Positions 1 to 64,000 of a DNA stretch of 64,000 nucleotides are shown here, one piece after another. Numbering within the stretch: the first letter of the stretch is position 1; each line of letters begins with the position of its first letter. The notes below the pieces were generated by a model. It made no database searches. It was not told where the DNA came from and saw only the letters and a program-made list of their open reading frames with translations. A program made the position numbers and the translations under genes. The DNA comes from Onthophagus taurus (taxonomy: Eukaryota > Arthropoda > Insecta > Coleoptera > Scarabaeidae). Location of the stretch: NCBI RefSeq assembly GCF_036711975.1, contig NC_091971.1:7501-71500 (forward strand), in the 5' to 3' direction.

Positions 1-1087
1 TAAAATTGATGACTGTAAAATTTTTTTTCTATTTTATTTGAAGAGATTGAAAAAGGTTTAAAAAAAAAGAAAGGTGAGTTAATTATTGCTGTTTATTTAG
101 TTTAGTTTTATTTTATATTACAAAATGATTATTATTTCAAAAAGATATTGATTAAAGTTTAATGATTGTTATTTTTACATTCTTTTTTTTAATTATATAA
201 CAAATAATTATATTTAATTATCAACATATTTTCCTATATGTTTTGAACATTTTTCTTCTGAAATCCTTCTATTGATTCACTTCATCTAAAAATAAAATCT
301 TTTAGCTTTAAATTCAGATATAATCGTTTCTTCCCTTAAATATAAACTTGGGGGTGATCTTTTTCATAATTTTTTTTATTAGGGTTATTTTTATCTTTAC
401 ACTGTCAAATCCAGATTTTCAGATTTTATTTCGCAATTACGTTCTCATTTAAAATCATGTAATCCTTAAATCATTTTTTGCATAATAATTTAGTAATTTT
501 CTTTAATTAATCAGTGAATCAAACTCTAAAGATAAAATTGGAACGACTTTTAGAGGTTCTTTTAAAATTTTAATTAATTAAATTTAATTCAATTTGTTCT
601 AAACAATTAATTTAAGAAGAAATTTCCGTAAAGAAAATCTGATTCTTTTTTTGACATTTTTATAACCTCTCCAACTTAATTCAAACGACATTTTGACAGG
701 TACTGTCAAACGTGATGGAAAAATTTCAACAAATATTTTATTCACAAAGAATATAATCGATTTTACTTTTGCTCAATTTTGTGTGACTTTAAAGCGTTTT
801 AAACGATTTTATTATTATTTTATTATAATAATAATATATGCCACATTGCTATTCTTTAATTATTCCTTATTTATTAATTAGAAATTTATTAATTTGAAAT
901 ATAACGACATTACTGGACATGTGCCATTGCATTTGACGAGTAACGGACGCGTCGCGTCGGATCGCTTGTTGGAACAAAGCTAATATTAAAATCAATATTT
1001 TTATTTTCTTATTTATAATAAAATTGTATTATTTTCTTTTTGTTTAAGATAATAATAAATGAAAGAATATACAACACAATAAAAAAA
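1..1087. other. AT-rich upstream region of timeless
   Basis: No gene is visible. The sequence is very AT-rich with one GC-richer patch at about 935-970 (several CpGs), just upstream of the timeless start, which is the likeliest promoter/5'UTR zone. An AACGTG (reverse of the E'-box CACGTT) lies at 709-714 and a CATGTG (generic E-box CANNTG) at 918-923. A 62-codon open frame at 693-881 has no coding character. Confidence 0.5.
709..714. promoter_or_regulatory. Candidate E'-box (AACGTG/CACGTT) upstream of timeless
   Basis: AACGTG is seen 374 bp upstream of the timeless start codon. Insect clock genes of this family are activated by CLOCK/CYCLE through CACGTG and related E'-boxes. A six-base match is weak evidence by itself; only the position ahead of a clock gene makes it worth listing. 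Confidence 0.25.
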
Positions 1088-4000
1088 ATGGCTTGGATAA
1101 GCTCCACTCCACAACTTTATAATACATTCGCTTCTTTAGGTGTTAAAAAAGGAGATTCGTTCAACGTCAGTAATGATTGTTTAAGTAAGAATTAAGCAAA
1201 CATTAATAAGACCGTTTTAACACTCAAATTTTAGATATATTGGAAGAAATTCTTCGAAAACTCGCATTAGAAGATCAAACGTTAAGAACGTTTCGTAGAG
1301 CAATTGGTTTTGGTCAAAACATCAAAAAAGATTTGATTCCTCTTTTAATTTACATTAAAGATGATACTCAAATCAATGATGCCACGAAGATAATTGACAC
1401 AACAATTAAAATTTTAGTAAATTTAACTATTCCCGTTGAATGTCTTCTTTCGATCGAAGCCGTTTCAAGAACGGATGTTGGAAGGCATACAATTTTTGAA
1501 TTGAATCGGTTATTAACTACGAGTAAGGAAGCTTTCACCGATAGTAGAAGCACAAAAGCTGTTATGGATCATATGAAACACGTCGTAGAAAAAGATTCTA
1601 ATCTAAATGTGCAACAATGTGACAGTATTAATAATTGCTTATTGTTATTAAGAAATATTTTACATATTCCTGAGAATCGTACTCAAATCACTAATTGTCC
1701 TTTAGCGCACTCTAGTATGCAAAATGAAATTATATGGAATTTATTTACCCAAAGTATCGATAAAATAATTATTTATTTAATGTCTTGTCCTCAAAAGGTA
1801 AAAATTAAAATTTCCAAATTAATATTTAATTTTAATTTTATTTTTTTTCTGTGTGAAGATGTATTGGGGTGTAACAATGGTACAATTAATCGCCTTAATG
1901 TATAAAGATCAACATGTAGGAACATTACAAAAACTATTAAACATATGGTTGGAAGCTTCGCTAAGCGAAAGCAGTGAAGATAACGAAAGTAACACTTCAC
2001 CCCCAGATCAAGGAAGTGGAGATTCTTCGCCGATTATTACGTCAGATCCTACTTCTGATTCGAGTGATAATGGGGGAAGCGGGAAAAGTATTGAAAATAG
2101 AAATAAAACTGTTAACAATTCAGACCCGATGAGAAATAAAGCTACGACGGAAGTTGTTCGTGCTGCTCAAAACAGAAGTAAAGCGTTAGTTTGTATGAAG
2201 AGGGGGAAAAGTACTGAAACTGATGGAAGTAGTAGTAGTGGAATGTCTTCTTTGAATCAAAGTACAGAATCTAATGGAACTACATCAAAGGTAACCATAA
2301 AATAATAATATTGTTAGACACATGTTTAGTGACATGAAAATAAATTATTAAAGAATTTTTCCTTTTTTTTAAGGCGTCTTCCTCAATTTCCCCACAATCC
2401 CAATCATCATCAAATACAACCGATAAATCAGACCTACAATCGACAACAACGCCTGGAGGTTCAAAAAAATGTCCATCATCCCAAAGTGAAGTTTCCGATT
2501 GTGGCTACGTGACTCAGGTGGAAAATCAAGAATCCATTTCCACCTCAAGCAATGATGATGATCAGCCCAGTCAGAAACCTGTCCATCAAAAACCGCATAC
2601 GTTTCAAAAAACTAGATACAGTACACAAAAAAATCGAGCGGCCACCGTTTTAGAAAAGAAAGAATTGAGACGAAAGAAATTAGTTAAAAGGAGCAAAACT
2701 AATATGTATAATATTATTTTTTGTTATCCTCATTTTGTTACGAAATTGTTTTTAGTATAAATATGAAAGGATTGATGCATCATACCCCAACAGACGAAGA
2801 CGTTTCAAATATTTTGAAAGAATTTACAGTTGATTTTTTATTGAAAGGTTATGGAAGTTTAGTTCATGATTTACATTCGCAATTATTGAGTAACATTCAC
2901 GTTCAGATCGATACGTCACATTTCTTTTGGTTGGTGACTTATTTTCTAAAGTTTGCCACTCAATTAGAATTGGATTTAGAGCATATCAGTCCCGTTCTTT
3001 CATATGATATCCTTTCCTATTTAACATTTCAAGGAGTGTGGCTGTATGAGGAATTGGAGATAAGCTACAACATACCAGATATCGATCTTAAACCGTGTTT
3101 AAGAAGGTTACATTTGGTAATAAAAAATTCACTGATGTTTTTAATTTTTAAAAATATTTAATTAATTGCTTTCTTTTAGGTTGTAACAGCTATAAGAGAA
3201 TTTATACAAGCAGTCGAAACTTATTTAAAGTTGTTGCATGTAAGTGAAGAAGATAAAGTAGAATTGACAAAGTTACAAAAGCAAATTAGTAAAACTGAAG
3301 ATTTAAAAAGTTTATTTTTATTGCTGTTACGACAATATAATCCGTTGATACAAAGTAAACAGTATCTCCAAGATTTGATAGTGACAAATCATAATTTTCT
3401 GTTATTTTTGGATAACGTATCAAAATTGGAGAACAGACCAGCAACAAATATCGTGGAACATCTTAAACAGTAAGCCAATACTTTTCATCCGTTTTAAGTT
3501 TTTCCCTAAAAATAAAAAAACCACAAGAAAAACTTGCATGGCTTGCAGTTGAATGTCAATTTACTTAAAAAAATATTTTCCGTTCTTAAAGCTTAATCCG
3601 AGGTACGTAAATCGATCCATTTTTTTTTTTTGATGTTTTTCAACATCACTTTTTTTTAAACAGAAAGTTTGGGTTGATTTCAGTGAAATTTAATTAAATC
3701 CAACCACATCATTTTGTAAGTATACACTCGATAATGAGCCATACAACGAGGTCGATTATTACTCAAAATTAAAAAAAATATATATAATCTCAAAAAAAGA
3801 ACTCCTTTTCCATTCCCGAATATGAATAATGCGGTTCGAAATGCGAATGTTTCAGATTCGCGACAATTGATATCATGCGCCAATACGGTTTATTATTGGA
3901 AGATTTCAAGGAGAACGGCGAGTTTGTCAATAATTGTGTCTTTACGATGATGCACCACATCGGTGGTGACTTGGAACACGTGTCAACTCTGTTTCAGCCC

Positions 4001-5828
4001 AGCATACTCAAAACATTTTCGCTGATATGGGAAACCGATTACGAAATTTGTGACGTATGAACAATAAAAAGCGCTGCTTCTTCAGCAAATTCCCCTACAA
4101 AAAGCAGGTTATAAGGGGTGTCCACTTTTAGGACTGGTCCGATCTCATCGAGTACGTGATTCATAAATTTATCAACACGCCCAGAACGAATCACTGCTCG
4201 GCCGTTCATTCTTCAACAACCGTCAGTCCTTCCGGTGATAAAGAAGATCAAATTTCTACACCTGCTGTTTCCACACAATGTTCAGAATATCTGTAAGTTT
4301 TTTCTGAATGATAATAGTTTCATATAATTCGCAATATACAGGATGACACATAAAAAACGCCCCAAGCTGTAACTCTGTCATTTACATTCCGATTTTCATG
4401 AGTGAGGTATATTCCATATAAATCAATACCATTTTTTAGCTGGACTCAAGAAGAAAAAGATGATTTAATAAAATATTACAACGAAAATAGAAATACTCCG
4501 GACGCTATAGCAAATATAACGAAACAATACGAACAAAATGGGATAAGAATTAAATCACAACATGCGATTATAATAGAATTGTTGGGTCAAAATATTATCA
4601 ATCAAAGTCAATATGAAGAATTTATACGAGTCAAACGAGATTGTGGGGAGAAAAATGAAAAGGAAATTTTAAGTACTAATAATAGAGTGTTGACACAAAA
4701 AGAAAGAAATTGTGTTAACGGTGATATTAAAGTCTTAAAAGAATTCATTTATAAGGAGAATAAAGGAAGATTAATTGTTTGGTTACAAAAAGTTGTGATT
4801 GAAGCGTGTTATGTTAAGTTGTGTTTAAATAATGATGAACCGAGAGATGTTGATTGTGTTATGGAACCAACTGTTTATTATCATGCTTGTAATACTGACA
4901 TATCATATTTATTGAAACAATTTTTAAATATAATTTTTTTTAGATTTAAATTTACCAATTCCTGTTGTTCCATGGACGTTAGAACAACAAAACATATTAA
5001 AACATCAACCTTTTATTTTACTTTTACATAAATTAGGATTTTACCTTCCATCCGATACAGGAAAAATTTTCGTACGTATCCCTAATTTTTGGACGGCTGA
5101 TTATTTGTTTAGCATCGCCCAACAGTTAGGTCCAATAGATAATGGTAAGTTTCATTTTAGTTTTAGTAAGTCAAAATTTAAAGAAGATCAAAGAAATTGA
5201 TTAGATTCAAAATACAAAATGATTTGTTTCATTGTGTAAAGAGAATTAAACATTTTTTTGATATATTTCAGCAACTCTTAAATTTGATATAAATATTCTA
5301 GACGGATTTAGTAATAAAACCGAACCTACAAAGGAAATGTCAAACATCGTAGCTACGTCTGCTAGCCAATGTATGTTTTCTACCACCGAACATAAACAAA
5401 CACCTTCAATAGTTAGATACACACCTTTGTAAGATATTTTTTTAATTTTAATCAACATTATTTCAATGTTTTTATTTTAAAGACCAAATTCAACCGAGTG
5501 GATTCAAAACATACTAAAAACAAAAGTGACGCCTTTAATGAATACATCTTTAGGTCTCCTGCCTAGTAACAATAATGAATTATCAATTACGATACCGGAA
5601 ATAGAACCACTTTGTTGTAATCTTCCACCACCGGAATTAAGAATAGCTCCGTTATTATCAGAACAATTAGAAATGGATATATCACCGATTCAAGAATCAA
5701 GTGTTATTCATGAAGATGGCGAACATAATAGTATATATGAAACCGCTTCCGTTGCTTCAGATTTAACCAGAATGTGCGTAAGTGATGAAGATGAAAAATT
5801 AGAATTTCTACAACAATCCGACCATTAA
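1088..5828 (+). CDS. tim: Circadian clock protein TIMELESS (12 exons, about 1195 aa)
   Basis: TIM binds PERIOD, moves it to the nucleus to repress CLOCK/CYCLE, and is the light-degraded clock component in insects that use CRY1. Exons read as 1088-1184, 1235-1797, 1859-2290, 2374-2705, 2756-3116, 3180-3469, 3856-4054, 4132-4292, 4440-4888, 4944-5144, 5272-5428 and 5483-5828; all junctions keep frame. Landmarks: the N-terminal armadillo-like block ([25 protein letters not shown]-like [16 protein letters not shown]), the acidic Ser-rich stretch [16 protein letters not shown], the PER-binding/NLS region ending [14 protein letters not shown], the block [18 protein letters not shown], and the C-terminal [14 protein letters not shown]. 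This last motif and the Ser-rich stretch mark circadian tim rather than the replication paralogue timeout. It is somewhat shorter than Drosophila TIM (about 1400 aa), mainly in the linker between the halves and near the C-terminus. AATAAA lies at 5902-5907. The first exon is not captured by long ORFs; its ATG sets the start. Confidence 0.95.
4311..4420. repeat. Short repeat fragment in a timeless intron
   Basis: Part of the intron between exons 8 and 9 resembles the outer end of a repeat seen at about 6950, 24700 and 26090 (core CATATAA-TCGCAATATA), followed by a stretch unrelated to them. It is a short degraded copy or chance overlap. Confidence 0.3.
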
Positions 5829-6419
5829 ATTAAAAAATAAAAAAGACGTTTTTAGATGTTTTATTTGGAGGGTTGTTTGATGTTTTTAAGTGTTTGTAGT
5901 AAATAAAGTTTTTAATTTGTTTCCGTTTCGGATTGTTCTGAAAAAGAAATTTGTATATTTATACAGTTTTTTAATTAACAATAAGAAATTATTTATGAAA
6001 AATACGTTCTAAGTATTGCTGTGATGATGTTATTTGTTGTTTAAATTAATTGTATTTGTTATGAAAAAAAGGATGTGTGTTCTACCTCAAGAATTTTATG
6101 TAAAAAACGAAAATTATTATGTTGAGTGTATTTTGTAAGGATTTTAACTTGGGATGAATAAAAATGTCTTAAATAATTTTCTTTTGTAGTTTTAGTATTA
6201 AAAAAACAACAAAATAATCAAAAGAATAATATTTATGTTGTCTTCAAAACGCGTATATAAGATAAATAAACGTACTTCCAATAATACAAAATCGAAAATT
6301 ATATAGTAAAGGTAGATAATAAAAAAAGTTTTTTTTTCTCCTAGGTCTCCTTAGTTTTTTTCAATCTTTCTTCTTCCTTTTCGTCTAAGTAAAAAGTTCA
6401 ACCAATCTTAGTTTTTTTT
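5829..6419. other. Convergent 3' region between timeless and the coiled-coil gene
   Basis: Holds the timeless 3'UTR (AATAAA at 5902-5907 and again at about 6157-6162) and, on the other strand, the 3' end of the coiled-coil gene. No coding potential seen. Confidence 0.5.
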
Positions 6420-9400
6420 TTATTTATCTTTTGTAACCATAAACTCACTGTCACTGATTTTCTTCTTCCAATACCGATTCGTCTTTTGCAATTCTTCCGT
6501 CATACTTTCAACTCTTTGTATCCAAACTGCCGTGCCTGGTTCATCGTAAGGGGTAGTCGTTGTTTCCGAGGCCTAATAAATAAAAGAATTCGTAAATATC
6601 TTTCTTGGTAAATTAATTAATAAGCATTTAGTACATCCATATCGAACCAATCCGCCGAATCGCTGCAAATACTACTTCTTGGGCTATCCTCGGTGTCGGA
6701 ACCTTTCGAATTTAAACTCCACACTCGCTGAGGCGATGAAAGCCTTTTATACACGTTCATTCCGCTTAAATTTCGGGATGAAATCGCTGTTGTTCCACCG
6801 CGTTGTCTACGATTTAGGGCTTCCGCGCAAACTGGAGGTAAAGATTTTTTTAATGGAGGTCGACTAAAAAAATAATCAAATAATTTTATCAATCAATAAA
6901 TAATAATTCCTATTGTTGACTTATGCAGATACCCAACATGCCTATACCGGGAATTTCATATAACTCGCAATATAAGAATGCAGTAACCATAGTTACGAAA
7001 CTACTATGTACATTGCACTGTCCCACATAAAATGCAACATAGCTTAATAGTACAGGCATTGGGTAGTTTAGCAAAGGAAAAGTTTTGCTTGGAAAAATTG
7101 ACGTCCTTATAACTCTTAATTTCCGTCTTAAGAGACGTACGGCTTCATTGCAATATCGTGATATCTTATGCTAACTAGCGCTACCTACCACTGTCACTAG
7201 AACTAACGTTAGCCCTAGAAGTAGAAACATTCAGCTTTAGCCGTCTTAAGAGACGCACGGCTATAATTTATATTTTTATTGAGCTATAACGGACAGCGCG
7301 TTCCCCGTATTGATCCGTTATATCAAGCTTTTAGTGTAATGTCAAATAATTATATTGACGGGTTGCATTTTATGTGGAACAAAGTAAGTAGGTTTCTATG
7401 TAAATATATTTTTGTACATTACATCTTAAGTGAAATTCACTGTATCATATTTTGTGTATGTACATTTTAATGTAATTAACTTACATTGGACTTGAAGAAC
7501 TTTGTTGATACTTAATAATAAGTGCATTCTTTTTAACAAGCTTATCTTTTAATTGATCATTAAGCCGTTTTTGTTCCTCCAACCAAGCACGCACATTACA
7601 AATAACATGTTGACTTTCCCGCCGAATTTCATCCCTATCGGATTTAATATCATTAATTTCTTCCTCCAAAGTCATAACGTTTTCACACCGACACCTCAAC
7701 AAAGACTGCATTTTATCCAATTCTTGTAACAGTTTTTCATTTTTTTGCTCAACGAAATATTTATCCGACTCGATTTTCTTCAAATCACACATACACTTAT
7801 CCAATTGTTTTTTAATAGTGATATTTAAAGATTCATGTTGACCCAACGTCGATTGTAACGAACAAACGGTTTGATGTAGATTTTCATTTTCTATTTGTAA
7901 TTTTTCGTTTATTTGTCTTAAACAATTTATTTCATTTTTAGCGGTTATTAATTCTTCTTGAGTCATTTGCATTCTCATTTGAGCATCGTTAGTAACTTGT
8001 TGCAGTTTGCTTTTGGTTGAATCAATTTGGTGCGTTCTTCCAGCCAATTCGTTGTGAACGGCGCGTAATTGTTGTTCTAATTGAGATATCTGCTCCATCA
8101 AACGCGTTTCTTTAACTTTCCAAACTTGGCATTTATTATTGAGATCTTGATCTTTTCCTGTTAATTCTTGTTGGTATTTAGTTTCTCTTTGTGTCATATT
8201 CACAAGCATTTCTTGGACGCCTTTAAGTTCTTCGGTAACTTCTTTTACTTTTAAATCGGAATAATTTAATTTTTCATTTAATTCTTTTATGACTCGTTTC
8301 ATTTCGAGGACTTCATCGCGATATTTGATTTTAGTGCCATCTAATTCTCTTTTATATTTTTCTAATGTGTTGTTTTGTTCTTTAAAATCGGTTTTTAGTC
8401 CTTGTAATTCCTCGATTTTCTTCGTCATCTCTTGCGTTTGGTGATTTAACCTGCATTTAACTGAATTTAAATTTTTTAAACAGTTATCTAATTCATCGTG
8501 GCAGTAATCAACTTTTTGTTCATGAAATTGTTGGTCTAATTCGGTGTCAACTAATTGATCGCGTAATTCGATTACGGCGTCTTGTAATTTTTTATTTCTG
8601 CAAGCAAAATCGTCGAGTTTTTCTTTTAAGTCGTCGTACATCTCTATGCTTCTTGCTAGTTCCATGTTCTTTAAGCTTAATATGTTTTGGAGTTCGTCGA
8701 TTCGACCTGCGTTAACTTGGCTTAAATTTTGTTCCCGTTCTATGCTAGCCAACATTAGATTTATTTGGCTTTGAAGCGTTTGAACGAATCTTTCAACTTC
8801 TTGCGCGGTCATTGTTAAGCTATTTCCGCTACAATCACAATCAATGGTGGGATCCTCAGTATCACCGATGCCCAAAATATGTTTCATTATTGTTTTTGTT
8901 TCAATCGATTGCGTTAAATATGAAGTAACCTCGTTTTGTAACGAAGCGATTTTTAATGCATCATTTCGGCTCTCATGTTTTAATCGGGATATTTCTTCTT
9001 TTAAATTGTTAATGAACTATTAAAAGAAAAGAATATAAATATCCAGTTAACAATTACATTAAAAAAAAATCTATGCAAAGCCTCAAATAAATAAATATAA
9101 TTAATCGATTAAAAGCTACCTCAAAAAGTCGTTTTTCTTCTTGTTTATAATTGAATAATGTTGTTTCTAAAATTGTTTTATCTTGGTTGATTTCAAATTT
9201 CGTTATTTCTAAGTTAAGATTTTCTTCTGTTAGTACTTCGATTGTGCTTTTTAAAGTTTTTAACTAAAATAACTGCGTTAAATTTTGACTTAATTTGTTC
9301 TTTTTATTTACCTCGTTGTGATAATGAAGAGATGATGATTCTAAATCGTAAACACCGATGTCTAAAATGTTTAACAAATCGCATTTATGTTCGTGCTAAA

Positions 9401-11476
9401 AAAAAAAATAAATTTAATACATCCGAGACAAACAAATGATGTATTACTTCATTTTCTAACATTTATGTATCGAGGAAACTAAGAAGGCAAACCTGGATTC
9501 GACTCTGATAAAAATCATGCCGGAATAAGTTATAATTTATTAAATCATTTTTAACACAATGTTATAAATACTTAATTACATCCACATCACGTTGTTTATT
9601 ATCGGTAGCACCAATTTACTAAAAAAACGCTTAATATGTACAAGAAAATAAATTAAACGAAAAAATTTTGAGATTAGTTTTAAGAATTTCTTCAGTCACT
9701 TCTCGCATACCTATAATTGTGCCTTTTCTATTCTTAACGTTAAGTTAAAGCTAGAATAACATTAACTAACGAAAGATTTATAATCTTTAACTTATAATAA
9801 ATACATTTTGATATTTTTAAACAATGTTAACGCATTTTATAGGAAAATTCTTGAACATAACCTCAAAAATAAAAATTAATAAGAATGCAAAACCTCACAA
9901 AATAATTTAAATTAAAATAACACAGTTAATCTTAATAATTTCAATCTCAATCAACATGACAAAAGATATTTAAAGGGTTCATGCCAAAATGCTAACAATC
10001 ACCGTTTCAAACATCATGCACATTCTTATTTTGATCGTTTAAGAGCTTATTATTATCTCCATTTCCGCCAAACCAACGAGAAGCCCAACCAGGACTTACA
10101 TCTTGTTTAAATTTTATTCGTAATTCCTCCAATTCTTTCTTGGTAATAATCAAAGCATCTTGTAAGTTCGTTATCGTCATTTGCTGTTGAGTAATCTTTA
10201 AATTTTTATCAAAAAATTAAATTCCTATATAATTCTTTAAAGAAACATACTTACTTGGGTTTCATAGCTTAATTTAGATTGTTCAAGAACCGAGATTGAA
10301 TCATTATATAAATCCACCTAATATCACAAAGAAATAAAATCAACATTTCTTATTTCGATGTTTGTCATTAATCGGGTAGCAGAAAGCAAAAAGCTGATAA
10401 ATATAATTTCTTTAATTAATTCACTTACTGCGCATTGTAAATTTTCTGAATTAGCTTGTTTATTTTTAATCGCATGTTCCATGTGTTGAATGGTAAGTTT
10501 TAAATTTTCAACTTCTTGGCCTCGCCTTAAGCGTTCATATTCAATAGCCTGTTCTTTTTGTTGTAAAGTCTAAAATAGAATTGGAAAATTAAATAGTTCT
10601 CAAAGAAATTAATATATTACTGCTCTTAATTGTTCTTCTAATCTGGCGATTTTTTCTTTTGGATCTTCTTCGGCAATCTGAAAGAAAACAAAGAAAAACA
10701 AATCTAAACTCAATACTTTCTTAATAAAAATATTATTATTATTAATATCACCAATTTTATAACAAAATACATGATTCTTTTTTCTAATTTAAATGTATCG
10801 TACACAGGAAGCTTTATTAGCGATTAATAATTCCTTAATAATCCTATAATTCACAAAATCCAATACCTGCGCAATTCTAGATACCGATAAATTCAAATCG
10901 TGAACCACCGCTTCAAGATCTTGGGTTGGATTTGATTGTCTTACGTAAATCACGTGATCTTTTGATCGGGATAAAACTGTATCTTCATAAGAATCACCGC
11001 TTTCTGTTGTTAACGAACTACTAGTGGTGGTAGCTGAAGATTTTGTACTTTTATAGTTGTTATCCATCGAAGTAGCAGTTTCAACAGATAAACTTTTTGA
11101 AAAGCCAACAATTTGTGTCGTTGCAGCTTTAAGTCTGCGAACGGGTCTCGCAATCACCGAAACATCTCTTTGTTTTATACAAGTTTGACAAACTGCATTA
11201 CACAAGCACTTTCTTTGCGGCTGCGGAGTTCTTCGAGTTTGAGTTACAGCACGAAGGGGTTGTTTTAATGAGGATTTTATTGGGTTTGGTATTTGAGGAA
11301 TTGGAGGTGGATAGAAGTTTTGTCCACAAGGAGCTAGAAAAGATTTAAAATAATGAGATAAAAGGTGTTTTTGGGAAAATTTGACATGTTATTATTTGAC
11401 AGTTAAAGATAACCTTAAAATTAATTTTTAAATTAATAAAATAATAATTATATTTAATACTGCAATTACCTTCCAT
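6420..11476 (-). CDS. Long coiled-coil protein, 11 exons, about 990 aa; family not recognised
   Basis: Exons from the 5' end: 11470-11476 (only ATGGAAG), 10867-11333, 10621-10677, 10429-10569, 10255-10317, 10100-10195, 9312-9395, 9120-9263, 7485-9016, 6635-6863 and 6420-6572. All phases agree and the summed length is a whole number of codons. Domains: a low-complexity N-terminus with a Cys cluster (CLCNAVCQTCIK) and a Ser/Thr-rich stretch to about residue 155, then near-continuous heptad coiled coil to about residue 860, dense in E/K/Q/L, then a basic linker and a C-terminal end with DSADWFDMD and WIQRVESMTEELQKTN. No enzyme motif is visible. Such proteins are usually centrosomal, ciliary, Golgi or cytoskeletal scaffolds, but that is inference. 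The stop at 10007 gives a possible short form (separate entry). The repeat-rich intron 6864-7484 carries a transposon remnant. Confidence 0.72.
6945..7330. mobile_element. Non-autonomous DNA transposon remnant (palindromic, pogo/Tigger-like end)
   Basis: Inside an intron of the coiled-coil gene. The left part (about 6950-7090) matches, in opposite orientation, the segment at about 24590-24740. The right part holds the palindromic core with CCGTCTTAAGAGACG at two places and ends in CCGTATTGATCCGTTATATC, a degraded form of the terminal CGATATAACGGACTAATACG seen at 53140 and 44380. No coding capacity. Confidence 0.6.
10007..10099 (-). other. Possible read-through tail giving a short isoform
   Basis: Exon 10100-10195 ends at a strong GTAAGT donor, but the frame stays open through the donor for 30 codons (beginning VSPGWASRWFGG) before a TGA at 10007-10009. 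The tail has Trp, Gly and Asp/Asn content unlike the surrounding AT-rich intron. If retained, the protein would end at about 308 residues. Splicing to 9395 is phase 0 and gives the long form. Whether the tail is used cannot be told from sequence. Confidence 0.4.
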
Positions 11477-11777
11477 AACCAATTAAATTTTTAATTTTAT
11501 GTATTAAAAAAATATGATTAAAACATTTTTTCTAATTTGTCAAATTTTATGTTTGATTATGAGGTTATGTAGAAATGTCACTATTTGACATCATTTGACA
11601 TCAAAGCGTATCATAATAGAACCTCAAATTCTATAAATTTTATCACATCTCTATTTAAGAACTTAATAAATAATGAATTAATGTGATATAATTGTAGCAA
11701 TTTGATAAAAATGACTTAGGTTTTAAGGATTATAAAATATTTTAATTATAAACATAACCTCAAAAATATTTAAAATA
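11477..11777 (-). promoter_or_regulatory. Short intergenic/promoter region between two coiled-coil genes
   Basis: The 300 bp between the upstream gene's stop (11778) and this gene's ATG must hold one 3' end and one promoter. It is AT-rich with repeated TGACAT/TTTGACA motifs and no TATA box in the expected place. ATTAAA for the upstream gene may be the reverse of TTTAAT near 11742. Confidence 0.4.
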
Positions 11778-14700
11778 TCAAGTTTTAAAGTTTTTAAAAT
11801 CATGCAACCTACAGTTATCTCGGATGGCTTGAACTTGATTTCGATTTCCTTTAACATGATTCGATAGGGCAAATTTCAATTTTTTACATTCCTTAGTTAT
11901 ACCAGGAATCTCCGGAGAGCCACATGGAATATCCATCTCTTCACTGTCCACTCCCATTACATCACTACTTAAAACTGTTCCACGATTTAAAATACAACGG
12001 CGATCGTAGCAACATGTTGGAGCAGGTCCTAAACCATCCAAACGATCTAGCAAGGCAATTTCTTCGTTTAAAATGGTAGCAATTCCTTCAAGTTTTCTCG
12101 GTATACTTGTTGATAAAGAAACCTTTTTTTGTTGAAGTATTTGTTTTCGCATGTGATCAAGTGGTTCAGTAACTCTTAATTTTTTCACCGGTCTGCATAC
12201 CCCCAAAATTTGCAAATCATCATCTGATTTTTCTGTGTCAATATAACTATTAACACAAGTATAAGTATCCATTTGTTTTTTATCATTTAAATTTCCATCA
12301 CAACATTGAATACATTTAGCATCGCTCGACATTAGCGGTACGTCTGATGAAAAACCGACTTCATGCTGATTAACAGCCGATGTATTAATAGCAACGCTAA
12401 CACATCCAACTTCATCAATCGATAAAACTCCAGTCCAAGTTGAATCTGTATTAACCGAAGCATCAGCGTTGACACAACAACAAGAAGAAATATCAATTTC
12501 GGTCGATTTATGTTGTTGCGGTATACAGCTACAACGTTCTTTCAAAATTGTATTCTCTTCGCATAAATCTTGTATTTTATCCATGCAGAGTTTATGGTCG
12601 CGTTTCGTTTTTTCTAATTCGGCGCGAAGTAGTTCGAGTTGATTTATTGTTTCTTTGTGTTGATTTTCGAATGATTCGATTTCTTTTAACTGGAATTTGG
12701 GATTTTTTTGGATTGCATGGGTTATAGAGGATAAAAAAAATTGTTTAAAATGATACATACCACATCGTTGTTTTGACACGTTTCAAGTCTTTCCTATAAC
12801 AAAAAACAATAATAAAAAAAATAATAATAAGGAAAATAAGAAAATTAAAGTTACCTTTTCTTTCTTTAATAATAAAATTTGGCACTGACATTCTTCAACA
12901 TCACTTTTGCTCAATACTAATTGCCGGTTTAATTCTTCGTTGCAACAACACTTAGTTTTTGAGAAAATTTTAATGATTATTAATTAATTGATTTGAAATT
13001 ATTCAAAAATCAAAAAAGAAAGAAACTTACGTAATCCTGTATTTTTTGTTTATACTCTTTCACTCCATGATCCTATAAAATACCAAATTATTTTTTTTTT
13101 AGTAAAAGTTGTGGAATATTTTACCATTTCCTCTTTAAGATTTTGATTTTCCTCAAAACTTTCCTTCAACATACCCCTTAATTCTTCATTTTCTTGAATC
13201 TAATATCAACAATTACAATTAATTAATACTGCAAAAATGAAATACAGTTTGAAATACAGTGAATAATTGAACTAACACTAGACCTAGAAGCAGAAACATT
13301 CGAGTTTAGCCGTCTTGACGGACGTGCGGCTAAACCCGAAAGATTGTAGTTCTAGTTCTTGTGTTAGTTTTAGTTTCAGACTGTTGTATATTTTTGTTGA
13401 TCTAAAAGTAGAACACTAAACCTAGAACTACAAACATTCGGGTTAAGCCGTGTCAAGAGACGCACGGCTAAACACGAATGTTTCTAGGTCTAGTGTTGGT
13501 TCAATAAAAATATACAACATGGCACTGAATCACAATTAACACTAGAACGTGTCACTAAAAGTTTAAGTTTTCTTTCGCTCCCTTAGCAATTTGAGGGTAA
13601 TTTCACTGCATTTAATATACAGGTGTCCCGTATCTTCCGCATCAGAGCATTATACGGTTGTAGGATACGTTATTCTGAAGCAATCTTTCTAATAAAATTT
13701 TCCAGAAATGTTTATAATAACCGCACGGGGTTGTCCAATAGCAATATTCCGTGAATCACGGAAAAAGTTTATTTCTCTTTCCGTGTCGAATCTATTGGTG
13801 AGTACACGTACGAAACTAGTTTAGAACGGCGCGGTGGACCGGCCGGGGGTGGTACCGATTGCCTGAGTGTGATTTACGATCTCGGAAGGCGTTTCCCTAA
13901 GCTTTTGTTGAATTGCTATTGGACGAAAAATAGTTCGTTTAAACAGTTCCTGTGCGAATATTATAAACATTTTATTAGAAAGATCGCTTCAGAATAATGT
14001 ATCCTACAACCGTACAATGCTCTGATGCGGAAGATACGGGACACCTATATAACATACTTTTTCTTCTTGAATTCGATGAACTTGTTCCATAGAAGATTGA
14101 AGTCGATTCCTTAACTCTTTAATATGACCGCATTGACACTGACATTCTTGACGAGCCGATTCAGCTTCTCTCCGATAATGATCACGTTCTTTAGCCTATC
14201 ATTTAAATTTTAAATGAATCAAATATATAAAAAATATAAAACTATTCTTACACAAGCTGCTAAATTATCCTTCATAATCGCCAGTTGATTTTTAATATCC
14301 AAAACGGCTTCTTTAAGTTGGATCTTTTCGGTGCTTTGTTCATTGGGAGTTTGCTGAAGATAAAAAAATACCATAACTATATAGATTTTAAAATTGTATA
14401 ATAAAAAAATTGAAAAAGAAATTTTCTTCTTGTATAAATAGTTTAATTTCATTAGTAACATTTCGAATAACATTTCTAGATACATTTAAAAATACAGTTT
14501 CTACATTTAAGATAGATTTTTTTCTCCTTTTATTTTATTAATTTTTTATGATTAAAGTGTATGCATTTCTCATCTTCGATTTTTTCGATGGATTTTCGAA
14601 CAACTTTTTGCAATCCAATAATAATACTTCGGTATTTAATTGATAAATGATCTATTTTTTTATCGTCCGGATGTTTTATACCGCGCACCTAAAAATGATT

Positions 14701-15258
14701 TTAAATTAATAAAACAAAGGTTTCTTTTTGTATCTAAATTTACCATAACGTTAGTTTTATCTTCTAAATCTCTCAATGTCCTATAAACAATATACAGTTT
14801 TTGTACCAACAACACAATCAAATCATTTTGATCAAAAATGTATTTATCTTTATTCCCCAATTGTTTAACCAAATTTTTGCATTCACTTTCTAAGCCGGCA
14901 ATTAAAGTTTTTTCGTGTTCCGTACGTTCAACGATATCATTCACAATTCCCATCCAATTTGGTGAGGTCGGAGGATTATTTTTAGGACCGTAAGTAGTTT
15001 GTACTTCTTTATCGACGAATTCTATCCGCGACGGAAGTGATTTACTGCAATAATTACGAAGATGCTAAAATAAATTTAATTAGGAAATGAAAATAATTAA
15101 AATATGTTTGCTTACCAATGGAGTTTCTCGTCTCATGAATTCGTACGGAAGGACCACTTGCAAACTGTCGCCTGCTTCCTAAAATTGCAAAGTGTGCAAT
15201 TTTAGTGCTTTAATTAAGTTATTTTTTTATGACCGATTCGATCTAACAAAATTACCAT
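11778..15258 (-). CDS. Coiled-coil protein, middle unit of the cluster, about 594 aa; family not recognised
   Basis: Proposed exons: ATG alone at 15256-15258 followed by GTAATT donor, then 15116-15178, 14744-15064, 14252-14353, 14058-14195, 13125-13199, 13031-13072, 12855-12950, 12761-12793 and 11778-12689. Every junction is phase 0. Content: an early segment with FVDKEVQTTYGP, a helical stretch (NQLAIMKDNLAAC, AKERDHYRREAESARQE) with paired Cys-Gln motifs (CQCQCGH, ECQCQI), and a C-terminal half rich in Cys and Asp/Ser (SSCCCVNADASVNTD, CIQCCDGN). The last exon reads to TGA at 11778. The ATG-only first exon is the weakest point: the phase-0 start would equally accept splicing from exon 17374-17559 of the upstream unit, making one larger gene. 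An alternative terminal exon is listed at 14530-14688. Confidence 0.55.
13262..13560. repeat. Tandem pair of palindromic hairpin repeats
   Basis: Two copies of the AACATTCGGGTTTAGCCGT...ACGGCTAAAC core lie side by side (about 13270-13370 and 13410-13500), separated by a stretch with TTGTATATTTTTGTTG. Each copy can fold back on itself over about 90 nt. They sit in the intron between exons 13125-13199 and 14058-14195. They belong to the repeat family also seen at 7160, 15480, 15620, 36000, 44190 and 53540. Confidence 0.7.
13621..14046. mobile_element. 426-bp MITE with long terminal inverted repeats
   Basis: The element starts AGGTGTCCCGTATCTTCCGC and ends with its reverse complement. The two arms match for about 80 bp with three or four mismatches, then continue after a small gap to about 110 bp. 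The middle (about 13730-13950) is GC-richer and has no coding capacity. The flanks are AT-rich (ATATAC / ATATAAC), so a short TATA-like target duplication is possible but not certain. Family cannot be assigned. It lies in the same intron as the hairpin repeats, and its right end is about 11 bp from the donor of exon 14058-14195. Confidence 0.85.
14530..14688 (-). other. Alternative 3'-terminal exon of the middle coiled-coil unit
   Basis: After exon 14744-15064 a clean acceptor at 14689-14690 opens a phase-0 reading frame of 52 codons (starts VRGIKHPDDKK, contains GLQKVVRKSIEKIEDEKC) ending in TAA at 14530-14532, with AATAAA overlapping the stop. It has no good donor, so it behaves as a terminal exon. 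The next exon to the left (14252-14353) can also take phase 0 from 14744, so the two look mutually exclusive: a short form of about 181 aa or the long form. Confidence 0.45.
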
Positions 15259-15454
15259 CACTTAAAATAAGTAAGCACAAGTAAAAATAATAATTAATAA
15301 GATTAAATAACGCGGGGGTAAAATACATTTGTTCATAATCTTATATAATTAATTCAAATTGGGTTAATAACATTTAACACTTTGACATTCGGATCAAATC
15401 TTTCATCATTAATTTCCTATATCAATAAGGTATGTATATTAAGTGTTAGTTTTA

Positions 15455-15720
15455 GTGACAATACTAGTGTAAAACTAGAACTAACACTAGACCAAGTACT
15501 AGAAACGTTCGGGTTTACCCGCACGTCTCAAGACGGCTAAACCCGAATGTTTCTAGGTCTAATGTTAGTTCTAGTTTTAATTGTTATTCAGCGTAAGATT
15601 GTTGTATTCTAGTTATACTGAACTAAAACTAGAACTAACACTCGACCAAGAACCAGAAACATTCGGGTTTAGCCGCGCCCCTGAAGACGCACGCCTAATC
15701 CCGAATCTTACGAAACTACT
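15455..15720. repeat. Two palindromic hairpin repeats downstream of the first coiled-coil unit
   Basis: Two further copies of the TTCGGGTTTAGCCG hairpin (about 15475-15575 and 15615-15715) in the gap between the upstream gene's stop and the middle unit. The first copy has near-perfect arms around CCGCACGTCTCAAGACGG. The second is degraded in its right arm. Confidence 0.7.
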
Positions 15721-15900
15721 GTATTAACTAAAAGAAATTCTAGCGACATAATTTTTTGTAAATTTATAAAATTAACTACAAAACTATTTATTTATAATAA
15801 AATTTTACAATAACTTCTCATCATTTACTATAATATAAAGTACTAAATTTGCATCACAACAAATAACTAAAGTCCATTTCAAACAAAATCCATCAATTTC

Positions 15901-18900
15901 TCAATAAGTATTATTAAAACAATTCCAGCAATCAACATATTCATCACAGAAAGCCTTTTTATCCAGCATCCCACCAAAATTCCAAGCCAAATTTTTCCTA
16001 CGTTCTTCAATTAAACAACGCGTATCAATATAATTATAATTTGCAACGACTGGGGGTCGAATGTTCAAACGATCTTTTGTTAATCGCGAATTACAAGATG
16101 GTAATGATTGGGATTTTACAGATAACGAAACATCTTCAACATAACGAATGGGGTGTGGGTAGTAATTCCTACGTAAAGTTCTTGTACTTAAAGGTTTAGG
16201 TTGTTGCCGGTAATGTTTTGGTTCTAAATAAAACGGTGACATAACAGATCGTCTTGGACCTAAATAATGCGTTGAATACGTTTTTTCCTTTTCTTGGAAT
16301 TTATTGAACTTATTTTCCGAGCTTTCGATGTTATCGCTACGAAAAATCTGTTTAATTTCATCTAAATCATCGTTTTGAAAATTTTGAAAATTATCTGGAG
16401 GATACGGCGAAGAGAAGGCTCTTATTTCGTTCTCGTTAAACGAAATTTCTTTTGCGAGGTGATTATTAAAATCGTTTTTTTGTGAAGATTTATTTCTTGA
16501 TAAAAGTGAAATTAAAGTTGCGTCCTCGTTACCACAAACATCACAAGTTTGGATTGATTTACGAGGTTTATACGGTGTTTTAAATAAGGTTTTTTTCTTT
16601 TTCTTTTCTTTATTTTCTATTTTATTACGAGAAGGTTCTTGTATTTGTTTTTGAAAAAAACCGTGAGGAGTTTTTTTTAATGATTCATTTTCGTATAATA
16701 ATTCTAAACTTCTCGATGATAATTGATTTTCATCGATTGAAAGTGTTTTTAGTTTTGGGGAAAAAGTTTCTTGTAATTTTAACGTTTCAAATTCCTTATT
16801 GTTTTCTTCTTTTTTTTGTGAACGATTTAATAAATCCAAAATATCCCGAGAATAACGTACGCAGGTTTCTTGGATTGTTGAATGCGATACAAACGACAAA
16901 TTATGTAAACTACTGTTTAAAGAAACATCTTTGGATAAATTCGAATAATCCCGCGGGGGATCAATTGATTGTGATGTATTATTGAGATTATTACGTGAGG
17001 CGTTTTTTGGGATATCCATGCTTACATCGCTATCGCGAGTTTCTCTCGAATCAATATTTTTATCATTGCTTGTGTTTCTTTCTTGTTTTTGGGGTATGCT
17101 TTCGCATATATAAACGATTGTTTGATTTTGAGGATCCGTAAATTTCTCTTTAATCGTTTGAGTATGCAACGAATCTCCGATTGTTTCGCTATCTCTAATC
17201 ACAATTGTGCCATCTTTTAAATGATCGATTGTTGTGTCGGGATCTGTTTTTGACTGGTGGATACGTTTTCGAGGAGATCTTGGGCGGGATTTATCGGGAG
17301 AAGTTCGATGCTAAGGTTTATAGGGTTTAGAAATAAACATTTTCTTTTATATACACTTCAATAATTTTCTTACCTGTTGTTGTTTGAGTTGTTTAATTTC
17401 TTTACGCAACTCCTTGATGATATCATCTTTAAAATGAGTTTGTTGGTCCGCTTTTCTACACTGCTCCTCCAACATGTGAACTTCACGTCTTAAGCACAAG
17501 ATGGTATCGTGTTTATCTGCTACTTCCGCAGTAAGCGCGTCCCTCATGTCCAGCATCGACTGAAAATTCATTCAAATTTAGATTTTTATACAGATATTTA
17601 ATGGGTAAGGTCACAACTTTAAATTTCTTTTTCACAATCTAAATCTGAATGAACTTTTTTAAATAAGGACTACTTTTATTGGTTATTTGGGACGATTTGT
17701 ATACATATTCCGCAATAATACTTAGTTGTGAACATACACCGATTTACTATAGTGCAAAATAAAAAATTACCTGCTCTAAATCTTTATAATCCTTTCGATA
17801 AGACTCTTGCGGCTTGAGTTGCGCTTCCAATTCCTTAATACGCTTCTCTTGCTGTTTTATTAAATCTTCTTTCTGAAACAATCATAAAAATCAAAACACC
17901 ACTCCAACAAATACATTAAATTAAAATTAATTAAGTCAATGAAACACATTTTTTTTTTTTAATATTGTCAGTGATACAAATCATACAAAAACTTTTTTTA
18001 CATGGCATGTGAACCTGTATGGTATTTAAAATACATTTCCCTTGTGTCTTCGGTAGGACAACCAATCTCAAAAAGTTCTTGTACTTGTTCTTGTACTTCT
18101 CTTGAATTAATATTATTACAAAATACCTCAAAAGTAACAGTAATAAATTTTGATACCTTCACTGAGTTGCAACATGATGGTACACACACCCTAAAAACAA
18201 TTAAACAAGATGTATTTTATCCTAATTTAATCATAAATATATAAAAGCAATTACCTCCTTGCACATGGTGGGATAACATCGTTAATATCTAAACAATAAA
18301 ACATTAATCCATCGGTATTCCAATTTCCGGTCGTTTGAGCTCTTCTAATTAACTCAATCAGGTTGTTCATGTCGTTTTGTACTTGCTCCATTTTCTGCAA
18401 ATCCCCAAGGAAGTTAATAGAAAAGTCTCTATAACTATCCATCACCTAAAAAGTGGAGATGTGATTGAGATAAATATGCTCTGTATTCTGTTCTTTAAGG
18501 GATATTGAAACATACTTGCTTCTTATTGAGGTTCGGAAAGGAAACATATTTTCAAGGTCACCAAAAACAAATACACTTTTTGTTCTTTATAAAGTATCAA
18601 GTTACAAAGGTTATATGTATTATTTTAATAAAACGTTTTAGCAACACGGTAACCTAATCTTTATATAGGCCCATAGAATAAATTAAAATAATTAAAATCC
18701 CTTTTCAGGTTATTGAAACTTTGCGTTAATTTTAAATTTGACAATAAGTGTAGCCAACCTAAAACAACCCTAATTTGATTTTATAAAAAATTAAAGTTTA
18801 CGCAAAATTTAATAAAAAATCTAAGTAAAAATGTAGAGATACTAAACATAACGGAAAAACCATAATCTTGGAAAATTTAATTTCATTAAATTTAAAAAAA

Positions 18901-19421
18901 TATTACAACCAACCAAAATCAAAAAATTCTCCATAATCTACATCAAAACGTCATTTTTAACAGCTTAGCAAATATCTTACCTCTCCAGCTGATTTAGCAC
19001 TTTGATGTAACTTTTTTTCCAATAAAGTAACCCTCTCGGCTGCCTCCACTTCCAGTTCTTCAACAACTCTGACCAACATTTCATTCTGATCAGTTAAATC
19101 TTTAATCCATTCTTGTTGAAGGTTAACTTTAGCCTAAAACATAATAACAATTGACCGGGTAATACATCCAGATTTGCACAATTTTTAAAAAGTTCTAACC
19201 TGAATACAGTCTCCGCCGGCGATATCATCGATTTGTTTCATTTTATCCTCATAAAGTCGCTTAAATTCTTTAATGATCTGTAGGTTTTTCGTTTCACCGC
19301 ATCTTGAACCATCTACGAGTGCTGGACAACCATCGGGGCCGAAAGATTTCCGAAGACCGTTTGAGCTTGTTGTGGGCGATTTGTAAGCGGATATGGAACC
19401 GCTTGATTTAGTTGTGTTCAT
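15901..19421 (-). CDS. Coiled-coil protein, first unit of the cluster; family not recognised
   Basis: Exons from the 5' end: 19200-19421 (ATG at 19419-19421 with an in-frame TGA about 33 nt upstream), 18981-19133, 18255-18445, 18002-18190, 17771-17872, 17374-17559 and 15901-17310. Exons 1-2 and 5-7 join cleanly in phase 0. The first half has PALVDGSRCGETKNLQIIKE and a coiled coil (EELEVEAAERVTLLEKKL); exons 5-6 are strong coiled coil (KRIKELEAQL, LRREVHMLEEQCRKADQQ); the last exon (469 codons) is hydrophilic and probably disordered, with QTCDVCGNEDATLI as the only ordered-looking motif. TTTATTTA on the plus strand near 15790 gives a reverse-strand AATAAA after the stop. Junction 4-5 does not keep frame with the obvious sites: exon 4 either stops (TAA just after 18002) or needs a weaker donor near 18015 and an acceptor inside 17872. 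The unit may therefore be two genes or have an unusual splice. Confidence 0.55.
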
Positions 19422-21307
<1,886 letters not shown>

Positions 21308-21567
21308 TCTAATAAGGCGATATTTTTCTTAATTATCTTATTCGTTTGTAATTTGTAATAAAAATAAAAGCTACTAAATTTAAAATGTTTTCTAGTAATA
21401 TTTCCCCCAAATTTTATTTAGGGAATTTTAAGTTTTTGATAAGTAATTTGACACAACAATAAACATAACCTCTAATGTCAACGAATATAAATGCAATAAA
21501 AGTAAAAACATTTCGTATTATTACGTGAATACATGTGAGTCGTACGTAAATAAATATGAGATGAGTC

Positions 21568-25260
<3,693 letters not shown>

Positions 25261-25499
25261 AAATAAATCATTAAAGGACGATACTTAATACATATTTTTT
25301 ATATCAGTATTTTTTTTAATATTAAGATATCTTTAATAAATTATTATTAACATTTCAACTTTAAGTTTTTGATTTACCTAAATAAACTTCCGCGAATGCA
25401 TTAATTTTACCTGTTTCTATTTTAACGCAGCGTAACCACAAAATTAAAACACTCTTTGTTTAATTACAATGGCACTGATCATATGATGCATTTATACAT

Positions 25500-25930
25500 T
25501 CTTTTTAGTTTTAAGTAACAATGGTTAACAACCATGTAAAACCTCAAAATAAGTGACCCATTAATACGTAATAATTGATCTTATTGTGTTGTGGTTTTAA
25601 CATAATCGATTTAACCTTTTATGAAGAACAAAAAATCATTAAAATGAATGTTAAAATAAAAAGATTAAGCTAAAAAATTGGGTTTGGCAAGAAATATTTT
25701 CTGAAACAAAATTAATAAAAAAATTATAGTTTATTTGATTATATTTATTTATTTTATTTAAATTTTTCTTCTTCCATCCATTTTAAAATAACATAATGGT
25801 TGTTAAACCGTGTAAACCTCAGAATAAGTGCCTCATTAATGCCTAATAATTGATCTCATTGTGTTGTGGTTTTAACATTATAATGGATCCTTTTATAAGA
25901 AACAATCATTACTTAGAACATTTTTTTTAA
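25500..25930. repeat. Local tandem duplication, offset about 273 bp
   Basis: The stretch around 25525-25640 (…CCTCAAAATAAGTGACCCATTAAT…, TTGATCTTATTGTGTTGTGG) recurs at 25797-25915 with scattered differences, including the shared GTGTTGTGGTTTTAACAT. Neither copy codes. Confidence 0.7.
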
Positions 25931-25984
25931 TGAAAACACTTTGGTTCAGCATGAAACATTTCGAAAAATAAAATTTAAAAAATT

Positions 25985-26135
25985 ATACAGTGAACTTCAC
26001 TTAAGATGCAATATACTAAAATATATTTTACCATAGAAACCAGGACGTACCTACTTAGTTTGTTGCACCGTAGTTTCGGAACTATGGATACTGCATTCAT
26101 ATATTGCGAGTTATATTAAATTCCTGGTATGTATC
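25985..26135. repeat. Fragment of the dispersed repeat end
   Basis: CGGAACTATGGATACTGCAT and ATATTGCGAGTTATATTAAA match the outer segment of the elements at 6950 and 24700, with the same orientation as the latter. Confidence 0.55.
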
Positions 26136-28097
26136 CATGTTTAAGGAGATTTTTAAATTAGGTTAACTAATTGATTATTTATTACATTGTAATAATATAA
26201 CAAATGGGTTTCAAATTACGTTTTAAATCTATTTAAGTTTATAAGTAGAGTTATATTTGATGTGTTTGAATTAGTTGGATTCTTTGAATGGATGCAGTTA
26301 GATCTTATTTAAATGAAAAAATATATATATAACAATTCAAAGAAGAGAACGTTAATTTAAAAACACGAGATGAAAAAAATAATCGTAGGTGAGTCATATT
26401 TAAAAATTAAAAATTTTTTTTTTTGCTACTAACAAACAAGTTTTAGAAAATGACTTTATGACTTGAAAAGCGAGGTTAAATGATTAAAAGAACCGTTAGA
26501 AGTAATCTCAAAAGGATAACAAGATGTTTTTAAACAATGCGTCAAAGTGTAAACAAGATTTTCTGTTTTGATTCTGAACGGAACGAAACAAAGAGGTAAA
26601 CAACATGAAAAATCGAAAGAAATATGATATTTCAATAACAAAGTTGTTTTTTTGCCTGCGTCGTTGTATAAGCTCAACCTTAAATCAAAAATTATTTTTT
26701 TCTCAAATTTCTATATCATTTTCTTTTAGTAAGAAATGAGTCACATGAACTAGTTGATCAACGTAATAATTAGGTTTACCCAACGATGCATAAATGATCT
26801 ATTAATATCGTCGTTAATAATAAATTTGCGAAAAACTAGCGAAGTTTACAGGAATACATTTAGTTTAAGCGATAGTGAAGTATAATTACGTCAAGTAATT
26901 AAGAGTAATGATGATATTACTACGTCTGGACTTATTTTTGAAACTGGGGGGGCGCCCAAAACGATAATGTCTAATATCTTTCGATTTATACTTATTGGAG
27001 TCGAAAAGAGAAACTTTCTAATAAGATTATTGTATTCATTATGATATATTTTGGAATCAAAACTGTTTCTTAATCAGGTATCAATCAAAAACTAAGTTCT
27101 AAACAATATGCGATCCTATAAAATTGAATCGGTAGGTATCATTTATATTTAATGTTGATAAAGGTACTGATATTAATTGCAACGAAATTATTTAGAGGTT
27201 GGAGAAAAGACATTGGTGTTTCCGGTTGTATCGTTCGTTCTTTTGGTAAAATATTTAATAAAGATTTGGGATAAAATAAATGTGTTCAATTTTGGCTACC
27301 AAACCTAGAAATGTTTAAAAATGACCCTCATTGTTAAATATGATTCTATCCACGAACCAGCATTTACTTTTTATTGCTGAATAGTCCATATGACAAAATT
27401 TTCTTTGTTGTACATGGTCTGTAGGCAGAATTTATTGAGTCAAGGTAAAATTCTTCGACTTTAAACTTTAATTAAGTTTTTTGCGCTCGTATTCTTTTAT
27501 GGTTTGAGACGGTCAGCATCTTATCTTTTTGGTGCCTCTACAACATCATTTTTATTTTTATTTGAGTTTGATTGAAAAAAAAAAGGTTAATGATAAGAAT
27601 CTTTGAATTGAAATTTCTTGATTTTAATTGAATTTTAAACAGGATTAAGTGTTTTTATAAATTAAAAAGCGTATTTAATAACATTTTGGGATGTTCTTCT
27701 GAATTCTATGTATGAGTTATTAACTTTGATGATATTTATTTTTATTTAACTATTTTTTACACTAATTAAGTGTCGAAAACCAAAAATCGAAAACATGTTT
27801 ATTGTTTAAGACAAATACAGTTTTTACAAGAACAACTTTAAGTTATTTTTTTAACATAAACAACATCCCTTAAAAAAATCTTACCTCAACCCAATTTAAA
27901 CCAATTCTGAACCGGAACTAATTACAAAATCCCCCACCCCCGAAAACAAATTGGTCCTAATACCCCATTGGCCCAAGTCTAAAACCACCACCAAATTTTT
28001 TTGGGTAGATAAGGGATGTCTGGACTTCTTCAATTTACAGTCTTCTTAAATCTTCAAGTCATTAACGTTGTCTTGTGTGATATTAAACTTAGCAAAA

Positions 28098-28982
28098 ATG
28101 AATCCTTCATCATCCCCAGTGTATGAGATGTCTTTACCTAAATCTGAACCAGTTGAAGAAGTTCCTCAAGAACAAATTTCTTCAATTAACCCAAGTGAAG
28201 GAAATCAAACCAGCCAGATTGATGTTATTGTGCAAGAAGCTTTACAAGTAAGTTCATAGTGATGATTTTGTTGCAACAAAATTTTAATTTTTCTTTTTCT
28301 TCTAATTATTTAGAGTTTGATGAAATGGTCAGATCATGAAAGTTATGACGACAATTTTAATATGACCACAACACCAAGCCCGGTTGATTTAGAACAAGAA
28401 CAAACATCAATCGAATGTTCTTCAGATTATAAAGAATACACGGAATTTAATATGATTGGACGCCCCCAAGAAGCTTTTCCGCAACCTCAACAATACCAAC
28501 CAAATCAAACGTGGATTAACTGGAATAGTAATTGTAATGGAATGATTTATCATCAACAGCCCTACAATGTACTTCAAAGTGATCAAATTCCAAATTTAAT
28601 TCCTGTTTATGGTAAGTTATTAAATTAATTTTAGACTATATCATTCTAAAAATTTCTGTTCTTTTTAGATAATTTTTACGTTCAACATTCACCATCATCT
28701 CCTTATAACATTGTAACAAGTTCGACGACTTCTTCGACGAATACCACTCAATTGAAACAAAAACGACGAAGAACCGCGTATTCAACGGATCAATTGATAG
28801 CGTTGGAAAACGAATTCAAAGTGAATAAGTACATAAACAGGACGAGACGTGCTGAAATTGCGAGAGCGTTAAATCTTCCCGATTTGAATATTAAGGTGTG
28901 GTTTCAAAACAGGAGGATGAAAGAAAAACGGGAAGGTTCTGCTCAAAAATATCCCCTGATGAAACACGGTTTAGAAATGTAA
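28098..28982 (+). CDS. Divergent ANTP-class homeodomain transcription factor, 3 exons, about 253 aa
   Basis: Exons 28098-28247, 28314-28611 and 28669-28982. The N-terminal two thirds is low complexity (Glu/Pro/Gln/Asn) with no YPWM hexapeptide. The homeodomain sits near the C-terminus, from about residue 176: it opens [18 protein letters not shown], has [17 protein letters not shown] in helix 2, and recognition helix [15 protein letters not shown]. Gln50 is present, so it should bind TAAT-type sites. LENEFK-N-Y--RTRR-EIA resembles zerknullt (Hox3-derived), while [17 protein letters not shown] resembles even-skipped. I cannot choose; zen is slightly favoured because fast-evolving zen copies lack the hexapeptide and are small. 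No other Hox gene is next to it in this window. AATAAA at 29073-29078. Confidence 0.85.
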
Positions 28983-29373
28983 ATGTTGTAAAAATTTTTT
29001 GTACAAATCTTGTAAATATTCTTTTTTGTAAATTATGTATAAATTTAAATGTTTTTATATTAAAAAATTATTAATAAAAAATAAATTAGTTTCTTTTTTC
29101 AACAATAACAATGATATATTATTACCTATCTGTAAAAGAAGATTGTTTATAACGTTTACATTGCACGCTTGTAAATCGTAATAAAAGGGGCTTTATTGGA
29201 AAACGTTTTATGATCAATATGTAAAAGATGTCACGTTTTCGTGTTAAAAAAAATGGTGAGTATGATAACGATGTTGCGCCTTTATTATAGGTGGTGTGAT
29301 TATTTTTCGGTTCACAATTACGTTCCGATTCGATTCAACAATATCTCCAATTTCTAGAAGCGTTGTTTAAAGA
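28983..29373. other. Intergenic region, homeobox 3'UTR to pickpocket start
   Basis: Contains AATAAA at 29073-29078 and a GC-richer stretch at 29250-29370 that is probably the 5' region of the pickpocket gene. Nothing else seen. Confidence 0.4.
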
Positions 29374-31856
29374 ATGTCGTTTATAAATTGGAAGAAATGT
29401 TTGACGGGACCAAAACATCTTCTTAAACTAATCGCGATTATTTTGTGTTTGTGTGTTGCTTGTTATCAGGTAAATATTTCTTTGTTTCTTTAGAACGTTG
29501 AAATAAGTGTATTTAAAAAATTAATTTGTTTATTTTTTTTAAATAATTACACAAGTATACACAATTTTGGACCTGAGCAACCAAATGTTACTTCTAAGGT
29601 AATTAGGGCGCTCAATCCGAATATATAATCCTTTTTTAAGATTGATTCTTAATAAACCTAAGTTTGATGTGTTACAAGCGGTATAGAGGAGACGTCTGTT
29701 TTTTTTTTGCGAATAACAAATACGACTTGCCAAATAATCTCACACATAACGATGTTCAGTTGCACAGTTGTCTCACAAACACAAAAAGACAGCAAAATTT
29801 AGTAAATGCAGATTGCCTTCCCATCAAGTATCCAATGACCTTAGTAAAAATATTTAAATCAATTCAAATTTTCTAAAATACAAATGTTTTAGTGATGCTA
29901 ATTGTGTTTGGTATTGACTAAGATTGTAGGCATTGTGTCGTAGCATCCTTTTTATTCCAACCCAACTCAACCCATTATCTGTGCCGAGCATTAGTCATCT
30001 CATCCCTTGTATTAGTTTTTCAAAGTACTTCGTCGGTACAGACTCAAAACATTCCACGATCCACTACTTAGTTAAATCGTTGCAATCGTCGTCTTCTTGT
30101 AGGCCGTCCATACCGAGACTATTGATCAGTTTTCATAAAGTCAAAAAGCATGGCATCTTAAATGTTTTTTTTATTAAACATATAATTATCACCGGTTTTT
30201 CTAAATTCATCTTTACTTTTTAGCAATTTTAAAACAATTTATACTTAATACTCAAAATCCAGAACCAATGTTGACGCAAACGGATTGCATATTCACATTC
30301 AGTGAATCAAATTACGTTGAGAATTGTTCTCATTTGGTCGTGTCTAAAATTTTATCGGAATTTGTAAACTTGTAATAACAATTATTAATAATACCTAATA
30401 AAAAATTAATTATTTTTGCAGCTTTCAGAGTGTTTCTCCAAAATTCTTCACCCACCAGTTTCGACTTATTACAACTTTGACTTAAACGAAACTTTAAGTT
30501 TTCCCGCTTTAACAATATGTAGAAACCCAGCGTTTAAAACTGGCGTTTTATCGGTAATTATTTATTAATTAAAATTTTGTCGATTAACATATTTTTTTAG
30601 AAATACAACATAAGTTCTGGCGGCCCAAAATATTCACAAGCTTGGAGAAACTTTCAATTTTCGAAATATAAAATGCAGGATTTTTTTGATGAGGCAACTT
30701 ATTCTATAACTGAAGTTTTTCCTTTATACGGTTTCGATACTTTAACAGCGAGTAATTTATATTTACCAAAAAAATTGTTTTCTTTTATTCAACTATTTAT
30801 TTTTAGATGTTATAACATCGTCGTTTTTACACGCGGAGTTAGGGAAATGTTTCGTTTTTACCCCAGTTAACGAAACAACTTCTTGGTCATCAACGGGATA
30901 TTCGTTTTACTTGAACCACACAGAAACAGAACGAAAATTAAGTAAATACGGGGTGTCTTTATCGGGATATCACGTCCATATTCACGATAGAAAAGACGTT
31001 TATATGAGTAAATTATTTCTTAAATCTCACCTTTTATTTAAACTAATTAATTTTTGATTTTAGTCCCAAAATTCATTGATCACAGTTCCGATTATTTTTA
31101 TATTGAGAACGGAGAGGATGTTCGCTTAAATTTACGCGTCCAAAGTTTTATTCAATTATCGAGAAAAGAAGAGTTTTGTAACGATTCTTATGATTACAGT
31201 AAATCTTTATGTGAAACTCGATGTTATTTTAAAAGGATAACTGAAGAAATTGGTTGCAGCACGCCGTGGTTGGTTAACGAAAATTTACCTCAATGCGATA
31301 CTTACAATAAAACGAAAGACTTAATTAATTTATACGATGGGTAACCTCTAAATGAATTCTATAAATTAATTATTATTAATTAAATAATTTTTTTAACAGC
31401 GCTGGAAAAGATTATATAAAACAATGTAATTGCCCAAAAGCTTGTCGAATCAATGCTTACACTTCATTTTTAGAAAATCGCCGCGATATCGATTTACCAC
31501 GAAGTGAATTATCGATAACTTTCTCGACGAATATCGTAACGTTGATGAAAGAGATTCTCGGTTACGATTGGAATTTATTTTTATCGGATTTGGGGGGTTC
31601 TTTGGGTTTCCTACTAGGAATATCGGTAATTGGAATAATTGGAACGTTGGAAAATTTTATTAACGCCATTCGGAAAAATAACGAAGAATTATCGCTTAAT
31701 TCAAAATCGATGGCAAATGTAAACGAAGTCGAAACCATTTACGATATAAAAGAAATGAAGAAAATTAAACCTAACAAAGAATTTGTTATTGATAATAACA
31801 ATCAGTATATACCACAAAAAGAAACGCACGATTTCGTATCTATTAATAAGTATTAA
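29374..31856 (+). CDS. Pickpocket-type DEG/ENaC sodium channel subunit, 6 exons, about 437 aa
   Basis: Amiloride-sensitive cation channels of this family act in insect sensory neurons, trachea and pheromone or water taste. Exons 29374-29469, 30422-30553, 30601-30751, 30807-31007, 31064-31340 and 31400-31856, with all phases consistent. TM1 is LLKLIAIILCLCVACYQ at about residues 16-32; after it come LNETLSFPALTICRNPAFK (the FPAxTIC motif), GKCFVFTP, GVSLSGYHVHIHD, a Cys-rich extracellular domain (CETRCYFKRITEEIGCSTPW, CNCPKACR) and TM2 with the GxS filter-type motif GGSLGFLLGISVIGIIGTLE. The cytoplasmic tail is about 70 residues. The protein is short at its N-terminus: the usual His-Gly gating motif before TM1 is not seen, and an in-frame TAA precedes the ATG. 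Intron 1 is about 950 bp. AATAAA at 31907-31912. Confidence 0.93.
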
Positions 31857-33000
31857 ATTAAAATATGTAATTTCATTTTATGTACATACAAAAACAAATT
31901 AAAAATAATAAATGTCAATTTAAAGCAAGGAAACGTTTTGTTCATTAAATTAACGTCATTTTTCAGGACGGCACAAAAAAAACACGAAAGCAATAAAAAA
32001 GAAACTTTTCCGAGCTTCGAGTTTAAGCGAAACTTTTTAAATACACAACCGTGAAACACTTTGGTTGTTTACTATTTGCTACCTCCTCTCACAACGTCGG
32101 GGGCGGTCGTGGCGTTTGCGGTTTTCATTAGATTGCACTCAGGTTTTAATAGACTTGAATTTCTTTTTTATTACACTTTTATGAAAACATTTTTTATTTT
32201 CCTACTGATTTATTTTATTGCATCATATTTGTATTGATTCAAATTGATTATTTTCCAAAATTAAGAAAAGAGAATAAAATTTGAACGATATACTTGGATG
32301 TTATTTATGTGAGAAGTCGGCGTAAATTAAAGTTTTAATGAAATTTTCACCGTTCAGGAAATGAGCTCGCTATATTACGTGGTGCTTCAACTTGAACCAA
32401 ACGACTTCGCCTCATTTGTCTTTTTTAAAATAGATTTTTTTAATAAAATAGGTTTTTTTTAATCATAGGTGTTTAATAAAAATCGTTTCCATATAAAATA
32501 TTTTTAGTCTAAATCTTTGATGGTTACTTATTGATTTGTGTGTAAAAATTTTTTTTTTATTTTGATATTCAAGCTTAAACCGCTTGACCTCGAGTTTAAA
32601 TTAACTGTACCCGGGAGCTGATGGTTGGTTGAATTATTAAATATCGTCCGTAATCTCGTGAGATAGCGTGGGAAGAATCCCATCAGGTGAAATTGAATGC
32701 ATGCATCGGAAACTAGTTCTCGCCGGGTCCGTCATTAAATATCTAAATGATTCAAACATCAAACATTTATGATTTTTTAGTTCTTCCAGAAACAAGTGAC
32801 ACGAAACCTTATCTATTTATATACATACAGTGTATGACATCTCTCGTATGTTTATTTCGCCAATATGATTGAGTCAATTGGATAATTGGAAACATAATTG
32901 GAAATCACTGTGAGCATGTAGAGTTATCGGATCATTTGGTTTACTTTCAATTAACAAATACTGATTGTAATCTTGAAATCAGATGTTCCAAAAACACCTC
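31857..33000. other. Gene-poor region, first part
   Basis: 3'UTR of the pickpocket gene, then AT-rich DNA with a GC-richer non-coding patch at about 32575-32740. No gene recognised. Confidence 0.45.
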
Positions 33001-33114
33001 CACATTTATCTTGATAATTTCAATCCGTGTAACAAGTAAGTATATTTTAAGAAACGCTTTGTATATTTTGATTTTCGATTCTGGATTGTTCCTACTCTGA
33101 TACAAGGAATGGCA

Positions 33115-33585
33115 GAAGATGGAAGGTTTTTCAAAACGTTTTTTAATTGCTTAATTTTGTAACTAGAAAAAGACATGACAACTGACAGCATATTTTAAAA
33201 ACTAACATCTGTTATCGTTTTAATTTTTACGTTACTCCATAGATGGCGTTCACAGTATAAAACATCACAAATGTTGACGTTTATTTTAGTAAAGTTGATT
33301 TTCTTAGTTTTTACATAGAGCAATATGATTCTGTATGTTTTAGCTTGATTATATTATACGATAAACTCGTAAACGAAGGTTTTTCAAAACGCTTTTTAAT
33401 TTTCTAAGTAGCAAGGTCCGTAAAGTGTATTGTACTATGCGCTTTACGAACCTTGGTAAGTAGAAAGACATGATCAGACATGATATGACAACTGACAGCA
33501 TATTTTAAAAACTAATATCACACTGTTACTATTTTAATTTTCACTTTACTCCATAGATGGCATCCACAGTATAAAAACAATTAAA
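33115..33585. repeat. Tandem duplication of an unidentified repeat
   Basis: AAGGTTTTTCAAAACG (33123) and the following about 170 bp, including CAACTGACAGCATATTTTAA and ACTCCATAGATGGC, recur from about 33378 with moderate divergence. The second copy is interrupted by a small palindromic insert (separate entry). Confidence 0.75.
33410..33455. repeat. Small palindromic insertion inside the second duplicate
   Basis: CAAGGTCCGTAAAG at one end pairs with CTTTACGAACCTTG at the other (one mismatch). It is flanked by AAGTAG on both sides, and the sister copy at 33160 lacks it. This fits a tiny non-autonomous element with a target duplication. Confidence 0.6.
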
Positions 33586-33610
33586 AAACAACCAATAAAT
33601 ATTTACATCT

Positions 33611-33758
33611 ACACTGTGTTAATTAAGTACCGTACCCGACGTAATCATGGCAAGTATGCAACCAAATACGCAAATAGCGTATTGTAATACCAATACTGTA
33701 ATATTGGTTACATACTTGGAATGATGACGTCGAGTACGATAATTAATTAACACATTGT
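33611..33758. mobile_element. About 148-bp MITE, imperfect palindrome
   Basis: The left arm starting ACACTGTGTTAATTAAGTAC matches the reverse complement of the right arm (ending TTAATTAACACATTGT) over about 60 bp with scattered mismatches. No coding capacity; family unknown. Confidence 0.7.
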
Positions 33759-35940
33759 ATTTCAAGAAAGTTGATTTATTTAGTTTTCGTGGTTTTTACT
33801 TATTAATGATTATTAATTTACATGCATATTTAAAACTTTATATTAAATCCGTATCTTCCTGGTTAATACTTATGGTTAAAAATCTTCCTGTAGTTTATCC
33901 TTTAAATCTTACCAAAATACATACAATATTTTATCATACTTTATCAAATAAATCTAATTTTCCGATTATAAAAAGTTATTGAAACATATAATCCCCGTAA
34001 CCTTCGCCCCTTTAAAACAAGGCCGATTCAATGTCAGCAGCAAAAAATCCCTGCTAAGTAAACAGAATGGGGGTCACTTGATTCGATTGGATTTGAGTGT
34101 GTGGATTTTCTCAAAGAATACATCATATCTTGTATTTTTAAATCGTTCCGATTCTTTAAAATAAAATTTATTTGTTACTTTACAAGTAAGTTTGAAAAGA
34201 TTTTTGAAAGAAACTTGTAAAGATTACATTTTGATGATAAGGTGTGCATATAAATCGAATCACTTTACCTAACGGCACCCATATTCTCAGTAATGTCCCA
34301 TCGTAAATCTCATTGATAGCCGCCAGTTCGTTCTCCAATACCACAGGAAACTTGAAGTATAAATCATATCTCCACTATAGAGAACAAGTACTAACAAGAG
34401 TACTACTAGTACTAGTAGAGATAGTTTGTAGTAATACTGCGGGTTGTAAAGTGAGTAAAGATTTTCTCGCGGGAGGAAACCTCAGGTGTTCCATCCATAA
34501 ATTTAAATAATTTGAAAAGATGATAGATCGCAAAACCAAAACGAGAAGTGAACATCTTCCTAGAAGAAGATGTCGTTCGTCTCGATTTTCGCTCCCCAAA
34601 GTTTAACGAATCGTAAGGGGATGATGGTGAAGGGTTGGGGAAATAATTAAAGTCATATGGTGGCAGTTTGAACAAGAAGGTGCGCTAATAAATCGACCCT
34701 ACCGAGGACAGTCTAAAAGAGAACTTCTAACGAATGGCCGTAATTGCGTCGCTTAATGCGCGAAATTGTAGCAAATTTGAATAAGGAAAGGATTTAAAGC
34801 GGAATGTACGTCCGGTGGGATATTTTCTCCGGGAGTATTTCGCTCATTAACTTTATTCCTGTAACAAAAGTATGTACGTCTGGTTTAAAACATGCAATCT
34901 CAACCAGAAACAAGACAATTTAAAATTTTGTCATGTTGTATAAAAGAAAACTCAAAGAAAAAATAATTTTTATTCACAGAAATACTAAACAAGCTCAAAT
35001 TAAACATAATTTACTCGCAAAACTGGAATGTAAGTAATTACTCCCCCATCTAAAGTGGATGTAATTTAATCTTAACGTACTTTCTACACCATTTCTACAC
35101 ATGCAAACTCGTTTTACTTGATTAACGACTATTTTAAGAAGCACTTAACGAAAATGTTTTCTTATGGAGGATATCGAAAATGGAAGGGAACAAAACCAAG
35201 TAGCACATAACATAGCCGTAGGATGTATCACTAGATCTGATAAGAGGTAGATTTACATTTAAATTTGAACCTTGATAAATAGGTTTCGAGTGCTGGGGGC
35301 GAAGGCGTAAAGTATGAAACATTAGCGGGTCTCGCACATAATGAAAATGCAAATGACCATGCAAATGGCGCATTATGACGCCTCCACGATTTACGCGGTG
35401 TTTATTTACGTAAGGTAATAATGAGATTACATATACCACATAAAAAAACTAACTAAATTGTCGCTCCATTTTTATTTACGATCCTTTTCCGCAATATCAT
35501 TAATTAAATCCCATAAAACCTAAATGTTTTAACAATACTAATTCATTTTTATAGAGATGAAGCGAAAATAAAACTAATAAACGTAGAAAGGTATCTATCA
35601 ATCGCATAACGTGTGTGTGTGTTTCGGATTTTAATTTAAAAAAAATTCTCGACGACAATCTCTAATTGAATCTCGCAAAAACCAAATTGAAATTCTCTTA
35701 TATTGTTTTTTTTTGCTATTGATAGTGTGTGTAGCGATCGGAAAACGGTGACGAACCCCGAGGCTATATTCTGTTTGTTACCCGACAGTCAGAGTATGTG
35801 ATTAATTAAGTTGATGTAAGCGCGATACAGCCGATATTTGCAGGTATGCAATTTTCAGATTATTGAATACAAAGGGAAAAAATAAACTTTTTTTATTAAA
35901 CTCTTTGTGAATTGTAGATGAAAGAAAATGGCTTTTATAT
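33759..35940. other. Gene-poor region with candidate regulatory DNA
   Basis: No gene recognised. Between 34250 and 34860 and again at 35150-35440 the base composition is less AT-rich than the surroundings, with overlapping random frames on both strands. Two ATGCAAAT octamers lie at 35347 and 35359. Confidence 0.4.
35347..35366. promoter_or_regulatory. Paired POU octamer motifs (ATGCAAAT x2)
   Basis: Two exact ATGCAAAT motifs at 35347-35354 and 35359-35366, 12 bp apart start to start, embedded in a GC-richer non-coding island. POU-domain factors bind this octamer. A third (as ATTTGCAT) is at 39451. Confidence 0.35.
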
Positions 35941-35946
35941 AAAATA

Positions 35947-36279
35947 CAGTCGAACCGTGCGTCTTCTCGTAGTTTCAATTGTTATGCAGCGCTAGACCAA
36001 GAACTAGAATCATTCTGGTTTAGCCGTCTTAAGAGACGTACGGCTGGATCTAGTGTTCGTTCTAGTTTTAATTGTTGTTCAGCGCTGACGTCACGAACGG
36101 GCCTTCGAGCTGTGCACTTGCTACTTAGCTACTTAGACTGAACGCAACGACGTAGATAGCTGTCCGAATTTGTGTGCATTAAAATTATTCGTTCAAACAG
36201 TTTAAAGTGTAAATAAAATATGTTGCATATAATGGACACTCCCTTCCCCGTATTAATCTGTTATATCGAGGTTTGACTG
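35947..36279. mobile_element. 333-bp MITE with pogo/Tigger-like ends and TA target site
   Basis: Starts CAGTCGAACC and ends GGTTTGACTG, with TA on both sides (35945-35946 and 36280-36281). The right end includes CCGTATTAATCTGTTATATC. The interior has a partial hairpin core (CCGTCTTAAGAGACGTACGG near 36025). TA duplication and CAGT…ACTG ends are as in pogo/Tigger-type Tc1/mariner elements. No transposase: non-autonomous. Confidence 0.75.
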
Positions 36280-38041
36280 TACTTATATATTTATAATTAT
36301 CCTATTTAACCAACTCCTCCACCAAAATTTAGAAAATCTTCTTCGTAAGTCGTGGAATCTCCGAGAACTTTTGAGTTTGAAAGATCCGGGTCAGAATGTT
36401 ACTTTTAACTACATCTGCTGTCGGACGGAGAGGCTATTTGATTAATATTCCAGACAGCAAGTCCAATTAACTAGAACAGCCTTTTTATGCAACTTTACTT
36501 ACTATCGACCAACCGAAAGGTCAGCACAAATCTTTTTTTATTGTACCTACTTAATCTTTCCCTTTCCATTTGAACGTTTCCGTTTCAGTTTTCAGTTTTC
36601 AATTTTTTTATGTTAATTAAAATTTTGCAACGGCGAGTTTATTTCGTTTAACTATCGAAATATCTCGTCCGTTTCGTACCCCGGCACAAAAACTAATTCC
36701 GCATTAATTGCGCGTGGTTACGTTTATTACGGCTTTGTCGACGATAGCTTGTAGCGTTACCTTCCCTCGCGTAAGTGTAATGGGAAAATACCGAAATTGC
36801 GACGTGAGGTCGTAATCTGAAATAACCGCAAAAGTCGACGGTCATTTCAAAATGTACCTACTTCGCAAAATCGTCAAAAATAAAATTACAAAACAAACTT
36901 AAACATTTTAATTGGGTAATTGGTACAAAATCAAAAGTTCCGGTAGGATACATATCGAAATGGTAGAATTTCACATTTATATGGCTTTGATGTACGATGT
37001 TTCTAAATTGATGCGAAAGATTTAAAGGATGATTTTTCAGGCAAAATTAATATTTTTTTTACTCAAAACCCCTTTCTCTCCAAGTACCAAGTATCTGACT
37101 AGAGTGTGTTCCTAAAAGGACGCCGTGCTTTTATTTTACCTACATAAAGAAGTAAAGGCGCGACGTCCAGTCTAGAACACACACCAGCACTATCTTTTCA
37201 GATTGGACGAAACCTTCTTCTCAAGACCCGCTATAAAAATCGTTTTAACAAGTGGAACGAAAGCAGGTTTGGCACAATTAAAGTATTAACTCAATTTTAT
37301 TGCAATTCGATGTTTATTATCCCACCGTTTTTTAATCATTTAATGTTAAAAAAACTACTTACAGATAAATTCAAAAAACACTATTACGTCAATTTGTACG
37401 AAATTTGCTTGTTCAATCTTTTGTAACGTTTGCAAATTTAAATCCTAAGGGAATAGTTAAAACACCCCCAAGCGAAATAACTCCTGAACGTTCTCGCGTA
37501 ACGATCTATTTGTTGTAAATGAAGCCTTATGCAGTCAGTCGCGGTGAAAAGCCGGGGTAAATTTGCTTTTCATTGTTGGGAGATTCGTTTCTTTGGTTGC
37601 GGTATTGTAAATTAGACGTTTAATAAACAGGAGAGTGATATTTTTTTCTACGACTTATGCGTTAATTTGAAAATTTAAATTAATACGTTAAATTAAATTG
37701 TTATAATGAAAACTGTAAAGTGTCGTTTCCATGCCTCGACAATTTCGAAATATCGCAAGACCACGCCTTCGTCTCTAAAGAAACCCTGGTTTATCCGCAT
37801 TATGTTTCCCAAGCGTTACATTTCTCTGAATCACTCTCCCCCAAAACCCGGAAGGAGGACGTTTCGTTAACAACCCAAAGCAAATGTGGAAAGTTTCCAA
37901 GTTTCACACATTTAACACCACGACAATTACTACAACAAAACCACTCTCGTAATAACCAAAAGATATTTAAAATCAAAATTAAAAATTCTTTTCTTATATG
38001 GAAAGAGGAAAAATAACAAATATGTAAACTAAACCGATATG

Positions 38042-38062
38042 TTTTATTTATTTATTTATTTA
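38042..38062. repeat. TTTA microsatellite
   Basis: Five consecutive TTTA units. Confidence 0.8.
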
Positions 38063-39403
38063 TGCAACCGTTTGAAAAGAGGGTTGGTTTGGAGTTTCAG
38101 TTCCCTTTAGTACTTATGCAGGTGATCGAAAGGGGTGTTGTAAACCTGATCGATTATTCTGATCAGATGGTGGTCCTCGGTAAGATGTGCAGCAGCCCCA
38201 ACAGCTAGCTTCCGATACCACCACGACGTAGAATAGTTTATGACCCTAAAACTCTCTGCACATGCATTGAATCGCTTAGCGTGTATACGCGCGTTTTAGA
38301 TGGAGAGATGTGTGTTAGAGGAGGAAGGAAATGTAACGCACATGGAAATATGCTAATCGGGGATGGAACGTGCTACAAATTGATGCCGTTCGTATACGTG
38401 AAACGTTTCTGCAACGCTAACAAAACACTTTGAAACGGGTTGTTTGTTGTTCTCAAGCTTAATCTTAGTCGAGAAAATCCCTGAGTGTAATATCTAACAA
38501 CGAAATTTAACTTACTTTTAACTTTCATTTTAAATGTTCTATTAGATTTAGATGTATATCTCTTGGGTTACATCTCGAGGTATGTTTAAATTTCGTTATG
38601 GCCCACGGATACTACAACAACAACCCGGCGGTCCATGATAAATTGCCCATCCCTTTGGTTACGTAGCGGGGCCCTCATGTCGGATTCTATTTATGTCCCA
38701 GGATGGGAAAATAAGCTGTCCAGTTTTAATCCGCCGTGTGCAATTCTCGCAAAATTTATGACCGACCAGATTGAAACCCAATTGAACGAAACGCGGTCGT
38801 CCTCGAATCCGTATAATTGCTCCCAGCATAAATCAAAGAAAATATTTTAAACGATTCATTTGGCTAAATAAATAAAAGATTTTAAGGAATACAAATAAGT
38901 TTTCGAAAGTAGTAAGAGTCTTATATAATTAAAGTTCAATATTGTAAATCAACCGTGAAGATAAGGAGTTGGTAGGCTGCGGGAACGCGCTTTTTAGAAA
39001 TTCAAATAGGGACTGAAGTTTAAATTAAAATGGTCTATAAATTATTCGGTCGGCTCCCCGTCACGTGTAGTCCATTTAAATTCTACGCGCAGAAAGCGTC
39101 TGCTTACCATTAGAATTTAGCTTTCTCACTTCCTCTTTCTCTTAACACCGAGAAAACTTCACTTATAAACTTGTAAAAATTAAAATTTTAATTTGTACAT
39201 TAACCATTATTTAAGTTAACCTCATTTTCACTTAATCGAAATATTATCATTATCACCTTTGTGATTAAAATGATTTTTTTGCAACACAATTTGTATCTTT
39301 TTATCAAAATGTCAAATCAAAATTATTTGTTGTGCCATATTATATCAGGCTGATATTCTCGCTGCCTTATTTGCAAGATTCCTCACCATCCATCAGCTGC
39401 CCG

Positions 39404-39458
39404 ATGCTCGACGATTCCAGCCCTAAGTAGTTAAACGTCATTACTTGCTAATTTGCAT
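39404..39458. promoter_or_regulatory. Candidate enhancer: E-box CAGCTG and POU octamer
   Basis: CAGCTG at 39404-39409 and ATTTGCAT at 39451-39458 lie in a GC-richer non-coding island. Both are recognised motifs for proneural bHLH and POU factors respectively; the functional reading is inference. Confidence 0.3.
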
Positions 39459-42119
39459 CGGATGAGGTTCTTAGAAACTGCTATCGATTTGGTCTTCTCG
39501 CACTTCTTTTGAAATTTGTTAACTGACGATGAGGTTCGGATAAAAGTTATAATTTACTGCGGTTTTCTTATATTCAGGAACAGCAACCAGGTCTTTCCTC
39601 TATTTCAGAAGAATTATCATCAGCATGATTTGGAAGCAGTTCATTTTCAAAATCTAGATTTTCATCTGTGTCTGACAAAGCTAAGTCACCTTTATGTTTA
39701 TTCAAGATTTCTATTTCTGTTTCTGTAGGAGTGCATTTTTTTACATTAATGATTCTTCTTGAATTCAAGAGAAAAACTAATTCTCTGAATGTAATAAAGA
39801 TGTTTATACCCATTTAAGGTCCTTTTCTCACCTTTTTGATATCTGTTTGCAAGGTGTTTAAAAATAATTAATTTAAATATAATAAATACATCTTGTTTGA
39901 ACATATTGTTTGTGTAAAAGTTTCTAGTTTATATCTAAAATTACATAATAATAATTTAATGACTAAAATTTGAAAATTGAAACTGAAAATTTAATGAGAT
40001 GATATTTTATTAAATCATTAATTGGTACAAAAGGTGTTGTTAATTACGGGTTATTAACGGATTTTAACGCGCAGGCAAACAATGTATAACTCACAATATA
40101 AACGGGAATGGGGTACTAAACCAATCTGGCTCGTAAAGTTATTATTTCACGGGCCGTTTGATATTTACAGCGATGGTGAATTGAGTGTGTGTTTGGGCGC
40201 GCATTACCCGCTACCGATTTGGTAGATGTAGCATGTTTTATTATTACCTATCTACTCTTTTATGTTGAAACTGAGTGCTCAAATTTATTGATGACGCGCA
40301 GCTTTTTAAATTCTCTTTGATTTTATTTTAAACATAACGGAAATATCTGCGCGGCTCCTCCACCACTTTTTTTTATCTAACCGTTTCGACGTTTATTATT
40401 TCAAATTTAAATATTTTATTAATCGTCTCTCGGTTTATACATCAATGTTTACACTCCACGTAAGCGGTTTTCGAGGGTTAATTATTTAAAAGGGTTACGT
40501 ATTTATAATTAAGTTCTCAACGTTACAAATAAATATTTTAATGGCCATTAATGTCCTCGCTAGTATTTCAAAAGATATTTTAGTAAATAATTTAGTAAAA
40601 GAAATTAATAAAAAAATGTTTTAGTTTTTAATCGTTTCTAAAATTAATCATACCGCCGGTGTATTATTATTTAAGATACGGTGCGTGTATAAATTACAAC
40701 CGATTTAAGCGTAATTAAACTATATAAAGCGCAATTAATCTCGGGTATGACAGGTAATAAATTTACGGATAATTGTATTCAGAGCACGACACGTAAACTC
40801 GAAAGACCCCGGCTAATGTTGTAGGGTTATTATTAAATTTACGTATATCCCAATCGGAAGTGACATTTTCTGGATTTCTATTTTAATGAAAACGTTTCTT
40901 GAAGATATTTTAAGTAAAAATTAAATACATTTTTTTCTTTTAATTGGGCACAAAAGAGAGGGATGGCTATAAATACATCGTGGTCCCATCAAAAGGGGAT
41001 AAATTATTACGGAACCTCTCTATACCGATAAAACAAGTTCCTTTCTTCGCAGGGTTGAAAAGGTTTTAACCGATCTAACTGCGATCTCTCATGCACGTGC
41101 ACGTAACAAACCGTTTCAGTTCGGCAAATAATCGCGCAAACGCGAACTGAATAATACAGTATCGGGAGCAATCTACTCCTTGTTTTAAAATAATGTAGCT
41201 GGCTAATTATACGTTTAAGTATAAAGGAACGATTTTATTCTTTTTTATATTTACAAATATACAAAAATAACCAATAAAATTTCTAACAAAAACATCACAA
41301 ATGCATCTTGACAACTTACTTGTTGTTTTTTTCCTCGTTTCTGTCGCACACTTACTTTCTTACCACGTTCGGCGACGATATTTTTATTGAAATTGATGTC
41401 CGCATTGAATAGATGTTCCTTCGAGGCTCGTCTTTTTTGCACGACATCGACGTGAGAGCCTCCTTCGTCGTTTTCTTTTCCCCGAACCAACAGCGTCGTG
41501 ACATTTTATTCATTTTCTTCGTCTTCAACGACGACGGCGGCGGTAAAACGCAGATGCACTTCGAACCGGACGAGTATAGACAAGTCGATTTACGGCCAAA
41601 AACTTTATTTACTTTTATTTATCCAGGAGAGCAAAAAAGTGATATGATTTTCTCTGACTTCCTGAATTGACTAGATTGTTTTCATTTAATAATTATAAAA
41701 TGAGAGATATTGAATCATATAGAATAAATTGATCGAAAATGAGTTAATATGTGAAGTCGTTGTAAATATGGTTACAATGGTGATAATGAAGCTGGGTTGG
41801 GTATTATTCTGTCGGGAATTCTCCGATATTTGCTCTATTGTTGTTACTCGAACACGCAGTACATCATAAAGCTAATTAATTTGATATTAGTGTGTATTGT
41901 TTGATTAATAAACTTGGAATGTAAGCTGAAAGGTTACTGTATAAAATATTTTGTAATGGTAATCACAGTGATCTCATTGATTTATCACAAGGAAAAGATT
42001 GTCAAAAATTTTAAATTTGGTTATTAGTTGTTCCATTGTAAAATAGTTTCTTTTCAAGGAAGAACTTGTGGCGATTCTTGCATTATTAGTAGAGTAGTGA
42101 ATCAATTCTTTTAATCAAT

Positions 42120-42965
42120 TCTGATTCTCATCTTTAAGTTGGTGGACCCTGGAAACCTGAAGAACCTTGCGGAAAACTGTGGGTACGAGTCCCAGTGAGA
42201 AACAGGGTTCGTGTTAACAAGGACAGGAGAAACGGCCTTTCGAAACGAAATCGACCTAGGTAACAATGATTTAACGCTGTGCTATTGGAACTTGAAGACT
42301 TTAGATTTTCACACTCTGGGACATACAGATACTGGAAAAATACAAGGCTGAGACAACCGCCATCCAAAAAGTTATAAAGGTTATAATTAGTTTCGAATCA
42401 TCCAACCAGTAAAGAAAAATTTGAGGATATGTTCATTTTTATCAATAAATATTATTTAATAAAAAGACTTTTTTAATCTAATTATTTATTTCCATTTCTT
42501 TTAATTTTTACAATTGAGAATTAAAGTTAAAAACTGTTATTTTATGTAGTTAATGTAGTGAGTTATACAGCAAATGTGGACTAAAGAAAATATGTCCGAG
42601 GTTCCACTCCTTTTGGGATCATTTGCTCTATCCATAAGAATTATTCTCCAATGTATACTATGTGAAAGACTACTTCTTTATATTAACCAACAATTGTTAT
42701 ACACCAGATCTTGGTGAACACATAACATCGACACAGTAAATATGGTCCTCAACTACAAATCCGCTTATGACAGCATGGTACGGTCCAAACTATATAATGG
42801 CCTATATAGCTTCAACATTTCAAGATTACAAAATAAATGACATTGTCTCCAAACTTATCACAGATCTTAGGAACTTATACAGCACTGATAGGTTCAGTCA
42901 GCAGCTATAGCCTACAAATAAATGAACAAAATGCAAAGGTCATGTCAGTAACTACCTCGATTCGT
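42120..42965 (+). mobile_element. Degraded non-LTR retrotransposon (LINE) remnant
   Basis: Around 42310-42370 a frame reads ILEKYKAETTAIQK, like the start of a LINE apurinic endonuclease domain. At 42727-42831 another reads NMVLNYKSAYDSMVRSKLY, resembling the reverse-transcriptase block with D-KAYDSV-R--L. At about 42910-42950 LQINEQNAKVMSV resembles the LKIN--KTKYM block. The order is right but most of the domain between them is missing, and several frame breaks are present. An RTE/Jockey-like clade is possible; the remnant is too short to say. Confidence 0.6.
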
Positions 42966-45900
42966 ATCATTTCTTCTTCAAAAAGAATTCTCGTTTCAGT
43001 TTTAAAAATTTATTTTTACGCAATATAAAATTTGTTGAAATACTTTTTAATTAAATGTGGAATTTTGAGATTGACATAGTGAGAAGGATGACCGTAATTG
43101 AATGCAAAATTTACTTTGTGCTTAATTTAGGTTTCATAATAGCGTTAGAAATTGTCAAACTATGATTACAAGTTAGGAAATGGCGGGCGCGGATCCGAAT
43201 CGTTCGTCCCTCGTAAAGTTGAACCTCGCAGTTTCGAAACTCCACCCTGATGATGAACTATACAACAACCCTTGCGAACTTGATACCATTTAGTTTTCAA
43301 CACAATGCTAAAGAACAACTACATCAGATACAAGCCAAAACATCAATAATATTTCAAATTAAAATCAATAAAGTAGTAAATTTAATATTCGTAATTATAC
43401 ACGTGATTTAAATATATTTTCGTCAGGTTTGTTAAGGGTTATGGAAGTTGGTTTCTCCTTTCGTGGTAACTGGTCGTAACGTATAATAATTAGTAAGGGC
43501 ATTATTCTAAAGCAACGGACTTTGGCGAAGGGAGTGCTTTAGATTAGCACGGGGTTGATTTATTATTGTGCAACTCGCATACGCGATTGTTTACACCGAC
43601 GAGGCTAAGGTCCGTATACTGGTGCTATGTGCAATTAGGACGTTTTGGTTCGACCATGCGAAAGACCTACTTTATCGGAAACGACCGGCAATAATTCCAT
43701 CCGGTTCGATTGACTCTGATGTATTTATTAGACCAAAAACGGGGTGAATCTCTCGCTAGTGCGTTCAACGCCACCAATCTCTGAATAATGGACAGAAGAT
43801 GGAGAGTTGCGTTTCAAATTCTCCCTCTCCCTTTTATCATATCGTGTTTGAACGATTTTGATTGCGTTTCGAAAATTGTTTTAATTAAAAGACAGAAAAT
43901 GTAGTGGTAATATTTTTCGGGGGATTGTAGACAAAAAAAAACAATCAGAATTATAGATGGTGTCACGTTCGACATGTCAAAAGGTGAAATATGCTTTAGT
44001 ATAGCGGAAACTGCGGCGTCGTTATTCGCAAAACCAGTAACGATATATCAAAAAATGTATGTCGTATCGTGGTAGGTATTGATTTAGGATCGAATGTTTT
44101 TCAAAGAGCTTTGAATTTTTAGAAGATTTATATCGTTTACAAATCATAGATTTTCAACAAAAAATTTTAGAACACTGAACCAAGAACTAACACTAGGATT
44201 CTAGTTCTAGGTCTAGTGTTAGTTCTAGATAATTGTATATTTTTCATCGAACTAATACTAGAACTAAAAGATACCTATTCGACTTTGTATGCATTAAAAT
44301 TGTTCATTCAATCAGTTTAAAGTGCAAATTAAAAATTTTTCACATAAAGAACTTGTGGCCATAACGGACATTCCCTTCCCCCATATTAGTCCGTTATATC
44401 GAGGTTTTACTGCAATAACAAAATAACTTCTTTTAGAATCAAATAGAAATTATTAAAATTTAAAAAACGTTTAGATAATTAACCTTTTCGTATGTAAATT
44501 TTTGTTATTTGAATAATACTATATCATTAGGAGCCCCTCCCATCTCCACTGATTGCCGGTGAGGACCCTAAGTCTTGGAGCAACCTCATTACTGCACGGA
44601 ATTGTGGAAAGAACAAACAAATGATAAAAACAAAAAACGCTTTGAACGTTGTAATATAATAGAAAAAAAAATAATATGATCATCAAAAAAAATATTACAA
44701 CTCGTCTTCGAGATATTTCCGTCTCTGTAATTTCACTATCGTTTTTTGAAGCAAAACGAGTATCTGACTTTAATGCTATTTAGAAATGCATTTTGTTTTC
44801 CCCGCGTATATCTGTGCCAAAATCGTGACGTTATTACATTTTGCAACTTTCAGCGAAGTTGGATTGTTGTATACTGGGTATAGTGTTGGTACGGCATCGA
44901 TAGACAACGTTGCGTTTAGCTGCTCCGCCCCCATTATTTTAACTTTTCGTGGCGTTAACAGCAAAATGGTTTCACAGCGCTTAATAATCCCTTGATTTAT
45001 CCACTTTATGTCGTACATGAATACATTATTCTTCGTAATTAATAAGTATATATCATTTCTTTTACTGTTCTCTATAATGTCGTAGGTAGTACTTTATGTT
45101 ATCAAAAGACGCTTTATTTTTGTATTACGTAACCGACATCTTTGATGAACCATAATTCTGACATCTATCAGAGTTTGGATAACTAAATTTGATATTCAAG
45201 TTGCCACAGAAAAAAAATTTTGTAAAAATCACGACCTTTAACATCTGAGTACAAATCTATAACGAATCTTCTGCCACTATCGGCATCGCCATTTGCAAAC
45301 ATTTTTTTTCTTTATCATTTTCCATAGGGATGAGGAAAGAGTTGAAAGGTTTTTTGTAATCAGTTCAACCCGTTTCCCAGATATCCTATAAAGCGATGCA
45401 AAACTTTTTCCTCCACATTTCGTTGATTCCTCCGAAATTTGTCTGAACTTGATTCCCAATAAGTCAAACAACCTTCCCAGTATATATCTTGACTTTGCTT
45501 CCAAGCCCAATGATTTTTTCAATACTTTTTTCCAACCGGCTTCATTCTGCACTTTCCAATTTTGCACTCATTTCACTTCTACTCTTATCATTCTACTCTG
45601 GGTATTATTTGTTTTTTTTCCATACATAAAAATGAGAGTAGCTCTAGGAGTTGTCTCGTTTTTGCTTAGTCACATAAAGAGTAGCTGATGCTATCTAGCA
45701 AAAAATTGGAAATTAAATCACTTAGGTCATTATTGCATCAGAAAAATCTACAAATTCAAAAGGATGCTACTCCCTTAGGCAAGGTTGGTTATGCACGTAG
45801 ATGTCAAAATGATTCTTAATTTTTTTACAATTTATTGCGAGCAAATATTACAAAGAAAAGAAAAGTTTTTGACTAAAGCCACAAGCTTTATTCAAGTTTT

Positions 45901-46421
45901 ATAAGAACTTTCCACCCCAACGTTAACATAGTAGGATAGTTAGCCTCCAATGAAGAACTTGGCAAGGAACGCTTCTCTGTTTCCCAATCTACTTTACTTC
46001 CTCGACCATCCATCAAGCAATTTCGCACCGACGATAAAGTAATTCCCGAAAGATATTTGACAAGTTTAAATATTCATTCGAGGCGCGAAGGATCGACTCG
46101 AGCAGATAATAAGCGCCTAGAAACCGAAGAAAGGGCGCATGCTCCTCCGATTACCGCTCCGGTTTTACTCCGGTTTCGAACGGCGAGCGCGAAAACCATT
46201 TCAGTTTAGAATCATCGGTCATCCAACAAACAATTTTCCAAATACAAAGGGGTAGGGAAAAATAAGCGTATTCGTGGCGGTGAAAATAAGTTTCAAAAGT
46301 TGATTGATAAGAAAAGTTTTAATAAAAGCATTTTTTTATTGTACTACTTTATTATTGTTATTGTTTAATGATATGAATTTTAATTTTTTAATGTTAATTC
46401 AGTGAAGGTGACTTTTTGAAA
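42966..46421. other. Gene-poor region upstream of the adhesion gene
   Basis: GC-richer non-coding islands at 43150-43300 and 43430-43830, a transposon end at 44160-44412, anonymous minus-strand open frames at 44776-45018 and 45277-45567, and a GC-rich stretch at 46030-46240 that probably includes the promoter and 5'UTR of the klingon-like gene (TTTCAGTTT initiator-like at about 46198). Confidence 0.4.
44160..44412. mobile_element. Right end of a pogo/Tigger-like MITE
   Basis: Contains the CTAGTTCTAGGTCTAGTGTT arm near 44205 and ends with ATTAGTCCGTTATATCGAGG then TTTTACTG at 44412, the same terminal sequence as at 36279 and, reversed, at 53133. The left end is missing or too degraded to place. 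Confidence 0.65.
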
Positions 46422-49400
46422 ATGACTTTTGATATTTTTATATGGTATTTGGTGGTGACATCGTTTATTCAAGGTATGTTTTTATTACATCAAAATTTAA
46501 TTAATTTAAATTTAAACAATCCAGATATTATCGTTAATATTTTTACTTAACAATTCAATTAGTAAAAATTGTTTTCACAAAAGCTCTTCAACATTTCCAT
46601 AATTTAGGTACCACCTCCCATTGTTATTGTTATTATTACATCAATACTGCGTTCGTGTTCGTTTTGTTTGTGTTTTATCTCCAAATAAATATTTGTTTTA
46701 GTATTATTTCACACTGTTTTCATAAAATAAACCAAAAATGTTATTATTTTTTTATTTTTTTCCCCAAACAAAATTATTTTATCACTCAATTTAATATTTT
46801 TCGTAAATATAATCAAATTTTCTTTCGACGCCTCTTCGAAACTTAAGTGAACTCATAAAGCCACCAATTACTGTAGATTATAAAAATTGTAGTTGAGTTT
46901 TTAGGGATGCCATTGCCGGGTAGTTTCCGGACTTGGTGTGGGTTGGCGTAAAAGCACTTTGCATTTGATCCAATTAACCGTGAAAAGCGGACCACTTCAA
47001 ATTCATTGGTCGAGTTATAAAATAATTTTCTCTCGTTCCATTTTCCAACTTTCCTACCTTCGCGTTTACCCGCTAATTGGTCGCACTATTTAGAATTGAA
47101 GAGAGTGGTTGAATTTTACGTTTATCGTTTCAACCCTTTTTTAAACTTCCATTTCATTCGATTTTTTCAGTTTTATCCCATTTACTTTATTCTATGGCAG
47201 CGCGGGGGAATAGAAATTTTAATGGATTCTCATAATTCGGTTGGGACGATATAACTTCCATAATTTCAACGAAGGATTTAGCTTTGAAATTAATTCATTT
47301 AGCAAACACAAAAGGATTGTTGAATACTACCCCCCTCACCACACCCCCTCTTCGAAACCTATTACAACTTCTCTAATAACCTTGAAGAGGAGAACTAAAT
47401 TTGCATAATTGTTTTTATGATTAATAAGATGTAGTTTTAAGTTTCAAAAACAGAATTTTAAAAATATTAAGTTTTCAATTAAAAAAGGATTTATAGTAAG
47501 TAAGATGATTTATTTAAAAAAGTACGAAAAATGAACTTAAACACGTTTAAACACATTTGACGGAACACTGCGCAGTGAAAAATGTGCGATTGTAGCTACG
47601 AAAGCGAGTTTTTCTTCTATATAATATATATTCTGTGACATTATAATAAAATTAAGGGTGCAGGTTGGTTTTTGATAAATGTTTAAATATAGGTAAAAGG
47701 CCGTACGCGGTTGTATTGGTGGTTGTCTGCTTAGTAATAACCAGGCAAGTCCTAGACTTGCAAAGTAATTTTTGCTACTATCTAATAGTTGACGAAAAAG
47801 TGTTTTGTATAATTATTTAGTATAAATTTCTAAATATTTGTATAATTTGACATTTGGAAATGTGGTTATGGGAAATAAAGTTATGTACATTTATTTTGAT
47901 GAACCTTATTTTTTAACTGTGCATTACAATCATTAAAACTTGTATTTTTGTTAAAATTATTATATTCATCTTTATCTTGTACAGTACGTGTTATTACTTT
48001 ACATAGCTATTTATTTAATTTCTTTTCCCCTAGAAAAAAAGAAACGTGGAAAGAAAAGAAGGGCGAAGCCCTTGCATTACTCCCGAGCGCCTCTACGCAC
48101 CATTTTAGAATCACTGAAATACAGAATTTATGATGTTTTGTTTTAAAATGAAAAAATAATCATTTCCTGTAAACATCCTTAAAAATTTAAGATGCAAATT
48201 AAATTTATATTAAAATGTCGTTATACAACAAGCGAAGTTAGAGAGCGAAAATACCGGGAAAGACGCGCTCGCTGTGTTAATTTTCCACGCCAGGAACGAT
48301 AATGAAAATTCTGAAAGTGGAGGGGACACTAATTTGACTCTGCGCAACCTTCCACGTTCATTTTCCACTATCTAATAACACTTCCCTCATTTTTCGAAGA
48401 AAAAAATAATAAATATCTAAAAAAATTTTTTTTTAGGAAAAATTTATTACCTTGAAACTTTTTAAAAAGAAAATGTTAAAAACACTCGAATTATGTACCA
48501 TCTCAAGATACAACTTCTTTTAAACACTATTTCAAGTGGAAACGGGTTACGGAAGCTTTTAAAGTAGGAATTATTAATAAGTTTTAATGCTCGAAGGAAA
48601 GGTTCTTGTGTTTACAATCTCAGGAGTTATATAGCGATTTTCATGGTTCTTAGAATTTTCTTTTCTAAAAATAATGTTCGCACTTTGAACAGTTTTTACG
48701 TGAACGGTCTATTTTTTGTATTTTCCCGGCGCCTCCACCATAATTTGAAAGGGTTAAAAATCGATCTATCTTTTTATTGCTACCTGGAACGTTGTAGTAA
48801 TTTTTACTAATCGTTGGCGGAAGATAAACAACGGATTAACATGTACTAAGGGGGTGGTTGGGTGATTGTTTTCCGATCGGACAACTGCGGAAATTGCGCC
48901 TCGTCGACGACCGCAAATCACTGGGACCCGATTGAATCGCGTCACTGTCCCATTAACCAACACCCCTCGCGATTGTCACCACTTATGGGACATTGACCGA
49001 TAATTATCGGCAGTTCGCCATCAGAACCACACACCTGATTTGTGTGTGTGTCCATGATCGAAATTGCAGTTTGCATTTGACATCCGAGTAACACGCGATA
49101 GTCCCAATGGACAACAAGAGAGAATTTTAACGATAACACAAATTGTTGTGAATAAAAACATCATTTTTTTAAAGTTTATTTGGAATAAATTTTATGGATA
49201 TAGGAGAGCGTATAAGTTGTAACGCACAGGTACAACTTTTCAAATTTATATTCACATGGGGAAAACTCTTCTGGAACCCGTAATAAGACCAGTTTAAACT
49301 GGTGATATTCGTATCCCGGGCAATCTCCACATCCCCAGCGTATACTTCTTCTTGAAATGCAAATTTTGCACACGAAACTAGGGCTTTATCTGTGGCACTC

Positions 49401-52400
49401 CACACATGTTTCAGTTAACGCCTCATGCAAAATGAATATCAACTTTATCTCTTTATTCCAAATATTTAAAACGATAAATATCTCAGTATAGTTTATAATT
49501 GCGGTTGTACTTATAGTAAAACCTCGATATCACGGACTAATACCTCTACAGACGTACAACCCCGGTTAATCCCCGAAACTTACTACTTTTAGGTCTAGTA
49601 TTAGTTCTTTTAATTCAATGAAAAATATATAACAACGGCAACCCATTACAAACTGCTTAGATAGATACTGTTACTAAAAAAACACCTACTTACTGCTTCC
49701 AGAACGTTAGATACTGCTAGAAAAGATTACTTTCAGAAGCTGCTAGCGGGGAGGGATTATTATCTGCTTGAAAAAACAAGATACTCTTTCTAAAAGACTA
49801 CTGACTACTTTCAAAATGTTAAATATTGTTAGAAAGACTGTTAACTGCTTGGAGAAAGCCAGATACTGTTGGCAGAAGACCACTTATTGCTTTCAGAAGA
49901 ATATATGCTGCTGCCAAAACACTACTAAGTTCTTGAAGAAGACCACACATTGTTGCCAAACGAATACTAACTACTTGGAGAATACTTATTGTTTGTACAA
50001 GGCTAGAAGACTACTTACAGAAGATTACAATATTACTGGCTGAAGACTATTTACTGCTTGCACAACACAAGATATTGCATCTAAAAGAGTACAGAAAACA
50101 GAAAAGGGTTGGGGTGCTTGCTAAGAGTACAAGTGAAAAAGAGCAATATTGTTAGGAATAAAATTTGCTACAACTTTTGTTCTAAAAGTCTTTTTGTAAA
50201 ATGCTCTGATTTCCGAGTTAAATTTTCATATTTTCGTATTTTTGTCAATATTTAAGCTAGCTCTAGAACTACCGTCCTTGATCTTTACATCGTATAAAGA
50301 ACTCGGGTAGTTTTCCTGTATTTAAAACGATAAATATCCCAGTACAGTTTATAATTGCGGTGGTAATTACTTTCTTTGGTAATAAAATCGAGGTTATTTC
50401 TGACGATTATCATAACAAAAGGGAACGATTTTAGAAACGATTCCGTGTAAAGCACGCAAACCATACGAAATGCAGAACGAACCTAATTAGCAATTGAACC
50501 GTTGAATATGCCTTTTTAAAGGAAAAACGGAACCAAAGGATAACAATAGAAACGAAAATTGTGCAGTCTTTCCGCTTTTCATGCCCTACCGGCAAATACT
50601 CTGTAAGGAGGACTTCAAGGCTTATTGTAGTACGACAAATAGTTCATTATGTGTCCCTCTTTGAGTCCTCATTACTACAGGATTTCAATTCGTGCTTGGT
50701 TCGGTTCTGATATAAACAGATTTTTAAGAAGATATTTCTTTTCGGTTTTTACGTTTTTAGCGTCAAAACGCATGTAAATAATTAATAATGAAAGCTGGTT
50801 GAAACTTATTCGAGTGTTTGCTTTCGCTCGACGAGTAATTAATTAACAGTTGTTGAATTCCCAACGCGGGAAGATACCCTCAGAAGGAAAATTTAAAGGA
50901 GGAGAAATGGTGATAATGCTATTTGCAGCCGTCTCGTTTATTATTTACTTTTACAAAGACTTTTGTTGAAAAAATTAAAACAATTTCCACAAGATTTTTA
51001 GACGACCTAAAAAATAAAAACCAACGGAAATCGTTTCAATTTTAATTGGAACAAGAAAGAAATCTTTTTTTAACGTTTTAATAACGAAGAGTTTTTAATG
51101 ATTAAAAAGTCGATTTATTTATTTTTGGTTTTCTTTTAGATTCTTTGGGGGATAATCCGAAAGTGGATCCAGCAAGTTTACCGATGTTTCTCACGTCCAG
51201 CCAACTTTTCAAGGTCACAGAGAAGGAAACTGTCGTTCTTCCATGTGAAGTGGCTAATCCTGGTAAGTGTCTAAAGCCGTTTAGCTAAAAGGGGTTTCGC
51301 TTTAACAGAGTAACACCAAAGAGTCTGATCACATTTATCCCTTTTCCTTTTTTTTTATTTTTTCTTTTCCCAAACATCCCAAATAATAAATTCTACAATT
51401 TATTACAATTTAACATCAATTTTATATAAAAAAGTATTCATTTATTCAAAAAAAATTTTATCAAAATGTAGTACAGTTGAACTTAGTTTTCATAAACTCA
51501 GTAACTAACCCTCAAAAATGAATAATTAAATGGTACAAACGATTGGTCCAGTTTCGAAAACCACTCTAGTTTCGTTTTCGGGCATTTGAGAGATGATGGT
51601 ATCATATGGTCCCTTCATCCAGTCGGATCCAACCCGGAACTTTTTTAATTATAAACTCTGTCGAAACTACTTTACCGTAGGGTTCTTTGTTGCCCGGGAA
51701 ATTAGATGGGCGGTGTGCGTTGATGTTTCACTCTCGAAGGGAAATTTTATTGCGCTCCCATCATGTCTTTTCATTCTTTCGGTTTTGCTTTGAACCGAGC
51801 TTTTAGTTTGTTTCTCTTTGAAGCACCAATTCTAAAAACGATATAACGATTTATTTTTGCCTCATTATGCTTTTTATTATAGTTTTGAGGTTATACTTCA
51901 TATAATTGCAGTCAGTTTTAAATAAATAAACGATTATTAACGAAAATTATCAATAATAATAGAGATAGAAATAATTGTCAAAACCGCAAAATAAGATTGA
52001 TTGATTCACTTATTGATCTTGTTTTAGCTCTGCAATAATAAGAAAGTTATAAATCGAATTTTGCAGTATTTAACTTTATTGGGTGAAAGTTATTGTATCG
52101 AAAAGTTATCGCCAACGTAAGAACAATAGCACCAATAGAATAAGTAAATGCTTCTGTAAGCATAGAAGTTAGGTAACTTAATATACACACAAACTTCATT
52201 TGTTGCTTGTGCATTAATGGGTAGAACCCTCCCGCCATAATTTTATTGTAATTTATCATTATCATCACAGTGCTATCATGTTATTCATCTGTCAGACAAT
52301 TATTTATCCAATTTTAATATCTTCTTCTTGCGAAACAATCATAACATATCATGGATCTTACTAAATATTTAATCCTCGTGATAACCAATAATATACTAGA

Positions 52401-55400
52401 TTTTTGGCAAACCAACTGATCGACGAACGCATTTTAATGCATAAAAGATATCCTATCCGAAAGCACATATATTAGATTTTGGCTGTCAACAGGATAAAAA
52501 ATTCGCACTGAAACTTTCAAATTCATACGCGATGAACTTGCACATCACTAAATTGGGAGTGTTAGTGCGGATAACGCAGCTTTGTTCCCTTGAGCCTCCA
52601 AATCACGTTTAACACATCGTTACTTCTTCCTTTAGGGAACACACACACCTTGTTTATGTAGAGTCCACTACCAAACACATTTACAAGAACCAAGTGAACT
52701 AATCAATACTGAATGTATCATTGGATCACGATTCAAAATGTGTGGAACTGATTCAATAATTCAAAAAAAAATTTTTTCCGCACAGATAATTAAGATTCTT
52801 TCAGATATTGCAATAAAATATATATCCTTTTTATTTTATAAAATTTTCCGACGTAATTTTAAAGAATCTCGAGCAAGAAACAAAATTTATTACAATCCAC
52901 GTTGTGCGTGCATCATTTTCATGTAAAATTATTTTACCTTCACGTGAACCGATGGTAGATCCCAACCTAACTTCCCCAGCATTATTATTATTATTTTATG
53001 ATTTACGACACGAACTAAAATACACCTTAGACACACCACACATTTTATATCTACACCTTATCAAAATACAAACTTGCAAGTATAAATAACTAAATATTAT
53101 TTTATAAGTTAATATTTTATTGTCTCAAGGTACAGTGAAACATCGATATAACGGACTAATACGGGGGAGGGAATGTATGTTATGGGAAAACGTCTATTAT
53201 ATGAAAAATTTTCATGATTTAAAATGTCTGTAGTTCTAGGTCTGGTGTTACTTCTAATTTTACACTTGTGATAACCGTTGATAGTTATCTCAATAAATTA
53301 AATTAGATGGTGATGGAATTGAAAGATTGTTTCGTTACAACGTTCTATTTATTCATTCTTACTCTACGATTACATATACTAGACTAAAATTTTAAAACTT
53401 AATATTATTCGAATTAAACATAAACTAATTTGCAAGTTCAACATTTTTATTGAATGTCCTCAATTCGTAGGTGCAATACACCTCCAAATTACACGCATCG
53501 ATATTACATAAATTTCGCAATCACACTAACACTGTCACTAGAACTAATAGTAGACCTAGAACTAGAAACATTTGGATTTAGCCGTCTTGAGACACGTTCT
53601 GCTAAATCCGAAAAATATACAACAATCTAACGCTGAATAACAATTAAAATTAGAACTACCGTCCTTGATTTATACAATGTATATACAACTCTGGGAATAC
53701 CCCCCGTTTTTCTAACGACATGGAGTAGAGTAACTTGAGGAATAACCCGAGTTGGATTCTATCTTTGAGCGCTAACATTTATACTTAAATATACTGATGT
53801 ATTAAATAAATAATATTAATAGTATGAATTAAAAATATTTTACTATACTTTATTTTAATAGGTCATTACATTTTGGCTTGGAAGAAAGGAATTGCGGTTC
53901 TTTCAGCGGGCAGCGTAAAAGTGTCTCCAGACTCGCGTATAAACCTCATGAACGGTTATAACTTGGAAATCAAGTCGGTGGAAGCTCAGGATGCTGGAGA
54001 TTACGTTTGTCAAATTGGGACGTTGGAACCGAGGGAAATCACACATACTTTAGAAGTTTTAGGTTTGTTGAAAATCTCACCGCATTCTTTTTTATTGTTT
54101 TTCTCAAATATTTGATTGTTTATCATTAAGAATGAAGATTTCTCTTAAATGCTTAAACATTAACCATCAGAAAACAAAAATTAACACTAGAATAACACAG
54201 ACTTAGCAGAATGCATTGTCCCCTTGTTTAACCATCATTTTAACTCTACTCACGATTCTATCGACAACCCTCACCGCAAACTAATTAACTTCCCGTACAA
54301 ACGGCCTGAATTATTTCATGTGGAATCGGAACTGTTTCGTATTTGACGATATAGTGTTCGTTTTCGTTTCGAAATGCAAAGCCAATTTTACAGTTCACCA
54401 AATATGCTTACCTCTTTGTTGATATTTCACCTAGTCCAGTGTAAATCTCGTCTACTATGCTATATCTATCAAGAGAACAAAATCATCATTAATCAATAAA
54501 TGCTTAATCCACATTATTTGTGTTTGTGTATTTAAATGGTTTCAGTTCCGCCAAAGATACAATATATTACCGCAAACGGACGTGTGGAGGCGAAAAAAGG
54601 AACAACGGTTATTTTGGAATGTCGAGCGATCGGAAATCCGAATCCCAAAGTTACGTGGACACGAAAGAACAACCTGTTGCCGAGTGGGGATCAAATGTTG
54701 GTTACACCATCGATTACACTTCAAAATGTCGATAGACATCAAGCCGGAACTTATCAATGTTCCGCTAATAATGGAATTGGTGAACCGATTATAGAACAAA
54801 TTCTTTTACATGTTATGTGTAAGAAGTTATATGATAAAAGAACATTTGTTATTAATAAAATTTTATTTTCTTTTTAGATCCTCCTGAAATTACAGTAGAA
54901 CGACCAATTGTACATTCAGGTGAAGGATTCGAAGCTCAACTAGTTTGCATAGTTCACGGCGAAAGTCAACCGGAGGTAACACGCCCATCTTTTTAATTAA
55001 AATTGAAAGTCTAGTGCTGTCTGGCGTTTTCCGAAAATTCATAATTAGAAAATTAATGACTCGCTCCGCTTAAACTACCCCGTTTAATAGCTCTTTAATA
55101 ACACTTTGAACGGTCATTAATGGGATTTCGGGCGCCAACTTAATTTCCGGGCACGTTCTACTATCTTCAACAATTTTGACCATGTTTTAGGTACTTTGGT
55201 ATAGAGATACGATGCAATTAGACACAACCGAACAACGAATTATGCAATCACGCGGTTCTCGACATACTTTAGTTATAAGAAAGGTGCATCGTTCCGATTT
55301 TGGTAATTACACTTGCGCCGCCGACAATCCTTTAGGTAAAACAAGAAAAACAGTTCAATTAACAGGTAAAATTTTAATTAAAAAAAAAAATATCACTCCT

Positions 55401-57112
55401 TAATTAAAAAAAAAATTTTGTTAAAGGAATACCAAATTCCGCAAAATTTAGTAGCGCATCAAGAGGATTATATCGCGATAGTTACAATATAACCTGGGCT
55501 GTAGAATCGTTCAGTCCGATACAAGAATACAAATTACTTTTCAGACGTTTACCAGACAATTTAGGTCACGCAGATGGGTATCCTCAGCCGCTTCATCACC
55601 AGAGTCAAAGACGGACTACCGTCGTGAAAGAATCCACGATGAACGTTGGTTACGGATATCAACATCAATTTAACGATAGAAGAACCGATTGGAGGGACGT
55701 AATCCTGCAAGCGAATCCGGTCTCCCAGTTTCCGGGTGTTCAGTCGATGAGCTACGTCATCAAAGGTTTGAAACCGGGACAAAATTATGAGGCGAAAGTG
55801 GAGGCACGTAACCGGTATGGATGGAGTCCAATTTCCGAACCGTTCACCTTTCAAACTGCAGATACAGGTTTGAGATAAATTTAATGTGATTTCTTCGAGA
55901 TTTTGTTATACTTTTTTATTACAATTTTATATTAACTTTAGTTGAACATTCTGAAAATTTTCGCTTGGTATTGCTAGTTTATTAAATAATTTTTTATTGG
56001 TTTTAATTTTCAACTTAATTCTAAATTTTAATAACTCCGTTATAAATTTAATTGATTTAATTCGACTGATGATGAAACTGTTAATATGCAAATCCCGTAC
56101 CGAGCAAATATAATTAAATTTGGCAAGTTCGGAAGTATTTTCAATTTATCTTCCGAGTTTATTTTATTTCCACGCCGGCGTACGGGAATGAATGTATGCA
56201 TCACATAGATTTTCAGTTCTCACCAAACTTAAGTTTGGACATATTCGTTTTCCAGAACAACGTTGTAAACTAGACTATACTCTTTGCCCCAACGTGCTTT
56301 GCGAAACTGAGAATGCATATTTACTTCGTATGTATGCTCAGAGGGCGCGGTTTGGCAACCTAAGTAATTTTGTATTAATACAAGAACTTTAAACGGACAG
56401 TTTATATCAGTAGGTATACCTAGATACTACACATACTGTTGTAGTTTACGCTTCCAAAACGCTAGATACAGATAGAAAAGACTACTATCCACTTGGAAAG
56501 GCGATATACTGTTCTCTAAAGAGTTGTTAAAGACTACGACCTGCTTGAAAAGAACAGATACTGTTTTCAAAATACGACTTATTGGTTCCTCAATGCTAGA
56601 TACTGTTGGCAAAAGACTAAAAAAACAAAAGATAAGATTACAATCTGCTTGGAGAAGACTAGAGAGTACTAACAAACAACTACAAACAGTTCTTATGTTA
56701 AGTTGTAATAGTTTCCAACTTTTTATTAAACTGCAACTTTACACCATACCTTGTTGTAACATTTTTGATCAAATTTCTTTTCTGTAATCACACTTTCAGG
56801 CTTTTTTGAAATCATAAAAACATTTTTATTGGGTATTTACATTTTTCGTTTAAATTATTATTAATTTCCTTTTTACTTCAGATATGAATTATCCAGAACG
56901 ACCTCAAACACCAGGACATATCTACAACGGTAAGTTATTAAAAATTAATTGTAAAGGATATATTTATTTATTAATTTTTTAATCTTCCAGAGAATGAAAT
57001 CCATGATTTCGAACCACGAATATATTTTAATAACGCCAAGCCATTAAAGCCCCAATTAAATTCAATCTTAATAATACCCCTTTTTAATGTATTATTTTTT
57101 CTTTCACGTTAA
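46422..57112 (+). CDS. Klingon-like adhesion protein: 3 Ig domains, one FN3, GPI anchor (9 exons, 510 aa)
   Basis: Cell-surface adhesion/recognition protein of the insect nervous system; klingon family members act in photoreceptor development and memory. Exons 46422-46473 (signal peptide MTFDIFIWYLVVTSFIQ), 51140-51262, 53862-54062, 54546-54818, 54878-54975, 55191-55365, 55427-55867, 56882-56929 and 56991-57112; phases agree. Ig1 spans exons 2-3 (VVLPCEV … DAGDYVCQIG), Ig2 exon 4 (VILECRAIGNPNPKVTW … GTYQCSANN), Ig3 exons 5-6 (LVCIVHGESQP … FGNYTCAADN), FN3 exon 7 (NITWAVESFSPIQEYKLLFR … GQNYEAKVEARNRYGWS). The C-terminus ends with a hydrophobic tail (SILIIPLFNVLFFLS), typical of GPI-anchor signals. 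The best remembered match is Drosophila klingon or its close relative CG34353; I cannot separate them. Introns 1 and 2 are 4.7 and 2.6 kb and carry repeats and regulatory-looking DNA. AATAAA at 57111-57116 and 57623-57628. Confidence 0.9.
49463..50364. repeat. Direct repeats flanking an 0.8-kb repetitive insert
   Basis: About 46 bp at 49463-49508 (ATTTAAAACGATAAATATCT…) recurs at 50319-50364 with about four differences. Between them lie a transposon end (CGATATCACGGACTAATACC near 49525), a 21-bp degenerate minisatellite and unique DNA. This looks like a local duplication that brackets later insertions and expansion. Confidence 0.6.
49650..50090. repeat. Degenerate 21-bp minisatellite
   Basis: Units alternate between forms like ACTGCTTGGAGAAAGCCAGAT and ACTGTTGGCAGAAGACCAC and repeat about every 21 bp for roughly 20 units. 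Because the period is a multiple of three one frame stays open (49768-50043) and reads as repeats of Thr-x-Cys-x-Gln-Lys; it is not a credible gene. A related array lies at 56440-56690. Confidence 0.75.
53133..53265. mobile_element. Left end of a pogo/Tigger-like MITE
   Basis: TA followed by CAGTGAAACATCGATATAAC and CGGACTAATACGGGGGAGGG, the best-preserved copy of this terminus in the window. It runs into a hairpin-arm fragment (GTAGTTCTAGGTCTGGTGTT) near 53235. Confidence 0.65.
53515..53700. repeat. Hairpin-core fragment of the same repeat family
   Basis: Contains TAGACCTAGAACTAGAAACA and GCCGTCTTGAGACACG followed by a partial return arm, then a stretch (TAGAACTACCGTCCTTGAT) that also occurs at about 50270-50290. 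Confidence 0.6.
56430..56700. repeat. Second, shorter copy of the 21-bp minisatellite
   Basis: In intron 7 of the klingon-like gene. Units such as CTAGATACTGTTGGCAAAAG and CTGCTTGGAGAAGACTAGAG match the array at 49650-50090. Less regular. Confidence 0.65.
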
Positions 57113-59749
57113 TAAATATTTGTTCCAAATTTAATAAAAAATCAGTAATCGAGAGCAAAAAAAATAGAGATTCCGTTAAGAGAGCAGCACTTAACGGATG
57201 ACTGAAGCACTTCGTATTCGTCATTATTCGCAATTTGAGGGTGGCATGTCAGAATCAGCTGACGGTTAAAAAGCGGTGATCGATGCGATTTTCCCAACTT
57301 GAGTGATTCTTTTTTTTATTTATTAATAAAGGGGGTCCAAGTAGTGAGAAAGAAACAGGAAATGCCGGAAAGAATTATGGATTTAAAGACTTTGAAATGT
57401 AAATAAGTTAATTAAATGGATAATTGTTATATAAAAAATAAATACGAAGGAGCTTTAAATGTCGCACTATTAATTAATTAATTTAAACAAATAAACCTAT
57501 AAACATATTCAATTTAAATGATTGATGTAAATGTAATGTAGCTATAAAACTTATAGAGATAAGGTAATAATTTTAAGTTTGTATGTCGTACAAAAAAAGA
57601 ACTGAAAATGATTTAAAAAGAGAATAAAAAATATTTATATTATAAAAGAATTCTATTTTTTTATTTATTATTATATCTCGTTATAAAGGAAACATTTACA
57701 GATAGTTAACTTCATTTACAAAAACGTATCACGTTCCGGTTTTCGTTAGAGGACATTTTTAGTAAAACAACCAGTAACAAAGACACAAAACACCGCCGAG
57801 GAGCTTTTGCAATTCTAAGCCAAATCCGAATAGAGAAGCACAACAACGTTCAAGCTTCGAATAATAAATATCCGGCTCTCCCCGAAACCGAACCTTTTTA
57901 CTTTTTTATTTCATTTTAACGCCCCTGTTTACAAACCCTGTCGTCGTCCAAATAGTTTCGCCTGCCGTTGGAAAATTTGCATTTAGATGTCCTTTCTCGG
58001 ATGGGCGAGGAAATAATTAGAACCAAATAGTGTACAAGAAAGAATGTAAACTAGATGAAGAAAACAAGAACTCAACTATTTAATAGACTAGTTATTTATG
58101 TTTTCTTCTTATTTATTAATTAATAAAAAAATCTTTCATACAAATAAGAAAAGAATCAAAACGAGATAAAAGATTCGAAGGAGTTACTACATTCCATTGT
58201 TCGGTTCGAAATTCCACCGAAAAGTTTTGCTCCAACAAACCCAAAAGAGAGACGACCGCGTAAATCACTTAAGTTTAAATTAAATTTTATCTCGACACAA
58301 AAACTATTTTGAGTGCCAAAGAAGTAAAAGTTCTAAAAACTTCAAAGATTCTAATAAATCAATGTTAAAAAAAAAACTCAATCGATTTGCTTTATGCGAA
58401 TAATAAAGGTTTTTTTTTTGGTTTAAAGAATTTAAAGGGGTTTGAAAAGAAGTTAAAAAGGATTTTGTTTGGTTTGCTAAGTAGACGCTTTGAGCTGCCG
58501 CGGCTTTTTGAATGGCTCGTAATAAAGGGGTTGAGGGTTCGGACCGTGTAATATTCCATCGAGCTAGAACATAATGAACCTGTGTTCCAAGGGAGGTTGT
58601 AATAAAAATCTTTGTACCATGTAAGAGGGTATTTAAGATAGGTCAGGTTATTCTATTTTACCTTGTACATACACGGATATTGTTTTATTTTTTAATTGAA
58701 AATTAATTTTAATTAATAAAAGTAAACAAGGCGCAAATGATTACCAAATAGAAACCAACCCAATAATCACTATAATAAAATATTTCAGTGGTAATTAATT
58801 TTGACGTTAGAACAGATTATTAAAATCAAACAATTCGTTTCAGTTCAAAAGTTCAGAAAAACTTTTTAGTCATAAAGGTGTTTTAAGTGTCTATTTTAAC
58901 ATAAATAGATAGAAAATTAAAAATCCTTTAAAATGAACCCAAACTCGACCTATTTACATATGTCCAACCGTTATCGAGATATCTTAATTTTTAGCAAAAC
59001 TAAATGGCAATTATTTGACATTTGATAGTTTATAGCCTAACTTTTTTAACTCAAATATATCATGTTCAGTATCAAATTAAAGAATTTTTAATTCTTATTG
59101 AGATCATTTCAATCTTTATCAAAAAATTACTTTCTCCTTTAAACAGTTACTCCATCCATCTAGTGGGAACCACCCAAACTAAATCGTAATTTTGACATTT
59201 CAAAACTACCAGTTGCATTCCTTCACAAGAAATAATCAATTTTTAAGGGAAAATTTTGATTAAACAATGATATCCTCAACAGAATATGTTTTTGAATATT
59301 ATATCAACTTTGTATTTAAAAAAAAGAGATTTAAGTTTCCACGAAATGGTTTTTCCATCGTAAATTAATTATAATTGAAAATATAACCCAACTTTATGTC
59401 ATTTTCTTTACCTTTAATTTTTTTCTCTAATTTTTTAGGTGTTATAAATTTATTAGCAGTGAACTACAAATAAGAAATAAAAAAATAACTAACCAATTTT
59501 CTGTTCAGATTACAAGTCGTTTGTTTAATTTGCGGTGGCAAAAATGAGATAAAACTTTTTTTGGAATCACAAATTATTTACAACTGTTTTTTAAGTTGTA
59601 TAACTTCGTAATGACTCGACAAACACAATTTTACACTTAAACCAGACCTTTAGACCCTCGCGTATTACATTATCAATAGAAACTCGTATTTTAAATTTAG
59701 TTATCATTTGACAAAACCGACGATTGTTGCAAGCCGTATTTATAGTTGT
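57113..59749. other. Intergenic region, klingon-like gene to hydrolases
   Basis: 2.6 kb, AT-rich. Contains the 3'UTR (AATAAA at 57111 and 57623) and no coding region or repeat that I recognise. Slightly GC-richer patches at 57730-57960 and 58480-58600. Confidence 0.45.
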
Positions 59750-60679
59750 ATGAATTGGGAAGAAATTAAAATTAAAGTCCCTTGGGGATTCGTAGCAGGT
59801 TTGTTAGTTATTTAATTAAAAGAAATATTTTCAGTATTCATTTTTTCAGCAAAATCATGGGGTGATTCAAACAATTTCCCCATAATCTTAATTCATGGCT
59901 TAAACGACAACGCTGGATCATTTGATACATTAATCCCTCTCCTCCCGCAACGTTTCAATTATATTTGTATTGATTTACCAGGTCATGGGCTTTCCTCTCA
60001 TTTTCCAAGAACCCTCCCCATAGAATACACCCATTTATTGATGACTTTGCAAATAATCTTAGACGAATTGAAACAAGATAAATATATTTTAATCGGACAT
60101 GGAATTTCTGCAACTTTATTACCTCTGTATGCTCAATTAAAACCAGAAAAAGTTGTAAAAATAGTTTTAATCGATTCAACTTATACTTTTGTTAATCCAC
60201 CAGGTACATATTTAACGAGAATTGAAGAAGCAAACGCTTTATTAATGAAATATATTAATTTTAAACCTGAAAATCGAAAGTCTTATACTTATAAAGAAGC
60301 GGTGAAAAAGGTTATAAGAAGAAGACCTTTGGGGGTTTTAAATTATAAATGTGGTGAGCAATTGGTGAGGAGGATGGTGGAAAAAGTTGGCGAAAAGAAG
60401 TATATGTTTACCACCGATGGGAGATATAAAGCTTTGGTTCAACCATCGTTAAGTTTTAATTATGTGACTGAATTATTGGAAAAGAAACCGTTAAAATGTG
60501 ATATTTTAGTATTGTACACATCGTATACTTTAGATATAAGCACCAAAATTTTTAAATACATGATTCCTTATTTGGATTTATTCAAGGAACATCGAATTAT
60601 TATCGACGGGGATCATCATATACATCATACGCAACCAGAAAAAGTTTCTAATCATATCGAGAAGTTTTTATTAAATTAA
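59750..60679 (+). CDS. Serine hydrolase-like protein, catalytic residues apparently lost (292 aa)
   Basis: Alpha/beta-hydrolase of the SERHL/kraken type. Exons 59750-59798 and 59850-60679. The fold is whole: PWGFVAAKSW, the oxyanion-side block LIHGLNDNAGSFDTLIPLLP, DLPGHGLSSHF, cap domain and C-terminal GDHHIHH. At the nucleophile elbow the sequence is LIGHGIS where the neighbouring copy has FMGHSLG, so Ser is Gly. The acid-bearing strand reads VLYTSYT against VLAMKDT, so Asp is Tyr. The reading frame is open over the full family length, so it is a catalytically dead paralogue rather than a pseudogene, if the alignment is right. It lies head to tail with the intact copy 0.45 kb downstream and shares its single intron position. 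AATAAA at 60708-60713. Confidence 0.9.
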
Positions 60680-61127
60680 TTATATAATTAATTTATATGT
60701 AAATGTAAATAAAAACTTCTGTAACTAATTATTTATTTGAATTACTTTTGACATAAAATAAATCACCTGAAGTTAGATTCACTTCATAACACAAAAAAAC
60801 GTTAAGTAAAAACAATTAAAAACATTTATAAATATAAATAAAAAGAATTTAGTTACATTACCCAATTTCATTTATACTCTTTAATAGTACTTTGTTAATT
60901 AATTGTAATTAAAATTATTAAAAAATCCATTTAACGTATTCCTAACATAAAACATAACCTTAAAAAATCAAGATAGGTTAATTGACCTTTGATATTTTAA
61001 ACTAAAATATTAACGATTTTGTGGAGATAACACTATAATTACGAATATAATGACATAGCAAGTTTTAATTTTATTATATAAATCCAGATTTCCTCACAAG
61101 TGTACAAAAGAATTGTGAATAACTCAA
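60680..61127. other. Spacer between the tandem hydrolases
   Basis: AT-rich. Holds the first gene's poly(A) signal and the second gene's promoter. No other feature. Confidence 0.5.
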
Positions 61128-62078
61128 ATGAACACCAAGGAAATTAAAATTCCTGTCCCCTGGGGACACATAGCAGGTAAAAAAAATTATTTTTCATTTA
61201 AATAATTTGAATTAAATAATAACAAACACAAATTTTTAGCTAAAACATGGGGAAAAGAAGAAAATCAAACTGTAATATGTGTTCATGGTACTTTAGATAA
61301 CGCTGGTTCTTTTGATACTTTAATTCCGCATTTACCTCAAAGTTTTTACTATGTGTGTATCGATTTACCCGGACATGGTCTTTCATCGCATTACGAAAAA
61401 TATTTACCAGTAACTTTTCATAATTTATTGCTTCCTTTGAGGATCGTTTGCGAATATTTAGCAAGGGATACTTATATATTTATGGGACATAGTTTAGGAG
61501 CAAGATTATTAGTAACACACTGCCAATTATTTCAACAGCAAACATCAAAATTAATTTTAATAGATTCTACGTACACTCTTCCAAAACCTCCCGTTATTTA
61601 TTTGATGTCGTTAGAAGACACTTATAATAATCTAATGAAAAGTTTAGACTTTAAACCGGAAGATAAACCTTCAATGACTTATGCTGAAGCTGTAACAAAA
61701 GTTAAAGAAAGCAGATTTAGTGGTACCTTAACATACGAGACAGCAGAACACATTACGAGGAGAATGGTTGAAAAAAATGGTGATAAATATCAATTTACTT
61801 ATGATCCTCGATTAAAAACTATTCTCGAACCACCTGTTGATATGAAATATATCGAAGAATTATTAAAACTGTGTCCATTACAGTGTCCCGTAATTGTACT
61901 TGCTATGAAGGACACTGTGGAAGCTTTCGAGAAATATGAATTTTCTCATAATTATATGAATGTTATTCCTGACTCGGAAGTTCATGTTATTGACGGTCAT
62001 CATCATTATCATCATACAAATCCAGAAAGTGTGGCTATGTTTATATCTAAGTTTTTATTAGATCAATCAAAATTGTAA
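61128..62078 (+). CDS. Serine hydrolase, SERHL/kraken type, catalytic residues present (295 aa)
   Basis: Cytosolic or peroxisomal alpha/beta-hydrolase of unknown physiological substrate. Exons 61128-61176 and 61240-62078, the intron splitting Ala 17 at the same place as in the upstream copy. Motifs: VPWGHIAAKTWG at the start, VHGTLDNAGSFDTLIPHLPQ, DLPGHGLSSHY, nucleophile elbow FMGHSLGAR (Ser present), likely acid in VLAMKDT and the His-rich end DGHHHYHHTNPESV holding the catalytic His. The length is normal for the family. AATAAA at 62088-62093. Confidence 0.93.
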
Positions 62079-62332
62079 ATGAATAATAATAAAATAATAA
62101 TTAATTTTTGACGATTTTAGTGACAAGGAAAAATTTTTTTCATTGAACTGTTTAGATTGTCAGATTATTTGTCAAAATTTTGTTCGAAAAAACTAAAGAA
62201 AGAGCTAATTCTCGTTCCCTCCCGTAAAGAATGAAATTACATTCACCATACAAAACTTTTCTATATTCTTATGGTGTAACGCTTGATGAATAAAACCCCT
62301 CCACAAAAAAATTTACGAAAATAACTCAAAAA

Positions 62333-62644
62333 ATGAAGAAGCAATCAAGAAAAAACCGAGTTTTTAAGCCGACCATCCTTGAAGCAGCGTCAAAAAACGA
62401 TATCAACACGAGAGTCATCATTAATAATTCCTATCAAAAACATACAGAAGGGGAATTTCATCTTAAAGATAAAAGTTACAAATGGGACGATTTTAACGCG
62501 AGGATTTCGAATTACATCAACGGATTATTACGGATTGGTAAAAATGGTAGAGAATCTTTTTATAACACTAATTTTTATCCTGTACCATTTTGGTATCAAG
62601 AAATGCTCGATGTCTTGTCTATTCACCTAACAGTGAATAATTAA
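62333..62644 (+). CDS. Small ORF of 103 codons, unrecognised
   Basis: Starts MKKQSRKNRVFKPTILEAAS and ends with DVLSIHLTVNN. Basic N-terminus, Trp/Tyr/Phe-containing C-terminal half (YKWDDFNARI, NFYPVPFWYQEML), no signal peptide or membrane segment. It stands alone between the hydrolase 3'UTR and OSTM1, with a possible AATAAA-like element upstream (62287) and none convincing downstream. The aromatic, low-repeat composition is more gene-like than most random AT-rich frames here, but I recognise no family. Confidence 0.4.
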   Translation: MKKQSRKNRVFKPTILEAASKNDINTRVIINNSYQKHTEGEFHLKDKSYKWDDFNARISNYINGLLRIGKNGRESFYNTNFYPVPFWYQEMLDVLSIHLTVNN

Positions 62645-62869
62645 AATAGGATTTTATTGTGCTTTTTTTACGTATATCAATAAAATTACAGTATAAAAGA
62701 ATTACATTTATCTTAAAATTAAATTGTTTTTATTTTAATTACAGTTTTCTGTTTAACTTATTACAGATAACTATAATAAACATAATTTGACATAAACGGC
62801 AATTTGCATTAAATGTCGGACAATAACAAAGACTTGAATTATGTGATATTTACCTCTTAAGAAAATAAT

Positions 62870-63911
62870 ATGTGGTTTTTAGTTAATTTTTTACTCTTTC
62901 CATTACTATTTTTACATACGTATGTACATTCGTTTCTTAAGGAGTAATTAAACTTAAATTTGCATATTTTATTTAGATTTTCTCTAGGAGTTGAAATGAA
63001 TGATACTTATAATTGTACGATATTAAGAGAAAACTTTGGGATATCCGTTTCTCAATTTACATTATGTGCAATTTCAAATTCCCATCCTATAAAATTGTGT
63101 GAATCTTGTATTGATCAGTACATAAACGTTGGAGAAAGTTACACAAATTTATCGAAGGTACAAGATTTTTTTGTCTAATGTTTAATATTAATAATTTATT
63201 GTAGTTTAAAGATGATAAAGATTTTTGTATATCACATTATATCAACTTGGATCGATTAGGCATTGTATCAAATATGTACGAGAATGTTTACAATCTTTGG
63301 AATAATGCAAAATGTTACGGTAAGGCTATAACAAGACGAAAATTAGAGATTAATTAAACATTATAAATTTCAGAATGTTACGAAGTAATAAACAGTGTTC
63401 TAACCCACAATTTATCTCAAGAAACTATAGAATTTTTAAAACTTTATAACAGGACTCAAAAATGTATTGGAAAATATCCAAAAACGATGTGTGATTTTTG
63501 TATGGACCCTTATTTGAAATTAAATAATTATTATTATAGTATAAGTAATGAAAACGATAAAATCGGGATGTGTATGGATATAGTAGATTTGGTGAGCAAT
63601 TTATAATAAAAAATGATATTTCCTTACAATTGAAACGTTTAAGATGAATACAACACGAACAGAATGGAGTGAAAAATGTTGTAAATACAGAAAACATTCA
63701 GAATACGCATTTATTGGTTCTTCCGTTGGAATTATGATCGTTACAATTTTATTTTACGTCCTAACTAAAGTTTTTATTGATAAAAAATCAACAAAAATTG
63801 TTACACGTAAGTTTTTCTACTTGAAAGACATGTTTGTAAGTTTTTATTTTAATTTTAGAACATCGTTTTGTTGAATCCTTATCGTCATCGAACAGAAGAG
63901 ACAATAATTAA
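62870..63911 (+). CDS. OSTM1: Osteopetrosis-associated transmembrane protein 1 (OSTM1), 6 exons
   Basis: Beta subunit of the lysosomal ClC-7 chloride/proton exchanger: a heavily glycosylated luminal domain with one membrane segment. Exons 62870-62919, 62977-63157, 63205-63319, 63374-63591, 63644-63806 and 63859-63911; phases agree. The start gives a signal peptide MWFLVNFLLFPLLFLHT. The luminal part has the paired-Cys framework of the family (LCESCIDQY, ECYEVINS, MCDFCMDPY, GMCMDIVDLMNTTRTEWS). The last matches the DVEDAMNITRKLWS region of human OSTM1. Then one membrane segment IGSSVGIMIVTILFYVLTKV and a short tail. It is shorter than human OSTM1 (334 aa), at about 260 residues, mainly at the N-terminus and tail. 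Several Asn-x-Thr/Ser sites fit glycosylation. Confidence 0.93.
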
Positions 63912-64000
63912 ACAATTAAGATTTGTAATCTTAAATTTTTGACATACATAATATGTAAAAAAAAAAAAATTTAATTTTATTATCAACTTTATTTCTCAAA

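Follow-up and report, generated by a model that had tools for sequence, protein, structure and literature searches.

A tandem pair of hydrolase genes

The window analysed in this study is a stretch of 64,000 nucleotides (C6:7501-71500) from a genome of 290.8 Mb in 33 contigs. Near its right end, two hydrolase genes lie in tandem on the plus strand, each of which is complete and consists of two exons (Table 1). The upstream gene (copy 1) encodes a protein of 292 amino acids and the downstream gene (copy 2) a protein of 295 amino acids, the identity between them being 47.8%. Both genes have the same orientation, and 448 bp separate the stop codon of copy 1 from the start codon of copy 2. These structures, with GT-AG introns in both genes, agree with the first-pass annotation, which had placed a tandem pair of full-length hydrolases here. 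In random sequence with the composition of the window, a stop-free frame as long as that of copy 1 (276 codons) would occur at a given place with a probability of 2.5e-10. The PF00561 profile (Abhydrolase_1, cut-off 25.8 bits) matched copy 1 with 60 bits and copy 2 with 49.9 bits, and this profile and the fold matches in the PDB assign the pair to the alpha/beta-hydrolase fold. Among the NCBIfam families listed, none was matched at its cut-off.

Table 1 Features of the two hydrolase genes (positions are those of the window)
Feature	Position	Strand	Remark
Copy 1 exon 1 (MNWEEIKIKVPWGFVA)	59750..59798	+	phase-1 donor; GT-AG junction checked
Copy 1 intron, 51 bp	59799..59849	+	GT-AG
Copy 1 exon 2, alpha/beta-hydrolase domain	59850..60679	+	protein C-terminus FLLN, without SKL
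Copy 1 codon 101, GGA (Gly)	60101..60103	+	nucleophile Ser replaced
Copy 1 codon 103, TCT (Ser)	60107..60109	+	elbow Gly replaced
Copy 1 Asp125 past strand beta6	60173..60175	+	conserved family acid, kept
Copy 1 Tyr past beta7	60524..60526	+	variable family column
Copy 1 conserved catalytic-type His (G-x-H)	60614..60616	+	kept
Copy 2 exon 1 (MNTKEIKIPVPWGHIA)	61128..61176	+	
Copy 2 intron, 63 bp	61177..61239	+	GT-AG
Copy 2 exon 2	61240..62078	+	holds Ser101, Asp125 and His271
Copy 2 nucleophile Ser101, codon AGT	61491..61493	+	
Copy 2 Asp past beta7	61911..61913	+	column aligned with copy 1 Tyr
Copy 2 C-terminal Ser-Lys-Leu	62067..62075	+	PTS1-type; missing in copy 1

Other features were seen around the pair. 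An open frame of 103 amino acids starting from ATG (window 62333-62644) gave no Pfam match at E<=1, and the hand-spliced protein of a gene at window 62996-63911 matched OSTM1 (PF09777, E 2e-49). The start of the contig ahead of the window (C6:1-7500) consists entirely of N. Telomere-type patterns gave no match for TCAGG repeats and two overlapping matches for TTAGG repeats.

Searches of the genome found at least 12 places with copy 2 as the query and at least 14 with copy 1. The hydrolase family has at least 12 genomic members, and the analysis was confined to 12 paralogs, namely the pair, a gene at C6:23.3M, five genes at C6:12.959-12.974M, one on C7, one on C5 and two on C2. Two further places (on C11 and C3), the weakest of all and seen with the copy 1 query only, were excluded, and 19 Abhydrolase_1 places were listed in the genome as a whole. 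The five genes at C6:12.959-12.974M (L047-L049) form a tandem array of related hydrolases on the minus strand, with a single exon-1-like sequence nearby in a motif scan. The two C2 genes (L030 and L031, at C2:13.99M and 13.95M) are without the intron between exons 1 and 2 and have one intron further downstream instead. Against the genome_contigs collection the C5 paralog matched 40 stretches, and against the viral_contigs collection copy 1 matched one stretch, with no relatives among them in either case.

The position of the intron shared by the pair had been read as a sign of a recent common origin, and this reading did not hold. The C5, C7 and C6:23.3M genes share this phase-1 intron junction, and the one exon-1-like sequence beside the C6:12.9M cluster had the same donor. 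Since the intron is thus family-wide, it cannot date the pair. Synonymous change between copy 1 and copy 2 was saturated according to the branch lengths of the codon model, and in the paralog alignment the C6:23.3M gene was nearly as near to copy 1 (44%) as copy 2 was (47%). In the tree, copy 1 and copy 2 came out as sisters with weak support (72/54). Five alternative groupings were tested and none was rejected (AU p 0.21-0.43). These results indicate that the pair is old and that the two genes are not clearly sisters.

Nucleophile, acid and histidine

The nucleophile elbow reads GHGIS in copy 1 and GHSLG in copy 2, exactly as the first-pass annotation had reported, so that Gly101 stands in place of Ser101 and Ser103 in place of Gly. 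The G-H-S-x-G nucleophile motif of PA1622-like serine hydrolases is therefore present in copy 2 and absent from copy 1. Ten of the 12 paralogs carry Ser at this position, and Gly was found in copy 1 and the paralog L025 alone. In an alignment of 25 rows, consisting of both window proteins and 23 bacterial homologues, from Pseudomonas and its relatives (drawn from the best 80 of 452 loci), the nucleophile Ser was present in 24 rows, the sole exception being copy 1. We also counted the columns that were invariant in eight of the ten Ser-bearing paralogs, the C2 pair, extracted as exon 2 without its first part, being omitted. Copy 1 retained 24 of these 26 columns, and the two lost were those of the elbow (S101 and G103), while L025 retained 23 (D58E, S101G and H274I). 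When each of the eight Ser-bearing rows was compared with the other seven, between 0 and 5 columns were lost, never that of the nucleophile. Copy 1 thus lacks a catalytic residue and is otherwise an intact homologue, as is expected of a pseudoenzyme.

L025 (C6:12965741-12966562, minus strand) lies 12.9 Mb from the pair and has an intact frame, the elbow GHGLG with the codon GGA, and an SKL end; its Ser was replaced by Gly, yet SKL was kept. Its conserved His274, which is distinct from the catalytic-type His271, is replaced by Ile. At the nucleophile position, all seven Ser-bearing genes of the C6/C7 group use the codon AGT, and the two genes with Gly use GGA. Since GGA is two changes away from AGT, the loss of Ser in copy 1 is unlikely to be recent. 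By parsimony on the best tree, Ser was lost twice, separately in copy 1 and in L025. A tree with these two as sisters was not rejected (AU p 0.268), so that Ser may have been lost either once or twice, and nucleophile-less members have perhaps arisen repeatedly in the family. The sequence of copy 1 comes from one assembly only, which would allow the changed nucleophile to be an assembly or sequencing error. Such an error is extremely unlikely, as codons 101 and 103 together differ from the codons of the other paralogs by four or more base changes and L025 carries the same Ser to Gly replacement.

The annotation had also stated that copy 1 lost its catalytic acid, Tyr standing past beta7 where copy 2 has Asp. 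These residues are indeed there, but the role given to the Asp was not sustained: the column is unconserved. Across the 12 paralogs it holds Y, D, E, N, N, G, E, Q, K, P, K and D, and 21 of the 25 rows that include the bacterial homologues have Q or G there. On the other hand, an Asp past beta6, 24 residues beyond the nucleophile, is conserved in all 12 paralogs and all 25 rows, and copy 1 has it as well. Asp125 immediately follows the beta6 strand in the structure predicted for copy 1. A study of the alpha/beta-hydrolase fold describes an alternative acid site at the C-terminus of beta6 and contacts of the residue ending beta6 with all three triad residues (PMC7034887). An acid loss in copy 1 was rejected on the basis of this conservation, and of the two catalytic residues said to be missing, the nucleophile is gone while the acid is kept as the beta6 Asp. 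The acid of this family is to be read past beta6, as reading it past beta7 would make most members seem dead. The catalytic-type His (G-x-H) was likewise present in 12/12 paralogs and 25/25 rows, copy 1 included, and the oxyanion-type HG is kept in copy 1, its column resting on 10 of the 12 rows. Judging the triad by conservation and position, copy 1 would lack the nucleophile only.

What is left of the site bears on the main rival explanation, namely that copy 1 gained another chemistry, in which the His-Asp pair and the oxyanion hole would activate water or perform a reaction other than hydrolysis, or Ser103 would serve as a displaced nucleophile. His and the beta6 Asp have been kept in both Gly-nucleophile paralogs despite saturated divergence, and copy 1 does have a Ser two residues on from the lost one, which would fit such an activity. 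However, the elbow motif would place Ser103 off the apex, L025 has Gly there, and His and Asp may instead serve the fold or ligand binding, given that the residue ending beta6 is described as contacting the triad (PMC7034887). We therefore regard a new chemistry as unlikely.

Selection on copy 1

A dN/dS test on copy 1 had been suggested as a check on its retention, and it was run within the single genome using a self-written, GY94-like branch codon model with F3x4. The codon set comprised nine of the 12 paralogs, the C5 gene and the two C2 genes being excluded as too distant. With these nine genes, omega was estimated at 0.107 for the copy 1 branch and at 0.1245 for the background, and omega=1 on copy 1 was rejected (2ΔlnL 22.5), as it also was under two further topologies (2ΔlnL 21.4 and 24.1). 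In a set of four genes omega=1 was again rejected for copy 1 (2ΔlnL 7.8), and none of 24 neutral simulations of this set reached 7.8, the maximum being 4.31. Here, omega was 0.177 on copy 1 as against 0.087, a difference that was not significant (2ΔlnL 1.92) but leaves some relaxation in copy 1 possible; this small set is noisy, with omega at its upper bound in 7 of the 24 simulations. The lowest omega in the codon model was that of copy 2 (0.043). For L025, omega=1 was rejected with 2ΔlnL of 24.3 to 25.2 (nine genes) and 17.4 (four genes). Since synonymous sites are saturated, all these omega values are rough, and that of copy 1 is an average over a long saturated branch which includes the time before the loss of Ser. 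Across these sets and topologies, neutral evolution of copy 1 was rejected with 2ΔlnL of 7.8 to 24.1, as would be expected, within one genome, of a pseudoenzyme retained under selection.

Tajima relative-rate tests between copy 1 and copy 2 were balanced with all five outgroups (chi2 <= 0.96). With one of three outgroups, L025 had evolved somewhat faster than the C6:23.3M gene (42 vs 26 changes, chi2 3.76).

The length of a final neutral phase on the copy 1 branch could also be bounded. A neutral tail of 0.05 substitutions per codon lost 0.3 lnL units, and the lack of stop codons in the tail cost a further 1.21 units; under a combined limit of 1.92 units, the tail is at most about 0.06 substitutions per codon, with indels uncounted. 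For tails of 0.05 to 0.07, the probability of a change from AGT to GGA is 1.3e-5 to 2.6e-5, and that of a change from AGT to any Gly codon is 3.8e-3 to 5.3e-3. Because the permitted tail is short and GGA is improbable within it, Ser was most likely lost before any neutral phase. Seen from the sequences of this one genome, copy 1 was most likely kept after the loss of its nucleophile.

These observations bear on whether copy 1 is newly dead and decaying neutrally. The nucleophile and the C-terminal signal are both gone, and omega in the four-gene set is higher, though not significantly, which is what decay would produce. Nevertheless, copy 1 has no stop or frameshift, its splice sites are intact, its rates are balanced and omega=1 was rejected; moreover, GGA requires an extra silent step after AGT to GGT, which is improbable within the permitted tail. 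Neutral decay is thus highly unlikely. The proposal of the first-pass annotation that copy 1 was retained and is not decaying is upheld by the full-length frame and by the constraint seen in the codon model, the relative rates and the bound on the neutral tail.

Predicted location, relatives and proposed role

The tripeptide SKL, the canonical peroxisomal signal PTS1, ends copy 2, the C6:23.3M gene and L025, while copy 1 ends in LLN. Of the other C-termini, two in the cluster are SKY, one is HKL and one is NKL, and the C7, C5 and C2 genes are without such an end. Stop-codon readthrough as a source of SKL in copy 1 was rejected, the codons after the stop not encoding it, and no signal peptide was visible by eye in copy 1. 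As predicted from these few C-terminal letters, copy 1 is probably cytosolic. The SKL kept by L025 indicates that loss of the nucleophile and loss of the tag are not coupled in general.

Following the first-pass annotation, the family is compared with SERHL/SERHL2 of vertebrates and kraken of Drosophila, orthology being putative. The likeness consists in their being alpha/beta-hydrolases annotated as serine hydrolase-like, and in the PTS1 predicted for Serhl and the SKL of copy 2, while copy 1 differs from SERHL and kraken in lacking both the nucleophile and SKL. For Serhl, the predicted PTS1 is reported to be stronger in the zebrafish protein than in the human one (PMC8919083). Drosophila kraken, listed as the SERHL homologue, is reported as not localised to peroxisomes (PMC7477296). 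A PTS1, which the FLLN end of copy 1 does not provide, is therefore not a firmly defining feature of this type, kraken being unlocalised to peroxisomes. Dead SERHL paralogs were not mentioned in the literature listings of one library on SERHL in Coleoptera and on insect pseudoenzymes.

The predicted model of copy 1 had middling confidence (pLDDT 75, pTM 0.78), the lid being low in parts. The best solved matches to it in Foldseek were PA1622 and the CurM thioesterase, with a TM of about 0.6 and an rmsd close to 10. PA1622 of Pseudomonas aeruginosa (7al5, 7al6) came first among solved structures for the family profile, for the copy 2 sequence and for the copy 1 fold; it shares with the family the Ser, an Asp 24 residues on and G-x-H-H. 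It differs in being bacterial and in keeping the Ser where copy 1 has Gly; it was deposited as a hypothetical protein, and its homologues are 20-28% identical to copies 1 and 2. The CurM thioesterase (PDB 3qit) was the second-best profile match and the next-best entry by fold, and a Glu in it, which is presumably the catalytic acid of CurM, aligns with the beta6 Asp of the family. Unlike copy 1, CurM is a domain of a polyketide synthase and its Ser is intact.

Identity between copy 1 and copy 2 was 53% in the first core part, 46% in the lid and 38% in the last core part. These values bear on another suggestion, in which copy 1 pairs as a subunit with an active paralog, enters peroxisomes by piggyback and tunes that enzyme. 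The tandem position, the common orientation with 448 bp from stop to start and the likeness in the first core part and the lid would suit a partner of copy 2, but the low identity of the last core part does not, and we consider this arrangement quite unlikely.

Taken together, we propose that copy 1 is a retained pseudo-hydrolase with a binding or regulatory role, probably in the cytosol, and we give this reading a probability of roughly 0.6. A role of this kind had been put forward in the first-pass annotation and is plausible. Gly101 would close the acyl-enzyme route, so that copy 1 would not turn over esters as copy 2 should. The pocket with HG, His and Asp, and the lid, would remain; copy 1 would still fold and might bind an acyl-type ligand or a partner with the retained pocket and lid. 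Lacking PTS1 and a visible signal peptide, it would stay in the cytosol, with copy 2 going to peroxisomes. Copy 1 might then act as a sensor, carrier or co-regulator, much like the nucleophile-less ABHD5. In a more specific form, an expanded, peroxisome-tagged family would yield nucleophile-less members that keep His-Asp, and copy 1, having lost its tag too, would be a cytosolic sensor of the metabolite that copy 2 hydrolyses. This version is rather improbable; if true, it would describe a two-compartment pair of enzyme and receptor derived from a tandem duplication.

As working analogies for the pseudo-hydrolase, we would place ABHD5 first and neuroligin-type proteins second. ABHD5 (CGI-58) is described as lacking the Ser nucleophile and hydrolase activity and as activating a lipase by means of residues R299, G328 and D334, and it is a paralog of the active ABHD4 (PMC5314347). 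ABHD5 and copy 1 are both alpha/beta-hydrolases without a Ser nucleophile, but their subfamilies differ. Neuroligins, glutactin, gliotactin and neurotactin are reported as non-catalytic proteins that have the same fold but no functional triad (PMC5943944). These are cholinesterase-like adhesion ectodomains, unlike copy 1, in which no carboxylesterase model was found at E<=0.001 (Pfam). As ABHD5 and the neuroligins illustrate, proteins of this fold take on new roles once the Ser is lost. A pseudo-hydrolase of this kind is thus a known evolutionary path and not a new kind of system. Here, Ser-bearing and Ser-less paralogs occur together in one genome, and the predicted compartment of copy 1 has changed as well. 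Also of interest are the presence of another paralog without the Ser and the lack of a peroxisomal tag in copy 1. Since L025 lost the nucleophile only and copy 1 also lost the tag, the loss of catalysis and the loss of targeting can be tested separately.

Retained duplicates of this kind are described in other insect families. Subclade 002 of the Bombyx carboxylesterases is reported to have been kept although it lacks the catalytic Ser, and it may bind substrate (PMC3017765), and pectinase pseudoenzymes of beetles are described as kept duplicates lacking catalytic residues (PMC6549527); both belong to enzyme families other than that of copy 1. Copy 1 also narrowly matched the Ndr profile (NDR/NDRG family), with 24.4 bits against a cut-off of 23.3, and copy 2 was absent from the Ndr matches (Pfam). 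The Abhydrolase_1 (60 bits) and Abhydrolase_6 (48.3 bits) profiles fitted copy 1 better, the former far better, and copy 1 groups with its own paralogs.
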